Below, in pieces: positions 1-64,000 of a DNA stretch of 64,000 nucleotides. The notes beneath the pieces were generated by a model. It was given only the letters and a program-made list of their open reading frames with translations, was not told the DNA's origin and searched no databases. The DNA lies in the NCBI RefSeq assembly GCF_001584165.1, contig NZ_CP013233.1, positions 1,612,001 through 1,676,000 on the forward strand, in the 5' to 3' direction. The translations under genes and the position numbers were made by a program. The stretch comes from Collimonas arenae. GTDB taxonomy: Bacteria > Pseudomonadota > Gammaproteobacteria > Burkholderiales > Burkholderiaceae_D. Each line of letters begins with the position of its first letter. Position 1 is the first letter of the stretch.

Positions 1-768
1 GATACTTACTCGCAGGCTGCCGGCGCAGCCGCCGCGCTGACCAAGATGGGACAGAAATCCTGGTACTTCGTAACCGTCGACTACGCCTTTGGTCAATCGC
101 TGGAAAAGGATGCCGGCGATATGGTCAAGAGCCTCGGCGGCACCGTGGTCGGCTCGGTTCGCCATCCCTTGAACGCCAGCGACTTCTCGTCCTTCCTGCT
201 GCAAGCCCAGAGCTCGAAGGCGCAAGTGATCGGTCTGGCGGATGGTGGCCAGGATACGGTCAATGCGATCAAGGCGGCGCGCTCGTTCGGCGTCGGTACC
301 AAGAACCAGCGTCTGGCGGCGTTGCTGGTGTTCCTGTCAGACGTCCATGCGCTGGGTCTCAACGATGCCCAAGGCCTGATCTATACCGACGGCTTTTACT
401 GGGATTTTGATAACGACACACGCACTTTCTCCAAACGTTTCGAAGCGCTCAACAAAGGCAACAAACCGACCATGGTGCATGCCGGCGTGTACTCCAGCGT
501 CTACCACTACCTGAAGGCGGCGGCGGCCACTAAATCCCACGATTGGAAAGTGGTCACGCAAAAAATGCGCGAGATTCCGATTCACGATGCCGTGATGCGT
601 AACGCATCGATCCGTCCTGATGGCCGGGTGATCCACGACATGTATCTGTATCAGGTGAAAACACCAGCCGAATCGAAAGCGCCGTGGGATTACCTGAAGC
701 TGCTGTCGACGATTCCGGCGCAGCAAGCCTTTAAGCCAATGGACGCTTCTTGTTCGTTGACTAAGTAA
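1..768 (+). CDS. ABC transporter periplasmic substrate-binding protein (branched-chain amino acid type), 5' truncated
   Basis: The window opens inside this gene: the frame is open from base 1 and 255 residues of the C-terminal part are visible. The sequence has the type-1 periplasmic-binding-protein (LivJ/LivK, Peripla_BP_6) pattern: an alternating Rossmann-like lobe (GQKSWYFVTVDYAFGQSLEKDA), the LLQAQSSKAQVIGLADGG segment, and a long C-terminal stretch ending in a Cys-containing tail (DASCSLTK). Such proteins capture branched-chain amino acids, amides or aromatic acids for an ABC importer. It lies 92 bp upstream of mmsA on the same strand, so the ligand may be a compound degraded to methylmalonate semialdehyde (for example valine), but this is inference from context. 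The real start and signal peptide are outside the window. No permease or ATPase gene is visible on this side. Confidence 0.85.
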   Translation, partial: DTYSQAAGAAAALTKMGQKSWYFVTVDYAFGQSLEKDAGDMVKSLGGTVVGSVRHPLNASDFSSFLLQAQSSKAQVIGLADGGQDTVNAIKAARSFGVGTKNQRLAALLVFLSDVHALGLNDAQGLIYTDGFYWDFDNDTRTFSKRFEALNKGNKPTMVHAGVYSSVYHYLKAAAATKSHDWKVVTQKMREIPIHDAVMRNASIRPDGRVIHDMYLYQVKTPAESKAPWDYLKLLSTIPAQQAFKPMDASCSLTK

Positions 769-774
769 TGCCGG

Positions 775-822
775 CGGTGCCGGGCGCTGCGTGGCGCGTC
801 GTGCAGGCACCGTCGTTTTTTT
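775..822 (+). terminator. Probable Rho-independent terminator after the binding-protein gene
   Basis: A seven-base stem CGGTGCC (775-781) pairs with GGCACCG (806-812), with a GC-rich, partly self-complementary loop, and is followed by a run of seven T within bases 816-822. It starts just past the stop codon at 768. The loop is long, so strength is uncertain; partial read-through into mmsA is possible. Confidence 0.5.
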
Positions 823-860
823 AACGATTCTTAATTGTTTTTCTGTTCGAGGAAGTCATC

Positions 861-2369
861 ATGTCAGTTACCAATATCCCAAATGTTCCGCTGTATATCG
901 GCGGCAAAGCGGTCCAGTCGACCAGCACCGAATGGCGCGATGTCCTGAATCCGGCAACCCAGGAGGTGGTGGCGCGTGTGCCGTTCGCCACCAAGGCGGA
1001 AGTCGACCTTGCGGTAGCCAACGCCAAGGAAACTTTCCGCACCTGGCGTAATACTTCGCTGGCGCAACGCATGCGCATCATGCTCAAGTTCCAGCAACTT
1101 CTGCGTGAGAACATTGCGCCGCTGGCCGAACTGATTACACGCGAACACGGCAAGACCCTGCCGGATGCTGAAGGTGAAGTGATGCGCGGCCTGGAAGTGG
1201 TTGAGCATGCCTGCTCGATCACCTCGCTGCAACTGGGCGAACTGGCCGAAAATGCCGCTACCGGAGTCGACGTCTACACTATCAACCAGCCGCTCGGTGT
1301 GGGCGCCGGCATTACTGCGTTCAACTTCCCGGTGATGCTGCCTTGCTTCATGTTCCCGGTTGCGGTCGCTTGCGGCAATACCTTCATCCTCAAGCCGTCC
1401 GAGCAGGATCCGTCATCCTCGCTGTTCCTGGTTGAACTGGCGCAGCAGGCCGGTTTGCCGCCAGGCGTGCTGAACGTGGTGCATGGCGGCCCGGAAGTCG
1501 CCAACATGCTGTGCGATCATCCTGATATCAAGGCGATTTCGTTCATCGGCTCGACCCATGTCGGCACGCATATCTATCGCCGCGCTGGCGAATCGGGTAA
1601 GCGCGCGCAGTGCATGATGGGCGCGAAGAACCATTGCATCGTGCTGCCGGACGCCAACAAGGACCAGGCCATCAACAATTTGCTGGGTGCGGCCTTCGGC
1701 GCTGCCGGTCAGCGTTGCATGGCGAATTCGATGGTGCTGCTGGTTGGCAAGGCACGCTCCTGGCTGCCGGAAATCGTCGAGCGTTCGCGCGGCCTGAAAA
1801 TCGGTCCTGGCAGCGATCGCAAAGCCGACCTCGGACCGATGGTGTCGAAAGCCGCCAAGGCGCGTACCGAGCGTCTGATCGGATCGGGTGTGGAGCAGGG
1901 CGCGCAATTGCTGCTGGATGGCCGCAATTGCCAGGTCGATGGTTATCCAGATGGGAATTTTGTCGGGCCGACGATTTTCTCTGGCGTGACTGCCGAGATG
2001 GATATTTATACACAAGAGATTTTCGGGCCGGCGATGTGCGTGGTCGAGCTGGAAACGCTGGATGAGGCAATCGCCTTTATCAACGCCAATCCGAACGGCA
2101 ACGGCACTTCCATTTTCACTTCGTCGGGCTGGTCTGCACGCAAGTTCCAGAACGAAATCGATGTCGGCCAAGTCGGCATCAACGTGCCGATTCCGGTGCC
2201 GGTGGCGTACTTTAGCTTCACCGGCTCGCGTGCCTCGAAACTGGGTGACCTCGGCCCGAACGGCAAGCAGGCTGTGCAGTTCTGGACTCAGACCAAGACC
2301 GTGACCGCACGCTGGTTTGCACCGGATGACGACGGCGGCGTGATCAACACGACGATTTCGATGAAGTGA
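861..2369 (+). CDS. mmsA: CoA-acylating methylmalonate-semialdehyde dehydrogenase
   Basis: 502 residues, the usual length of MmsA. It oxidises methylmalonate (and malonate) semialdehyde to propionyl-CoA (or acetyl-CoA) with NAD and CoA, in valine and inositol catabolism in the cytosol. The aldehyde dehydrogenase fold is intact: FNFPVMLP near residue 154, LKPSEQDP near 177, FIGSTHVG near 228 and the catalytic Cys286 in GQRCMANS. The GQRCMA context, rather than GQxCxx of ordinary aldehyde dehydrogenases, is characteristic of the CoA-dependent MmsA group. The ATG at 861 has an AGGAAG ribosome-binding site about 8 bases upstream. mmsB follows after 30 bp, so the two form an mmsAB operon. Confidence 0.96.
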
Positions 2370-2399
2370 TTGGGCAATGCCACATGAGGAGGGTTTCAC

Positions 2400-3293
2400 A
2401 TGAGTAGCGACATCGTTTTTATCGGCCTCGGCCACATGGGTTTGCCGATGGCGCTGAACCTGGTCAAGGCTGGCTGTCAAGTCAGCGGCCATGACCTGGT
2501 GGCGGCCAGCGTTGAACAGTTCGCGGCCGGTGGTGGCAGCACCGGCCAGGATCTGGCGGCTGCGCTAGGGGCGGCCAAGGTCATCATCACGATGCTGCCG
2601 GCCAGCCGCCATGTTGAAGGCGCTTATCTGGGCGCCAGCGGCATCCTGGCGCAGGCAGCGCCGGGCGCCTTGCTGATCGACTGCTCGACCATCGCTCCCG
2701 ATGCTGCCCGCAAGGTGGCCGCGGCAGCGCGTGAGAAAGGTTTCACGATGCTTGATGCGCCAGTGTCGGGCGGCACCGCCGGCGCTGCAGCCGGTACGCT
2801 GACTTTCATGGTGGGCGGATCGGATGAAGGTTTTGCTCTGGCCAAGCCTTACCTGGAAAAGATGGGCAAGGCGATCTTCCATGCCGGCGGCAATGGCAGC
2901 GGCCAGACTGTCAAGGTGTGCAACAACATGCTGTTGGGGATTTTGATGATCGGCACCTCCGAAGCGATCCGGCTGGGCATGGCGAACGGCATGGATCCGA
3001 AGGTGCTGTCGGAAATCATGGTCAAGAGTTCCGGCCGTAACTGGGCGTTGGAAGTGTATAACCCTTGCCCCGGTGTGATGGAAAATGCGCCGGCGTCGAA
3101 GGGCTACAGCGGCGGTTTCGGCGTCGATCTGATGTTGAAGGATCTGGGGCTGGCGGTGGAAAATTCTCTGTCGACCGGCAGCAGCGTTCCGCTCGGAGCG
3201 CTGGCGCGCAATCTGTACGACATTCACAGCAAGAGTGGCGCCGGCGGACTGGATTTCTCCAGCATTTTCAAGATGCTGGCCAAGGCCGAGTGA
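2400..3293 (+). CDS. mmsB: 3-hydroxyisobutyrate dehydrogenase
   Basis: 297 residues, standard family length. It converts 3-hydroxyisobutyrate to methylmalonate semialdehyde with NAD, the step directly before MmsA in valine breakdown. The N-terminal Rossmann motif is GLGHMG (residues 9-14), the substrate-binding signature DAPVSGGTAGAAAGTLT begins at about residue 119, and the catalytic lysine of the beta-hydroxyacid dehydrogenase family is K172 in GSGQTVKVCNN. The start is fixed by an AGGAGGG ribosome-binding site 6 bases before the ATG. It shares an operon with mmsA and ends before a strong hairpin. Confidence 0.95.
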   Translation: MSSDIVFIGLGHMGLPMALNLVKAGCQVSGHDLVAASVEQFAAGGGSTGQDLAAALGAAKVIITMLPASRHVEGAYLGASGILAQAAPGALLIDCSTIAPDAARKVAAAAREKGFTMLDAPVSGGTAGAAAGTLTFMVGGSDEGFALAKPYLEKMGKAIFHAGGNGSGQTVKVCNNMLLGILMIGTSEAIRLGMANGMDPKVLSEIMVKSSGRNWALEVYNPCPGVMENAPASKGYSGGFGVDLMLKDLGLAVENSLSTGSSVPLGALARNLYDIHSKSGAGGLDFSSIFKMLAKAE

Positions 3294-3323
3294 GTAGCCA
3301 AAGTTTGATGTCTTGAACTGTGC

Positions 3324-3376
3324 GGGCGCTGCGCCCTTGTCTTGTGCGATCACAAGGGCAGGGCGCAGCGCCCTTT
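3324..3376. terminator. Bidirectional hairpin terminator between mmsB and the aspartoacylase-like gene
   Basis: GGGCGCTGCGCCCTTGT (3324-3340) pairs with ACAAGGGC...GGGCGCAGCGCCC (3352-3372), with a small bulge, followed by TTTT. It sits between two convergent genes, so it probably ends both transcripts. Confidence 0.75.
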
Positions 3377-3379
3377 TCA

Positions 3380-4366
3380 TTACCAGTTGTTCAGTACGCG
3401 AGCCAAACGCATGACGGTGACGCCAGGGCCGAGATGGCGTAGCGATGGCATGATGATCACGCAGTCGTCGTACGGCGTGACAATCTCCTTGTCGCCATCG
3501 TGTGCGATGACGGTGCCGGCGCGTGCAATCAATTCCAATCCGCGAAAATCCTGCATGAACTCGAAATCCATTGTGTCTGCAATGACCGGCTGCGTCACCT
3601 CGAAGACATGCTGTGCCGAAAGCGTGGCGCGCTGCATGAAATCGGTGACATCAACTGCCGCGACCACACCGGTCTGGACCAGGAAGCGGGACGCGGCATC
3701 CAGCGCGACGTCCTTGCTGCGAATTGAAAAATGTTGCCCGGTCTCGATCAGCAAGGCATTCTTCGGGCTGGCCGGATCGCCGAAGGCGTCGTAGTCGCGC
3801 AGCCGCTTGCCGTTTGCGTGGCCGGCATCGACGATCACGTGTTCAGGCACGCCAATGTCTATTGCAAAACGGATGCCTTTTTCCAGCGGGCCACTGAGCA
3901 TCAGCGGCGGCGCCTCTTCGTGCATGGAGTGCAGGTCAAGCAGGAAATCCACGCTGTCGATGATCGGCCGCAGCGCTCGCGCCCGGCGCAATTCCTGCGA
4001 GTCATCGCAGCCGTCAAGCCTCTCCGCAGACCAGACCCGGTTCATGTCTTCATCAATGAAACGCGATGCATCCGGAGCGCGGCTATCGAAGCGATGGTAG
4101 GCCTCGACGTTGCCGAAGCCGAGCGTAAGGCGCCCTTTGAGCGGGCGCAATCCCGCGCGCAGCAGCTTGTCTACGGTGATGGCGCCGCTGACTTCATTGC
4201 CGTGGGTAAGCGCCAGGATCATGGCATGCGGACCGGCTACGCCGCTGTCGAATGTGTGGATGTAATCGACGCCGGTGTTGCCGACTTGCCATTCGGCGAT
4301 ATTGGGGAAAGCTACTTCGATCGGATAGTCATGCAGCTTTGCACGAATCTGTTCCAAGGTTTGCAT
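3380..4366 (-). CDS. Succinylglutamate desuccinylase/aspartoacylase family zinc hydrolase
   Basis: 328 residues from the ATG at 4366, which has an AGGAG ribosome-binding site 9 bases upstream; the frame stays open to 4393 but no such site supports that longer start. The family (PF04952, M14-like fold) removes acyl groups from N-acyl amino acids with a zinc ion. The zinc-binding motif is ALTHGNE (His55, Glu58), followed by DEDMNRVW near residue 104 and the third ligand in LLDLHSMHE (His145). It is longer than AspA and not clearly AstE, so the substrate is unknown. It is the distal gene of a group running LysR - MHS transporter - hydrolase, suggesting uptake followed by hydrolysis of an acylated amino acid or similar acid; that is inference. 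Confidence 0.85.
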   Translation of the reverse strand: MQTLEQIRAKLHDYPIEVAFPNIAEWQVGNTGVDYIHTFDSGVAGPHAMILALTHGNEVSGAITVDKLLRAGLRPLKGRLTLGFGNVEAYHRFDSRAPDASRFIDEDMNRVWSAERLDGCDDSQELRRARALRPIIDSVDFLLDLHSMHEEAPPLMLSGPLEKGIRFAIDIGVPEHVIVDAGHANGKRLRDYDAFGDPASPKNALLIETGQHFSIRSKDVALDAASRFLVQTGVVAAVDVTDFMQRATLSAQHVFEVTQPVIADTMDFEFMQDFRGLELIARAGTVIAHDGDKEIVTPYDDCVIIMPSLRHLGPGVTVMRLARVLNNW

Positions 4367-4466
4367 AAACGCTACTCCTGTTCGAAAAACCATGCTGCAT
4401 CACTCTGGACGAGCTGACCGGTATGGAAAATTGGAAGGGTTGAATGGGATGGCAATGTCGTGAGTG

Positions 4467-5783
4467 TCAGACCGGCCCACGTCGCGCCATGCGGCGACCT
4501 AGCGCGAGCACCGCGACAATGCTGATCAAGGCCGTGGCCATGACATAGAAACTTGGCGCCAGTTTGCTCTCGGTGAAGGCAATCATCCAGGTGACGATCA
4601 GCGGTGCAAAGCCGCCAAATAGCGTGACTGAGAAGTTATAGCTGAGGGCAAGTCCGGTGCCGCGGGTGCTGGTCGGGAAGATGTCCGACAGCATCGCCGG
4701 GATGGGACCCAGGCAAGCCGCGATCAATAAACCCACCAGGCTCTGGACCAGCATCAAAGTGCCGACTGTTGGCCAGGTCAGCAGCAGCAGGAACAGTGGA
4801 TAGGAGGTGCACGCTATCGTCAGCATGGCAATCGACAGCACGCGAAAACGTCCGTAGCGATCAGAGAGCGCGCCAAACACCGGCGCACTGATCATCAAGA
4901 CCACGCCGGTCACCATGGCACTGAGAAATGAAGAGGTTGCTGGAATATGCAATTGTTTTAATGCGTAGGTCGGCATGTACAGTTTGTGCACGTAGTTGAA
5001 CGCGGTGGCGCCAGAAACCACGCCTATGCCCAGCAGCAGATTGATGCGATCGCGTACCAGCACAACTTTCAACGGCGACTTTTCCGGTTTGGCTTTGGCA
5101 ATCTTCTTGAATTCCGGCGTTTCGTCGATTTGGCTGCGTATGTACAGGCCTACCGGTCCGATCAGCAAGCCGACGCCAAATGCCAGTCGCCAGCCCCAAT
5201 CGTCCAATTGATTTTCTGTCAGCGCATAGCTGAGAAGTGCACTGACGCCGGCCGCCAGTACGGTTGCCAGGCCTTGTGTCGACAATTGCCAGCTGGCGAA
5301 GAAGCCGCGCCGCTTGGCATCGGCGTGTTCGACCATGAATGCGGTTGCTGCGCCGAATTCACCACCTGTTGAGAAACCTTGCAGCATGCGCGCCACGATC
5401 ACGATCAACGGCGAAGCAAGGCCGATTTGCGCATAAGTCGGCGCAAAGGCGATCATCGCTGTGCCCAGCATCATGACGAAGATCGACACCGTCAGCGATG
5501 CCTTGCGTCCGGCCCGATCCGCATACGAGCCCAGGATAATGGCGCCAAGCGGACGCATGATGAAGGAAATCCCGAATGTACCGACGCTGAGCAGCAAGGA
5601 AGTGGTTTCGTCGGCGGCTGGAAAGAACAGCTTGCCGATCACCACCGCGAAATAGCCGTAGATCAGCAAATCATAGAATTCGAGTGCATTGCCGATACTG
5701 GCCGCACAGATTTCCTTCCAGGGATTATGCGATTTTTTGATCGGCAAGCTGCCGGCTTCCAGTGTTCGTGGTTGTGATGACAT
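4467..5783 (-). CDS. MFS transporter of the metabolite:H+ symporter (MHS) family
   Basis: 438 residues with about twelve hydrophobic segments. The N-terminal signature SIGNALEFYDLLIYGYFAVVIGKLFFP is the hallmark of the MHS family (ProP, KgtP, ShiA, citrate and dicarboxylate symporters), and the loop between segments 2 and 3 has the MFS motif GSYADRAGRK. It should import a small organic acid or betaine with protons across the inner membrane. The ATG has GGAG 8 bases upstream. The hydrolase gene follows after 100 bp and a LysR regulator precedes it by about 300 bp, all on the same strand. A large dyad at 5892-5923 lies in the region where its promoter must be. The exact substrate cannot be read from the sequence. 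Confidence 0.88.
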   Translation of the reverse strand: MSSQPRTLEAGSLPIKKSHNPWKEICAASIGNALEFYDLLIYGYFAVVIGKLFFPAADETTSLLLSVGTFGISFIMRPLGAIILGSYADRAGRKASLTVSIFVMMLGTAMIAFAPTYAQIGLASPLIVIVARMLQGFSTGGEFGAATAFMVEHADAKRRGFFASWQLSTQGLATVLAAGVSALLSYALTENQLDDWGWRLAFGVGLLIGPVGLYIRSQIDETPEFKKIAKAKPEKSPLKVVLVRDRINLLLGIGVVSGATAFNYVHKLYMPTYALKQLHIPATSSFLSAMVTGVVLMISAPVFGALSDRYGRFRVLSIAMLTIACTSYPLFLLLLTWPTVGTLMLVQSLVGLLIAACLGPIPAMLSDIFPTSTRGTGLALSYNFSVTLFGGFAPLIVTWMIAFTESKLAPSFYVMATALISIVAVLALGRRMARRGPV

Positions 5784-6084
5784 GCGATGGCTCCAGAATT
5801 GTTGTTATTGCATTTCATCAGTTGCAAAAGCATCCGATGAAAGCAAATTTTTTGATATCCCAAACTGCCTGATGGCGCGCTGAACGCTGATCCGCAAGTC
5901 ACATCTGCAGATGTGTTTTGCGGTGGATCCGGTCAGCAATTTTTGGAAATTTGAGGGAGTATAAGGAGCGCATGGCGACGTCAATTGCCGTTTCGGCACA
6001 GGCTTGTGCTTTTTTTGTGCGGTTTTTCGTTCTTCTTGTATGCGAGGTGCGACGCCTGGCATCAGCGGCGTCGTGCACCGGCGC
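5784..6084. other. Intergenic region between LysR and MHS transporter genes
   Basis: About 300 bp without a credible gene. Apart from the dyad at 5892-5923 I see no repeat or terminator. It must contain the promoter of the transporter-hydrolase pair. Confidence 0.6.
5892..5923. promoter_or_regulatory. 32-bp near-perfect dyad upstream of the MHS transporter
   Basis: The perfect 16-bp palindrome CACATCTGCAGATGTG (5900-5915) is flanked by CCGCAA (5892-5897) and TTGCGG (5918-5923), which also pair; only the two bases between core and flank differ. That is 14 of 16 base pairs symmetric. It lies about 110 bp upstream of the transporter start, between LysR and the transporter. On neither strand is it followed by a T run, so it is more likely an operator than a terminator. 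Binding by the adjacent LysR protein is a guess. Confidence 0.5.
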
Positions 6085-6999
6085 TCAATTGTCGTCGATG
6101 GCGTCGGACGAAACACCGTCCCAGATCGCTTTGACCAAGGCATTGCTATTGCCCCGCATGCGATACAGGGAGATGTCGAAACCGACACGCATGTCGGCAT
6201 CGCCCACCAACAGCAGATTGCCTTGCTTCAAATCCTCTTGCACCAAGCTCTGTGGCAGCCATGCCAGACCGGCGCCGCGCTTGGCCATTTCCAGGATCGA
6301 TTCGTAGGAGTCGGCCTGGTAAACCATGTGTAGCGACAGTTTTTGTGGCAAGCCGGCCAGATGTTTGGCGAGCACGCCGCGCAGCGTCAGCGACTGGGAA
6401 AAACCCAGCCAGGGAATAGGCGTTGCCGGATTGGTGGCAGGCAAACGGAATTTGGGGCGTCCCTTAGCATCCGCTGCGCAGACAGGCAACAGCATCTCGC
6501 GCGCCAGCGTGACGGATTCGTAGCGTTGAGGGTCAATCAGCAAGCGCGTACTCGGACTGGAATAAATCACCAGCAGATCGACATCGCCGCTAGCGAGGCG
6601 CAAGATGACCTCTTGCGCGCCGCCGGTGCTGACCGAGACTGGAAAGGGGCCAAAACGCTGGTTGATCGTTTCGTACCAGCCCGGGAAAAATGTGCGCGCC
6701 AGTGTGCGGCCGGTAGCGATACGCAAGGTCTCGCCTGAATTCTGCACGGTGTCCTGCAGTTGCGCCCGGACCGCATGCAAGACATCGATCGTATGCGATG
6801 CCGCATCGAGGAACAGCAAGCCGGCCGGCGTCAAGGATACTGGTTGCGTACGTGCCACCAGTTCCGCACCCACCCATTGCTCCAGCGCATGGATACGGCG
6901 TCCAAAGGCCGGGTGGGTGACAAAGCGGTTTTCGGCCGCACGAGAAAAGCTGCGTGTCCGCGCCAACTCGACAAAATCTTCAAGCCAGGTCAATTGCAT
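6085..6999 (-). CDS. LysR family transcriptional regulator
   Basis: 304 residues from the ATG at 6999; the longer open frame upstream has composition unlike a LysR protein and overlaps the preceding gene. The N-terminal helix-turn-helix is clear: MQLTWLEDFVELARTRSFSRAAENRFVTHPAFGRRIHALEQWVGAELVAR, then the periplasmic-binding-protein-like effector domain to the end. The recognition helix reads THPAFGRRIHALE, with PAFGRRI instead of the common SAVSRQI. It stands 10 bp after the Cdd1-like gene and upstream of the MHS transporter and hydrolase, all minus strand, and probably regulates them. The inducer is unknown. Confidence 0.9.
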   Translation of the reverse strand: MQLTWLEDFVELARTRSFSRAAENRFVTHPAFGRRIHALEQWVGAELVARTQPVSLTPAGLLFLDAASHTIDVLHAVRAQLQDTVQNSGETLRIATGRTLARTFFPGWYETINQRFGPFPVSVSTGGAQEVILRLASGDVDLLVIYSSPSTRLLIDPQRYESVTLAREMLLPVCAADAKGRPKFRLPATNPATPIPWLGFSQSLTLRGVLAKHLAGLPQKLSLHMVYQADSYESILEMAKRGAGLAWLPQSLVQEDLKQGNLLLVGDADMRVGFDISLYRMRGNSNALVKAIWDGVSSDAIDDN

Positions 7000-7009
7000 G
7001 TTTGCCCTT

Positions 7010-7309
7010 TTACCCCGACTTGAGCAGGCGCTTGCGCTCGGCCGTGTAAGACCACCACGGCAGCGGTTCGGCACCCTCCATGTAGCGTACCGCCGACATG
7101 AACACATCGATCACGCACGGATCATGGCGGGCGCCGGTTTTTGCGCAAAGCGTTTCATACATCTGCAGCGGCGATTTGCCGACCAATTGATCCGGGCGTT
7201 CAATGCCAATGCAACGTAGGTCAGCGGCGCCGGCCTTGCCGATGTTCGGCAAGTCTTCCAGCTTTACCACTGCGCTTCTTTCCAGATAAGTGGGCATCGA
7301 TGATTCCAT
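7010..7309 (-). CDS. Helix-hairpin-helix protein of the Cdd1/pathogenicity-locus family
   Basis: 99 residues. The sequence LEDLPNIGKAGAADLRCIGIERPDQLVGKSPLQMYETLCAKTGARHDPCVIDVFMSAVRYMEG is typical of the small Cdd1 (PF11731) family, sometimes labelled mitomycin-resistance or pathogenicity-locus protein. The LPNIGKAGAADL part is a helix-hairpin-helix, as in DNA-binding or TfoX-like proteins. Conserved features are the PW-W near the C-terminus (LPWWSYTAERK) and Cys residues at ETLCAKTG and HDPCV. Function in the cell is not established. The start may be Met1 or Met5; neither has a good ribosome-binding site. It runs 10 bp into the LysR gene and may be co-transcribed with it. Confidence 0.8.
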   Translation of the reverse strand: MESSMPTYLERSAVVKLEDLPNIGKAGAADLRCIGIERPDQLVGKSPLQMYETLCAKTGARHDPCVIDVFMSAVRYMEGAEPLPWWSYTAERKRLLKSG

Positions 7310-7401
7310 CGTGAGGGCAGAACAGGCCTACATTGTGACACCGCTGACGGATGTTGTGCCGCAGAGTGAAGCTCCGGTATAAGCATATGCAAGAAAATTT
7401 G

Positions 7402-7436
7402 TTGACGTAACTTTCTGTATGGAATATAAATACAGT
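7402..7436 (+). promoter_or_regulatory. Sigma-70 promoter overlapped by an inverted-repeat operator, Rrf2 gene
   Basis: TTGACG (7402-7407) and TATAAA (7425-7430) are separated by exactly 17 bp. The inverted repeat CTGTA-N11-TACAG (7415-7435) covers the -10 element. The same repeat with the same spacing recurs at 7896-7916 and 7981-8001 upstream of the MFS gene. Transcription would start about 7 bases after the -10 element, at or next to the ATG at 7437. Confidence 0.75.
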
Positions 7437-7874
7437 ATGAAATCGAGTCGATTCGCAGTAGCCACACATATCCTTGTGAGCGTCGAGTACGCGACCAGGT
7501 GCGGTGAAGTGTTTCAGCCTTCGACGGCGATTGCTGCCAGTGTCAATACCAATCCGGTTTTCGTACGCGAGTTGTTACGCAAGTTAAGCAAGGCCAAGCT
7601 GGTGCTGACCAAGGAAGGCAAGGGCGGTGGCGCGCAACTGGCGCGGCCTGCAAGTGCAATCGGCCTGGATGAAATCTACCGGGCGGTGGAAGAGGGGCCT
7701 TTGTTGAAACACAACACGCGCTCGAAAGATCCGTGTTGTCCGGTCAGTTGCAGCATGAACATGGTGCTTGATCCTGTGGTCTCGGAAGTCGAGGATGCGA
7801 TGTTGGCGATCCTCAAGGAGCGCAAGCTGTCCGAGCTGGTGAATCAGATTGGCTACAAGAGCAAGAGCGCATAA
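7437..7874 (+). CDS. Rrf2 family transcriptional regulator
   Basis: 145 residues from the ATG at 7437. The winged-helix of the Rrf2 family is evident: SSRFAVATHILVSVEYA, then a recognition region AIAASVNTNPVFVRELLRKLSKAKLVLTKEGKGGGAQLARP. In place of the IscR/NsrR three-cysteine cluster motif it has Cys100, Cys101 and Cys105 (KDPCCPVSC) plus Cys22, so redox or metal sensing is possible but unproved; YwnA-like members also occur. An in-frame ATG at 7419 lies inside the promoter and cannot be used if that promoter is right. No Shine-Dalgarno precedes 7437, so the message may be leaderless. Likely represses itself and the MFS gene that follows, through shared operators. Confidence 0.88.
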   Translation: MKSSRFAVATHILVSVEYATRCGEVFQPSTAIAASVNTNPVFVRELLRKLSKAKLVLTKEGKGGGAQLARPASAIGLDEIYRAVEEGPLLKHNTRSKDPCCPVSCSMNMVLDPVVSEVEDAMLAILKERKLSELVNQIGYKSKSA

Positions 7875-7894
7875 CAGGCGTTTTTTTGTGAATA

Positions 7895-7917
7895 ACTGTA
7901 GGTAAAAAATATACAGT
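7895..7917 (+). promoter_or_regulatory. Rrf2-type operator, copy 2
   Basis: ACTGTA (7895-7900), an 11-base A-rich spacer, then TACAGT (7912-7917). Same arms and spacing as the site over the Rrf2 promoter. Located about 230 bp upstream of the MFS exporter start, just after the Rrf2 stop codon. Confidence 0.65.
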
Positions 7918-7979
7918 ATTATTGCCACTATCAGTGATGGGGGAGCGGGATCGTTTTCGATCTTATTTTTATCTGCTTA

Positions 7980-8002
7980 ACTGTAGTTAAAAATAATACA
8001 GT
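7980..8002 (+). promoter_or_regulatory. Rrf2-type operator, copy 3
   Basis: ACTGTA (7980-7985), 11-base spacer GTTAAAAATAA, TACAGT (7997-8002). It lies 85 bp (about eight helical turns) after copy 2, which would put both on the same DNA face, and 144 bp upstream of the MFS start. Confidence 0.65.
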
Positions 8003-8145
8003 TTTGATTTTGGTGGGATCAAGGGCATGCCGATGAGGGGGTATTTCTAGGTTGGCGCCTGATTCAATTGGTTTGGTCCGGGACTTGCAAAATCACGCAA
8101 ATTCAAATTCACGCATATTTACATAGATACAAGAGGGAGCATTAA

Positions 8146-9408
8146 ATGGAAAAAAATCTGGCTGTAGTCAGGACACAAGTCAGTCCGCAAAACGACGCGC
8201 TGCTGGACATGCCAAGTCCGCTCGGCAACGCGTCGTCGCCGTTGCGTTCCTGGCTGTCGGTGGTGGCGGTGGCGATCGGCGCTTTCGCCTTCGTGACAAC
8301 CGAGTTCCTGCCGGTCGGCTTGCTGCCGCAGATCGCCCACGATCTCGGCGTTTCACCTGGCACCGCTGGCTTGATGGTGACCACGCCTGGCGTGATTGCA
8401 GCGATTTCAGCGCCTGGTTTGATGCTTGGAGCTGGCCGCATCAATCGTCGCCTGATTCTGCTGGCGCTGTCGGTGCTGCTGCTGGCGTCCAACCTGGTGT
8501 CAGCGATGGCGCCGGGCTTTGGCACGATGCTGCTGGGGCGTGCGTTGCTGGGTGCCGCCCTTGGTGGTTTCTGGACCTTGGCGCTGGCCACCTCGGCGCG
8601 CCTGGTGCATGAGGAGCATGCGGCCAAGGCCACAGCAATGATCTTGACCGGGGTCACCTTTGCCACCGTGATCGGTGTGCCGCTCGGTACCTTCATCAGC
8701 ACACTGGCGTCATGGCGCGCATCGTTCTTCGCCACCGGCTTACTGGCGGCTGTAGCGCTGGCTGCGCAAGCGTTGTTGCTGCCGTCGTTGCCATCGAAGG
8801 CGGCGATTCGTTTCAGCGATCTGCGCGCCTTGCTCAGCCGCGCCAATACCCGCAAGAGTTTGCTGATGGTGGCGCTGGTGTTCGGAGCGCACTTTTCTGC
8901 CTACACCTACGTCACGCCGTTCCTGACGCAAAACGCCGGCTTCGGCATTTCCACCGTGACTTCGGTGTTGCTGGGTTTTGGCATTGTCGGTTTCATTTCC
9001 AATTTCGTCGTCTCCACAACTGTCGGACGCAACCTGCAGCTGTCGCTGCTGGCGGTAGTGACTGTGCTGATGGTGGCGCTGCTGACATTGCCATTGCTGC
9101 ATGCGTCGCAAGCCGGAGTGATTGTCATGGTGCTGGCCTGGGGTGTTGCTTTCGGCGCGATTCCGCTGTGCCTTAGCATCTGGCTGCAATTGTCATCGCC
9201 GGACCTGCCCGAAGCCGGCTCCGCGCTGTTTGTCAGCATTGTGCAAGTGGCGATTGCGGTCGGTTCGTCGACCGGTGGCGTGGTGGTCGACTCTCTTGGC
9301 ATCCCGTCCACCTTGTGGCTGGGCGGCATTTTGGCGGTGGCCAGCCTGGCGGTGATCGCCAGCTTTGGCATCAACAATCAGAAGCTGAGTGAAATCTTGA
9401 GTCAGTAA
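8146..9408 (+). CDS. MFS transporter, DHA1 (AraJ/YdhP-like) drug or sugar efflux type
   Basis: 420 residues, twelve predicted membrane segments after a polar N-terminus of about 25 residues. The first segment region FVTTEFLPVGLLPQIAHDLGVSPGTAGLMVTTPGVIAAISAP is characteristic of the DHA1 proton antiporters related to AraJ, NepI and YdhP. Members export drugs, sugars or nucleosides; the substrate here is unknown. GAGGGAG precedes the ATG. Two CTGTA-N11-TACAG operators in its leader match the one over the Rrf2 promoter, so expression is likely released when the Rrf2 protein senses its signal. A strong bidirectional terminator follows. Confidence 0.88.
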   Translation: MEKNLAVVRTQVSPQNDALLDMPSPLGNASSPLRSWLSVVAVAIGAFAFVTTEFLPVGLLPQIAHDLGVSPGTAGLMVTTPGVIAAISAPGLMLGAGRINRRLILLALSVLLLASNLVSAMAPGFGTMLLGRALLGAALGGFWTLALATSARLVHEEHAAKATAMILTGVTFATVIGVPLGTFISTLASWRASFFATGLLAAVALAAQALLLPSLPSKAAIRFSDLRALLSRANTRKSLLMVALVFGAHFSAYTYVTPFLTQNAGFGISTVTSVLLGFGIVGFISNFVVSTTVGRNLQLSLLAVVTVLMVALLTLPLLHASQAGVIVMVLAWGVAFGAIPLCLSIWLQLSSPDLPEAGSALFVSIVQVAIAVGSSTGGVVVDSLGIPSTLWLGGILAVASLAVIASFGINNQKLSEILSQ

Positions 9409-9466
9409 TTCAGTGGTTGTACCGCGGTGCGCTTCGTCGGCACTGCGGTTTCAGCAGATATGGGCG

Positions 9467-9503
9467 AAAAAAAACGCTGCCGATAATTGGCAGCGTTTTT
9501 TTT
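9467..9503. terminator. Bidirectional Rho-independent terminator, MFS gene and efp
   Basis: A-run, CGCTGCC, loop GATAATT, GGCAGCG, T-run: an eight-A/eight-T flanked hairpin between two convergent genes. It functions in both directions. Confidence 0.9.
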
Positions 9504-9518
9504 TGCAAGCGGGGAAAA

Positions 9519-10088
9519 TTAACCGCGCTTCTTGAACTCGTTGGTACGAGTGTCGATTTCGATCTTGTCGTCGGAGCTGATGAACAGCGGCACCATGACA
9601 GTGTGCTGGTTGGCTTCGATCGCATTTTCGATCTTGGCTTCTTTCAGGACGTTGCCCGAAGTGTTGCCCTTGACTGCTGGCTCCGAATACACCACTTGGC
9701 GAACGATGGTTGTTGGCAGTTCTACCGAAATTGCCTTGCCGTCGTAAAACACGGCTTCGCATTCCATACCGTCTTTCAGGTAGTGCAGGGCGTCGCCCAG
9801 GTTTTCTTCTTCGATTTCGTACTGTTCGTAGTCGGCGTCCATGAACACGAACAATGGATCAGCGAAGTACGAATAGGTGACTGGCTTCTTGTCGAGAACA
9901 ACCACGTCAAACTTGTCGTCGCCACGGAAAACGTTTTCCATTGGGGCGTTGGTCAACAGGTTTTTCAGCTTCCATTTGTAGGTGAAGCCGGTACGGCTCG
10001 AACCGTTGACGTCAGAGCGCAGGACGATCATTGGCTTGCTGTCAACCATGATGATGTTGCCGACACGAATTTCTTTTGCTGGTTTCAT
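9519..10088 (-). CDS. efp: Translation elongation factor P (Arg32 type)
   Basis: 189 residues. EF-P binds between the ribosomal P and E sites and relieves stalling at consecutive prolines. All three beta-barrel domains are present, from [23 protein letters not shown] to [13 protein letters not shown]. The tip of domain I reads GSSRTGF, with Arg32 where enterobacteria have a modified lysine. Arg32 EF-Ps are activated by rhamnosylation by EarP with dTDP-rhamnose, and the earP gene lies directly upstream, 137 bp away on the same strand. The gap is large enough for its own promoter. Confidence 0.97.
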
Positions 10089-10225
10089 AGCGAATATACG
10101 TAAAAGTAGGTTACTTAAAAATCATCTGTAGCCTACTGGCAAAAAGCGCCGCAAGCCCACGTTTGATTGAATTTTGAATTGCGTCAAAAATTAGCCGTAT
10201 ATTTTAACCTATTTTTTGACATCTC

Positions 10226-11388
10226 TTAGCGAACTGTTTCGGCAAACTTCAGCAAATTCGATGCCAAATCGCCATTTGCCAACACTTGATGCTGCCAATC
10301 TGTGGACATCGTGGCAATTTTTGGCATGTCTGCTTTAAACGACGGCCAAATCTGGGCGAAATCGGCGCTTTCATCTGCGGCGGCGTTCCAGGCCAGGGAC
10401 AGCGCGACCAGGCTGTCGGTCTTGGCCGAATAACGGCGCAGGAACGCATTCAATTTAACGTGGTGCAAATCCTTGTCTTGCGGATAGATATGCCAGATAA
10501 ACGGCTTGCCCGCCCACTGCGCGCGGACGAAGGAATCTTCCCCGCGCACGAAATTGAGGTCACAGGCCCACAGCAGCTTGTCGTAATCGGGCTGGGGAAT
10601 AAAGGGCAGTACGCGTACGGTCAGCGCGCCGCGGGTCGCGCTTGCCCCCGGCCTAGAAATGCCTCGACCGCGCTGGCGGCAACGCCTTCCGGCACCAGGC
10701 AGGTAATGGCGGCATCGCTGTGTTGCCAGGCCTCGAACAATGCCGCAGCCGGCGCCTCCGGATAGCAAAACAGCGAAACTTTCAATGACGCGAATTCGGT
10801 TGCCGTGACGCCAAAGTGTTCGAGAAAGGCCGCCATCGCAGCCGGGTCTTGCTGGAAGGCCTCGCGCTGTTGCAGTAATGCCGATTCGAGCAGCAGCCCG
10901 CCGGTTTTGCCGGTGAAGCCTGGGAAAAAGAAATATTTGGTCAGCGACATTTGAGGATGGGGCGACGACAGCGTATGGCAGCCTTCCACCCATTCTTCGG
11001 CGCTCAAACCCTCCAGATTCAGCCACACAGGTTGCGGCGAACGCTGCGCCATTGCGGCGATGTAAGCCGGCGGGATGTCGCAGGCAAAGAATTCGATCAC
11101 GATATCAGCTACGTCGTCGGCGGAAAATGCGCCGTCCTGATCGCGCCAGTGACGTACCGTGATATTGGCGATTTTCTGCGTCTCGCAATCGATAGCCACC
11201 TCTGGGCAGATGCGCTGAAAACTGCGCAAGTCGTCGACCCACAATGTGACGCCGATGCCATGTTCCTGTTCCAGTTGACGCGCCAGGCGCCAGCAGATGC
11301 CGATGTCGCCGTAGTTGTCGACGACTTTGCAAAACAATGCCAGCGAGGTAGCCGGTGGCGTTTCCAGATGTGTGTTTTGATGATCCAA
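10226..11388 (-). pseudogene. earP: EF-P arginine 32 rhamnosyltransferase, interrupted by a one-base frameshift
   Basis: Two overlapping frames together give a complete EarP. The first part (11388 to about 10650) has the N-terminal LALFCKVVDNYGDIGICWRLARQL and WLNLEGLSAEEWVEGCHTL; the second (about 10650 to 10226) has VLPFIPQPDYDKLLWACDLNFVRGEDSFVRAQWAGKPFIWHIYPQ, the GT-B nucleotide-sugar-binding half. They join at a run of five G on the coding strand (complement of 10645-10649): six G would restore AFLGRGASATRGALTVRVLPF, matching the family. As written, translation would stop after 255 residues and lose the donor-binding domain. With efp next door and carrying Arg32, a functional EarP is expected, so a base-calling error is the likeliest cause. 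A real loss or programmed slippage is possible but less likely. Confidence 0.88.
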
Positions 11389-11493
11389 GATTCGAGTTCC
11401 AACAGTAGTTGCTGCTTTTTTATTGCCCGGCAGTTTTGCATTCGGCCGTGTAATGTAATAATGCCGTCCCCGTATGATACTGGACCCTTAAAG

Positions 11494-11739
11494 ATGACGA
11501 ACGAGCGTGACCTGATTGCCAATTTAACGCTGGCGGTAATCGATTTGGCAGGAGCAGTGGCGCAGATAGCGGAGACCATGCCAGAACACACCATGGCGCA
11601 GGTCAACGATTCGCTGAATGTGGCGGTCACCAAGCTGGAGCAGGTGGCCGTCGCCATCAGCACTGTGGATGACGCCGACGGCAATGGCGATCCGGCCGTC
11701 ACGGGTAATGGAGCAGAATGCGAGGCGTCAGGAAGCTAG
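11494..11739 (+). CDS. Small hypothetical protein
   Basis: 81 residues, not recognised. The N-terminal two-thirds (NERDLIANLTLAVIDLAGAVAQIAETMPEHTMAQVNDSLNVAVTKLEQVAVAIS) is a likely amphipathic helical bundle; the C-terminal end is acidic and low-complexity. An in-frame ATG at 11461 would add 11 residues; neither start has a good ribosome-binding site. It is divergent from earP and overlaps the end of the DUF2867 gene by 41 bases on the opposite strand. Its periodic hydrophobicity suggests a coding region, but no function can be assigned. Confidence 0.5.
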   Translation: MTNERDLIANLTLAVIDLAGAVAQIAETMPEHTMAQVNDSLNVAVTKLEQVAVAISTVDDADGNGDPAVTGNGAECEASGS

Positions 11740-12235
11740 GCGAGGCGTTCGAAACTGGCGCGTTCCAGCAAGTGACGAACAATGATGCGGTGAAAGGGCA
11801 GTATCGTCGCAAGATAGGTGCGACCCAGGAAATTGTTGGTTTTACCAAAGTGGCGACAGTCACCTGCGTGCCGCCGAAGCGGTCGGGCGCAGCCACAATG
11901 CTGATTCTGAAATCGAGGTGCTTGTCGTCGAATCCCAGTATCACTTCCTGCGAAGATTGCGAGACGATAGGAAAGCCGCCTACCATGCGCAGCGCCGACT
12001 TCGGATCATCCACTCCCATCTCGACGGTTCTTAATCTGAATAATTTGACGACCCGGTTACGGATCGTCATCAGGCCCTTTATCCACGATGGAGGATGCTT
12101 GATGATGGCATCTGCGGCTTGTCGCGCGTCCAGGCCGGAGATGCTGGTTGCAACCTGGTAGGCGTCGGCAAAATCGTGGCCCGGCAAGAGCCGCCGGGAT
12201 TCAGGTGGCGGCGCTACCGCTACTGCGGCGCTCAT
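11699..12235 (-). CDS. DUF2867 domain protein coupled to cydX
   Basis: 178 residues. It shows the DUF2867 pattern: DFADAYQVATSISGLDARQAADAIIKHPPSWIKGLMTIRNRVVKLFRL, then GFPIVSQSSQEVILGFDDKHLDFRISI and a C-terminal LVKPTISWVAPILRRYCPFTASLFV. No enzymatic residues are known for this family. Its ATG (12233-12235) overlaps the TGA of cydX as ATGA, so the two are translationally coupled and it is the last gene of the cytochrome bd operon. That linkage suggests a role in membrane or haem/oxidase biology, or simply a passenger; this is inference. Confidence 0.75.
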   Translation of the reverse strand: MSAAVAVAPPPESRRLLPGHDFADAYQVATSISGLDARQAADAIIKHPPSWIKGLMTIRNRVVKLFRLRTVEMGVDDPKSALRMVGGFPIVSQSSQEVILGFDDKHLDFRISIVAAPDRFGGTQVTVATLVKPTISWVAPILRRYCPFTASLFVTCWNAPVSNASPSFLTPRILLHYP

Positions 12236-12405
12236 TTTTTGCGAGCCTTGCTCTGTTCGTGCTCGGCCGCAGCTCGTTCAAAGCGCTCGCGGGTGGTTTC
12301 TTCGTCGCGGCTGCCGAACGCGTAGTTGGCTTCCAGCCACATGACGTTGATGATGCCGAACGCCAGTGCCAGGCCGATGCCAAGTATCCATGCGAAATAC
12401 CACAT
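12232..12405 (-). CDS. cydX: Cytochrome bd oxidase small subunit CydX
   Basis: 57 residues, missed by length cut-offs. It begins MWYFAWILGIGLALAFGIIN, then VMWLEANY: one transmembrane helix with the conserved WYFAWILG and the MWLE motif of CydX/YbgT, followed by a charged cytoplasmic tail rich in Arg, Glu and Lys. CydX stabilises the haem groups of the CydAB complex in the inner membrane. The ATG has AGGAGAATTTT upstream. It lies 87 bp after cydB and overlaps the DUF2867 start by ATGA. Confidence 0.93.
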   Translation of the reverse strand: MWYFAWILGIGLALAFGIINVMWLEANYAFGSRDEETTRERFERAAAEHEQSKARKK

Positions 12406-12492
12406 AAAATTCTCCTGTATTGATTGTTGCAGTTTTTTAGTTGGCAGGCCTGGCCGCCGTCCAGAAACGCCTGCGGCCAGGTCCGATGCCGA

Positions 12493-13635
12493 TTAATAGG
12501 CGGTGTGTTCGTTGTCTTCGATATGCTTGAGCGTGATCTTGCCGCGCATCACCCGGTAGACCCAGGTGGTGTATAGCAAGATGATCGGCAGCATGATCAC
12601 CACGACCCAGAACATGATGCCCAGCGTCTTGTGGCTCGATACCGCATCCCAGACGGTCAGGCTGCTGTTCGGGTCGAGCGAGGACGGCATGACGAACGGG
12701 AACAGTGAGGCGCCGGCGGTGAGGATGACTCCGGTGACGCTGAGGCCGCTGGACAGGAATGCCGCCATTGCCTTGTTGGCGGCACTGAACACGACACACA
12801 GCAAGGCTCCGGCAACAGCAACGATCGGCAAGGCCCAGATGAGCGGCCAGCGTGCATAGTTGTCGAACCAGACGCCGGTGGCGGTGGTCACGGTTTTAGC
12901 GGTCGGGATGAAGGCGGTGTTGATGTCCGGCATGGCAGTAATCCGATAGCCGTGGATGCCGTAGGCGACCCAGAAACCGCCGGCAACGAACAGCGCTATG
13001 GTCACCAGGCCGGCGATCTTGGCTACGCTGCGGGCGCGTTGGGCGATCAGCGCATCGGTCTTGACTTGCAGGTAGGTCGCGCCATGCATCAGCAGCATGG
13101 CTACGCTCAGCAAGCCGGCCAGCAGGCCGAACGGATTCAGCAGCTGGAAGAAATTGCCGGTGTATTCAACGCGCATGGTGTCGTCGTAGTGGAAAGGCAC
13201 GCCGAGGAACAGGTTGCCGAACGCTACGCCGAAAATCAGCGGCGGGACGAAGCCGCCGGCGAACAGGCCCCAATCCCAAGCATTGCGCCAGCGAGTATCG
13301 GCTACCTTGCTGCGGTAGTCGAACCCGACCGGGCGGAAGAACAGCGAGAACAGCAGCAGCATCAGGGCGATATAGAAGCCTGAGAAGGCAGCGCCATAGA
13401 CCAGCGGCCAGGCGGCGAAAATGGCGCCGCCGGCGGTGATGAACCAGGTCTGGTTACCTTCCCAGGTACTGCCGATCGAATTGATGATGACACGGCGTTC
13501 GCCGTCGTTCTTGCCGATGAACGGCAGCAGCATGCCGACGCCGAAGTCGAAGCCGTCGGTCAGGGCGAAGCCGATCAGCAACACGCCGACGAAGCCCCAC
13601 CAGATTACTTTTAGTGTTTCGTAGTCAAAAATCAT
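12493..13635 (-). CDS. cydB: Cytochrome bd ubiquinol oxidase subunit II
   Basis: 380 residues, the E. coli CydB length. Highly hydrophobic; begins [71 protein letters not shown], which is the conserved N-terminus including the GNQTW segment. With CydA it forms the high-affinity quinol oxidase that reduces oxygen to water and helps growth at low oxygen and under nitrosative stress. It is 10 bp downstream of cydA and upstream of cydX. Confidence 0.97.
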
Positions 13636-13645
13636 GGTTTTCCCC

Positions 13646-15238
13646 TCAGGCCTTGGCGGTGGCGTCGTTGCCGACGATTGGCTTGTCTAGCAGTTCCCAG
13701 TGGTATTTGCCGGTGTGCAGGCTGCTTGGACCACGGCGCGCGTATTTCACCATCAGGATCATTTCAACGATGAACAGGAAGGTGTAGAAACCGAGGAAGC
13801 CGGCCAGGCTGAAGTACAGGCTTCCAGGTTGCAGGGTCGAGGCTGACAGATGAGTCGGCAACACGCCCGAAATGGTCCACGGCTGACGACCATATTCGGC
13901 CAGTAGCCAGCCCAGTTCCATCGCTACCCATGGCAGCGGAATGCTGTACACGGCCAGGCGCAGCAACCAGCGTTGCTTGGACAGTGTCTTGCGAATCAGG
14001 AAATAGAACGAGCAAGAGAAGATGAACAGGAACAGCAAGCCGAGGCCGACCATGATCCGGAACGACCAGAACATCGGAAAAACTTTCGGGATGGTGTCGT
14101 CGACCGCCATCGCTATCTGTTCCGGTGTCGCATCGACGACGTTCGGGGTGTACTTCTTCAGCAGCAAGCCGTAGCCGAGATCGCCTTTTACTTTATCGAA
14201 GGCAGCTAACACTTCCGGCGATTTGTCGCCGGACTTGAGGCGGGTCAGGGCGGCGTAGGCCACCATGCCGTTGCGGATCTGCACCTCATGTTCCTTTTTC
14301 AGATCCTGGATGCCGGTGATTTGCTTGTCGACCGAACGCGTGCCGATCAGACCCAGTACATAGGGGATCTTGAAGGCATAATCGGTGCGCTGCTCTTTCT
14401 CGTTGGGCCAGCCGAAAACGGTGATGCCGGCCGGAGCTGGCTCGGTGTGCCATTCTGCTTCCATGGTCGCCATCTTCACTTTATTGACTTCGCCGGCGGT
14501 ATAACCCGATTCGTCGCCGAGTACGATCACCGACAAGGTCGAGGCCAGACCGAAGCCGGCAGCGATGGCAAACGAACGCAGCGCAAACGCGGTGTCGCGT
14601 CCTTTCAGCAGGTAGTAGGCGGAGATGCCGAGCACGAACATCGAGGCGGCGACATAGCCGGCCGAAATAGTGTGGACGAACTTGACCTGGGCCACCGGGT
14701 TGAAGATGACGTCGATGATGCTGGTCAGTTCCATGCGCATGGTTTCATAGTTGAACTCGGCGCCGACCGGATTGTTCATCCAGCCGTTGGCGATCAGAAT
14801 CCACAGGGCCGACAGGCTGGAGCCAAGCGCGACCAGGAAAGTGATCAGCAGATGTTGGACGCGCGACAGGCGGTCCCAGCCGAAGAAGAACAGGCCGACG
14901 AAGGTCGATTCAAGGAAGAACGCCATCATGCCTTCGATCGCCAGCGGCGTGCCGAAGATGTCGCCGACATAGTGCGAGTAATACGACCAGTTGGTGCCGA
15001 ACTGGAATTCCAGCGTGATGCCGGTGGCGATCCCCATGGCGAAATTGATGCCGAACAGCTTGCCCCAGAAGCGCGTCATGTCCTTGTAGATCGGGCTGCC
15101 GGTCATGACGTAGACCGACTCCATGATGACCAGAATCCAAGATAGTCCAAGTGTCAGCGGGACAAATAAAAAGTGAAACAACGCGGTTGCCGCGAATTGC
15201 AGGCGCGATAAAGCGACGACTTCATCGATAGGAATCAT
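13646..15238 (-). CDS. cydA: Cytochrome bd ubiquinol oxidase subunit I
   Basis: 530 residues from the ATG at 15238, which is preceded by AGAGG; a longer frame to 15367 runs through cydP and is not used. It begins [25 protein letters not shown], with His22 matching the haem b595/d ligand (His19 in E. coli), and carries the quinol-oxidase signature [23 protein letters not shown]. All three haems bind here. The start overlaps the cydP stop by four bases. It is the core of the operon cydP-cydA-cydB-cydX-DUF2867 beneath a GbsR/MarR regulator. Confidence 0.97.
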
Positions 15239-15462
15239 TGGTGGGCCTCTGCAGGGGTTAGGTGGGAAGGGGGTATGGCTGGTTGTTGGCTCAGGAAGTG
15301 CTGCTCGACCAATTCGGTCGGCATGCGCATTTTCTTGGTTTGCGGTTCCGAGAAAAAGGCCTTCCACAGGAGCATCAAAAGGGCGATCTTGACCATCAGG
15401 ATCAAGGTGATTTCAACCGCCAGCGGCAAGCGCGTAAACCGTTTCGTTAAGGCGAAAGACAT
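15235..15462 (-). CDS. cydP: Cytochrome oxidase putative small subunit CydP
   Basis: 75 residues. One membrane segment (VEITLILMVKIALLMLLWKAFF) followed by a soluble tail with the conserved FSEPQTKKMRMP, the pattern of the CydP family found before cydAB in Neisseria and related betaproteobacteria. Its stop overlaps the cydA start (ATGA), indicating coupled synthesis. Its exact role in the oxidase is not established. Confidence 0.88.
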   Translation of the reverse strand: MSFALTKRFTRLPLAVEITLILMVKIALLMLLWKAFFSEPQTKKMRMPTELVEQHFLSQQPAIPPSHLTPAEAHQ

Positions 15463-15469
15463 TATGCGT

Positions 15470-16126
15470 CTACTCCTTTAAGTCGGCGTTCAGGTGTACA
15501 TCGGGGTGATCTGTGCTGGTTTTGCTTTTGTTGCCGGTGCCAGGGATGCGGAATTTGTCTCGCACATCCAGCAACTTCTTGACTTTCGATCCCATTTTCA
15601 TCAGCGAGGCCAGTGTTTCTGGCGAGAGTCGCTGTACATCGTCGAACCATGAGCTGGACAATTCGATCAGATTGTACATTTCTCGCATTCGCTTTTGGGC
15701 AACTTTATCGACATCGTTCGAAGGATTTTCCAGCAAGGCATCGCGCAGCATGGACAACGTGGGTTCGATTTCACGGCGCCGACGCTCTTCCAGCAGCGCT
15801 TTGAAGATGTCCCAGATGTCCTTTGGCGGCTCGAAATACTCGCGGCGATCACCCGAGTGGTGCAACAGCTTGACCAGGCGCCAGGATTGCAATTCTTTCA
15901 ACCCCATGCTGACATTGGAACGCGAAAACGCCAGGTATTCGGCGATCTGGTCGGCGTTGAGTGGCCGCCCGAGGACGTAAAGCAGCGCGTAAATCTGCCC
16001 GACGGTGCGGTTGATGCCCCAGCGGCTGCCCATTTCGCCGAAGTGCGAAATGAAGCGCAGGGTCAATGGCGTGAGTGGGGGGAGTGGCGAGGGATCGAGG
16101 TTTTCGCCCGGTGTTTGTGTAGGCAT
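15470..16126 (-). CDS. GbsR/MarR family transcriptional regulator of the cyd operon
   Basis: 218 residues. After a Pro-rich N-terminus comes the GbsR-type winged helix: LRFISHFGEMGSRWGINRTVGQIYALLYVLGRPLNADQIAEYLAFSRSNVSMGLKELQSWRLVKLLHHSGDRREYFEPPKDIWDIFKALLEERRRREIEPTL. This family (GbsR, OpcR, and regulators near cydA in betaproteobacteria) consists of repressors. It is 7 bp upstream of cydP on the same strand, so the whole unit is regulator-cydPABX-DUF2867 from one promoter. An 18-bp perfect palindrome overlaps that promoter and is the obvious autoregulatory site. The effector is unknown. Confidence 0.88.
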   Translation of the reverse strand: MPTQTPGENLDPSPLPPLTPLTLRFISHFGEMGSRWGINRTVGQIYALLYVLGRPLNADQIAEYLAFSRSNVSMGLKELQSWRLVKLLHHSGDRREYFEPPKDIWDIFKALLEERRRREIEPTLSMLRDALLENPSNDVDKVAQKRMREMYNLIELSSSWFDDVQRLSPETLASLMKMGSKVKKLLDVRDKFRIPGTGNKSKTSTDHPDVHLNADLKE

Positions 16127-16138
16127 GATATTTTGAAT

Positions 16139-16183
16139 TTTCAGTAATTACTGAAATATAAGTTAAAGCTGAATGTTTTGCAA
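16139..16183 (-). promoter_or_regulatory. cyd operon promoter with an 18-bp palindromic operator
   Basis: On the minus strand, TTGCAA (16178-16183) and TATATT (16155-16160) are 17 bp apart. The perfect palindrome TTTCAGTAATTACTGAAA (16139-16156) begins inside the -10 element and covers the expected transcription start, 13 bases before the ATG of the GbsR-type regulator. The geometry is that of a repressor site. Confidence 0.78.
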
Positions 16184-16605
16184 TAAGATTAATCCCAGGC
16201 GCGCACCGGTGAGATTAAAGCGACAACCAAGGCTTTCCTGCGTTTCGATACGGTAAAAATGGATTTTGCTAAAGAGATATTGGGGCATCAACGGCTGCGC
16301 ACAGCGTGATGTGTTTTCGGAATATTCAGGGCGACGGAAGGTAAAGGACAGCGCCCTGCAGCATGGCGCGAAAACTCTATTTGCGCCTCTCAATATCCCT
16401 AATCGTGGCCGGGAAGCCGTGATTGCGGATCCGCAGGGGGAGGGCAGTTTTCGGCGTACTGGCGTCCAGCAGCGGCGATCCTGACGATGTTCCGGCATTG
16501 AGTTTGACGAGCGCAAACATCGACCCTAAGTGTGACACCGCACCGACAAGAGACGGCGCTTGGCGTGTAATGAAGGCCGTGCATACGACAAATCGGAGAA
16601 ATCAC
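16184..16605. other. Intergenic region between the cyd promoter and the BON gene
   Basis: About 420 bp without a convincing gene. TTGACG at 16504-16509 with TAAGTG 17 bp later is a weak candidate promoter for the BON-domain gene. No repeats or hairpins stand out. Confidence 0.45.
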
Positions 16606-17238
16606 ATGAACACATTTATTCTTGGTAAAGCAGCGATTCGCAATCTGTTGATCGTCGCTGCATTCGGAGCCAGCCTTGGTGCCGGTACGGCGATCGCAGC
16701 GTCAAGCGATGCCGCCGCTGCGCCGCAGCCGCATAGCGACGGCGTGGCGGCCACAATTACAGATACCGCCATTACCGGCTCGGTAAAGGCGCGCTTGATG
16801 GGAAATTCGCACCTTAAAGCATCTGACATCAGCGTGACCACCACCAACGGCGTGGTCACTTTGAGCGGGACGGCGAGCAGTTCACGCGCCAAGTCCTTGG
16901 CAGGAGCACAGGCAAAAGCTGTGGAGGGTGTTAAAAGTGTCGATAACGGGCTCAGCGTTGCAACCAGCAACAAAGTGCAGGCCAAGGCAGACATGACTGT
17001 CGCGAAAACCGAGCGGGTAGTCACTGACAGCTGGATCACCACAAAGGTGAAATCCGAAATCCTCGCTAACAGTGTCACCAAGGGGTTCGATGTGAGCGTG
17101 AAGACGACCCACGGCGTGGTTGCGTTGAGCGGTACTTTGGCGAACCAGGATGCCATCGATCACGTCAAGGACATTGCAGCCAAGGTGACCGGTGTGAAGA
17201 GCGTTGATACTTCCGCCATCGTTGTAGCCAGCCAATAA
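16606..17238 (+). CDS. BON domain periplasmic protein (OsmY-like)
   Basis: 210 residues from the ATG at 16606, which has CGGAGAA upstream; the open frame continues upstream to 16423 without a better start. The N-terminus (LLIVAAFGASLGAGTAIAASS) is a Sec signal peptide. Two BON domains follow, at about residues 50-115 and 137-208, each with the pattern D-x2-I-T-x-S-V-K, then V-T-T-x-N/H-G-V-V-x-L-S-G-T, then A-x2-V-x-G-V-K-S-V-D. Such proteins bind phospholipid surfaces in the periplasm and are often induced by osmotic or envelope stress. Single-gene unit by spacing. Confidence 0.9.
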   Translation: MNTFILGKAAIRNLLIVAAFGASLGAGTAIAASSDAAAAPQPHSDGVAATITDTAITGSVKARLMGNSHLKASDISVTTTNGVVTLSGTASSSRAKSLAGAQAKAVEGVKSVDNGLSVATSNKVQAKADMTVAKTERVVTDSWITTKVKSEILANSVTKGFDVSVKTTHGVVALSGTLANQDAIDHVKDIAAKVTGVKSVDTSAIVVASQ

Positions 17239-17528
17239 AGGGAAGCTCGAAACCTGCTGTACGTTGTGCTTACATTGGTAAAATTGCAATAAATCTGGTC
17301 CGCTTTGCCGTTAAATTGTATTTTCCCTTGCAAAGTCGGACCTGATTCACTCCCTGGCTCGCTCCTTCCCAACGATTTTGAACCCTGTTTTCCATGTCGC
17401 TACATGCCGACGGTGTGGTTATGTCTGCAACGATGTTGATGTTGCATCGCACGATAGGGGCTGGACCCGTTATAATTTCGGACTGCGAAGGTAGTAGCAA
17501 ATTTTTTCATTATTGACGAGAGCACACC

Positions 17529-18068
17529 ATGAGTCTGAATCAAGTATCGGCCGGGCGCGATTTGCCAAACGATTTCAACGTCATCATCGAAATCCCGATG
17601 AATGCCGATCCGATCAAATACGAAGTTGACAAGGAATCCGGCGCGATTTTCGTTGATCGCTTCATGGGCACCGCAATGCATTACCCATGCAACTACGGCT
17701 ACATTCCGCAAACCCTGTCGGAAGACGGCGATCCGGTCGACGTGCTGGTGATTACGCCGTTCCCTTTGTTCCCTGGCGTGGTGGTGCGTTGCCGCCCGGT
17801 CGGCGTGCTGAAGATGTCGGACGAAGCTGGCCAGGATGCGAAGCTGCTGGCGGTGCCGGTCGACAAGGTCCTGAGCATCTACACCCACTGGCAAAAGCCG
17901 GAAGACATGAATGAACTGCGCCTGAAGCAGATCCAGCATTTCTTTGAACACTACAAAGATCTGGAAAAGGGTAAATGGGTCAAGATTGACGGCTGGTTCG
18001 GTCCGGATGAAGCGCGCAAGGAAATCCTGTCGGGCGTCGAAGCTTACAAGAAATCCATCGCAGCATAA
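17529..18068 (+). CDS. ppa: Inorganic pyrophosphatase
   Basis: 179 residues, the size of bacterial family I pyrophosphatases. It hydrolyses pyrophosphate to two phosphates with Mg2+, driving biosynthetic reactions in the cytosol. Key elements: [43 protein letters not shown] with the D-x-D-P-x-D metal-binding signature near residues 66-71, and [14 protein letters not shown] near the end. TATAAT at 17471-17476 is a plausible -10 element, about 50 bp upstream of the ATG. A strong terminator follows. Confidence 0.97.
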
Positions 18069-18115
18069 TTTGCAGGAATTTCGGTCTGCCTTAGTGGACC
18101 GGAGTTGACTGAATG

Positions 18116-18141
18116 AAAAAGCGCACCGCGGTGCGCTTTTT
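18116..18141. terminator. Rho-independent terminator, ppa and the first EamA gene
   Basis: AAAAA GCGCACC GCGG-centred hairpin GGTGCGC TTTTTT. A-runs on one side and T-runs on the other let it act on both convergent genes. Confidence 0.88.
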
Positions 18142-19026
18142 TCATGGCTTGACGGTTTTCAGCAGCAATACCAAACGACCGCCGAACTGGTTCAACAGCA
18201 GGCCGCACAATACCAGCAGTCCCGCCATGATTTTCCATGATTGCAGCGCTTCTCCCAATATCAGGGAGGCACTCAGCATGCCCGCCACCGGCACCAGCAA
18301 TGAGAACGGCGCGACCGTGGCGGCCGGATATTTGCGCATCAGGGTCGACCAGATGGCAAAGCCGAGGATGGTGGTCGGATAGGACTGGAACAGGATAGCG
18401 CCGGCGGAAGTCCAGTTGAAGCGAAGCGCCGTATCCTGCCAGGCGGCAGGGCCTTCGAATGCGAGCGACGCCAGCAGCAACCCCGGTACGGCCATCAGCG
18501 AACCCCAAGCCACCAGTGCCAGTGGATTGACTTTGCCGATCTGCTTGGTGACGATATTGGCGCCGGCCCAACTGAGTCCGGCCGCCACCACCAGCACGAA
18601 GCCGACCACCGTCGCCGTGCCATCCAGATGGGCGGCGACCACGCCCATGCCGGCAAAGGCAACCAGGGCGCCGAGTATCTGCGCTGCGCGCGGACGCTCT
18701 CCCAGCATCAGCACCGCCAGTGCTACGGTAAAGAATACTTGCAGTTGCATCACCAGCGATGCCAGTCCGGGAGCGAATCCCAGCTTCATGCCGATGAACA
18801 GCAAGGAGAACTGGCCGGCGAATTGCAGGCTGCCATAGGCAACTAGCAGGCGCCATGGAATGGCCGGGCGTTTGATGAAGAACACCAGCGGCAACGCCGC
18901 AAAAATGAAGCGCAATGCGCAAAACAAGATGGGTGGCAATCCCTGCAAGCCTATCTTGATCGCTACAAAATTCAGGCCCCAGATTGAGACGGTCAGGATT
19001 GCCAGGAAAACATCGGTGGCTTGCAT
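18142..19026 (-). CDS. EamA/DMT family transporter, copy 1
   Basis: 294 residues with ten hydrophobic segments and two EamA repeats. It begins MQATDVFLAILTVSIWGLNFVAIKIGLQGLPPILFCALRFIFAALPLVFFIKRP. E. coli EamA exports cysteine and O-acetylserine; the family includes many small-metabolite exporters, so substrate is open. It is divergent from a LysR gene with 97 bp between, the classical arrangement for a LysR target. A close paralogue lies on the other side of that LysR gene at 20033-20914. Confidence 0.9.
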   Translation of the reverse strand: MQATDVFLAILTVSIWGLNFVAIKIGLQGLPPILFCALRFIFAALPLVFFIKRPAIPWRLLVAYGSLQFAGQFSLLFIGMKLGFAPGLASLVMQLQVFFTVALAVLMLGERPRAAQILGALVAFAGMGVVAAHLDGTATVVGFVLVVAAGLSWAGANIVTKQIGKVNPLALVAWGSLMAVPGLLLASLAFEGPAAWQDTALRFNWTSAGAILFQSYPTTILGFAIWSTLMRKYPAATVAPFSLLVPVAGMLSASLILGEALQSWKIMAGLLVLCGLLLNQFGGRLVLLLKTVKP

Positions 19027-19067
19027 CTTGAATTTCCCTGTGAAAGAAAGATGAAGCCAGTTTATTA

Positions 19068-19121
19068 TTTCTATGTGATGATTAAACTGTGATTTATAAA
19101 ATCATTAATTCCATATAGAAA
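19068..19121. promoter_or_regulatory. Nested dyads in the EamA/LysR divergent promoter
   Basis: TTTCTATGTG (19068-19077) and CATATAGAAA (19112-19121) form ten-base arms with one mismatch. Inside them ATGATT (19078 onward) pairs with AATCAT (19100 region). The AT-rich stretch lies between the divergent starts at 19026 and 19124 and is a plausible LysR binding region. Confidence 0.4.
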
Positions 19122-19123
19122 AT

Positions 19124-20026
19124 ATGATTGATTTGCAAAGAATGGTCGCTTTTGTTGCAGTGGCGGATCACGGCAGTTTTTCCATGGCAGCGGCGCGGCT
19201 GGAAGTGTCGAATTCGCATGTCAGCAAACAGCTCAGCGCGCTGGAGCGCGAATTGCGTGTCAAGCTGCTACAGCGAACCACGCGCAGCCTCAGTCTGACC
19301 GAGGCTGGAGAAGTGTTTTACCGGCGCTGCAAAGCGATTTTGTCGGAAGTGGCGGAAGCAGAGCAGGAGGTATTGCGCCGTCAGGATTCCCCGCAAGGCA
19401 CGCTGCGGGTGACGGCGCCGGCCAATTTCTCGAATGTCTGTCTGCCGGATATCGTATGCGGTTTCATGCGGCGGTATCCAGACATTGAATTGGAACTGAC
19501 GCTGTCGGACCAGTTCATCGACCTGGCCGAGCGCTCGATCGATGTGGCGTTGCGAATCGCCACCACGCCGCCGGAAAACGTCCATGCACGCATGCTGTAC
19601 CGTATCGGCTGGAGCACGGTCGGTAGCGCTGAGTATTTCGCTACGCGGCGCCAGCCGCAGACGCTTGCGGAACTGCCGGCCTACGACTGCCTGGCCGACA
19701 ACGTGATGTCGGCCAAGGATGTCTGGCATTTTGAAGGAAGCGACGGCAAGCAGCAGTGTCATGAAGTCAGGATCGCGCCGCGTATCAACTGCAACAACAG
19801 CGTCTGGCTGCGCGAATGCGTGTTGCGTGGGATGGGAATCGGCTTGCTGCCGGATTACATGATCGGTGCCGATTTGGCGCAAGGAAAACTGCTTAAGCTG
19901 CTGCCGCAATATGAACCGCTGCCGCTGCGCTACCTGTACGGCATTTATCTGCCTAACCGCTACTTGTCGTCCAAGGTCCGGCTGTTTCTGGATGCGGTCG
20001 AGCAGGGGCTGAAGCAGGTTGTCTGA
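19124..20026 (+). CDS. LysR family transcriptional regulator between two EamA genes
   Basis: 300 residues. N-terminal helix-turn-helix: MIDLQRMVAFVAVADHGSFSMAAARLEVSNSHVSKQLSALERELRVKLLQRTTRSLSLTEAG, then a short-chain LysR effector domain with PQGTLRVTAPANFSNVCLPDIV, the arrangement of the CrgA/DmlR/AaeR-like subgroup. It probably controls the divergent EamA gene and perhaps the convergent one as well. Effector unknown. Confidence 0.92.
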   Translation: MIDLQRMVAFVAVADHGSFSMAAARLEVSNSHVSKQLSALERELRVKLLQRTTRSLSLTEAGEVFYRRCKAILSEVAEAEQEVLRRQDSPQGTLRVTAPANFSNVCLPDIVCGFMRRYPDIELELTLSDQFIDLAERSIDVALRIATTPPENVHARMLYRIGWSTVGSAEYFATRRQPQTLAELPAYDCLADNVMSAKDVWHFEGSDGKQQCHEVRIAPRINCNNSVWLRECVLRGMGIGLLPDYMIGADLAQGKLLKLLPQYEPLPLRYLYGIYLPNRYLSSKVRLFLDAVEQGLKQVV

Positions 20027-20032
20027 CGATTG

Positions 20033-20914
20033 TTATGACTGTCGACGTAGGGCAATCAGCAGGCGCGCGCCGAACTGGTTCAGCGCCAGACCGCCCAGCA
20101 CCAGCAGGCCGGCGACGATTTTCCACCATTGCAGCGATTCGTCCAGTATGAGCGCCGCGCTCAGCATGCCGACCAGCGGCACCAGCAGTGAGAATGGCGC
20201 CACGGTCGCGGCCGGATATTTGCGCATCAGGATGGTCCAGATGCCGTAGCCGACGATGGTGTTCGGATACGATTGATACAAGACCGCCGCCACCGACACC
20301 CAGCCAAAGTGAGTGAATGCATCGTGCCACGCGGCAGGGCCTTCCAGCACCGCCGAAGCCAACAGCAACGGCGGCGACGCCATCAGCGAACCCCAGGCCA
20401 TCAGCGCTAGCGGATTGAGCTTGCCCATTTTCTTTGTGACGATATTGGCGCTGGCCCAGCTGAAGCCGGCGCCAATCACCATCAGGAAGCCGATCACGGT
20501 AGCCTTCGCCTCCAGGTGGGTGGCAACCAGCACCATGCCAGCTAATGCCACAAAGGCGCCCAGCAACTGCGTCGCCAGCGGTCGCTCACCCAGCAGCAGT
20601 ACCGCCAGTCCGATGGTAAAGAAGGCCTGCAACTGGATTACCAGCGAGGCCAGGCCAGCGCCCAGGCCGAGTTTCATACCGGAGAACAGCAGGGAAAATT
20701 GCAGCGCGAACTGGAACAGCCCGAAGCCGATCAGCAAATGCCACGGAATCGCTGGCCGCTTGATGAAAAATACCAATGGCAGCGCGGCGAAGACAAATCG
20801 CAATGCCGAAAACAGCAGCGGCGGCAAACCGGCCAGGCCGATCTTGATCACTACGAAATTCAATCCCCAGATAGTGACGGTCAGCAGGGCTAGCAGGATG
20901 TCGGTCGGTTGCAT
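20033..20914 (-). CDS. EamA/DMT family transporter, copy 2
   Basis: 293 residues, MQPTDILLALLTVTIWGLNFVVIKIGLAGLPPLLFSALRFVFAALPLVFFIKRP onward. By eye roughly two-thirds of residues are identical to copy 1, in alignment without gaps over nearly the full length, including LMRKYPAATVAPFSLLVP near the C-terminus. Ten hydrophobic segments, inner-membrane exporter of unknown substrate. It converges on the LysR gene, whose stop is 6 bp away, so no terminator separates them. The pair looks like a local duplication. Confidence 0.9.
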   Translation of the reverse strand: MQPTDILLALLTVTIWGLNFVVIKIGLAGLPPLLFSALRFVFAALPLVFFIKRPAIPWHLLIGFGLFQFALQFSLLFSGMKLGLGAGLASLVIQLQAFFTIGLAVLLLGERPLATQLLGAFVALAGMVLVATHLEAKATVIGFLMVIGAGFSWASANIVTKKMGKLNPLALMAWGSLMASPPLLLASAVLEGPAAWHDAFTHFGWVSVAAVLYQSYPNTIVGYGIWTILMRKYPAATVAPFSLLVPLVGMLSAALILDESLQWWKIVAGLLVLGGLALNQFGARLLIALRRQS

Positions 20915-20988
20915 GGTTTCTCATTGTCTCTAGTTGTTTTTATTTATTCGTATGATTTTTTCTGCGATGGTACGACGGGTGTCTGGGG

Positions 20989-22161
20989 TTAAAGTGTCTC
21001 CGAACGAAATGGATTGCGGTCATTCAGCTCATCCATGTAGTTGTTGATGCCGTGCGCTTCCTGTTTCAGGAAATCGGCCACCGCATCGGCGAAACCCGGA
21101 TGCGCCAGCCAGTGCGCCGACCATGTCTTTTGCGGCAGGAAGCCGCGCGCCATCTTGTGCTCGCCCTGGGCGCCGCCTTCGAAGCAGGCGATCTTTTGCG
21201 CGATACAGAATTCCAGCGGTTGATAGTACGCGGTTTCAAAGTGCAGGCAGGGCACTTCTTCAATGGCGCCCCAATAGCGGCCATACAGGGTTTGCCCGGT
21301 ATAGACCAACAGTGATGAGGCAATCGGCTGGCCGTCGCGCTCGGCGATGATCAGCAACAGGTTGTGCGGCATGCCGGCGGCAATCCGGAGGAAGAAGTCC
21401 AGGTTCAGGTACGGCGTTGAATGATGCGCGGTGTAGGTGCGGCGATAGCAGCGATTGAAGAAGATCCAGTCTTCTTCGGTGGCGTCCTCGCCGCGCACGT
21501 GGCGAAAGCGCACGCCAGCCTCTGCTACCTTGCGCCGTTCGGCCAGGATGTTCTTGCGCTTCTTGCGCTCCAGCGTGACAAGGAAGGCAGCGAAATCGGC
21601 ATAGCCGGCGTTGAGCCAGTGGAACTGGACACCGCTGCGCAGCATGAAGCCGGCCTCTTGCAAGGCACTGGCCTGGTCTGCCGGCGGATACAGGATGTGG
21701 GTCGACGAGGTTTGCGTATCCTTGCGCAGCGACTGCAACACGGTAATTAACGCCGCCCGTGCCTGATCGTCGCGCGCCAGCAGCCTGCCGCCGGTAACCG
21801 GCGTGAACGGAATGGCCGACAGCAGCTTGGGGTAATAGTCGAAGCCGTTGCGCTCGTAGGCATCGGCCCAGGCCCAGTCGAACACATATTCACCGTAGGA
21901 GTGAAATTTCACGTACAGCGGCAGGGCGGCAATCAGCTGCGGCGGCTGTTCGGCGTCGTCCCATAGCGTCAGATATTGCGGCTGCCAGCCGGATTTTTCC
22001 GAGGCGCTGCCGCTTTCGTGCAATGCATGCAGGAAAGCGAAGGACAGGAACGGGTTGGCATCGGCTTGCAGGGCAAGCAGTCCATCCCAGGCGGCCTGGC
22101 CGACTTCGCTCAGGGATGAAATGATGCGCGTGCTGATCTTGGTTGTTGTCTTGTTAATCAA
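20989..22161 (-). CDS. FemAB-like GNAT family N-acyltransferase
   Basis: 390 residues. It matches the FemAB_like/DUF482 group (PF04339): NPFLSFAFLHALHESGSASEKSGWQPQYLTLW at the N-terminus, LERKKRKNILAERRKVAEAGVRFRHVRGED, and the C-terminal EVPCLHFETAYYQPLEFCIAQKIACFEGGAQGEHKMARGFLPQKTWSAHWLAHPGFADAVADFL, which is the family's most conserved block. Proteins of this fold transfer amino acids or acyl groups; the substrate of this bacterial group is not known. It is divergent from nadE with about 160 bp between. Confidence 0.85.
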   Translation of the reverse strand: MINKTTTKISTRIISSLSEVGQAAWDGLLALQADANPFLSFAFLHALHESGSASEKSGWQPQYLTLWDDAEQPPQLIAALPLYVKFHSYGEYVFDWAWADAYERNGFDYYPKLLSAIPFTPVTGGRLLARDDQARAALITVLQSLRKDTQTSSTHILYPPADQASALQEAGFMLRSGVQFHWLNAGYADFAAFLVTLERKKRKNILAERRKVAEAGVRFRHVRGEDATEEDWIFFNRCYRRTYTAHHSTPYLNLDFFLRIAAGMPHNLLLIIAERDGQPIASSLLVYTGQTLYGRYWGAIEEVPCLHFETAYYQPLEFCIAQKIACFEGGAQGEHKMARGFLPQKTWSAHWLAHPGFADAVADFLKQEAHGINNYMDELNDRNPFRSETL

Positions 22162-22321
22162 GGACTTTGCGAACCGTGAGTGTGGAGGGCGGAAACATGA
22201 AGTTTAGCACTCTAGCGGCCTGCTCTGAGAGAGAGCCATTAGCGTGCGATAATTGAACGCATCACGCAGAGCATGGATGCCGCCTGTGCGCTCCAGGACT
22301 CGACAGCCAACGCAGGAAATA

Positions 22322-24376
22322 ATGATGACAAAGAATAGATTTCTGAACCTTTACTCCCATGATTTTGCGCGCGTTGCAGTCGCCATCCCGCGTTGCCGGG
22401 TGGCCGATCCCGCTTTCAACACCGCCGAAACCATCGTGCTGGCGCAGCAGGCCGAGCAGCAAGGCGCGGTGCTGGTGGCGTTTCCGGAACTGGGTTTGTC
22501 GGCCTATACCTGCGACGACCTGTTTCACCAGCGCGCCTTGCTGGATGCCTGCGAAGCCGCATTGGGCATGGTCGTGGAAGCCTCGAAAAAGCTGTCGCTG
22601 GTGATGATCGTCGGCTTGCCGCTGCGGGTCGAGCATCAACTGTTCAACTGCGCGGTGGTGATCGCCGATGGCCGTATCCAGGGCGTCGTGCCGAAGAGCT
22701 ACCTGCCGAACTATGGCGAATTCTACGAAGCGCGGCAGTTCAGCGCCGCCGATAACACGGCAGTCACCAGCCTGCAATTGCTGGGCGCCAGCGTCCCGTT
22801 CGGCACCGGCTTGCTGTTCGAGGTGGCCAATTTGCCGCTGTTGCGTTTCCATGTCGAGATTTGCGAAGACGTCTGGGTGCCGATTCCGCCATCGTCGTTT
22901 GCCGCGCTGGCCGGCGCCAGCGTGCTGGTCAATCTGTCAGCCTCGAACGCGCTAGTGGGCAAGGCCGGCTATCGTCATCAACTGGTCGCGCAGCAATCGG
23001 CGCGCTGCTTGTCGGCCTACCTGTACACCTCGGCCGGCAAAGGCGAATCGTCGACCGACCTGGCCTGGGACGGCCAGGGATTGATCTACGAAAACGGCGA
23101 ATTGCTGGCGGAATCCGAGCGTTTCCTGGACGATTCGCACATCATCTTTGCCGACATCGACCTGGAACGCCTGTCGCGCGAGCGCATGCGCCAGACCACC
23201 TTCGGGCAATCGGTGCGGCGGCATGCCGACGAAGTGTCTCGGTTTGAAGTGATCCGTTTCGAACTGGCATTGCCGCTGGACAAGGCGTTGCCGCTGACGC
23301 GCAATATCGAGCGTTTCCCCTATGTGCCGTCCGACCCCAAACGGCGCGATGAGCGTTGCACCGAGGTCTACAATATCCAGGTGCAGGCGCTGGTGCAGCG
23401 TCTGTCGGCGAGCAAGATTTCCAAGGTGGTGATCGGCGTTTCGGGTGGGCTGGATTCAACCCATGCGTTGCTGGTGTGCGCCAAGGCGATGGATAGACTG
23501 AAGCTGCCGCGCGCCAACATCCTAGCCTATACCATGCCGGGTTTCGCCACCAGCGAGCGTACCTTGCTGCAGGCGCGGCAACTGATGCAACTGGTCGGCA
23601 GTACCGCGGCGGAGATCGACATCCGCCCGAGCTGCCTGCAAATGCTGAAGGACCTTGGTCATCCTTACGCGGAAGGCAAGGAGCAGTACGACATTACTTT
23701 CGAAAACGTGCAGGCCGGCGAGCGCACCAATCATTTGTTCCGGCTGGCCAATCACAATCATGCAATCGTCATCGGCACTGGTGATTTGAGCGAGCTGGCG
23801 CTGGGCTGGTGTACTTATGGCGTGGGTGATCACATGTCGCATTACAACGTCAACGCTAGCGTGCCGAAAACGCTGATCTCACATCTGGTGCGCTGGGTGG
23901 CCGAGACCGGCGCCATCGGCGACCAGGGGGCGGATGTGCTGTTGAATGTGCTGGATACCGAAATCAGTCCGGAGCTGGTGCCAGGCAAGGCCAACGGCAA
24001 GCCGGAACAGATCACCGAAAACGTCATCGGGCCGTACGAGTTGCAGGACTTTAACTTGTATTACACCTTGCGCTACGGTTTCGCGCCGTCGAAAGTGGCG
24101 TTCCTGGCACTGACGGCCTGGCACGACAAAAACCTGGGGCGCTGGCCGTATGATGCACATGTGGCGCGCAATCAGTATGACCTGGCAGCCATCAAGCGCA
24201 ATCTGGGAATTTTCCTCGACCGCTTTTTCAGAACCAGCCAGTTCAAGCGTTCCTGCGTGCCGAATGCACCGAAGGTCGGCACCGGCGGTTCCTTGTCGCC
24301 GCGCGGCGATTGGCGCGCGCCGAGCGACTCGGAAGCGACAGTGTGGCTGGCCGATCTGGCTGGGATTCCCGATTAG
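22322..24376 (+). CDS. nadE: Glutamine-dependent NAD+ synthetase
   Basis: 684 residues from the ATG at 22322 (AGGAAAT upstream; the next codon is also ATG). The last step of NAD synthesis: nicotinate adenine dinucleotide plus glutamine and ATP. Two domains are visible. The N-terminal nitrilase-like glutaminase (to about residue 320) has the catalytic Glu in [15 protein letters not shown], Lys in [14 protein letters not shown] and Cys in [12 protein letters not shown]. The C-terminal synthetase has the P-loop [16 protein letters not shown] and the NAD-synthetase segments [27 protein letters not shown]. The two-domain length is that of the mycobacterial-type enzyme. A PII gene follows 192 bp downstream. 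Confidence 0.95.
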
Positions 24377-24499
24377 TTGCTGGCCAAGAGCAGGGAGCAA
24401 GCGAGTTAGTTGTCTGATGCAATGTGTTTTAAAACCACTTATTGACCTGCGCATATAGACAAATAGAGTTTTTCATATACTCTTCTAGCTTGCGCTTGA

Positions 24500-24907
<408 letters not shown>

Positions 24908-24950
24908 TGTAGCACGCTGAGCTTAATCACTATCTTCCCATCCGCTATCC

Positions 24951-24990
24951 TGCCGCGGTCGTTCGTAACATTGGATGACTGACCGCGGCA
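24951..24990. terminator. Ten-base-pair hairpin after glnB
   Basis: TGCCGCGGTC (24951-24960) and GACCGCGGCA (24981-24990) pair perfectly around a 20-base loop. There is no immediate T run, so termination strength is uncertain. It lies 43 bases beyond the glnB stop. Confidence 0.5.
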
Positions 24991-25171
24991 CCGAGTTCAT
25001 CAATTCCTTTTCCACATATTGAGTGCAGTGAAAAATCCGTAAGGCATTTTTCGCATACCGTCACGCGTTTTTCTTATTGGACGGGTATTGTCGCTGCACG
25101 TTATCTTCACATCTTCAACCGCCAACCGCAGTCACGAGCTGCGAGCGGCCATGCCATAGAAGAGGTGATTC

Positions 25172-26416
25172 ATGTCGTCAAGCGCGACACCCGCAATTGA
25201 AACCAGCCAGGCCGACCTGTTACCCCGGGTACTGCCGGCGCATCGCATCAGCAATGATCAAGAAGCATTGGAAATAGCGCAAGCGCTGGCCGCCGAATTC
25301 CGTGTCGGCGCCAGCGAGCGCGACCGCCAGCGGCGTCTGCCTTGGGATGAGATCGAAAAATTTTCCGCCAGCGGCTTGGGTGGCATCACGGTGCCGCGCG
25401 AGTTCGGCGGCGCTCAGGTATCGTATCGTACACTGGCTGAAGTGTTCCGTGTGCTGTGCGCTGCTGATCCGGCACTGGGACAGATACCGCAAAACCATTT
25501 CGGCATTCTGGGTGTGGTTGCACAGAGTGCCAACGCCGCGCAAAAGGCGCGCATCTATGCTGCCGTGCTGAATGGCGAGCGTATCGGCAATGCCGGTCCG
25601 GAGCGCGGCACCAAGAACATATTGGAAATGAAGGCGCGCCTCATCGAGACGCCCAACGGCTATCGCCTGAACGGCAAGAAATTCTATTCAACCGGCGCCT
25701 TGTTCGCGCACTGGGTACCTACCAAGGCGCTCGACGAGCAGGGGCGTGTGGTGTTGGCTTTCGTCCGGCGCGGCGCGCTGGGCCTGAAGATTGTCGACGA
25801 TTGGTCCGGCTTCGGCCAGCGCACTACTGCGAGCGGTACAGTGTTGCTGGACAACGTTGCGGTACCGGCCGAGGACGTGCTGCCGATTTACGCATCGGGC
25901 CAGCTGCCGAGCCTGCAGGGGCCGGTGTCGCAATTGATCCAGGCCGCCATCGATGCCGGTATTGCCGACGCCGCTGTCACCGACGCCATTGCCTTCATTC
26001 GCACCCGTTCCCGGCCCTGGGCCGACAGCGGCGTCGAGCGTGCCAGCGATGATCCTTATATCATCCGTGATATTGGCGATCTCAAGATACGGCTGCATGC
26101 GGCTAATGCGCTGCTGGCCAAGGCCGGCACGGCGCTGGACCAGATTGCTACGGCAGTGGTCGACGCAGACGCATCGGCGCGCGCTTCGATTGCGGTTGCG
26201 AAAGCCAAGGTGCTGACTACTGAAATAGCTTTGCACGCCAGTGAAAAATTGTTTGAACTGGCTGGCTCAGCAGCAACGCTGGCAGAACACAACCTGGACC
26301 GCCACTGGCGTAACGCCCGCACTCATACCCTGCATGATCCGGTGCGCTGGAAGCTGCACGCAATCGGCAATTACGTGCTGAACGGGATTGCGCCAGCGCG
26401 CCATTCCTGGAATTGA
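25172..26416 (+). CDS. SfnB family sulfur-acquisition acyl-CoA dehydrogenase-like oxidoreductase, copy 1
   Basis: 414 residues. Acyl-CoA dehydrogenase fold: N-terminal helical domain with GASERDRQRRLPWDEIEKFSASGLGGITVPREFGGAQVSYRTLAEVFRVLCAADPALGQIPQNHFGILG, middle beta domain with NGKKFYSTGALFAHWVP, and C-terminal helical domain ending LAEHNLDRHWRNARTHTLHDPVRWKLHAIGNYVLNG. The IPQNHF and DRHWRNARTHTLHDPVRWK motifs mark the SfnB/DszC-like flavin monooxygenase group, used to release sulfur from dimethyl sulfone, methanesulfonate and related compounds. First of three consecutive genes with sulfur-scavenging signatures. Confidence 0.87.
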   Translation: MSSSATPAIETSQADLLPRVLPAHRISNDQEALEIAQALAAEFRVGASERDRQRRLPWDEIEKFSASGLGGITVPREFGGAQVSYRTLAEVFRVLCAADPALGQIPQNHFGILGVVAQSANAAQKARIYAAVLNGERIGNAGPERGTKNILEMKARLIETPNGYRLNGKKFYSTGALFAHWVPTKALDEQGRVVLAFVRRGALGLKIVDDWSGFGQRTTASGTVLLDNVAVPAEDVLPIYASGQLPSLQGPVSQLIQAAIDAGIADAAVTDAIAFIRTRSRPWADSGVERASDDPYIIRDIGDLKIRLHAANALLAKAGTALDQIATAVVDADASARASIAVAKAKVLTTEIALHASEKLFELAGSAATLAEHNLDRHWRNARTHTLHDPVRWKLHAIGNYVLNGIAPARHSWN

Positions 26417-26541
26417 TGCAGGTTGCCGATGCCTCGCAGGCACGGCAAGACAATCAATGAATGCCTGAGCCGGCAGTGGCTGCGCACGGGTATTCATTCA
26501 AACATAGAACGGATCTTCGTTCACTCGACGGAAACAACACC

Positions 26542-27750
26542 ATGACTACGCATATCAAGTCTGCCGGCGGCCCAGTCGTCCGTATTCTCGACGATATCCA
26601 GGCGCTGGCCGCGGCCCGCGCGTTGGCGGCGGGGTTCGCCAAGGGAGCCAGTTTGCGCGACCGCGAACGGCAACTGCCTCTGGCCGAGCTGGAACAATTC
26701 TCGCGCTCCGGCCTGTGGGGCATTTCAGTGCCGCGCGCCTACGGCGGGGCCGGCGTCTCGCATGTCACCTTAGCTGAAGTAATCGCCACGATTGGCTCGG
26801 CAGACGGTTCGCTTGGCCAGATCCCACAAAATCATTTCTACGCGGTCGAGGTTTTGCGTGTCAACGGCAGCGAGGCGCAAAAACGCTTTTACTTTGAGCG
26901 CATCCTGGCCGGAGAACGTTTCGGCAACGCGTTGGCCGAACTTGGCACACGTACGTCGCAGGAACGTCGCACCCGGCTCAGCAAGGATGGCGACGGCTTC
27001 CGAATCAATGGCCGCAAATTCTATGCAACCGGCGCACTGTATGCGCACCGCATCCCAGTATCGGTGATCGATGACGACGGCGTGCAGCAACTGGCCATCG
27101 TCAAGCGCGATGCCGCCGGAGTGAGCGTGATCGACGATTGGTCGGGATTTGGCCAGCGTACTACCGGCAGTGGTTCGGTGGTGTTCGAGAATGTCTGGGT
27201 CGAGGCTGACGAAGTGGTGCCGTTTCAAAGCGCGTTTGAACGTCCAACCTCGTTGGGACCGGTGGCGCAGCTGTTGCATGCGGCGATCGACATCGGCATC
27301 GCACGCACCGCACTGCAGGACGCGGCAGTGTTCGTGCGTACCCGTTCGCGTGCCTGGATCGATAGCAAGGTGGAGCGTGCGATCGACGATCCGTTGACTG
27401 TGCGCGAGTTCGGCGATCTGTCGGTTCGTCTTAGTGCGGCAGAGGCGCTGTTGGAATTGGCCGGAGGCGCGGTCGATATTGCCGCTCAGGCGGCGACGGC
27501 GGATACGGTAGCCGCCGCCTCGATTGCGGTGGCGGAAGCACGCGTGTTGACCACTGAAGTATCGTTGGCGGCCGGCAGCAAACTGTTTGAGCTGGCCGGC
27601 ACCCAGGCCACCTTGTCCGAAAATAATCTTGACCGGCACTGGCGCAATGCCCGCACCCATACCTTGCATGATCCGGTGCGCTGGAAATATCACGCGGTCG
27701 GCAATTACTATCTCAACGACAAGAACCCGCCGCGCCACGGTGCGATTTGA
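26542..27750 (+). CDS. SfnB family sulfur-acquisition oxidoreductase, copy 2
   Basis: 402 residues from the ATG at 26542; an upstream in-frame start at 26461 gives an unrelated, non-conserved extension. Same architecture as the preceding gene: LPLAELEQFSRSGLWGISVPRAYGGAGVSHVTLAEVIATIGSADGSLGQIPQNHFYAVE, NGRKFYATGALYAHRIPVSV, DDWSGFGQRTTGSGSVVFENVWVE and the near-identical C-terminal DRHWRNARTHTLHDPVRWKYHAVGNYYLND. The two proteins are clear paralogues, more than half identical by eye. They may act on different sulfur compounds or form a heteromer; the sequence does not decide. Reduced flavin would have to be supplied by a reductase not seen here. Confidence 0.87.
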   Translation: MTTHIKSAGGPVVRILDDIQALAAARALAAGFAKGASLRDRERQLPLAELEQFSRSGLWGISVPRAYGGAGVSHVTLAEVIATIGSADGSLGQIPQNHFYAVEVLRVNGSEAQKRFYFERILAGERFGNALAELGTRTSQERRTRLSKDGDGFRINGRKFYATGALYAHRIPVSVIDDDGVQQLAIVKRDAAGVSVIDDWSGFGQRTTGSGSVVFENVWVEADEVVPFQSAFERPTSLGPVAQLLHAAIDIGIARTALQDAAVFVRTRSRAWIDSKVERAIDDPLTVREFGDLSVRLSAAEALLELAGGAVDIAAQAATADTVAAASIAVAEARVLTTEVSLAAGSKLFELAGTQATLSENNLDRHWRNARTHTLHDPVRWKYHAVGNYYLNDKNPPRHGAI

Positions 27751-27766
27751 GCACCTGAGAATTCCT

Positions 27767-29134
27767 ATGCCAAAGAAGCAAATTCGCCTGAACGCCTTCA
27801 ACATGAATTGCGTCGGGCATATCAACCATGGCTTGTGGACCCATCCACGCGACCGTTCCACAGATTACACCAGCCTTGAATACTGGACCGACCAGGCCAA
27901 GCTGCTCGAACGCGGAAAATTCGACGGTTTGTTCCTGGCCGACATCGTCGGCGTCTACGATGTCTACCAAGGCTCGGCCGACTTGACCCTGCGCGAATCG
28001 ATCCAGTTGCCGGTCAACGATCCCTTGCTGCTGGTGTCGGCGATGGCTGGCGTCACCCGGCACCTCGGCTTTGGCGTCACGGTCAACCTGACCTACGAAG
28101 CGCCGTATCTGTTCGCGCGCCGCATGTCGACCCTGGATCACCTGACGCACGGCCGCATCGGCTGGAATATCGTTACCGGCTATCTGGACAGCGCCGCCAG
28201 GGCAATGGGTTTGCGCGAACAGCCGGAACACGACCAACGCTATGAGCGCGCCGAGGAGTTCATGCAGGTGCTCTACAAATTGTGGGAAGGCAGCTGGGAA
28301 GACGGCGCTGTCCTGCGCGACCGCCAGCGCCGGGTGTTTGCCGATCCGGCCAAGGTGCATCCAGTCAAGCATGATGGCCGTTACTATCAGGTCGACGGCT
28401 ATCATTTGAGCGAACCGTCGCCGCAACGCACGCCGTTGCTGTACCAGGCGGGCGCCTCTGACCGCGGCCAGCAATTCGCCGCGCGCCACGCCGAGTGCGT
28501 ATTCATCTCCAGTCAGAAACCCGAGGCAGCGCGCAAACTGGTGGCCGATCTGCGCGATCAGGCAGAAATGGCAGGACGCCAGCGCAATGATTTGAAAATC
28601 TTCATGGGCATCTCGGTCATCGTTGCGCCGACGGAGGCCGAGGCGCGCGAAAAATATGCCGAGTACTGCCGCTATGCTAATCCGGAAGCCGGCCTAGCGC
28701 ATTTTTCAGCCGGCACCGGTTTCGATTTTTCCACCTACGGCATCGATCAGCCGATCAAGCCGGCCAGCAGCAATGCGATGCAATCTGCCGTCAAAGCCCT
28801 AACCGCGCCGGATGCCGGCTGGACTGTGCGCAAACTGCTGGACCAGCTGGCGCTGGGCGGGCGCTACGTCACCATCGTCGGCTCGCCGCAACAGGTGGCC
28901 GACCAAATGGAAGCCTGGATCAGGGATGCCGATATCGATGGTTTCAACCTGACCCGCACCGTGGCGCCGGAAAGCTTTGAGGATTTCGTCAATCTGGTCA
29001 TTCCCGAATTGCAGGCGCGCGGGTCCTACAAACTCGATTATGAGGATGGGACGTTGCGCGAGAAACTATTCGATACGGGGCAGGCGACTTTGCCGGCACG
29101 GCACCCGGCGGCGGGCTTCCGTCAATTGGTTTGA
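27767..29134 (+). CDS. LLM class flavin-dependent monooxygenase (NtaA/SnaA/DszA group)
   Basis: 455 residues from the ATG at 27767, 16 bp after the second SfnB gene. A TIM-barrel luciferase-like monooxygenase of the NtaA/SnaA/DszA/DmoA type: KQIRLNAFNMNCVGHINHGLWTHPRD, FDGLFLADIVGVYDVY, LSTLDHLTHGRIGWNIVTGYLDSAARAMG and PLLYQAGASDRGQQFAARHAECVFIS are the family's usual blocks. Such enzymes use FMNH2 and oxygen to cleave C-S or C-N bonds (dimethyl sulfide, dibenzothiophene sulfone, nitrilotriacetate). With two SfnB proteins upstream, a sulfur source is the best guess. Confidence 0.88.
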   Translation: MPKKQIRLNAFNMNCVGHINHGLWTHPRDRSTDYTSLEYWTDQAKLLERGKFDGLFLADIVGVYDVYQGSADLTLRESIQLPVNDPLLLVSAMAGVTRHLGFGVTVNLTYEAPYLFARRMSTLDHLTHGRIGWNIVTGYLDSAARAMGLREQPEHDQRYERAEEFMQVLYKLWEGSWEDGAVLRDRQRRVFADPAKVHPVKHDGRYYQVDGYHLSEPSPQRTPLLYQAGASDRGQQFAARHAECVFISSQKPEAARKLVADLRDQAEMAGRQRNDLKIFMGISVIVAPTEAEAREKYAEYCRYANPEAGLAHFSAGTGFDFSTYGIDQPIKPASSNAMQSAVKALTAPDAGWTVRKLLDQLALGGRYVTIVGSPQQVADQMEAWIRDADIDGFNLTRTVAPESFEDFVNLVIPELQARGSYKLDYEDGTLREKLFDTGQATLPARHPAAGFRQLV

Positions 29135-29274
29135 TAATGCCAAGCCCGACGACTCGCTGATGCCGTTGCCCGAGCGATCAAACGGAGTCAAGGAGTGGTG
29201 CCAAGCGGCAAGAGGAAATATCGAACGGGTTCGAATCTCAGCAAAACCAGAGCGATTCGATTACAGTATCGGAC

Positions 29275-29901
29275 ATGACACTCTTACCTACCGATCTGGA
29301 ACACATAGCCGCCCTGACGCTGGAACATTACAACCTGCGCGCGGAGGACTTTCGCGAAGGCACCCGCGATCACGATGTCAGCCAGAATATCGCGGCGTTG
29401 CTGCGCCATATTGACGGTGCGCCGCCATTCACGATCCTCGATTTCGGCTGTGGACCGGGGCGTGACCTGCGCACCTTCAGCAAGCTTGGCCACACCGCCA
29501 TCGGAGTTGAAGGCGCCCCACGTTTTGTTGAGATGGCGCGTGCCGATAGCGGCTGTGAAGTCTGGCAACAGGATTTTCTGAAGCTCGATTTGCCCGCGGA
29601 GCATTTTGATGGCATCTTTGCCAACGCCGCGTTGTTCCACATTCCAAGCCAGGAACTGCCGCGCGTTTTGCTGCAATTCCATGCCGCGCTCAAGCCCGGC
29701 GGCGTCCTGTTCAGCTCCAATCCGCGTGGCGCCAATCAAGAAGGCTGGAACCATGGGCGTTACGGCAGCTATCACGATCTTGAGGCGTGGCAGCGTTTCA
29801 TGGGCGATGCCGGCTTTGTCGAACTTGAACATTACTACCGGCCGGCAGGGCTGCCGCGCGAGCAGCAGCCCTGGCTGGCCAGCGTCTGGCGCCGTTCTTA
29901 G
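29275..29901 (+). CDS. Class I SAM-dependent methyltransferase
   Basis: 208 residues. Motif I is ILDFGCGPGRDLRTFSKLGHTAIGVEGAPRFVEMAR, followed by LDLPAEHFDGIFANAALFHIPSQELPRVLLQFHAALKPGGVLFSSNPRG, the standard Methyltransf_11/25 pattern. Cytosolic, substrate unknown. It is 140 bp after the LLM monooxygenase and its stop codon overlaps, on the opposite strand, the stop of the TonB receptor gene, so no terminator lies between. Confidence 0.87.
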   Translation: MTLLPTDLEHIAALTLEHYNLRAEDFREGTRDHDVSQNIAALLRHIDGAPPFTILDFGCGPGRDLRTFSKLGHTAIGVEGAPRFVEMARADSGCEVWQQDFLKLDLPAEHFDGIFANAALFHIPSQELPRVLLQFHAALKPGGVLFSSNPRGANQEGWNHGRYGSYHDLEAWQRFMGDAGFVELEHYYRPAGLPREQQPWLASVWRRS

Positions 29902-32009
29902 AACGTGTAACGTCCCTGCACGTACACCATGCGCGGCGCACCCACCATTCTGCCGGCGTTGCTGTCGACGTTGCGTGTGTAATAGCGTTTGTCGGTCAGG
30001 TTGTTGATACCGGCAAAAACGTCGAAGCCCTTGGTGTCCGGCACTTTCCAGTCGATTTGCACATTCAAGGTGCGGAAGCCTGGAATCTCGCCGTTGCTGC
30101 CATCCGCCGTCTCGGCGATGGTGTTGGCGTTGTCGGCAAACTGCCGGCTTTGATGCGTGCTGGACAGGTTGAAGCCCCATGGTCCGGTCTGGTAGCGCGC
30201 GCCGATGGTGTCGGTAGTGCGCGAGTAGAACGGCACGTCCAGGCCACGGTTAACCCCTGAGTCCTGAAGTGCCCGGGTGTAGGTGTAATTGGCGAACAGG
30301 TTCAATCCGGCCAGTCGGCCATCCTTGTCAAAGGCATAGTCGACTGCTATTTCAATGCCGTCGTGCTTGGTTTTGCCGATGTTCATGAAGGTCGCGGGGA
30401 GGGTGCCGGGAACCTGCTGGATCTGATTGTCGAAGCGCATGTTGAATACCGTCACTTCGGCCGACAACTGCTTGCTCTTCCAGCGTGCGCCGGCCTCAAT
30501 CGTCTTGGCCAGTTCCGGGATCAACGGGTTGTTAGGCGTCTGCGAATTCAACTGGGTGTTTTGCACCGGTCCGAACGAGGTGGTGTAATTCGTGAATAGC
30601 GTGATGTCGCGGTTCAGCAGGTAAGCGATGCTGAGCGACGGCAATGGCTTGTTATTTTTTGTTTCGAAGGTATTGCCGGTCTTCAGGTCGTCGCGGGTCG
30701 AATGGATATGTTCGAAGCGGATCCCTGGCGTAATGCGCCAGGCGCCAAACGAAATCTTGTCGTCGATGTATGCGGTATGCGCGTCGGTGGCGTTTTCGAA
30801 AGTGGTTTGCGGGGTTTGCGCGCCGCTGGCGATGACCTGGTTGAAGTTGTTGTCGTCGCCGCGCTCGCGGATATAGCGATAGCCGACCGTCACATCGTTG
30901 GTGGTGTTGCCGAGATTGAAGCGCTGCGTGTAGCGCGGCTCAACGCCCAGCACCTGATAGTTGCGCGGTTGATGCACCAGGTTGGCATAGGAAATCAGCA
31001 CGCTCTGGCGGAAGCTTTCGTTGTAGTAGGTGCGGACTTCGAATTCCTGGGTATCGGACAGCGTATTCAGATAGCCGGCATCGAAGCCCTTGCGGGTGCC
31101 GCTCCAGAAGTCGGTTGGACGCGTATTCTGAAACGGGTCCGCATTGTATTGGGCGACAGTCAAACCGCCTGGCGTGCGCGATTTGACGTCGTAGTAGGAG
31201 GTCTTGCCGAAGAATTCGGACGTTGGCGTCAGTTTGTAGCGGAATTTCAAGGCAAAATCGTTGACGGTTTCTTCGCTGCCGGCGCGCCAACTGGAGCCGT
31301 CCGAACCGGAGTACAGCAAGGCCAGGCCGAGGCCGTTGTCAAGCTGGCTGCCGATGAACGTGCTGTATTGCTTGTTCGATTTCCCATCCTCGTAGTTGTT
31401 GTAGCGCACCGAAGCATCGGCGGTCAGGCCAGGCTCATCGGGAATCGCGCGCGTCTTGAAGTTGATGATGCCACCGACGTTCTGCGGGCCGTAGCGCACC
31501 GCGCCGCCGCCGCGCACCACATCGATCGATTCAATATTGTTCAGGCTCACCGGTGCAAACGACAATTGCGGTTGGCCGTACGGCGCAACGGCCAGCGGGA
31601 TGCCGTCCAGCAGCACCGTGGAACGTGGCGAATAACGCCCGGTCAGGCCGCGCACGCCGATGTTGAGCGAGATAGCGCTACCAGCGGTGCCCGAATTGTC
31701 GGTCGATTGCACGCCTGGAATGCGGCGCATCACGTCGCCGATGTTGGCGGCCCCGGTGTTCTCGATTTCTTCCTTTTGCACCACCGTGCGCGCACCCGGA
31801 TAGCGTTTCACGCTGTTCTGCAATCCGCTACCGAGCCAGTCGCCACTGACCTGGATGGTTTCCAGCGCCGTGCCGTTGGCATCGTCTGTCAGTGTTGCGG
31901 ACTGTTGGGCGAGTGTGGGGCCGGGCAATGCCAGGAAAGCAAGCGAGACGGCTGTTGAACATTTCAAACGACGGGCGATAGGGGACTTGCAGCTCTTGGT
32001 CGAGACCAT
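29898..32009 (-). CDS. TonB-dependent siderophore/ferric citrate-type receptor
   Basis: 703 residues. Signal peptide (LKCSTAVSLAFLALPGPTLAQQ), TonB box-like ETIQVSGD near residue 50, plug domain with IGDVMRRIPGVQSTDNSGTAG, IGVRGLTGRYSPRSTVLLDGIPLAVAPYGQPQ and VVRGGGAVRYGPQNVGGIINF, then a 22-strand barrel ending MVYVQGRYTF with a terminal Phe. The plug sequence resembles FecA-type receptors, which import ferric siderophores or citrate. No FecIR-type signalling extension is obvious. GGAGAAG precedes the ATG and a Fur box lies about 110 bp upstream, so it is probably iron-repressed. Confidence 0.92.
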   Translation of the reverse strand: MVSTKSCKSPIARRLKCSTAVSLAFLALPGPTLAQQSATLTDDANGTALETIQVSGDWLGSGLQNSVKRYPGARTVVQKEEIENTGAANIGDVMRRIPGVQSTDNSGTAGSAISLNIGVRGLTGRYSPRSTVLLDGIPLAVAPYGQPQLSFAPVSLNNIESIDVVRGGGAVRYGPQNVGGIINFKTRAIPDEPGLTADASVRYNNYEDGKSNKQYSTFIGSQLDNGLGLALLYSGSDGSSWRAGSEETVNDFALKFRYKLTPTSEFFGKTSYYDVKSRTPGGLTVAQYNADPFQNTRPTDFWSGTRKGFDAGYLNTLSDTQEFEVRTYYNESFRQSVLISYANLVHQPRNYQVLGVEPRYTQRFNLGNTTNDVTVGYRYIRERGDDNNFNQVIASGAQTPQTTFENATDAHTAYIDDKISFGAWRITPGIRFEHIHSTRDDLKTGNTFETKNNKPLPSLSIAYLLNRDITLFTNYTTSFGPVQNTQLNSQTPNNPLIPELAKTIEAGARWKSKQLSAEVTVFNMRFDNQIQQVPGTLPATFMNIGKTKHDGIEIAVDYAFDKDGRLAGLNLFANYTYTRALQDSGVNRGLDVPFYSRTTDTIGARYQTGPWGFNLSSTHQSRQFADNANTIAETADGSNGEIPGFRTLNVQIDWKVPDTKGFDVFAGINNLTDKRYYTRNVDSNAGRMVGAPRMVYVQGRYTF

Positions 32010-32346
32010 TTTTATACTTCTCCAAGGGATAGGCAGGATGCTAGCGCTGGCTGGTCCTGCTCATGGCGCGACATCGTCGGTTGGAGAGAAGTGGCTGGGT
32101 CGCATCGACATTAATGGTAATGATAATTATTCTCGACTGTATCGTCAAACGAAATGTATCGTGCCGTAACCGATTGTGTTTTTTTTGATCTGCCGGAACG
32201 ATATGGTGGAAGTGGCGGAATCCGCCGGTGCCGCCGATGGCAAGCGGCTGTATTTCGCTGCCCCTGATCCTTGCTACTGGAGTTCGTTTTAGGATAGGCT
32301 TGTCGCTTGCACACCTTCCTTCAAATAAAGAGAAATCCCGTCAACT
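32010..32346. other. Intergenic region between TonB receptor and thioesterase
   Basis: About 340 bp between divergent genes. It holds the Fur box; I see no other structured element. Confidence 0.5.
32116..32134 (-). promoter_or_regulatory. Fur box upstream of the TonB receptor
   Basis: GGTAATGATAATTATTCTC matches 16 of 19 positions of the classical Fur consensus (GATAATGATAATCATTATC). It lies between the divergent receptor and thioesterase genes, 107 bp from the receptor start. Confidence 0.8.
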
Positions 32347-32826
32347 ATGGATATGCCATCCCACCAACTCACCATGACCGTGCTGATGTCGCCCGACATG
32401 GCTAATTTTTCCGGCAATGTGCATGGCGGAGCCATTCTCAAACTGCTCGACCAGGTGGCCTATGCCTGCGCCAGCCGCTATGCCGGGCAATACGTGGTGA
32501 CCCTGAGCGTCGATCAGGTTACCTTCCGCCAGCCGATTCATGTGGGCGAGCTGGTCAGCTTCCTGGCCAGCGTCAACCACACCGGCACGTCGTCGATGGA
32601 AGTCGGCATCAAGGTGGTGGCCGAAGATATCCGGACCCAGGTGGTACGCCACGTCAACAGCTGCTTTTTCACGATGGTGGCAGTAGACGGCGAGCGTCGA
32701 CCGGTGGCAGTGCCGCCATTAAGGCCGTTCAGCGGCGACGAAAAACGCCGTTTTCAAGCCGCCATCCTGCGCAAGCAGTTGCGCCAGGAGCTGGCACGCC
32801 GTTTTGAAGAGGTCAACCCGACCTGA
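32347..32826 (+). CDS. Acyl-CoA thioesterase (hot-dog fold, YciA/BFIT type)
   Basis: 159 residues. The hot-dog signature is PDMANFSGNVHGGAILKLLDQVAYACASRYAGQYVVTLSVDQVTFRQPIHVGELVSFLASVNHTGTSSMEVGIKVVAED, with the catalytic Asn-Val-His-Gly-Gly followed by the Asp in LLDQVA. It hydrolyses acyl-CoAs to free acids; chain-length preference is unknown. The start may be Met1 or Met3 (two in-frame ATG within six bases). Confidence 0.9.
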   Translation: MDMPSHQLTMTVLMSPDMANFSGNVHGGAILKLLDQVAYACASRYAGQYVVTLSVDQVTFRQPIHVGELVSFLASVNHTGTSSMEVGIKVVAEDIRTQVVRHVNSCFFTMVAVDGERRPVAVPPLRPFSGDEKRRFQAAILRKQLRQELARRFEEVNPT

Positions 32827-32903
32827 ATCGGCGCCGCCGATTTGACCCGGACGGTCGTATTTTCACGCTCTCGGAGCGCTACAAATTTAGGGACGAGAAC
32901 GTC

Positions 32904-33823
32904 ATGATTGTAAGACCGATGCAAAGTTGGTTTCGTATGCTTTTTGTTTGGAACGGCTCAGTGCTGCAAACGATCATTCCGCAATTGATTGTGATAGGGA
33001 TTTTGAGCAGTTTGGCGGTGTTGACGCATGGTCGTGTTTTTGGCGAAAAAATTCCGCTGAGTACGGTGCCATTTACATTGTTCGGCCTGACCTTGGCGAT
33101 TTTTCTGGCGTTCCGAAACAACGCCAGTTATGCGCGGTTCACGGAGGGGCGGCAACTTTGGGAAACCTGCTGATCTCATCACGCACGCTGATGTCGCAGA
33201 TCCTGTGCTATTTGCCCGACAGCGTCGATGAGGCGGGGCGCACGCACGTGGCCAATACGCTCATTGCATTCACCTATGCACTAAAACATCAATTGCGTGG
33301 GACCGATGCAAGCGCGGATCTGGTGCGCCTCATCGGCAAGCAGCGGACCGAGGAGTTAGCAAGCAAGCGCTATAAACCTGTTGCGATTCTTAACGACATC
33401 CGCAGCCATCTTGCCGCCCCCAAGGGGCTGAGGCAGGAATCCGACATGACCCGCTGGATGCTGGACCAGCAAATCAATGAGCTCGAGAAAAGTGTCGGTG
33501 GTTGCGAGCGGATAGCGTCAACGCCCATCCCTTTTGCGTATAGCGTGTTGCAGCACCGTACGGCATACTCCTATTGCATGTTGCTGCCGTTTGGCCTGGT
33601 TGATTCAACCGGGATTTTTACGCCGCTCATCTGTGTTTTCATTGCCTATACGTTCATCGCACTGGAGGCGATTGCGAACGAAGTGGCAGAACCGTTTGGC
33701 CTGGCACCAAACGCCTTGGCGCTAGACGCAATTACACGAACCATTGAACGTTCCATTCTTGAGCTATGCGGTCGTGAAATCCCTGGGGAAATCACGCCCG
33801 TGCGTCCATATCAATTTACCTAA
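32904..33823 (+). pseudogene. Bestrophin family channel (UPF0187/YneE), interrupted by a one-base frameshift
   Basis: Two frames make one bestrophin-like protein. The first (from 32904) reads MIVRPMQSWFRMLFVWNGSVLQTIIPQLIVIGILSSLAVLTHG, then STVPFTLFGLTLAIFLAFRNNASYARFTEGRQLW; the second continues GNLLISSRTLMSQILCYLP to VRPYQFT. The join is at GGG 33160-33162: a fourth G restores RQLWGNLL, the expected family sequence, whereas as written translation stops after ETC. Bestrophins of bacteria are pentameric, chloride- or cation-conducting inner-membrane channels. The DyP peroxidase gene starts 22 bp after the stop. A missing G through base-calling error is the simplest explanation; see the same pattern in earP and ftsK. 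Confidence 0.85.
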
Positions 33824-33845
33824 ATACATACAGGATCAAACAAAT

Positions 33846-34808
33846 ATGGCAATCCCACAGACCATGCTTTCAGTAGTCGCTCGCGACGAAGTGCATTTGC
33901 AGTTTACGTTGAAGGAGAACGTCGACATCAAGCAACTGTTCAAAACGCTCGGAAAGCTTTGGGAATCGGAAATAACCGGCATAGCAGATCCGACGCTCAA
34001 CCAGCATCATCAATTGACCGGGGGTACCGCAAATGTTGTCCTCGGATTCAAACCTGAACTGTGGCGGGAAGTTTATCCCGTGGATGTTCCTGACAATCTG
34101 CATTCTTTTGATCAAGATATCGTAGGCATCAACGGCATGGCCGCTCCTGCGAGTCAGCACGATCTCTGGATCTGGATCACGCAGTCAAACGCCGCAACGC
34201 TGTATGACAGCATGAGCAAAGCGATGTCGCTGCTCAGTCCTTTTGCCGATCTTGCCAGCGAACAGATTTGTTTTCCCTATCATAACAACGTGACATTCGA
34301 CGGCTTCGCGGATGGCGTTGCAAATCCGAATCCATTCCGCGCCAACAGTGTGGCCATCATTCCTGACGGTGAAAAAGGCGCGGGCGGGTCTACCGTATTG
34401 ATTCAGAAATGGCGGATGGACGTTGAGAAATTGAGGGGCTTGTCTGTGCACCAGGCTGAAAATGTCTGGGGCCGGACCAAAGCCGGGAGTCACCAGTTAT
34501 CGCCATTGCCCGAAGATTCTCACGTCGGCAGGAACCAGTTCAGAAGAAGCGGCGAAGAAATAGACATCGTTCGCAGAAATGCTAATTACGGCAATACGAA
34601 AGAGGCGGGTATCATGTTTGTCGGCTTTTGCCGCGATATTACGGTCACATTGGGGATGCTGAAACAGATGTACGGCGTAGGCCCAGATGGCGTCTCGAAA
34701 ACGGACCGGTTGCTGGAGTTTTCTTCCGCACTTTCCTCGGCAATCTATTTTGTGCCTAGCCTGGATGCTTTGTCGAAAATGAATATCTCGCCTGCAGATC
34801 CTGACTAA
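33846..34808 (+). CDS. DyP-type haem peroxidase (class B, YfeX-like)
   Basis: 320 residues from the ATG at 33846; the open frame runs further upstream into the bestrophin gene but without conservation. The DyP motif GFADG (residues 153-157, catalytic Asp156) stands in NVTFDGFADGVANPNPF, and the proximal haem ligand is His226 in PEDSHVGRNQFRRSGEEIDIVRRNANYG, followed by GIMFVGFCRDITVTLGMLKQMYG. This layout without a signal peptide is the cytosolic class B. It oxidises dyes or aromatic compounds with peroxide; physiological substrates are uncertain. Close spacing suggests co-transcription with the bestrophin gene. Confidence 0.93.
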   Translation: MAIPQTMLSVVARDEVHLQFTLKENVDIKQLFKTLGKLWESEITGIADPTLNQHHQLTGGTANVVLGFKPELWREVYPVDVPDNLHSFDQDIVGINGMAAPASQHDLWIWITQSNAATLYDSMSKAMSLLSPFADLASEQICFPYHNNVTFDGFADGVANPNPFRANSVAIIPDGEKGAGGSTVLIQKWRMDVEKLRGLSVHQAENVWGRTKAGSHQLSPLPEDSHVGRNQFRRSGEEIDIVRRNANYGNTKEAGIMFVGFCRDITVTLGMLKQMYGVGPDGVSKTDRLLEFSSALSSAIYFVPSLDALSKMNISPADPD

Positions 34809-34823
34809 GAATTTGCGCTAAAA

Positions 34824-34843
34824 TACTGTATGCATATACAGTA
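34824..34843 (+). promoter_or_regulatory. LexA (SOS) box upstream of the PA0069-type radical SAM gene
   Basis: TACTGTATGCATATACAGTA matches 18 of 20 positions of the E. coli LexA consensus TACTG(TA)5CAGTA and contains the required CTGT-N8-ACAG core (34826-34841). It ends 13 bases before the ATG at 34856, overlapping where the promoter must lie. Confidence 0.82.
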
Positions 34844-34855
34844 TTTGGTGGGGTC

Positions 34856-36001
34856 ATGTCAGATAATCAAGCAAAGTCACGCGTGGGGGTAATGCATTTC
34901 CACGCGCCCGAGGGCGCCCGCAAGGGCCGTGGCGCCACCGGCAACATCCAGGGGCGCTACGAGATCGGGCAGCGTGAGGATTTCGATGATGGCTGGGGCG
35001 ACGAGGTTGATGCAGAATCGGCAGCGCCGCTACGCACTGTGGTCACCGAAGAGCTGGCCAAAAGCATCCTCAGCCGCAACGCCTCGCCGGACTTGCCTTT
35101 CAATGTGTCATTGAATCCTTATCGCGGCTGCGAACACGGCTGCATTTACTGTTTTGCACGGCCATCGCATAGTTACCTGGGACTGTCGCCCGGGCTGGAT
35201 TTCGAGAGCCGGATATTTGCCAAGGTCAATGCGCCAGAACTGCTGATGCGCGAGTTGGCCAAGCCATCCTACCAGCCCGAGCCGATTGCGCTGGGCATCA
35301 ATACCGACGCCTATCAGCCTTGCGAGCGCGAACTGCAACTGACGCGGCGCGTCCTGCAGGTTCTGCACGATTGCGAGCATCCCGTGGCACTGATCACCAA
35401 GTCGTCGCTGATTGAGCGCGATATCGATTTGCTGGCAGCCATGGCGGCCAAGCGGCAAGCGGTGGCGGCTATCACCATCACCACGCTCGATCCGGCCATT
35501 GCGCGGACACTGGAGCCCCGTGCCACGACCCCGGTGCGCCGTTTGCGTACCGTGCGCACGCTGGCCGAGGCCGGCATTCCGGTTAGCGTTAGCATTGCGC
35601 CTGTGATTCCTTTCATTACTGAGCCCGATCTTGAGCGCGTGATTGAGGCGGCGGCAGAGGCGGGCGCGCTGCGCGCCGGTTATATCGTGTTGCGCCTGCC
35701 GTGGGAGGTGAATCCGCTGTTCCAGGACTGGCTCAATGCGCATTTCCCGGAACGCGCAAAGCGCGTGATGAATCGCATCCGCGAGATGCGTGGTGGCGCC
35801 GATTACGAAGCCGATTTTGGCAAGCGCATGCGTGGCGAAGGGGTGTGGGCGGATCTGTTGCGGCAGCGTTTTGAAAAAGCCGTGGCCCGCGTCGGGCTAG
35901 GGGAGCGTGGGTCGTTGGGGATGCTGGATGCCAGCCGCTTCAAGCGTCCTTATGTGCCCTCGGAAAAGGACCGCTTGTCAGGCCAGTTGGGTTTGTTTTA
36001 G
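34856..36001 (+). CDS. PA0069 family radical SAM protein (SplB-like)
   Basis: 381 residues. Radical SAM CxxxCxxC cluster motif at Cys92, Cys96, Cys99 (NPYRGCEHGCIYCFARPSHSYLGLSPGLDFESRIFAK), followed by LGINTDAYQPCERELQLTRRVLQVL and IALITKSSLIERDIDLLA-type segments. This sequence pattern is shared with the PA0069/COG1533 proteins, distant relatives of spore photoproduct lyase, a DNA-repair enzyme. A near-consensus LexA box directly in front supports a DNA-damage role. The reaction is not known. It carries a charged N-terminal extension of about 80 residues (GARKGRGATGNIQGRYE) that is conserved in the group. Confidence 0.88.
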   Translation: MSDNQAKSRVGVMHFHAPEGARKGRGATGNIQGRYEIGQREDFDDGWGDEVDAESAAPLRTVVTEELAKSILSRNASPDLPFNVSLNPYRGCEHGCIYCFARPSHSYLGLSPGLDFESRIFAKVNAPELLMRELAKPSYQPEPIALGINTDAYQPCERELQLTRRVLQVLHDCEHPVALITKSSLIERDIDLLAAMAAKRQAVAAITITTLDPAIARTLEPRATTPVRRLRTVRTLAEAGIPVSVSIAPVIPFITEPDLERVIEAAAEAGALRAGYIVLRLPWEVNPLFQDWLNAHFPERAKRVMNRIREMRGGADYEADFGKRMRGEGVWADLLRQRFEKAVARVGLGERGSLGMLDASRFKRPYVPSEKDRLSGQLGLF

Positions 36002-36012
36002 GTGGTGCGATG

Positions 36013-36657
36013 TCATGTCTGGCCTTTCAGGAGTACCAGCAGCGCACCGGAACCGCCTTCGGCTGCGGTGGCCTGGCAGAACGCCAGCACTTCATCCTTT
36101 TGTACCAGCCAGCTGCGCACCTTCGATTTCAGCACCGGCTCCTTGTTGATCGAGCCCAGCCCCTTGCCGTGGATGATGCGGACGCAGCGCCAGCCGCGCT
36201 TGGCAGCCAGTCGCAGGAATTCGGCTAGAGCTTCGCGCGCTTCATCGCGGCGCATGCCGTGCAAATCGAGTTGCTGCTGGATAGTCCAGTGGCCGCGGCG
36301 CAGCTTGCGCATGACATCGGGGCCGATGCCATTGCGAGTGAAACTGAGCGTTTCATCTGTGTCGAGCAGGGTTTCGATGTTGAAATCGTCAGACAGCGAT
36401 TCTTCCAGCGCGGCTTGCTCGTCGGCCAGGTGCTGGCGGGCGATCGGCAACGGGCGCGGGATGTCGGGTATGAATTTGGGTGGCACCGCCAGCGGTTTGA
36501 CGTTGCCGATGCTGCTGCGGAAAATGTCGGCGTCGCGCCGGGCTTCCTGTTCGCGCCGCTTGGCTTCAGCGGCAGCAGCCTGGCGTGCTTCGTCCTGCGC
36601 CTTGATTTCCTTGCGCAGCGATTTGAGGGCGCTGAAGTCTTTGATCGGGCCGGCCAT
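36013..36657 (-). CDS. Smr domain protein
   Basis: 214 residues. The first hundred residues are charged and probably helical (KDFSALKSLRKEIKAQDEARQAAAAEAKRREQEARRDADIF). The C-terminal Smr domain, about residues 128-210, has DLHGMRRDEAREAL (Asp131-Leu-His-Gly134) and IIHGKGLGS near 162-169. Stand-alone Smr proteins of this kind (like E. coli SmrB/SmrA) are endonucleases; SmrB cleaves mRNA at collided ribosomes. Which type this one is cannot be told from sequence. It converges with the radical SAM gene. Confidence 0.88.
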   Translation of the reverse strand: MAGPIKDFSALKSLRKEIKAQDEARQAAAAEAKRREQEARRDADIFRSSIGNVKPLAVPPKFIPDIPRPLPIARQHLADEQAALEESLSDDFNIETLLDTDETLSFTRNGIGPDVMRKLRRGHWTIQQQLDLHGMRRDEAREALAEFLRLAAKRGWRCVRIIHGKGLGSINKEPVLKSKVRSWLVQKDEVLAFCQATAAEGGSGALLVLLKGQT

Positions 36658-36732
36658 GATGTTGTGCGTCTGCGAGTAATGAAAGGCGGCGTTGGCAGGG
36701 TGGACACATCGTGTCCACCCTTGACTGTTTGC

Positions 36733-38064
<1,332 letters not shown>

Positions 38065-40460
38065 ATGGCGACGCAGCAACAATGTAGTGATAACACAGCA
38101 ACACCAACCGGATTTATGACTAGAACAAGCCAAGCCTATACTCGCAATACCAAACCGCAGGAGGCCCAGCCGCTGCCGAGCCGCCTGGTGCGGCTTTTGT
38201 ATGAAGCGCGCTGGATCATCTTTGCGGTGCTGACCGCGTATCTGGTGATCATTTTCGCCAGTTATTCCAAACTCGATCCGGGCTGGTCGCGTTCTAGCGG
38301 CGGCGGCCAGCTGCACAACTGGGGTGGGCGCGTTGGCGCCTACCTGTCCGATTTGATGCTGTTCGTGTTTGGCGCTTCCGCCTGGTGGTGGTGTGCACTG
38401 CTGTTCAAGGTACTGTGGAACGGTTACCAACGCATTTCGCGGCGTTTTCTGGTGGAAAAGAATGCTGAGCCGGAGCATCACCAGGAAGGCTTGATCCGCG
38501 GCGCAGGTTTTGTGCTGATCGTGATCGGCAGCATGGGTCTCGAATTTACCCGCATGCATTGGCTGGCGGGTCGCGTGCAGTTGCCGCGTGCGCCTGGCGG
38601 TGTCTTAGGTCAATTGATCGGCAGCGGCGCGCAGTCGGCGCTGGGTTTTACCGGTGCGACCTTGTTTCTGTTGCTGCTGTTTGCTATCGGCATCAGTCTG
38701 TTCTTTCACGTGTCTTGGCTAACGGTGGCAGAGCGCATCGGCGCAGGCATCGAGAACGGCCTGTTGTGGCTGAAGAATTTCTACGTCGCTCGCGAAGACC
38801 GCAAGGTGGGGCAGGTTGCCGCCGTCAAGCGCGAGGAAGTGGTGGTGCAGGAGCGCGCCAAGATCGTGGTGGCGCCGCCGATCCGGATTGAACCGCAGGT
38901 TGTTGCGGTACCGAAGTCGGAACGGGTCGAGAAGGAAAAGCAAAGCACGCTGTTCCAGGATTTGCCGGATACCAACCTGCCGCCACTGTCGTTACTGGAT
39001 GAAGCGCCACCGCAGCAGCAGACCGTCAGTGTCGAGACGCTGGAATTCACCAGTCGTCTGATTGAGAAAAAGCTGTCCGATTTCGGTGTGCAAGTCAAAG
39101 TGGTGGCGGCCTATCCGGGGCCTGTGATTACCCGTTACGAAATCGAACCCGCGACCGGCGTCAAGGGCAGCCAGATCGTCGGCCTGGCGCGCGACCTGGC
39201 GCGTTCGCTGTCGCTGACCTCGATCCGCGTGGTGGAAGTCATCCCGGGCAAGATGTACATGGGCCTGGAACTGCCAAATCCGAAGCGCCAAATCGTGCGT
39301 CTGACTGAAATCCTCGGTTCCAAGGTCTACAACGACGGCGTTTCCAGCCTGACGATTGCGCTCGGCAAGGATATCGCCGGCCATCCGGTGGTGGCCGATC
39401 TGGCCAAGATGCCGCACTTGCTGGTGGCGGGTACCACCGGTTCAGGTAAATCGGTGGGCATCAACGCCACCATCCTCTCCTTGCTCTACAAGTCCGATCC
39501 GAACCAGGTGCGCCTGATCCTGATCGATCCGAAGATGCTGGAACTGTCGATCTACGAAGGCATTCCGCATCTGCTGGCGCCAGTCGTGACCGACATGCGC
39601 CAGGCCGGGCATGCGCTGAACTGGGCGGTCAACGAGATGGAGCGCCGCTACAAGCTGATGTCGAAGATGGGCGTGCGTAACCTGACGGGCTACAACCAGA
39701 AGATTGCCGAAGCCGACAAACGCGAAGAAAAAATCCCGAATCCGTTCAGCCTGACGCCGGATGCGCCGGAGCCGCTGGAAAAACTGCCGACTATCGTTGT
39801 CATCATCGACGAGTTGGCCGATCTGATGATGGTGGTCGGTAAAAAGGTGGAAGAATTGATCGCCCGCATCGCGCAAAAAGCACGCGCCGCCGGTATTCAC
39901 TTGATTCTGGCGACACAGCGCCCATCTGTAGATGTGATCACCGGCCTGATCAAGGCCAACGTGCCGACCCGGATTGCTTTCCAGGTCAGCAGCAAGATCG
40001 ACTCGCGCACGATTCTCGACCAGATGGGTGCGGAAGCGCTGCTCGGCATGGGCGACATGCTCTACATGCCGCCGGCACCGGCTTGCCGATCCGCGTGCAT
40101 GGCGCGTTCGTGTCGGATGAGGAAGTGCATCGGGTCGTTGATTATCTGAAGGAACAAGGCGAGCCGAATTACATCGAAGGAATATTGGAAGGCGGCGTGC
40201 TGGAAGACGGCGCCGACGGCGCGGTCGGCGGTGCAGCCACCGGCGGCACCGAAGGCGATGAGCTTTACGACCAGGCGGTGGCAGTGGTGCTGAAGAACCG
40301 CCGCGCCTCGATCTCGCTGGTCCAGCGCCATCTGCGCATCGGCTACAACCGCGCCGCGCGCCTGCTGGAACAGATGGAAACCAGCGGGCTGGTTTCAACC
40401 ATGCAATCCAACGGCAACCGGGAAATCCTGGTGCCGGCGGGGAATGGCAATACGGAGTAA
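38065..40460 (+). pseudogene. ftsK: DNA translocase FtsK, interrupted by a one-base frameshift
   Basis: Two overlapping frames (38065-40149 and from about 40076 to 40460) make a complete short-type FtsK of about 798 residues. Four N-terminal membrane segments ([69 protein letters not shown]), the motor with Walker [14 protein letters not shown] near residue 455, [12 protein letters not shown]alker B, and the DNA-reading gamma winged helix at the end ([38 protein letters not shown]). The frame breaks at GG 40074-40075; GGG would restore [27 protein letters not shown]. FtsK pumps chromosome ends through the septum and is normally essential, so the break is very likely a sequence error. The true start may be the later ATG at 38116. 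Confidence 0.93.
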
Positions 40461-40514
40461 TTGAACATGCAAAAGAAAATAACCGCCAGCTTGGTTGGCA
40501 ACAGGAGCAACAAC

Positions 40515-41168
40515 ATGTTTGCCAAAATCAAATCGGGCCGCCTGATCGTCGGCCTGTCTTTTTCGATCGCCATGCTGCCTTCGCTGGCAAGCGCCAGCGC
40601 GCTGGAACAGTTCAAGTCGTTCGTCACCGGTACGCAATCGGCCAAGGGTGATTTTTCGCAGCAACTGGTCAAGATCGATGCTGCGACCAAGACCCAGAAG
40701 GTGTCCAGCACTTCCAGCGGCATCTTTATCTTTTCGCGCCCTGGCAAATTCATCTGGACTTACCAGAAGCCGTATGAGCAGATATTGCAGGCTGATGGCG
40801 ACAAACTCTATATTTACGACAAGGACCTGAACCAGGTCACCACGAAGAGCCTGGGCAATGCGTTAGGCTCGTCGCCGGCGGCAATCCTGTTCGGCAGCAA
40901 CGACCTGGAAAAGAACTTCATCCTGAAGGAGGGGCAAGCCAAGGACGGCCTGGAATGGCTGGAAGCGACGCCAAAAGCCAAGGACACGACTTTCGATCAT
41001 ATCGGCATCGGCCTGCGCAACGGCTTGCCGGAAGCGATGGAACTGCGTGATTCGTTCGGCCAGGTATCGCTGCTGACGTTCAAGAACGTCGTCCGCAATC
41101 CGCCGTTGTCGGCTGGACAGTTCAAATTCGTAGTGCCGAAGGGCGCGGACGTTTTTGACAGCAATTGA
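40515..41168 (+). CDS. lolA: Outer-membrane lipoprotein carrier LolA
   Basis: 217 residues from the ATG at 40515, chosen because AGGAG stands 7 bases before it and the protein then begins with a good signal peptide ([27 protein letters not shown]); earlier in-frame starts at 40467 or 40461 lack this. The mature part has the LolA pattern: [68 protein letters not shown] and a C-terminal [14 protein letters not shown]. It ferries lipoproteins through the periplasm from LolCDE to LolB. It directly follows ftsK, as in E. coli. Confidence 0.95.
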
Positions 41169-41200
41169 GGGTAGTCGAGTAGGGGGCACTCGTGCGCACC

Positions 41201-41533
41201 CTACGCCAGTTTCAGGAATTCCAGCTTGTTGGCGACATCGCGCCATTGCTCATGCTCCGGCAGCGGAGCCTGGGATCGCGTGATCGGCTGCCACTCCGGA
41301 TGGGCTGCCAGGCGGGCGTTGATTTCGACGAAATGTCGTTGCTCATCGGGCAGGTCGATTTCATTGTAGATCGCTCCTACCGGGCATTCCGGCACGCACA
41401 TCGAGCAATCGATGCAGTCGTCAGGGACAATCACCAGGAAATTCGGGCCTTGCCGAAAGCAGTCCATCGGACAGACTTCGACGCAGTCGGTGTATTTGCA
41501 CTGAATGCAGGAATCGGTAACGACAAAGGGCAT
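41201..41533 (-). CDS. fdxA: Seven-iron ferredoxin FdxA
   Basis: 110 residues. Cysteines are placed exactly as in Azotobacter ferredoxin I: Cys9, Cys17 and Cys50 for a [3Fe-4S] cluster, and Cys21, Cys40, Cys43 and Cys46 for a [4Fe-4S] cluster, within CIQCKYTDCVEVCPMDCF and CIDCSMCVPECPVGAI. It is a low-potential cytosolic electron carrier. It lies alone on the minus strand between lolA and rarA. Confidence 0.95.
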   Translation of the reverse strand: MPFVVTDSCIQCKYTDCVEVCPMDCFRQGPNFLVIVPDDCIDCSMCVPECPVGAIYNEIDLPDEQRHFVEINARLAAHPEWQPITRSQAPLPEHEQWRDVANKLEFLKLA

Positions 41534-41762
41534 GGTCTGATGGTGAGGAAGTGATAACGCATCCTGACAGGATAAAAGCCTGCATCAATATGGTTCGATG
41601 ACGCGGACATCGAAAATCGACACGGATTCTCTCACAATGCGCATTTTCCTGCCCGCAGGCGCCGCAACAAGGTGTCGACGGCAGCATGGCATACCCTGCT
41701 AGACTATCTGCTCTTCAACCGATCGGTTTCAACTCCAACGCTTTCGTTCTTATTTCCGCCCT

Positions 41763-43067
41763 ATGTCAGATCTGTTCAAAGTAGAACCCACGCCGCCCCT
41801 CGCGGAAGCCTTGCGTCCGGCGACGCTGGACGAAGTCATCGGACAGAGCCATTTGCTGGGGCCAGGCAAGCCGCTGCGACTGGCTTTCGAATCCGGCAAG
41901 CCGCATTCGATGATCCTGTGGGGGCCGCCCGGCGTCGGCAAGACCACACTGGCGCGCCTCACCGCGAATGCCTTCAAATGCGAATTCATTGCCTTGTCCG
42001 CCGTGTTTTCCGGGGTCAAGGACATCCGCGCGGCGATGGAGCAGGCGGAGCAGAACCTCAGCATGGGCAAGCACACCATCCTGTTCGTGGATGAAATTCA
42101 TCGCTTCAACAAATCGCAGCAGGACGCGTTGCTGCCCTATGCCGAATCGGGACTGGTGACCTTCATCGGCGCCACCACCGAGAATCCGTCGTTTGAAGTC
42201 AACTCGGCGCTGTTGTCGCGGGCGCAAGTCTATGTACTGAAGTCGCTCACTGACGATGAGCTCAAGCTGCTGCTGACGCGGGCGCAGGAACAAGCCTTGA
42301 CGCATCTGGAATTTGACGATGTGGCAGTGGATACGCTGATCGGTTACGCAGACGGCGATGCGCGCCGATTCCTGAACCTGCTGGAACAGGCCAACACGGC
42401 CTCCCGTGCCGGAAAAACCAATCGGATCACCGCCGAATTTGTGCAGAATGCGCTGACCCTGAATGCCCGCAGGTTCGATAAAGGCGGCGACAATTTTTAC
42501 GACCAGATTTCCGCTTTGCATAAATCGGTGCGCGGCTCCAATCCCGATGCGGCTCTGTACTGGCTGACCCGGATGCTGGACGGCGGCGCCGACCCGCGCT
42601 ATCTGTCGCGCCGCATTGTACGCATGGCCTGGGAAGATATCGGGCTGGCCGATCCGCGCGCCATGCAGATTGCCAATGACGCCGCGTTGACGTTCGAACG
42701 CTTGGGTTCGCCGGAAGGCGAGTTGGCATTGGGGCAGGCGGTGATTTATCTGGCGATTGCCGCCAAGAGCAACGCCGGTTACAACGCTTACAACCAGGCG
42801 CGGGCGTTTGTGAAACAGGATAAGTCGCGCGAGGTGCCGGTGCATTTACGCAATGCACCGACCAAGCTGATGAAAGAGCTGGGGTACGGACACGAATATC
42901 GCTACGCCCACGATGAGCCGCATGCCTACGCTGCCGGCGAAACCTATCTCCCCGACGGCATCGAAGAGCCGCGCTGGTACGAGCCGGTGCCGCGCGGTTT
43001 GGAGGCAAAGATTGCCGAGAAACTGGCCTTCCTCAGAAAGCTCGATGAGGACGCCGGGAAATCATGA
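41763..43067 (+). CDS. rarA: Replication-associated recombination protein A (MgsA/RarA)
   Basis: 434 residues. AAA+ clamp-loader-like ATPase: Walker A GPPGVGKT (residues 54-61), Walker B and sensor LFVDEIHRFNKSQQDALLP near 107, then the C-terminal tetramerisation region with YWLTRMLDGGADPRYLSRRIVRMAWEDIGLADPRAM and LAIAAKSNAGYNAYNQA. It acts at stalled replication forks. In E. coli and many relatives serS follows directly; here a 13-kb block is in between. Confidence 0.96.
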   Translation: MSDLFKVEPTPPLAEALRPATLDEVIGQSHLLGPGKPLRLAFESGKPHSMILWGPPGVGKTTLARLTANAFKCEFIALSAVFSGVKDIRAAMEQAEQNLSMGKHTILFVDEIHRFNKSQQDALLPYAESGLVTFIGATTENPSFEVNSALLSRAQVYVLKSLTDDELKLLLTRAQEQALTHLEFDDVAVDTLIGYADGDARRFLNLLEQANTASRAGKTNRITAEFVQNALTLNARRFDKGGDNFYDQISALHKSVRGSNPDAALYWLTRMLDGGADPRYLSRRIVRMAWEDIGLADPRAMQIANDAALTFERLGSPEGELALGQAVIYLAIAAKSNAGYNAYNQARAFVKQDKSREVPVHLRNAPTKLMKELGYGHEYRYAHDEPHAYAAGETYLPDGIEEPRWYEPVPRGLEAKIAEKLAFLRKLDEDAGKS

Positions 43068-43128
43068 TCGTCAGGAGTGAAACGACGCTCCTAGATTTCC
43101 CGACGCGCCGTTCATTCTGTTGAAATAT

Positions 43129-43875
43129 CTATAGATAGCCACGCGCAAAGCCGGGCGCTATCACTCCCGAGTGCAGCAAATTAACGACGTGATAGATGCC
43201 GAAGATCGGCAGTCCGGTCGCCTGCTGTACTGCCGCCGCGTAGGGTTGCAGGTTGGTGCATTCGAACAGGAATGCGCTCAGGTCAGGCGCTTCGGCCTGC
43301 ATCGCCCGGCATACCTCAACAACTTCCCGTCGCGTTTCATCGACATCCAATGTGTCATCATTTGTGTTGCCGGTGCCGAGGATGCTACCGAAAGACGGAC
43401 GCGACTCCATGCCTCTCACCAGCAAATTCCAGCCGGGATCAATGCCTGCCGCCAGCAAATGCGCCGGCGACAGACTTTGCGCATTCGCCGTGACGATGCC
43501 GATCCTGCGTTTCGGCCCGAGCATGCGGCGCAGCATCGGTATCAGGAACAGGCTTGATGTGATCATCGGTACATTGACGGCTTCGGCAATTTCATCCTGG
43601 ACAATCGTCAGGAAGCCGCAAGTCGTGGTGATCGCGCGCACGCCATCGCTTTCCAATTCCTTGGCTGCCTCGATAAATGCTGGCAATAGCGCGCGGGCGC
43701 GATCCGGCGCGGCAACGATTTCCTTGGCCTGCGCCCCGTGCACGACCTTGTAACGCACAGGGAAGTCGAAGGTGGTGGCGTTGCCGACGTCGCCGGGGAT
43801 TCTCGGGAATTTTGTGTCCAGCACAAGGATGCCGACACTTTCTCCATAAATGGCGCGTCCTCCGCGGATGATCAT
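43129..43875 (-). CDS. Aspartate/glutamate racemase family protein
   Basis: 248 residues. The two catalytic cysteines expected of the Asp/Glu/hydantoin racemase fold are present: Cys86 in ITTTCGFLTIVQDEIAEAVNVPMITSSL and Cys206 in AFLFECTNLQPYAAAVQQATGLPIFGIYHVVNLLHSG. The sequence fits the AroM/DUF1177-like or hydantoin-racemase branch better than MurI, so glutamate for peptidoglycan is unlikely to be the substrate. It is the last gene of an operon with a D-amino-acid-dehydrogenase-like protein and an amino-acid importer. Confidence 0.82.
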   Translation of the reverse strand: MIIRGGRAIYGESVGILVLDTKFPRIPGDVGNATTFDFPVRYKVVHGAQAKEIVAAPDRARALLPAFIEAAKELESDGVRAITTTCGFLTIVQDEIAEAVNVPMITSSLFLIPMLRRMLGPKRRIGIVTANAQSLSPAHLLAAGIDPGWNLLVRGMESRPSFGSILGTGNTNDDTLDVDETRREVVEVCRAMQAEAPDLSAFLFECTNLQPYAAAVQQATGLPIFGIYHVVNLLHSGVIAPGFARGYL

Positions 43876-43903
43876 GTTTGCTCCGGAATGAGTGTGGTGT
43901 GAA

Positions 43904-45211
43904 CTAGTTTTTGCCGGCGCGATTCCAGGGGAAGCGCGTCACCGAATACGGCGCCGGATCGATGATGGGCGGTCGTCCAGAGATCAGGTCTGCCACCAGG
44001 CGGCCGGACGTCGGTCCCGATACCAGGCCGATATGCCCATGCCCAAAAGCGTGGAATATTTGCGCGCAGCCCGATGCTTGACCGAGTACCGGCCGGCCAT
44101 CGGTAGTGGATGGACGATTGCCCATCCAGCGCTGGATGACGGCTGTCTTGGTCGATTTGGCCAGCGCCGGGTAGGCGGCCATTGCATGTTGCAGAAGCTT
44201 GTCGGCGCGGCTCCAGTCAGGTGCTGCCGGCATGCTGGTCAGCTCTACCTGGCCTGCGACGCGGAAGCCGGCCAGCGTCGACGTGTAGCCGATCTTGGTA
44301 TCGCCGGACATCACCGGTGTGGCCAGCTTGAATGGCGGATTTTCGACGATCACGTGATAGCCGCGTTCGCTTTCCATGCAGATGTTATCGCCTGCCAATT
44401 TGGCCAGTGCCTTGGAGTGAATGCCGGCGGCGATCACCGCGCGATCGCAGGCAAGTTCCCCGGCGTCGGTCAGGACCGCGCGCAAATGACCGTTCTGGAT
44501 GTCAAATCCGGAAGCGCGAGCACGGAGCAGAGTGGCGCCTTGGGCGACGGCATGTTTTACCAGTGCCGCTACATAGGTGCCGGGATCGAGGCAATTTGCG
44601 CCTTGTTCCAACAAGATGCCGAACTGATAGGTCTCGCCAATTTCCGGCGCCAGTTCGTGCAACGCCTGCGCATCCAGCTCTTTCCAGCTTATCTGATTGT
44701 CGCGCCGCAAGCGCCAGGCCAATGCTTCGGCCTCAAAGGCAGCGCGGTTCGGGTAGGCGTAAAGCAGGCCGCGGCTGATGATTAATTCCGGTACTCCGGC
44801 TTCTGCGGCCAGCGCCCGGTGCCGTGCCGGCGCCTCACGCAGCAGGGCGGTCAGCGCGCGCGCGGTGGCTTCGACCCTGGCGACGCTAGCGCCTGCCAAC
44901 AGGAAGCGGATCAGCCAGGGAAATAGTGCCGGCAACGCACGCCAACGTAACGTCAGCGGACTGTTTTTGTCGAGCAGGTACTGGGGTATTTTTTTCCACA
45001 AGCCTGGCATCGACATCGGTATCACCGAAGCCGGACTCAACCAGGCCGCGTTGCCATAGCTGGTGGCCTGCGTTCCGCCGGGATCGCCAGCTTCTACCAG
45101 TGTGACCTGATGACCGTCGCGCAGCAACTCGATGGCGCAGGCAGCGCCGATGATGCCGGCGCCAATAACGACTACTCGCAACGCGCTGGGGGCGCTGTCA
45201 TTTGAACTCAT
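43904..45211 (-). CDS. D-amino acid dehydrogenase-like FAD oxidoreductase (DadA family)
   Basis: 435 residues from the ATG at 45211 with AAGGAAA upstream; the frame stays open into the ABC gene but is not conserved there. N-terminal FAD site VVVIGAGIIGAACAIELLRDGHQVTLVEAGDPGGTQATSYGNAAWL, DAO-type motifs LISRGLLYAYPN, and the C-terminal RWMGNRPSTTDGRPVLGQASGCAQIFHAFGHGHIGLVSGPTSGRLVADLISG. DadA proteins oxidise D-amino acids at the inner membrane and pass electrons to quinones. Context: downstream of an amino-acid ABC importer and upstream of a racemase, 16 bp after the ATPase gene. Confidence 0.87.
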   Translation of the reverse strand: MSSNDSAPSALRVVVIGAGIIGAACAIELLRDGHQVTLVEAGDPGGTQATSYGNAAWLSPASVIPMSMPGLWKKIPQYLLDKNSPLTLRWRALPALFPWLIRFLLAGASVARVEATARALTALLREAPARHRALAAEAGVPELIISRGLLYAYPNRAAFEAEALAWRLRRDNQISWKELDAQALHELAPEIGETYQFGILLEQGANCLDPGTYVAALVKHAVAQGATLLRARASGFDIQNGHLRAVLTDAGELACDRAVIAAGIHSKALAKLAGDNICMESERGYHVIVENPPFKLATPVMSGDTKIGYTSTLAGFRVAGQVELTSMPAAPDWSRADKLLQHAMAAYPALAKSTKTAVIQRWMGNRPSTTDGRPVLGQASGCAQIFHAFGHGHIGLVSGPTSGRLVADLISGRPPIIDPAPYSVTRFPWNRAGKN

Positions 45212-45227
45212 GCACTTTCCTTGTGGC

Positions 45228-46007
45228 TCACGCCGCGTTGATGTTTGCTGTCTTGAAGCGCGACAGGAAACTGCGCGTCGCTTCTTTCTCTGGATTGTCG
45301 ATGACGACGCTAGGCGGCCCGCACTCGACCACGACGCCGTCGCGCATGAAGATGACCTGGTCGGCGACTTCTCGGGCAAAGGCGATTTCGTGCGTCACCA
45401 GGATCATGGTCATGCCGTCTGCCGCCAGCGAGCGGATAACGCTCAGTACTTCGCCGACCAGTTCGGGATCCAGCGCCGAGGTGGCTTCGTCGAACAGCAT
45501 GACATCGGGCTTCATGGCCAATGCCCTGGCGATCGCAACGCGCTGCTTCTGGCCGCCCGACAGCATGCCTGGATAGGCGTCTGCACGATCGCTCAATCCG
45601 ACCCGCTGCAGTAGCGCGTCGGCTGTAATCCGCGCATCCTGCTTCGGTATCTTGAGCACCGTGACCATGCCTTCCATCACATTCTGCCGCACGGTCATGT
45701 GCGGGAATAAATTGAAATGCTGGAAAACCATACCGGTCTTGGAGCGAAAGTGCGCCAGGTCCTTGGCTTTCGGCAGTTTGGTGTGCTTGCCGTCAAACGC
45801 GATCGACTGGCCGCCGACGTTGACTGTGCCGGCGTCGGGGATGGTAAGCAGGTTGATGCAACGTAGCAAAGTCGATTTGCCCGATCCTGACGGACCGATC
45901 ATCGCCACTACCGAGCCTTTGCTGATCTCCAACGAGATATCCTTCAAGACGACGTTATCGCCAAAGCATTTTTTAAGATTGCGGATTGAAATCATTTCAC
46001 TGCCCAT
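45228..46007 (-). CDS. Polar amino acid ABC transporter ATP-binding protein
   Basis: 259 residues. Complete ABC domain: Walker A GPSGSGKSTLLRCIN near residue 38, signature [15 protein letters not shown], Walker B DVMLFDEATSALD, and the H-loop LVTHE. Closest in style to GlnQ/HisP. It starts at MGSEMISIRN or at the second Met. Two bases separate it from the permease gene; part of the importer that precedes the DadA-like gene. Confidence 0.95.
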   Translation of the reverse strand: MGSEMISIRNLKKCFGDNVVLKDISLEISKGSVVAMIGPSGSGKSTLLRCINLLTIPDAGTVNVGGQSIAFDGKHTKLPKAKDLAHFRSKTGMVFQHFNLFPHMTVRQNVMEGMVTVLKIPKQDARITADALLQRVGLSDRADAYPGMLSGGQKQRVAIARALAMKPDVMLFDEATSALDPELVGEVLSVIRSLAADGMTMILVTHEIAFAREVADQVIFMRDGVVVECGPPSVVIDNPEKEATRSFLSRFKTANINAA

Positions 46008-46009
46008 TG

Positions 46010-46678
46010 CTATGCTCTCCCGCCGTCAGACATTTTTACCTCTAGCCGTTTTGCCAGAATCGTCGCCGGCAGCAGGATGGCGAAATACAGGACTGCGATC
46101 AGCGAGTAAATTTCCAGCGGCCGGTAGGTGTCATGGGCGATGATCTGGCCTTGGTAGAGCAGGTCGGGCACCGCCAGCACCGATAACAGTGAAGTGTTTT
46201 TCAACTGCATGATGGATTGGCTGACCAGCGGCGGGGTCATCCGCTTGAATGCCTGCGGCAACACCACCCGTCGCATCAGTTGGAACTGCGTCATGCCCAA
46301 TGCCAGTCCGGCTTCCGTTTGCCCCGGATCGATTGAAATGACGCCACCGCGAATGATTTCGGAATAGAACGCGCCGCCATACAAGGTCAGCGCCAGGACT
46401 GCCGCCATCCCCGGCGTCAACTCGATCCCGGTGAGGATCGGCAGCGCGTAGTAAAACCAGATCAGCTGAACCAGGACGGGCGTGCATCTGAACAGTTCAA
46501 CGTAAACGCGGAACGGGCCCGATATGTATACCTTCGGCGACAGCCGGCAGAGGCCGGCAATGAGCCCAACCAATAGGCCGAGTATGACGACGATGATGGT
46601 GTAGCCGATGGTGTAGCCAAAGCCGACGAAGATGATGTTCCGGTACTGCCAGAGCGTCTGAAAATCCCATTGATACAT
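46010..46678 (-). CDS. Polar amino acid ABC transporter permease
   Basis: 222 residues, about five membrane segments, HisM/GlnP family. The EAA loop is recognisable as GQTEAGLALGMTQFQLMRRVVLPQAFKRMTPPLVSQ. Only one permease gene is present, so a homodimer is expected. Between the binding-protein gene (14 bp) and the ATPase gene. Confidence 0.94.
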   Translation of the reverse strand: MYQWDFQTLWQYRNIIFVGFGYTIGYTIIVVILGLLVGLIAGLCRLSPKVYISGPFRVYVELFRCTPVLVQLIWFYYALPILTGIELTPGMAAVLALTLYGGAFYSEIIRGGVISIDPGQTEAGLALGMTQFQLMRRVVLPQAFKRMTPPLVSQSIMQLKNTSLLSVLAVPDLLYQGQIIAHDTYRPLEIYSLIAVLYFAILLPATILAKRLEVKMSDGGRA

Positions 46679-46692
46679 GCCTGCCCCGCAGC

Positions 46693-47529
46693 TTAGAAAT
46701 GGACTTGTGGTGGAAATGCGGTCGGCGGCACGCCAACCAGGCTTTGCATATTCGAGAGAATGATGCTTTTGATTTTTCCGGCGGCGCGCTCCTCATCCAG
46801 CCAGGCATTCACGGATTTCATGAAGGTTTGATCAGTTTGTTTGCGGATGCCGACGTTGGTCGGATTGGTTTCGGGCGGCGTCGGGAAAACGATATGGCCA
46901 ACGTTCGGCAGTTTGGTCAGTAGCGCGGTTGAAAGAAGAATGACCAGCACCTGGCAGTCGACGCGGCCAGACTGCAGCGCCATGGTGGCGGCAGCAGATG
47001 TTTCGAATCGCAGGATATTGGCTTTTGGCAATATCCGCGTCACCAATTGATCGTGGCTTGAGCCGACATCCACCGCGACCTTGACGTTGGGCGAGTTAAG
47101 TTGATCCCAGCGCTCGAAATTGAATCCCTTTTTTGCGACGACCGTGTTGTAGTTCTGGAAAATCGGACCGGAAAAATCCACCACTTCGCGCCGGGCAGGC
47201 GATGGCGCCATGCCGAGTTGCGCGTCGATTTTATTGGTCTGCACGTCGAGCACCGCATTACCCCAAGTAGTTTCGACCCACTCGACTTCAGCCTTGAGGT
47301 ATTTGGCAAGTTCGAGGCCCAGATCGACCATGAAGCCGCGCCATTGGCCGCTCGCCAGATCCTTGGTGAAATAAGGTGACGCACCGTTGATTGCACCCAA
47401 ACGCAGCTTGCCGGTACGCTTGATCCTGGCCGCAGTCGATTCCGGCTCCTGGGAAAATGCCGAGCCTGTAACGACGAGCGAACCGACGGCAATGGATTGT
47501 GCGATGAAGTTGCGGCGATTGATATGCAT
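46693..47529 (-). CDS. Amino acid ABC transporter substrate-binding protein (SBP_bac_3)
   Basis: 278 residues. The N-terminus MHINRRNFIAQSIAVGSLVVTGSAFSQ carries a twin-arginine-like motif (NRRNFIA), so export may use Tat rather than Sec. The mature part is a family 3 binding protein: TGKLRLGAINGASPYFTKDL, GFMVDLGLELAKYLKAEVEWVETTWGNAVLDVQTNKIDAQLGMAPSPARREVVDFSGPI. First gene of the operon binding protein-permease-ATPase-DadA-racemase. A dyad at 47602-47615 marks its promoter region. Confidence 0.92.
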   Translation of the reverse strand: MHINRRNFIAQSIAVGSLVVTGSAFSQEPESTAARIKRTGKLRLGAINGASPYFTKDLASGQWRGFMVDLGLELAKYLKAEVEWVETTWGNAVLDVQTNKIDAQLGMAPSPARREVVDFSGPIFQNYNTVVAKKGFNFERWDQLNSPNVKVAVDVGSSHDQLVTRILPKANILRFETSAAATMALQSGRVDCQVLVILLSTALLTKLPNVGHIVFPTPPETNPTNVGIRKQTDQTFMKSVNAWLDEERAAGKIKSIILSNMQSLVGVPPTAFPPQVHF

Positions 47530-47594
47530 GTCTGTCTTCCTTGATGAAAATTGACTAGGAAAAATACGTCTTACGTCATGAAAAATTGTTCCGA

Positions 47595-47620
47595 ATTATG
47601 TTGTCCATCTGGACATGTCC
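47595..47620 (-). promoter_or_regulatory. Dyad operator beside a -10 element, amino acid transporter operon
   Basis: On the plus strand TGTCCATCTGGACA (47602-47615, six-base arms, two-base centre) overlaps the perfect ten-base palindrome GGACATGTCC (47611-47620), giving three GGACA half-sites. On the minus strand CATAAT (complement of 47595-47600) immediately downstream is a candidate -10 element, 66 bp from the ATG. The divergent XRE-cupin protein is the natural candidate binder. Confidence 0.45.
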
Positions 47621-47948
47621 GCGCCGTCTCTCGTCTTGAAGCAAGATTAAGGCCTGTTGTGTCTACTATCCCCTCGGGCTTATTTTTTAATGTGTAAATG
47701 GAAAACCATTCGCCAAGGGATAGCGTCTCACGACTTGGCCGTTGGTTCCATGCAAATATCGATTTCTCGATGAAATATTTCGCCGACCGGATGGCTCGCG
47801 TCGCCGGCGACCGATAAAACGCAGATGCAAACGGACGTTGTTCGACGTAACAAAACACGGCACGGCCGCTCCATTTTTCTCGCTTGGCCTTGCGCAATAG
47901 GCTAAACAATATTGGTTTTATGCTTCTAAGTTAATTTGAAAAAGTTGC

Positions 47949-47976
47949 TTGACTCCAGTTTTAGTGTGACTATAAT
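47949..47976 (+). promoter_or_regulatory. Sigma-70 promoter of the XRE-cupin gene
   Basis: TTGACT (47949-47954) and TATAAT (47971-47976) with a 16-bp spacer, about 75 bp before the ATG at 48052. A near-consensus constitutive-type promoter. Confidence 0.7.
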
Positions 47977-48051
47977 TTCCGACGCCTGACCGAGGTAAGA
48001 AACGTATTCAATATTAAAAAATTGCTTTCATTTTGCGGCGCTTGAGAACAC

Positions 48052-48726
48052 ATGCATGACGTGTCTATCGCAGTGAAAGCAATGGACCAGGTACAGGCCG
48101 GAGACAAGTCAATGGAAATGCCACAGCTGGGCGAGACGATTCGCGCGCGGCGTCATGCTGTCAAGAAGACGCTGGTGCAAGTCGCGACGGAAACCGGATT
48201 GACCGCAGGCTTCATTTCGCAACTGGAGCGCAACCAGACCAGCTCCTCGATAACCTCGCTGGTGGTGATTGCCAAGGCACTGGGCGTGACCATTGGCGAC
48301 CTGATCAAGCAGCCTGCGCAATTGCGGCCGGATACCTATCGTGGCCAGCGCCAGCCGTATTCGGTGCAAAGCGGACGCGTCAAGTATGAGCGCTTGTCGA
48401 CGGTCTTTCCGGGTAGCCAGGTTCACTCGGTGAAATTCACGATGCCGACCGGGTACAAGTCGGAAATGGTGTCGCACGAGGGTGATGAAATGGTGTTCGT
48501 CCTTAGCGGCAAGGTCGGTTATACGGTTGGCAAGGACAGTTATGTGCTGAATGTCGGCGACAGCCTGCATTTTGACGCGAACATTCCCCATAGTATTGAA
48601 TCCCTGCCGCACGAAAATGAGGCGTCCGAGGTGATTTGGGTGGGTACGGTGGCGTTGTTCGATGGGCCACAATCTGCGGCTTCGGAGGATAGGGAGCAGC
48701 TGTTGCGTGGCACAGAGTTTTTTTGA
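48052..48726 (+). CDS. XRE family regulator with C-terminal cupin domain
   Basis: 224 residues if the first ATG is used; the ATG at 48112 (MEMPQLGETIRARR) has GGAG 9 bases upstream and is a real alternative (204 residues). Helix-turn-helix: IRARRHAVKKTLVQVATETGLTAGFISQLERNQTSSSITSLVVIAKALGVTIGDLI. Cupin_2: SHEGDEMVFVLSGKVGYTVGKDSYVLNVGDSLHFDANIPHSIESL. This PuuR-like architecture regulates amino acid, amine or peptide use in many proteobacteria. It is divergent from the amino-acid transporter operon and upstream of a peptidase and dpp genes. Confidence 0.9.
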   Translation: MHDVSIAVKAMDQVQAGDKSMEMPQLGETIRARRHAVKKTLVQVATETGLTAGFISQLERNQTSSSITSLVVIAKALGVTIGDLIKQPAQLRPDTYRGQRQPYSVQSGRVKYERLSTVFPGSQVHSVKFTMPTGYKSEMVSHEGDEMVFVLSGKVGYTVGKDSYVLNVGDSLHFDANIPHSIESLPHENEASEVIWVGTVALFDGPQSAASEDREQLLRGTEFF

Positions 48727-48973
48727 TAACTTGGGAGAGATGACGCGACAGCGCAGTCTCCCAAAGGCGTGGCATGATTTTTGCAATTTGAGAAGGTTTC
48801 GAGTTGCGGTTTTGTTTTACTGCACTTGAGCGGCGCGGCGCTTACCGACAGGGTAGGTGGCCGGGTAATGATAGTCTGCTGTAACCCAGCGATTGGAGTC
48901 GCGATGTATCCAGAATTGATTCAGAATTTTCCCCGCAAGGGTGCACCGGCAGATGTCTGGGCATGGGGGCGTC

Positions 48974-50362
48974 ATGTTTGACCGCGCCGTCTATGCGCAA
49001 CGCCGGCAACAGCTCAAGCAGCGTTTCACCAGCGGATTGCTGCTGTTGCCAGGCAATACCGATGTGTCGATGAACTACCTGCATAACCATTACTGGTTCC
49101 GCCAGGATTCCTCGTTCTCTTACTTCTTTGGTCTGGACCAGCCAGACCTGGCCGCGGTGATCGATATCGATGCCGGCGCCGACCATCTGTTTGGCGACGA
49201 TCCGGGCCTGGACGATGTGATCTGGGTTGGGCAGCAACAGACTCTGGTCGAGCGTGCCGCCGCAGTTGCTGTCGCCTCGGTGCGGCCTTATCGGGATCTG
49301 GCCGGTATGCTGGCGCAGGCGCGCGAGCAGGGACGAACCATTCATTACCTGCCGCCGTATCGCGGCGAAACCATACTAGAGTTGGCAAGACTGTTGTCCT
49401 GCACGACGGAACAATGCAAGGCCGGTGCATCTGAAAGCCTGATCGATGCGGTGATCGCACTGCGCGAAATCAAGAACGATGCCGAAATCGCTGAAATAGA
49501 AAGCGCGCTCGCCGTCACGCGCGACATGCATGTCGCCGCCATGAGGCTGGCACGGCCCGACACGTTCGAATATCAGGTAGTCGCCGCGATGGAAGGCATC
49601 ATGCGCAGCCATGATCTGCAAAACGCCTATCCGATGATCTTCTCGCGCAGTGGCGAAATCCTGCACAATCGCAACCACAAGAACCGTTTGCAGCGGGGCG
49701 AACTGGTGGTCAATGACTCCGGTAGTTCCAGCGCCCTCGGCTATGCCAGCGACATCACCCGAACTTTCCCAGTTGGTGGCCGTTTCAGCGAACGTCAGCG
49801 CACGCTGTACGAGATCGTGCTGGCTGCGCAACAACTGGCGATCGACGCCATGCGGCCCGGTATTTCCTATCTGGACGTACACAAACTGGCCGCCACGCAC
49901 ATGGCCGCAGCGTTATCTGAACTCGGGTTTTTCCGTGGTGCGCCACAGCAGATAGTAGAGTCCGGTGCCTATGCAATCTGCTTCCCGCACGGCCTCGGCC
50001 ATCAGTTGGGGCTGGATGTACACGATATGGAAGGCTTGGGCGAGACCCGGGTCGGCTACGACGCCAGCGTCAGCCGCAGCGACATGTTCGGCCTGCGCAA
50101 TCTGCGGCTGGCCAAGCCGCTGCGCGCCGGTATGGTGGTGACGGTTGAGCCAGGCCTGTATTTCATTCCGGTATTGATCCGGCGCTGGCAGGCGGAGGCA
50201 CGCCACAGCGAATTGATCAACTACGCAAAATTCATCGAATACATCGATTTCGGCGGCATCCGTATCGAAGACGATGTGTTGGTGACAGAGACCGGCGCGC
50301 GGGTGCTGGGACCGGCGATTCCGAAGAGCTGTGCCGATATTGAAGCACTGATGACTACTTGA
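48974..50362 (+). CDS. M24 family metallopeptidase (aminopeptidase P type)
   Basis: 462 residues from the ATG at 48974, preceded by GGGGG. The creatinase N-domain (MFDRAVYAQRRQQLKQRFTSGLLLLPGNTDVSMNY) is followed by the pita-bread domain with the five metal ligands in place: the Asp pair in VVNDSGSSSALGYASDITRTFP, His in FPHGLGHQLGLDVHD, and two Glu in TVEPGLYFIP and GGIRIEDDVLVTE. Aminopeptidase P or prolidase activity is likely: release of N-terminal residues before proline, or dipeptide cleavage. Next to dppABCDF, it probably processes imported peptides. Confidence 0.9.
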   Translation: MFDRAVYAQRRQQLKQRFTSGLLLLPGNTDVSMNYLHNHYWFRQDSSFSYFFGLDQPDLAAVIDIDAGADHLFGDDPGLDDVIWVGQQQTLVERAAAVAVASVRPYRDLAGMLAQAREQGRTIHYLPPYRGETILELARLLSCTTEQCKAGASESLIDAVIALREIKNDAEIAEIESALAVTRDMHVAAMRLARPDTFEYQVVAAMEGIMRSHDLQNAYPMIFSRSGEILHNRNHKNRLQRGELVVNDSGSSSALGYASDITRTFPVGGRFSERQRTLYEIVLAAQQLAIDAMRPGISYLDVHKLAATHMAAALSELGFFRGAPQQIVESGAYAICFPHGLGHQLGLDVHDMEGLGETRVGYDASVSRSDMFGLRNLRLAKPLRAGMVVTVEPGLYFIPVLIRRWQAEARHSELINYAKFIEYIDFGGIRIEDDVLVTETGARVLGPAIPKSCADIEALMTT

Positions 50363-50466
50363 TGCTGCTGCGTAATGTAGTGCACACTCGGGTTGCGTCA
50401 ATCTCGCAAATTGTTGTTAAATAGATCAGTTGGATCAGTTTCACCATAACCCACAGAAAGAGACCT

Positions 50467-52074
50467 ATGATGAAAAGAAAAATGATTGCCAAGATTGGAT
50501 TGCTGGCATTGCTGTGCGCGACCGCCGGTTATGCGACAGCAGCCAAGACGCTGGTGTTCTGTTCGGAAGGCAGCCCGGAAGGGTTCAATCCGCAGCTCTA
50601 CACCACCGGCACCACCTTCGATGCATCGTCGGTGCCGATGTACAACCGCCTGGTCGAGTTCGAACTGGGCACCACCAAGATCATTCCAGGCCTGGCCGAA
50701 TCGTGGACTGTGTCCGATGATGGTCTGACCTACACCTTCAAGCTGCGCAAGGGCGTCAAGTTCCACAGCAGCGCCAAGTTCAAGCCGACCCGCGACTTCA
50801 ATGCCGACGACGTGCTGTTCTCGTTCAACCGCATGGCCGACGCCAACCATCCTTTCCATAAACTCGCAGCGGGCCAGAGCTTCGGCTACTTCCTCGACAT
50901 GGGCATGGACAAGATCGTCGATACCGTCAGCAAGACCGACGACTACACCGTCGTATTCAAGCTGAAACATCCTGAAGCGCCGTTCATCGCCAACCTGGGC
51001 ATGGATTTCGCCTCGATCCTGTCGGCCGAATATGCCGACAACATGAAGAAAGCCGGCACACCTGAAGTGATCGACCGCGATCCGATCGGCACTGGTCCGT
51101 TCCAGTTCGTGTCTTACCAAAAAGATGCGGTGATCCGTTATAAAGCGTTCGACGCGTACTGGGGCGGCCGTCCTAAGCTGGACAATCTGATCTATGCGAT
51201 CACGCCGGATGCATCGGTGCGCTACGCCAAGCTGAAAGCCAACGAGTGCCAGGTCATGGCGTTCCCGAAACCGGCCGACATCGAATTGATGAAATCCGAT
51301 CCATCGATCAAGATGATGACCAAGGAAGGCCTGAACATTGGCTACATCTCGTTCAACGTCGAGAAGAAGCCGTTCGACAACAAGCTGGTGCGCCAAGCGC
51401 TGAACATGGCGGTGGACAAGCAAACCATCCTGAAGACTGTGTACCAGGGTGCTGGCCAAGCCGCGAAGAATCCGATTCCGCCGACTCTGTGGTCGTATAA
51501 CGACAAGATCAAGGACTACACCTACGATCCAGTCAAGGCCAAGGCTCTGCTGACCAAGGCTGGCTATCCGAACGGCGTTGAAGTCGAAATGTGGTATCTA
51601 CCGGTCACTCGCCCATACAATCCGGACGGCAAGCGCATGGCTGAATTGATCCAGGCCGACTGGGCCAAGATCGGTGTCAAGACCAAGCTCACAACCTACG
51701 AATGGACCGAATACCTGAAGCGCAGCAAGCAGGGTGATCAGCAATCGATGATGTTCGGCTGGTCCGGCGATAACGGCGATCCGGATAACTTCTTCGCGCC
51801 GCTGCTGGGTTGCGAAGGCGTCAAGGGTGGCGGCAATACTGCGCGCTGGTGCAACAAGGATTACGAAGCGCTGATCCAGAAAGCCAAGCTGACGCCGAAG
51901 CAGGACGAGCGCGCCAAGCTGTACGAGCAGGCGCAGGTGATCGTGCATGAAGAAGCGCCTTGGATTGACCTGGCGCACTCGATCCGTTTCACGCCGGTAC
52001 GCAAGGAAGTCGTCGGCTTCAAGATGGCAGTGTTTGCGCATCACCATTTTGAGAACGTCGATCTGGTCAAGTAA
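50467..52074 (+). CDS. dppA: Dipeptide ABC transporter substrate-binding protein
   Basis: 535 residues. Signal peptide MMKRKMIAKIGLLALLCATAGYATAA, then a family 5 binding protein: KTLVFCSEGSPEGFNPQLYTTGTTFDASSVPMYNRLVEFELGTTKIIPGLAESWTVSDDGLTYTFKLRKGVKFHS, which is very DppA-like. Gathers dipeptides (and in E. coli haem) in the periplasm. A hairpin terminator after it probably sets a higher level of this subunit than of the permease proteins. The first of two consecutive ATGs is used here; AAAGAGA precedes it. Confidence 0.93.
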   Translation: MMKRKMIAKIGLLALLCATAGYATAAKTLVFCSEGSPEGFNPQLYTTGTTFDASSVPMYNRLVEFELGTTKIIPGLAESWTVSDDGLTYTFKLRKGVKFHSSAKFKPTRDFNADDVLFSFNRMADANHPFHKLAAGQSFGYFLDMGMDKIVDTVSKTDDYTVVFKLKHPEAPFIANLGMDFASILSAEYADNMKKAGTPEVIDRDPIGTGPFQFVSYQKDAVIRYKAFDAYWGGRPKLDNLIYAITPDASVRYAKLKANECQVMAFPKPADIELMKSDPSIKMMTKEGLNIGYISFNVEKKPFDNKLVRQALNMAVDKQTILKTVYQGAGQAAKNPIPPTLWSYNDKIKDYTYDPVKAKALLTKAGYPNGVEVEMWYLPVTRPYNPDGKRMAELIQADWAKIGVKTKLTTYEWTEYLKRSKQGDQQSMMFGWSGDNGDPDNFFAPLLGCEGVKGGGNTARWCNKDYEALIQKAKLTPKQDERAKLYEQAQVIVHEEAPWIDLAHSIRFTPVRKEVVGFKMAVFAHHHFENVDLVK

Positions 52075-52078
52075 TGCC

Positions 52079-52120
52079 AAGGCGGGGCAGGGAAAGCAGT
52101 TTCCCCGTCCCGCCTTTTTT
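52079..52120 (+). terminator. Terminator/attenuator between dppA and dppB
   Basis: AAGGCGGGGCAGGGAAA, loop GCAG, TTTCCCCGTCCCGCC then six T. Long, strong stem with one imperfect pair. It lies inside an otherwise continuous dpp operon. Confidence 0.88.
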
Positions 52121-52199
52121 CATGCAATCTCGCGCAACCCCTGCTGAGTCATCCCGTCACGAGCGGAACGACAAGGTTTTTAGAATATAGGCATCCCCC

Positions 52200-53210
52200 A
52201 TGTTCGGATTTATCCTGCGCCGTGTCGGCTTGGTCATACCGACCTTTCTCGGCATTACGCTGCTGGTGTTCTTACTGATACACCTGATTCCTGGCAATGC
52301 CGTCGAAGCCATGACCGGTGAACGCGGCATGGACCCCGCCCGCTACGCGCAAATGGCGCATGAGCTGGGTCTCGATCAGCCGCTGTACAAGCAGTATTTC
52401 AACTATCTGGGGAATGTGTTCAAGGGTGATCTGGGCGTCTCGATCATGACCCACACCTCGGTCCTCAGCGAATTCAAGACACTCTTTCCGGCGACGCTGG
52501 AACTGTCCTTTTGCGCGATGCTGTTCGCCTTAGTGATCGGTTTGCCGGCGGGCATGCTGGCAGCACTCAAGCGCAATACCGTATTCGATTATTCAGTCAT
52601 GGGCGTCTCGCTCACCGGTTATTCGATGCCGGTGTTCTGGTGGGCGCTGCTGCTGATCCTGCTGTTTTCGGTGACGCTCGGCTGGACCCCGGTATCGGGC
52701 CGCATCGACATCCTGTTCGACGTGCCGCCGGTAACCGGTTTCATGCTGATCGACAGCTTGTTGTCCGACGATAGCGGCGTGTTCAAATCGGCCGTCTCGC
52801 ACCTGATCCTGCCCACCATCGCACTCGGCACCATCCCGCTGGCGGTGATTGCGCGCATGACCCGTTCGGCGATGCTGGAAGTGCTGCGCGAGGATTATGT
52901 CCGCACCGCGCGCGCCAAGGGTTTATCGCGGTTGCGGGTGATCGTGGTGCATGCGCTGCGCAATGCGTTGATCCCGGTGGTCACCGTGGTCGGCCTGCAG
53001 GTTGGCGTGATGCTGGCCGGCGCGATCCTGACCGAAACCATCTTCTCCTGGCCCGGTATCGGCAAATGGCTGGTGGCCGCAATCCAACGTCGCGATTACC
53101 CGGTCGTGCAGGGCGGCATCCTGCTGTCGGCCACCATCATCATCGTGGTCAATCTGGTCGTCGACTTGTTGTACGGCGTGATCAATCCTCGCATTCGGCA
53201 CAGCTCATGA
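52200..53210 (+). CDS. dppB: Dipeptide ABC transporter permease
   Basis: 336 residues, six membrane segments. Begins MFGFILRRVGLVIPTFLGITLLVFLLIHLIPGN, contains the BPD_transp_1 EAA loop (EVLREDYVRTARAKGLSRLRVIVVHALRNALIPVVTVVGLQVG) and ends in VNLVVDLLYGVINPRIR, as in DppB. Its TGA overlaps the dppC ATG. Confidence 0.95.
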   Translation: MFGFILRRVGLVIPTFLGITLLVFLLIHLIPGNAVEAMTGERGMDPARYAQMAHELGLDQPLYKQYFNYLGNVFKGDLGVSIMTHTSVLSEFKTLFPATLELSFCAMLFALVIGLPAGMLAALKRNTVFDYSVMGVSLTGYSMPVFWWALLLILLFSVTLGWTPVSGRIDILFDVPPVTGFMLIDSLLSDDSGVFKSAVSHLILPTIALGTIPLAVIARMTRSAMLEVLREDYVRTARAKGLSRLRVIVVHALRNALIPVVTVVGLQVGVMLAGAILTETIFSWPGIGKWLVAAIQRRDYPVVQGGILLSATIIIVVNLVVDLLYGVINPRIRHSS

Positions 53211-54133
53211 ACAACGCCCAACCAACCCAAGTTACTCCGACCACACCGGCAATTCCGGCGGCTGCCGGCAAACCGCCGCATCCGATGCGCGAGTTGTGGT
53301 CGTATTTCAGCCAGAATCGCGGGGCCGTGATCGGCCTGGTAATCATTATTCTGATGGTGCTGGCCGCTTTGTTCGCCGACGTGATTGCGCCGCATTCACC
53401 GATCGAGCAATTCCGCGACGCCACCCTGGTGCCGCCGGCCTGGCAAGCGGGCGGCAGCAGCAAGTTCCTGCTCGGTACCGATCCGGTCGGACGCGACATG
53501 CTGTCGCGCCTGATTCATGGCGCCCGGCTGTCGCTGGTGATCGGCCTGGTGTCGGTATCGCTGTCGCTCACCATGGGCATCCTGCTGGGCCTGCTGGCCG
53601 GTTATTTCCGTGGTGTGGTCGAGATCGCGATCATGCGCTTGATGGACATCATGCTGGCTCTGCCAAGTCTATTGCTGGCGGTTGCCGTGGTGGCGATCCT
53701 CGGGCCTGGCCTGATGAACGCGATGTATGCGATTGCCATCGTGATGATGCCGCACTATGCGCGCCAGACCCGCGCCGCAGTCATCACCGAGATGTCGCGC
53801 GATTACGTCAGCGCCTCGCGCATCGCCGGCGCCGGCCCGTTGCGCATCATGTTCAACTGCGTACTGCCGAACTGCCTGGCGCCGCTGATCGTGCAGGCGA
53901 CCCTGGGCTTCTCCGAAGCGATCCTGGACGCCGCCGCGCTTGGTTTCCTCGGCCTTGGCGCACAGCCGCCGACGCCTGAGTGGGGCTCAATGCTGGCCAG
54001 TGCAATGGAGTTCATCCAGAGCGCCTGGTGGGTGGTGACGTTCCCCGGCCTGGCGATCCTGGTCTCGGTACTGGCGTTCAACCTGATGGGCGACGGCTTG
54101 CGTGATGCGCTCGACCCCAAACTGAAACGATAA
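53207..54133 (+). CDS. dppC: Dipeptide ABC transporter permease
   Basis: 308 residues from the ATG at 53207, overlapping the dppB stop as ATGA. Starts with a Pro/Thr-rich cytosolic stretch, then the OppC_N segment [65 protein letters not shown] and the EAA loop [30 protein letters not shown]. Forms the membrane channel with DppB. Confidence 0.95.
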
Positions 54134-54147
54134 AGCGGAAGAACGAC

Positions 54148-55185
54148 ATGGCACTGTTAGAAATCAAGAACCTGAGAGTCGAATTCGGCTCGACGGCATC
54201 GCCGTTTACCGCTGTCGATGGACTGGACTTGAACGTCGAAACCGGCGAGGTAATCGGTATCGTCGGCGAATCCGGCTCCGGCAAGAGCGTGACCTCACTG
54301 GCCCTGATGGGCCTGATCGATTACCCGGGTCGGGTCAAGGGTGAACGCATGGCCTTCGATGGTCGCGACCTGCTGAAGATGCCGGAGGAGGAAAGGCGCA
54401 GTCTGCTGGGCAAGGACATCGCCATGATCTTCCAGGATCCGATGACCAGCCTTAATCCCTCTTATACCGTGGCGTATCAACTGATCGAAACCCTGCGTGT
54501 GCATCAAGGCGGTTCGACCAAGGAATTGCGCGCCAAGGCGCTGGCCTTGCTGAAGCAGGTAGACATTCCCGATCCGGAGCGCCGCCTCGATGCCTATCCA
54601 CATCAGCTGTCGGGCGGCATGAGCCAGCGCGTGATGGTGGCGATTGCGATCGCCTGTAACCCGCGCCTATTGATTGCAGACGAACCCACAACTGCGCTGG
54701 ATGTGACGGTGCAAGCGCAGATGCTGGACTTGCTGCTGCACCTGCAACGCGATCGTGGCATGGCGCTGATGCTGATCACGCACGACTTGAGCGTAGTCGC
54801 CCAAACTGCGCAACGGGTGGTGGTGATGTATGCCGGGCAGGTGGTTGAAACCGGCCGCGTGCCTGATATTTTCAACGCCCCTAAACACCCTTACACCCAA
54901 GCTTTGCTGGCAGCGCTGCCTGAACACAATATCGGCCGGGCGCGCTTGCAAACTATCCCCGGCGTTGTGCCTGGCCAGTACGATCGCCCCAGCGGCTGCC
55001 TGCTCAGCCCGCGTTGTGCGTACGCGCAAGACTTGTGCCGCCGGCAGCGGCCGGAATTGATGGGCGAAGAGCAAGTGCAGGCACGTTGCCATTTCCCGCT
55101 TGACGCCGCCGGCCAGCCGACCAATGGCTGGTCCGAACTGTCGCGCAAGACACCTGATGCCGTGCTGAGTGGCGGGGTTGCATGA
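54148..55185 (+). CDS. dppD: Dipeptide ABC transporter ATP-binding protein
   Basis: 345 residues. Walker [18 protein letters not shown], signature [39 protein letters not shown], and the oligopeptide-type C-terminal extension with the cluster-binding-like Cys residues ([22 protein letters not shown]), as in DppD/OppD. Pairs with DppF. Overlaps dppF by four bases. Confidence 0.95.
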
Positions 55186-56186
55186 TGATGAATGCCAATA
55201 TGAATGAAATCGCCAATCCGGTGGTCCTGCTGGAAGCAAAGAATCTGATCAAGCACTACGGCGTGTCGCAAGGCTGGTTCAAACCGAGAGCCACGGCGCG
55301 TGCGCTGGACGGTGTCTCGTTCCAGCTGCAGCCGGGTAAAACATTGGCAGTGGTCGGCGAGTCCGGTTGCGGCAAGTCGACCCTGGCGCGGCAGATCACG
55401 ATGATCGAACCACCGACCGGCGGCGAGCTGTGGATGGACGGCGCCAACATTGCCGACGCAGACCGCGCCACCTTGAAACGGGTGCGGCCACTGGTGCAGA
55501 TGGTGTTCCAGAACCCGTACGCTAGCCTCAACCCGCGCAAGAAAGTCGGGCAGATGCTGGAAGAGCCGCTGATCATCAATACCGAACTCAGCAAAGAGCA
55601 GCGCGCGCAGAAAGCCCAGGCGATGATGGCCAAGGTGGGTTTGCGGCCCGAGCATTACGGCCGCTATCCGCACATGTTTTCTGGCGGCCAGCGGCAGCGT
55701 GTGGCGATCGCCCGGGCGCTGATGCTGGATCCGAAAGTCATCGTTGCCGATGAGCCGGTCTCTGCGCTCGACGTTTCGATCCAGGCGCAGGTGCTGAACC
55801 TGATGATGGATTTGCAGCAGTCAACCGGCGTGGCTTACCTGTTCATCTCGCACAACTTGTCGGTGGTCGAACATATTGCTGACGATGTGCTGGTGATGTA
55901 CCTAGGCAAGACCGTCGAGCATGGCAGCAAGCAACAGGTTTTCAGCCGTCCGCTGCATCCGTATACCAAGGCCTTGCTGGCCAGCACGCCGCGCATCGAT
56001 CCGGCCCAGCGCCAGCAAAAGATGATGTTGCCGGGCGAACTGCCTTCGCCGCTGGCGCCGCCGCCGGGTTGTGCTTTTAATAATCGTTGCCCACGCGCTG
56101 TCGACCGTTGCCGGCAGGAAGTGCCTGTATTGCAATCGTTTGAAGGGCGCCTGGTGGCCTGCCATCGGGTTGCTGAAATATCCTGA
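55182..56186 (+). CDS. dppF: Dipeptide ABC transporter ATP-binding protein
   Basis: 334 residues. [60 protein letters not shown], then [48 protein letters not shown] and the C-terminal Cys-containing tail [21 protein letters not shown]. Complete ATPase; last gene of dppABCDF. Start may be the first or second of two adjacent ATG codons. Confidence 0.95.
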
Positions 56187-56214
56187 GCGTTGCCGCCAGT
56201 CTGCCTGCGGGTAG

Positions 56215-57609
<1,395 letters not shown>

Positions 57610-57685
57610 GTATTTGATTTAACAAGAATATTTTGCAGGAAATCGACGCTAGTGTTTACTGTGGCAAGATGAATAAAAAAAGGCA

Positions 57686-57714
57686 TTCCATAGTCAAAAA
57701 AAGTCTGCTACAAT
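57686..57714 (+). promoter_or_regulatory. Candidate promoter of tRNA-Ser
   Basis: TTCCAT (57686-57691) and TACAAT (57709-57714), 17 bp apart, followed by a GC-containing stretch before the tRNA at 57758. The -10 is good, the -35 weak. Confidence 0.5.
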
Positions 57715-57757
57715 CTTGCGCTTTGCTGCATTAAACACAGCAAGTCGACCGAAAACC

Positions 57758-57850
<93 letters not shown>

Positions 57851-57883
57851 ATTAGTTTCAAATAGATCTAAGAAGTCCCAGAG

Positions 57884-57916
57884 CCCGCATATCTCACTAT
57901 GAGAATGCGGGTTTTT
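57884..57916 (+). terminator. Terminator after tRNA-Ser
   Basis: CCCGCAT (57884-57890) pairs with ATGCGGG (57905-57911) around a 14-base loop and is followed by TTTTT. Confidence 0.78.
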
Positions 57917-57960
57917 CGTTTCATGACGTCTCAGTTGGTTCATTGACATCCCAAAAAATC

Positions 57961-58001
57961 GGGGGTACTTTCGGGGGTATCAAAAGCACCCCTTGGGGGT
58001 A
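57961..58001 (+). repeat. Three direct GGGGGTA repeats before the integrase gene
   Basis: GGGGGTA at 57961-57967, 57973-57979 and 57995-58001; the third is also part of ACCCC-TT-GGGGG. Such G-run repeats commonly stand before DUF4102-type integrases and may be arm-type integrase or excisionase sites. Confidence 0.55.
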
Positions 58002-58029
58002 CTCATATCAACCCTGATCCAATGAACTG

Positions 58030-59271
58030 ATGGCACTGACAGACGCAGCCTGTAAAAACGCAAAACCCAAAGAGAAACCTTATAAGTTGGCCGATAGCGG
58101 CGGCTTACATTTGCTGGTGAAGCCCAACAGTGGGCGTTACTGGCGCATGAAATACCGCTTTGACGGCAAAGAGAAGTTGCTTTCCTTTGGCGTCTACCCT
58201 GAAGTCTCCCTCTCCGAAGCACGTACCAAGCGCGACAAAGCCAAGGCTCACCTGGAGGAGAGTCAGGATCCGGCGCAGGTCAAGCGGATAGAAGCCCTGC
58301 AACGGACAGAAAGTAATGCCAACACGTTCGAGGCGGTGGCACGGGCTTGGCATGATAATAAATTGGAAACATGGCAACCACAGACCGCTGCGAATATTTT
58401 GCATCGGCTGGAAAAGGATGTGTTTCCGCTGATTGGCAAGTTGCCTATTGCGACGATCAAAGCGCCAGTCATCCTTGACGTACTGCGCCAAATTGAAAAG
58501 CGCGGGGCATTGGATATCGCCAAGCGACAAGCTCAAGTGTGTGGCCAGATATTTCGCTATGCGGTAGCGACTGGCGCTGCCGAATATGATCCTGTCCCCA
58601 GTTTGCGTGGCGCCTTGAAGCCTAGCATTAGTGGTCATCATGCTTCCATTACTACCGACGAACTGCCCGAATTCATGCGCATTCTAGAGCGCAATGAAGC
58701 CCGCATGTTTATGCCGACGCGGGTGCTAATGCGAATTATGCTGATGGTGTTCGTGCGCACCAGTGAGTTGATCGAGACGCCGTGGACTGAAATCGATTTA
58801 GAGAATGAAATATGGGTGATTCCCTGGCAGCGCATGAAAATGGGCAAAAAGAAACTGAATCCCCGTAAGGTCGACCATCACGTGTTCTTGCCGCGCCAAG
58901 GCTGGGAGCTATTACGAGAGCTGCGCGCACTCACAGGCGGCAATACCTATTTGTTCCCGAATCAACGCGATCCTAGTAAACCGGTGAGCAACGGTGCAAT
59001 TTTGGCGGCATTGAAGCGCATGGGCTATCAAAACAAGATGACAGGTCATGGCTTCAGATCACTGGCGATGGGCATCATTAAAGAGCGCCTGGGCTTCCGT
59101 CATGAAGTAGTGGACCGTCAATTGGCACACCAATCTGGCGACACTTACGGTGAAGCCTATGACCGGGCTGAATTCAAAGAAGAGCGGCGAGTGATGATGC
59201 AGCAATACGCCGATTATCTGGATAACATCGGCAGCGCTAAGGTCATCGTAGGTAATTTTAAGCGGGCGTGA
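58030..59271 (+). CDS. P4-type tyrosine integrase (DUF4102)
   Basis: 413 residues. N-terminal DUF4102 arm-binding domain (MALTDAACKNAKPKEKPYKLADSGGLHLLVKPNSGRYWRMKYRFDGKEKLLSFGVYPEVSLSEAR), core-binding domain, then the catalytic domain with Arg in VFVRTSELIETPWTEIDLE, His-x2-Arg in TGHGFRSLAMGII, a second His in DRQLAHQSGDTYGEAYDRAEF and the nucleophile Tyr thereafter. It inserts and excises the element at tRNA-Ser. The protein is full length and appears functional. Confidence 0.94.
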   Translation: MALTDAACKNAKPKEKPYKLADSGGLHLLVKPNSGRYWRMKYRFDGKEKLLSFGVYPEVSLSEARTKRDKAKAHLEESQDPAQVKRIEALQRTESNANTFEAVARAWHDNKLETWQPQTAANILHRLEKDVFPLIGKLPIATIKAPVILDVLRQIEKRGALDIAKRQAQVCGQIFRYAVATGAAEYDPVPSLRGALKPSISGHHASITTDELPEFMRILERNEARMFMPTRVLMRIMLMVFVRTSELIETPWTEIDLENEIWVIPWQRMKMGKKKLNPRKVDHHVFLPRQGWELLRELRALTGGNTYLFPNQRDPSKPVSNGAILAALKRMGYQNKMTGHGFRSLAMGIIKERLGFRHEVVDRQLAHQSGDTYGEAYDRAEFKEERRVMMQQYADYLDNIGSAKVIVGNFKRA

Positions 59272-59617
59272 CTACCGTAGTTTGCCATCTCGAGACCGCG
59301 CCGCAGCGCGGCTTTTCACATCCCATATCATCATGTCCTTATTTTCCCCCACTATCAAGGTGTTGGAGGCATGGAGGCAGCATAGACAAATACAATAAGC
59401 TGTTGTTTATATAGATAATTATTGCTTCCAGAAATAGTAATAATGATGGGAGCGGGATGGAGGCATGTCGGGGGCGATCTGAAGTTAGCGGACACTTGAT
59501 GCAGGTTGGCACGATGAAATTGCTTATCGTGTATGCACAGCAATTCTGCGATCCGATTACACGAATGCGATGCGGCTATGAAATCGCCCATCGCTCGGAC
59601 AAAATAATTGACAAGAT
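59272..59617. other. AT-rich intergenic region after the integrase
   Basis: About 345 bp with the terminator at 59296-59316 and no convincing gene. Composition is AT-richer than the chromosome to the left, as in the rest of the element. Confidence 0.5.
59296..59316 (+). terminator. Terminator after the integrase
   Basis: CCGCGC (59296-59301), loop CGCA, GCGCGG (59306-59311), then CTTTTC. Short but GC-rich. Confidence 0.6.
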
Positions 59618-60508
59618 ATGAAAAAAAACGACGTACTGGAAAATGGCTTGGAACTGTTACAGGCAAATAAAACCGCAGGACGGCAAGCCGAAGATGCGCA
59701 CAGACGTAGAAAAATAATGGAATTGCTAAAAAAGCAAATCCCGTCCCAATCGCCTGCCATGAAGGCAATTGCTGCCAATGCAAAAAAGCTTGCCGAGCGC
59801 ACTCAGCCAATTCGCGAATTGCAGGCTAGGCTGAAGCCACTAGCTGAACTGCGTCAGTTTGCCAAGCTGGATATCCCGGCTATGAAAATATTTAATGCGC
59901 TCGATTTACGCAGGGACTTGGATTTACATAAGAATCTCGCCGACTCAATGATAGTCATTGAACGCTTGAGTGCTCTAACCAGTATCCTGTCGCCTGACGA
60001 TAGTGCGGCAGAAGTGTTTCGTAATAAAACAAAATTATTCTACGAAGAGAATTGCCAGTTCTTTCTAGCGATGAGTTTGATTGATGCTATCGAAGTTCAA
60101 GACGGCGAAGCAATCGATCAGTTAATGCAAAAATCTGATTTTGGCAGCATGACACTTGTTGAACTTGTCCGGATACAAAAGCAATCCAGTGAAGATAAGG
60201 AAGCCGAGTTGGCGCAGATGACTCGTGAGCTGGAGGCGCTGCAGATTGAAGCACGTGGCCTTGACGACAAAATGGAAAAAATCAAGGATGGTTTTAAAGC
60301 AGGCGCAAGTTATGCGGACAAGCAGATTTTTAATCAATGGGTGATGGCATCAAATATCGTTGTCCGCAATCTGCCTGAGTTGATGGCGGCATTTCAAAAT
60401 GCCGAATTGCCATTGCAGAAGACATATACCGAGCAAACCATCAAGGGTTGGTACAAAAAAATCATGCCGACGGTAGCGTTAAGCAACGGCAGGCCAAAGA
60501 ATAACTAG
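59618..60508 (+). CDS. Unknown protein of the element, probably coiled-coil
   Basis: 296 residues, not recognised. The first 110 residues are highly charged and helical (KNDVLENGLELLQANKTAGRQAEDAHRRRKIMELLKKQIPSQ), the middle has a less charged helical domain around residues 100-165, and residues 180-225 look like a coiled coil (EDKEAELAQMTRELEALQIEARGLDDKMEKIKDGF). No signal peptide, membrane segment or Cys cluster. The lack of a strong ribosome-binding site leaves the ATG at 59618 the only reasonable start. It occupies the cargo position between integrase and the replication module, so an accessory or defence role is possible, but nothing in the sequence shows one. Confidence 0.75.
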   Translation: MKKNDVLENGLELLQANKTAGRQAEDAHRRRKIMELLKKQIPSQSPAMKAIAANAKKLAERTQPIRELQARLKPLAELRQFAKLDIPAMKIFNALDLRRDLDLHKNLADSMIVIERLSALTSILSPDDSAAEVFRNKTKLFYEENCQFFLAMSLIDAIEVQDGEAIDQLMQKSDFGSMTLVELVRIQKQSSEDKEAELAQMTRELEALQIEARGLDDKMEKIKDGFKAGASYADKQIFNQWVMASNIVVRNLPELMAAFQNAELPLQKTYTEQTIKGWYKKIMPTVALSNGRPKNN

Positions 60509-60531
60509 GTGTGACCCGGTTAAACTACCTT

Positions 60532-60549
60532 TTACCCGATCAGGGGTAA
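60532..60549 (+). other. Small hairpin before alpA
   Basis: TTACCC (60532-60537) and GGGTAA (60544-60549) pair over a six-base loop, followed by a T-rich stretch. A second small hairpin CCGTGC/GCACGG is at 60589-60606. Either could be a weak terminator or a regulator site. Confidence 0.35.
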
Positions 60550-60636
60550 TTTTATTATTATCCGCTAAGGCCAATACTTCTATGCATCCCGTGCAGTACC
60601 GCACGGTCTCATATGCAAACAAAGGAGTATTGAACT

Positions 60637-60840
60637 ATGCAGCAACAGCAATCTACCAATCCATTGTGGCGCCTACCGACAGTCGTCGCGCAAACCGGCC
60701 TATCCAAATCAGAAATTTATCGTCGAATTAATAATGGCACATTTCCCAAGCCGCTGAAGTTGGGCGCGCGCGCGGTTGCATGGCCCGCAATGGAGATTGA
60801 TACTTGGATCAAGTCGCTCATTCGGGGGATTGCACAATGA
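60637..60840 (+). CDS. AlpA family phage-type transcriptional regulator
   Basis: 67 residues. The MerR-like helix-turn-helix of AlpA is plain: WRLPTVVAQTGLSKSEIYRRINNGTFPKPLKLGARAVAWPAMEIDTWIKSLI. AGGAG stands ahead of the ATG. In P4-like and ICE elements AlpA controls excision and element genes. Its TGA overlaps the next ATG. Confidence 0.92.
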   Translation: MQQQQSTNPLWRLPTVVAQTGLSKSEIYRRINNGTFPKPLKLGARAVAWPAMEIDTWIKSLIRGIAQ

Positions 60841-60926
60841 GTACGATGCATTCCCACGTGGCGGCAGGCTTTTGCGCTAAAGCCGATGACTTTACTGAGC
60901 TAGAAGTGGTAGGCGGTGCGAAATGA
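60837..60926 (+). CDS. 29-residue ORF coupled at both ends between alpA and the DUF927 gene
   Basis: Starts ATG at 60837, overlapping the alpA stop (ATGA), and ends TGA at 60924-60926, overlapping the ATG of the DUF927 gene (again ATGA). The peptide (MSTMHSHVAAGFCAKADDFTELEVV plus four residues) has no known motif. The double overlap suggests either a real small protein or a ribosome bridge keeping translation continuous. It is too short to be judged by homology here. Confidence 0.55.
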   Translation: MSTMHSHVAAGFCAKADDFTELEVVGGAK

Positions 60927-62779
60927 ACCAAGAAATTGCGCGTGTCACGAAGTTCGCATCGGAAAACCTGGTTCAGACAAGCAATGGTGAATCATCTTCT
61001 CGTCCCTTCTTTAAGGTCGATAAACGTGGTGTGTGGTTTCACGGCTTTAATCAGCAGGGTGAAGTGTTGTCACCGCTGTGGATCTGCTCTCCTCTGCACG
61101 TCCCTGCAAAATCACGGGACGCCCACAACGGCGAGTGGGGCTATCTATTAGCATTTGAGGATGCCGACGGAAAGCCAAAGAGGTGGGCTATGCCTGCAAG
61201 TATGTTGGCCGGTGACGGTACCCCGTATCGTGCCATGCTGCTGTCAATGGGATTGCAAATTGCGCCGAGTGCGCAAGCTAAAAATCAGTTGACTGTCTAT
61301 ATTCAGTCCCAGCAAACAGATATGCGCGTGCGCTGTACTGAACGTATCGGCTGGCATGATAACGTGTACGTGTTGCCGGATCGAACAATCGGGGAAAGCG
61401 GGGAGATGGTGCTGTTCCAGGCAACGGGCGACGTCACTTCCCAATTCAAACAACGTGGCACCCTGAAACAGTGGCGGGAAGAGGTGGCAGCACTGTGCCA
61501 GGGCAATGCGCGGATGGTGTTTTGTGTCAGTGCGGGATTCGCCGCCCCTCTGTTGCATCATGCCGGTATTGCGTCCGGTGGTTTTCACCTTTGGGGTGAT
61601 TCATCCAGCGGCAAATCGACGGCAGTGCGGGTGGCCGGTTCGGTCTATGGCAGCAAGGATTATCCACGCAATTGGCGCATGACCGATAACGCCCTGGAGA
61701 TGACGGCGGTTCAGCATTCGGATGCATTGTTGATTCTGGACGAGATCGCACAGGTGGACCCGAAGGTCGTTGGTGACACTGTATATATGTTGGCAAACGA
61801 AACTGGCAAGGGACGTGCGACGCAAACTGCTACTGCAAGACGTGTTGCTACCTGGCGTTTGTTGTTTTTGTCCGATGGCGAAGTCAGTTTGGCGCATCAC
61901 ATGGGGGAAGCCGGAAAAAGCATCAAAGGTGGTCATGATGTGCGAATGGCGCATATTGGTGCTGACGCAGGTAAGGGGCTCGGTATTTATGACACCTTAC
62001 ACGGCTTTACAGACGGTGCGACGCTATCAAATCATTTGATGAGCATGATTGAACAGTATCACGGTACTGCTGGCATGGCCTTTCTGGAGTGGGCGGTAGT
62101 ACGTTCTGCCAGCTTATCTGCCGATTTGCGTCAATGTGTGACTGAATTGACGCGAGACATGTTGCCGACGGATGCGCACGGACAGGTTGCACGCGTCGCG
62201 GCGCGGTTTGCATTGGTCGGAATGGCAGGGGAAATGGCGACTGAAGCGGGGATCACGGGTTGGCCGGCAGGTGAGGCGGCAAAGGCAGCTCGTGTCTGCT
62301 TTGCTGCATGGTTAGAAGGACGTGGCGGTGCTGGCAACGTGGAACATACGTCAATCATTCGTCAGGTGCAGGGTTTCTTGCAAGCGCATGGCGATGCGCG
62401 TTTTGTGTGGTGGCACCGTGCGCTGGATGATCGCAAGCAAAATACGGTCAACCGGGCGGGATTTAAACGTATGCTGACGAAAGAGGGAGCACCGATTAGT
62501 TCTAACGCCGATCATCATCGGGCATACGGCGACAGAATGCTTCTCGACGAGGTAGAAGATACAGAACTGGAATATTTTGTTTTGCCGGAAGTCTTCAACA
62601 ATGAGATGTGCAAAGGTTATAGCCCCAAGATGGTCAAGAAGCTGTTAATGGATCGGAGTCTATTGGTCACAGAAGGAAAAGGTGACAAGGTCAGAGCTGA
62701 TCGAAACGAACGATTACCAGGTTTGGGTAATACGCGATGCTATCGATTCAGCTCTAAAATCATGAGTGTGGAAGCTTAA
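60923..62779 (+). CDS. DUF927 domain P-loop ATPase of the element (putative replication/helicase protein)
   Basis: 618 residues. DUF927-type: RPFFKVDKRGVWFHGFNQQGEVLSPLWICSPLHVPA, then a core with ERIGWHDNVYVLPDRTIGE, HHAGIASGGFHLWGDSSSGKSTAVRVAGSVYGSKDYPRNWRMTDNALEMTAVQHSDALLILDEIAQVDPKVVGDTVYMLANETGKGRATQTATARRVATWRLLFLSDGEVSL. Walker A is GDSSSGKST, Walker B LLILDEIAQV. The domain is typical of P4-like satellites, PICI-like islands and ICEs and resembles hexameric helicases. The C-terminal quarter may bind DNA. Likely drives element replication. Confidence 0.85.
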   Translation: MNQEIARVTKFASENLVQTSNGESSSRPFFKVDKRGVWFHGFNQQGEVLSPLWICSPLHVPAKSRDAHNGEWGYLLAFEDADGKPKRWAMPASMLAGDGTPYRAMLLSMGLQIAPSAQAKNQLTVYIQSQQTDMRVRCTERIGWHDNVYVLPDRTIGESGEMVLFQATGDVTSQFKQRGTLKQWREEVAALCQGNARMVFCVSAGFAAPLLHHAGIASGGFHLWGDSSSGKSTAVRVAGSVYGSKDYPRNWRMTDNALEMTAVQHSDALLILDEIAQVDPKVVGDTVYMLANETGKGRATQTATARRVATWRLLFLSDGEVSLAHHMGEAGKSIKGGHDVRMAHIGADAGKGLGIYDTLHGFTDGATLSNHLMSMIEQYHGTAGMAFLEWAVVRSASLSADLRQCVTELTRDMLPTDAHGQVARVAARFALVGMAGEMATEAGITGWPAGEAAKAARVCFAAWLEGRGGAGNVEHTSIIRQVQGFLQAHGDARFVWWHRALDDRKQNTVNRAGFKRMLTKEGAPISSNADHHRAYGDRMLLDEVEDTELEYFVLPEVFNNEMCKGYSPKMVKKLLMDRSLLVTEGKGDKVRADRNERLPGLGNTRCYRFSSKIMSVEA

Positions 62780-62796
62780 GCGATAGACGGCGGGTG

Positions 62797-63012
62797 TTAA
62801 ATCGGGTTGGAAGCAGATTTCCAACTATCGCAATAGTTCAAGGGGACATTCTCCACGTACTTACTAGCTCCGCGACCAGCTCGTATCAATCTTGTATCAA
62901 CCAGCTCCCGATAAGTCGAAATCAACTGTATGAAAAGCGCCTTGATGCCTCCTTTTGCAGCTGACAATTCACGAAAACTAGAACGGTTGTGCATACCAAA
63001 AAATGTAAACAA
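62797..63012 (-). CDS. Short hypothetical ORF downstream of the Argonaute gene
   Basis: 71 codons from a TTG at 63012 (GAGAGG upstream) or 65 from the ATG at 62994. Not recognised; the C-terminal half reads STYRELVDTRLIRAGRGASKYVENVPLN. It overlaps the left copy of an inverted repeat (63001-63013). Same strand as the Argonaute gene, separated by 510 bp. Weak case. Confidence 0.3.
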   Translation of the reverse strand: MFTFFGMHNRSSFRELSAAKGGIKALFIQLISTYRELVDTRLIRAGRGASKYVENVPLNYCDSWKSASNPI

Positions 63013-63104
63013 CCCCTCTCATCCCGCAGTTATAAGGCTTTTGTCGCCAACATCTCATGAAAATGTAATCAAAACAGCAGAATAAGGACAAGTTGTTTAC
63101 ATTT
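63001..63104. repeat. Inverted repeat AAATGTAAACAAC with a third related copy
   Basis: AAATGTAAACAAC (63001-63013) and its exact complement GTTGTTTACATTT (63092-63104) flank 78 bp. A related AAATGTAATCAAAA lies between, at 63061-63074. The cluster may be a regulator site, or the trace of a small mobile element. Confidence 0.5.
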
Positions 63105-63352
63105 GGCGTCCTCAAGATGCAACTTGGTCATCGATGCCGTGGCCCGGCGAATATTTTTTCATGATGCTCAAGACCGACATGTCTTAGCTAGCATGAAGCG
63201 CGCCGCAATAAATTGGCCACATTTAGCAAGATAAATTGAATTTGCGTTACTTACCCACCGATGAAGGCTAGGTAAAGGGTGCTGAGGAAGCCTTCCAAGG
63301 ACTTGTTTTCAGACGCAATAATAAAAATCACCTTTTCCAGTGGCTGCGCGAG

Positions 63353-63541
63353 GTGATGGCTCGCATTCGCCATGAGAATGGTGTACTTAAGCGCTTGACC
63401 GGAGCTTGTCCCGGTTTGGCGGATTCGTTTCCACCCTCCGTTCTCTTGCTCTTGCTGCAGAGCGCCGAAAATGTTGACCCTTACAAACTCGGCACAAAAA
63501 CGCTGATCAAGTGGTGGCGAAGCTACATAAAGAGCCTATAA
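63353..63541 (+). CDS. Short hypothetical ORF, possibly a gene remnant
   Basis: 62 codons from a GTG at 63353 or ATG at 63356; the same frame is open upstream for another ~80 bases without a start (AEEAFQGLVFRRNNKNHLFQ), suggesting a decayed longer gene. It contains HENGVLKRLTGACPGLADSFPPSVLLLLLQSAENVDPYKLGTKTLIKWWRSYIKSL, not recognised. It overlaps the Argonaute 3' end by 19 bases on the opposite strand. Confidence 0.3.
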   Translation: MMARIRHENGVLKRLTGACPGLADSFPPSVLLLLLQSAENVDPYKLGTKTLIKWWRSYIKSL

Positions 63542-64000
63542 GGATAGATTTTCCCTGGTAGGTCCGGCGCGTTTGCGATGGTCCGAGCCAATCGTTGTGA
63601 GTAGCGGATGCTCACAGGAACAGGGTCATAGAGAGCATCATTGTTCCAATCCATTTTTGTTAATGCCAGCACCTCGTGCGCGACAGTTTCCAAAGGTCCG
63701 CGTCCAGCATGCCTAGTCAGTTGCAAAGGTTTCGGAATGCTTTTGCCGCCTTGGTAAAAATCACCCTTGGTGGACACGCTTGGTGCATTTCCGGCAGCCC
63801 ACAACAAAACTGACGTGCCGGACCGCACAACGACCGTCCCCCTAGGTACTGGATAGTTGGAGGGAATGCTCTTGGGCGCCTCTCTCTTGGAATCTAGTAA
63901 CCAAACTCCTCTCCAAGTGGAATGCGTCCCTACTTCGATGCATTCCACCTCTGGAATCGCTGCGAGAGCATCGAAAGCACCGTCAAGCTCCTCGCCTTTG
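63523..64000 (-). CDS. Prokaryotic Argonaute, C-terminal PIWI domain (5' part beyond the window)
   Basis: The frame is open from the right edge to the TAG at 63523-63525, giving 158 residues of the C-terminus. The start of the frame reads KGEELDGAFDALAAIPEVECIEVGTHSTWRGVWLLDSKREAP; then come the Argonaute-like blocks NYPVPRGTVVVRSGTSVLLWAAGNAPSVSTKGDFYQGGKSIPKPLQLTRHAG, VAHEVLALTKMDWNNDALYDPVPVSIRYSQRLARTIANAP and the final YPYRLFM. The LTK[M/L][N/D]WN motif, the 'P-V-x-I-x-Y/F-A/S-x-x-x-A' helix and a C-terminal aromatic-rich YxxFM are hallmarks of PIWI in bacterial Argonautes. The fourth residue of the catalytic DEDX tetrad should lie near PKPLQLTRH; no Asp is evident there, so the protein may be catalytically inactive and act with an effector. 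Guide and partner cannot be determined from this part. Confidence 0.85.
   Translation of the reverse strand, partial: KGEELDGAFDALAAIPEVECIEVGTHSTWRGVWLLDSKREAPKSIPSNYPVPRGTVVVRSGTSVLLWAAGNAPSVSTKGDFYQGGKSIPKPLQLTRHAGRGPLETVAHEVLALTKMDWNNDALYDPVPVSIRYSQRLARTIANAPDLPGKIYPYRLFM

Follow-up and report, generated by a model that had tools for sequence, protein, structure and literature searches.

The right edge of the 64,000-nucleotide stretch of the Collimonas arenae genome analysed here (the window) carries, with a probability that we put at roughly 0.94, a SPARSA system, i.e., a pair of overlapping genes for a slicing-dead short Argonaute and a SIR2-APAZ NADase. The gene structure, the homology, the retained NADase residues, the loss of the catalytic tetrad, the conserved pairing of the genes and their location near an integrase and a tRNA gene are established here. 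The initial annotation of the window had placed a PIWI Argonaute, probably inactive and of the effector-linked type, in an element with an integrase at tRNA-Ser, and had called it a candidate new defence locus. The first part of this interpretation stands, and the newness does not: the effector is a SIR2-APAZ protein, the pair matches the chains of solved SPARSA complexes, and very many relatives have the same gene pair. The Collimonas pair belongs to the already known SPARSA kind and is a further case of it, not a new system. Positions beyond 64,000 are given in the numbering of the window.

A short pAgo gene and an overlapping SIR2-APAZ gene

The open frame at positions 63523 to 64000 (minus strand) leaves the window through its right edge, and had been assigned to an Argonaute on the basis of PIWI-like motifs. 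In the genome sequence, which is a single contig of 4.72 Mb, this frame continues up to position 64971 as a single intact open reading frame of 482 codons, so that the C-terminal third of the protein is encoded inside the window. Residues 7–482 match the class I pAgo model of PADLOC (pAgo_I, E 1.8e-209), and a sequence search of solved structures aligned residues 8–482 with the solved short pAgo 8in8_C (E 1.2e-96). The length of the protein and these two matches correspond to a short pAgo with only MID and PIWI domains, in line with the original assignment. The Pfam Piwi model gave a marginal match to this protein (E 0.002, under the cut-off) and no matches in a scan of the own genome; the negative result was set aside because the model has too little power for the 482-residue pAgo, which would have gone unnoticed in a Pfam search alone. 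A structure prediction of the pAgo based on 17 close homologues had a mean pLDDT of 41, too poor for use.

Upstream of the pAgo gene, on the same strand and sharing one base with it, lies a gene encoding a protein of 622 residues (64971–66839, outside the window). This protein matches the PADLOC model Aga_SIR2-PNTD1-PNTD2 (E 4.5e-209), which we take to represent SIR2-APAZ, and contains a Pfam SIR2_2 domain (E 2e-15). Only its residues 9–522 align with the partner chain of 8in8 (E 1.3e-56). The two proteins hence match the two chains of one solved complex (8in8 and sister entries), and the matched sister entries include 8JKZ and 8JL0, described in excerpts of PMC10781750 as the SPARSA complex of Geobacter sulfurreducens. 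Both genes are full length and without internal stops. Scans for promoters and terminators around the pair found sites no more numerous than in shuffled sequences.

According to the same excerpts, alanine mutants of residues N142 and H186 of the Geobacter partner, GsSir2, lose NADase activity (PMC10781750). Their counterparts, N144 and H195, are invariant in all 78 sequences compared, namely the own protein and 77 relatives, with the short pieces from loci L044 and L079 excluded. In the alignment from the structure search, read by eye, GsSir2 Y89 is kept as Y94, and T199 takes the place of GsSir2 R190, which together with a second residue is linked to the catalytic water.

The pAgo is predicted to be catalytically inactive and to contact its guide differently

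The catalytic tetrad was located by aligning the pAgo family with TtAgo, whose sequence was taken from its plasmid record. The tetrad of TtAgo is presumably formed by D478, E512, D546 and D660; the letters at these positions were confirmed in the sequence. They align to R242, P286, T321 and Q459, respectively, of the Collimonas protein, the first two pairings being weak (the first residue would be A238 if read by motif). A profile alignment independently placed Q459 opposite D660, which bears out the earlier remark that the last Asp of the tetrad is missing. None of the 81 sequences (own plus 80 relatives) has an acidic residue at any of the aligned tetrad columns, column 459 being gapped in two of them. 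Judged from these alignments, the short pAgo has lost its catalytic tetrad and is predicted to be dead as a slicer. With a SIR2-APAZ gene directly upstream, this agrees with the inactive, effector-linked type that had been favoured at the outset.

In the Geobacter Argonaute, GsAgo, excerpts of PMC10781750 assign contacts with the 5' phosphate of the guide to H166 and Q181, contacts with the first guide base to D164 and N184, and contacts with the second guide base to R190 and N195, of which R190 also contacts the third. In the alignment from the 8in8 search, H166, Q181, D164, N184, R190 and N195 correspond to H173, Q188, D171, N191, F197 and S202, respectively. H173, Q188 and N191 are invariant in the 81 sequences, and position 171 is occupied by D in 79 of them, the other two having N. 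Position 197 is F in 80 sequences and Y in one, and position 202 is S in 70, Q in six and A in five; neither R nor N occurs at the latter. The aromatic residue Y359 of GsAgo corresponds to Y373, a position occupied by Y in 47 sequences, F in 28 and A in six. Since the contacts with the 5' end are kept, a 5'-phosphorylated guide would fit, and because R190 and N195 of GsAgo are replaced by F197 and S202, a changed preference at the second guide base is predicted, with loss of the 5'-AU bias that has been reported. As far as the alignments tell, these replaced guide-reading residues are the main departure found from the solved Geobacter example. Together with the replacement of GsSir2 R190 by T199, they imply that the Collimonas pair may depart in some details from the solved complex.

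The gene pair is common and conserved among relatives

A protein search in which at least 7,997 candidates were scored gave at least 1,838 relatives of the pAgo with E values of 0.001 or lower, and among the matches listed, 119 (self excluded) show 73–83% identity. A scan of genome contigs yielded 94 pAgo relatives, the best 80 of which were taken as loci. A SIR2-APAZ gene is present upstream of the pAgo gene in 79 of these 80 loci, in four of them (L044, L050, L079 and L082) cut short by the start of the contig. The sole locus without it is L076, where the pAgo match lacks the first 67 residues. The SIR2-APAZ and pAgo matches are separated by 0–90 bases, except in L067, where the spacing is 323 bases and the pAgo match is partial. 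Relatives of the integrase described below were found in six of the 80 loci within the fetched flanks of up to 10 kb.

This pAgo is present in the own genome only of the 15 genomes of the genus, one of the 14 congeners having a distant match (30% identity). Of 399 genomes of the order, four gave a match with an E value of 1e-40 or lower, the own genome being one of the four. The phage collection yielded no pAgo relatives, and 98 of 72,556 plasmid records contain one, with at least 60% identity in two cases.

The pair is located on an island at tRNA-Ser

Downstream of the gene for tRNA-Ser(CGA) (57758–57847, plus strand), the integration site of the island, the same strand carries, in this order, a tyrosine integrase gene with an Arm-DNA-bind_3 domain (58030–59271), presumably of the P4 type, a gene for a 296-residue protein for which none of four family libraries gave a significant match (59618–60508), an AlpA-type excisionase/regulator gene (60637–60840) and a DUF927 gene (60923–62779). 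The last encodes a primase/helicase-like replication protein (match to a PHROGs primase, E 1.3e-101). The integrase, AlpA and DUF927 proteins, which had been recognised from the letters alone, were confirmed by family matches. A P4-like island has an integrase gene adjoining a tRNA gene, accompanied by AlpA and replication protein genes, and at its far boundary the tRNA 3' end recurs as a direct repeat; both features are present here, the second in imperfect form. The left repeat (57823–57880, plus strand) comprises the last 25 bases of the tRNA gene and the next 33. A second, imperfect copy lies 41.5 kb away, outside the window (99349–99403, from C1:1711349), which deviates by two mismatches over 20 bases and by a deletion of 3 bases, and in which 28 of the 33 following bases are identical. 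No stretch of 13 bases from the tRNA region recurs exactly within 38 kb, and the repeat was detected only over 78 kb with mismatches allowed; a rough hand estimate of the chance expectation for an equally good repeat is about 0.003. The presence of an integrase-bearing island at tRNA-Ser is thus supported. The SPARSA pair and the DISARM-like operon described below are both located between the two tRNA-tail copies. The island also contains a gene for a PAAR-motif protein and a next gene (79264–80615; L002:3264-4615), which together may form a cargo module of type VI secretion.

Full-length matches to the serS-tRNA region are present in 12 of the 14 congeners; in all but one of the 12, similarity to the own sequence stops at most 5 bases from the tRNA gene. 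When 20 kb downstream of the tRNA gene in seven congeners were compared with 76 kb of the own sequence, none had the right flank in common with it at this place, and the only two short matches lie elsewhere. A second tRNA-tail copy is present within 20 kb in two of seven congeners examined, about 9.5 kb downstream of the tRNA gene and exact over 20 bases in one (L110), and about 4 kb downstream with one mismatch in the other (L108). These copies suggest other elements at the same site, which looks like an integration hotspot. The sequence to the right of the island (99349 onward) is present in six of the 14 congeners with 83–93% identity, never beside tRNA-Ser. It lies on the same contig as the tRNA gene at a distance of about 137–224 kb in four of the six and megabases away in another (G006), and on a different contig in the sixth. 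Judging by these positions, a rearrangement is likely behind the displaced right flank. An empty tRNA-Ser site was not found among the congeners, seven of which were compared beside the tRNA and 14 of which were traced for the right flank.

This location bears on what the system is kept for. The pair may be SPARSA by descent but retained for policing competing mobile elements, such as plasmids or islands using the same tRNA gene, which would benefit its own island rather than serve against phages. The position of the pair inside an integrase-bearing island is consistent with this possibility, as are the near absence of pAgo matches in the congeners and the second tRNA-tail copies in two of the seven, and excerpts of PMC10474274 report activity of SPARTA and SPARSA against such elements. 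However, SPARSA is called antiphage in the excerpts of PMC10781750. Both uses may hold, and the present evidence separates neither; we regard retention for policing alone as possible, on the unlikely side. A SPARSA system proper remains our preferred reading.

A DISARM-like operon adjoins the SPARSA pair

Next to the pair, outside the window (67462–78490; L003:4462-15490), lies a DISARM-like operon encoding a methyltransferase, a helicase-like protein of 931 residues, a DrmA-like and a DrmB-like protein. Its start and that of the SPARSA pair are about 0.6 kb apart, on opposite strands in a head-to-head arrangement. The methyltransferase, DrmA and DrmB are all present by homology, the latter two under the curated NCBIfam cut-offs (score 356 versus 950 for DrmA-like, 45 versus 240 for DrmB-like). 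The 931-residue protein has no known family; its top Foldseek matches are RIG-I-like and Hef helicases at low TM-scores of about 0.2. No recognised DrmD or DrmE is encoded in the operon, nor is DrmC, which is kept in four relatives as a DrmC-like protein in fifth place. As in the DISARM systems covered by excerpts of PMC9142583, there are an adenine-type methyltransferase, a DrmA-like helicase and a separate DrmB-like protein; different from them, the 931-residue protein occupies the place expected for DrmD or DrmE, and DrmC is missing. The same excerpts report that DrmC is dispensable for DISARM.

Having lost the drmC gene that four relatives retain, the operon indicates that cargo of this island can decay, and the SPARSA pair itself could be a decayed, non-working passenger. 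We consider this highly improbable, because both its genes are full length without stops and its NADase and guide-pocket residues are kept.

Functional coupling of the SPARSA pair and the operon, as layered or mutually triggering defences, is likewise improbable, if slightly less so. The closeness of their divergent starts speaks for it, and so does a locus of Paraburkholderia piptadeniae (L062:7702-21253), in which the same strand carries, after SPARSA, genes for a methyltransferase, a relative of the 931-residue protein, a DrmA-like and a DrmB-like protein. But that locus is the only one of the 80 with a relative of the 931-residue protein (flanks up to 10 kb), and its DrmA-like gene is broken into two open reading frames in one frame; the flanks of L011, L021 and L053 contain only remote relatives of the methyltransferase, DrmA or DrmB. 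Moreover, the 931-residue family is present in five and the pAgo subfamily in four of the 399 genomes of the order, and only the own genome has both. General clustering of defence genes would explain the neighbourhood.

A more speculative reading, which we consider somewhat less likely than not, is that of an island with two layers of defence, in which the SPARSA pair is of the known kind and the operon may be an unrecognised class of DISARM, with a degenerate SF2-helicase-like protein (the 931-residue protein, Hef/XPF-like in fold, devoid of a Walker A motif and not expected to have ATPase activity) in place of DrmD/DrmE, and here functioning although it encodes no DrmC nuclease. In this reading, the SPARSA subfamily of the Collimonas pair may read the second guide base unlike the Geobacter system.

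Comparison with known systems

The mechanism of SPARSA is taken from the Geobacter complex (excerpts of PMC10781750), and from this analogy we infer, for the Collimonas pair, complex formation, the nature of its guide and target, the depletion of NAD+ and protection. The pAgo and SIR2-APAZ proteins would form a heterodimer, in which APAZ would replace the missing N-PAZ half, and a 5'-phosphorylated guide RNA would sit in the MID pocket. Pairing of the guide with invading plasmid or phage DNA would change the SIR2 domain, which, once activated, would hydrolyse NAD+, leading to growth arrest or death of the infected cell. The system would thus most likely sense invading DNA by guide RNA and then deplete NAD+.

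The Collimonas pair leaves current knowledge of Argonaute defence unchanged. It provides an example of an entire SPARSA pair carried by an island at a tRNA gene, where it adjoins another defence operon of which less has been described, and belongs to a well-conserved SPARSA subfamily whose guide-base preference can be compared with that of the Geobacter complex.

The pAgo is also similar to solved short pAgos outside SPARSA, e.g., 8fex and 8ifk (E 1e-23 to 1e-22), which we take to be SPARTA structures. SPARTA, composed of TIR-APAZ and a short pAgo, shares with the Collimonas pair a short pAgo plus an APAZ-fused NADase, but the effector here is SIR2 and not TIR. With the Geobacter SPARSA (GsSir2-APAZ and GsAgo; 8JKZ, 8JL0; PMC10781750, in excerpts), the pair shares a short MID-PIWI pAgo without the tetrad, a SIR2-APAZ partner, the Asn-His pair and the contacts with the 5' end of the guide. 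It differs in having F197 and S202 instead of R190 and N195 in the pAgo, and in its partner, which has 622 residues (aligned up to residue 522) versus 587 and T199 instead of R190.
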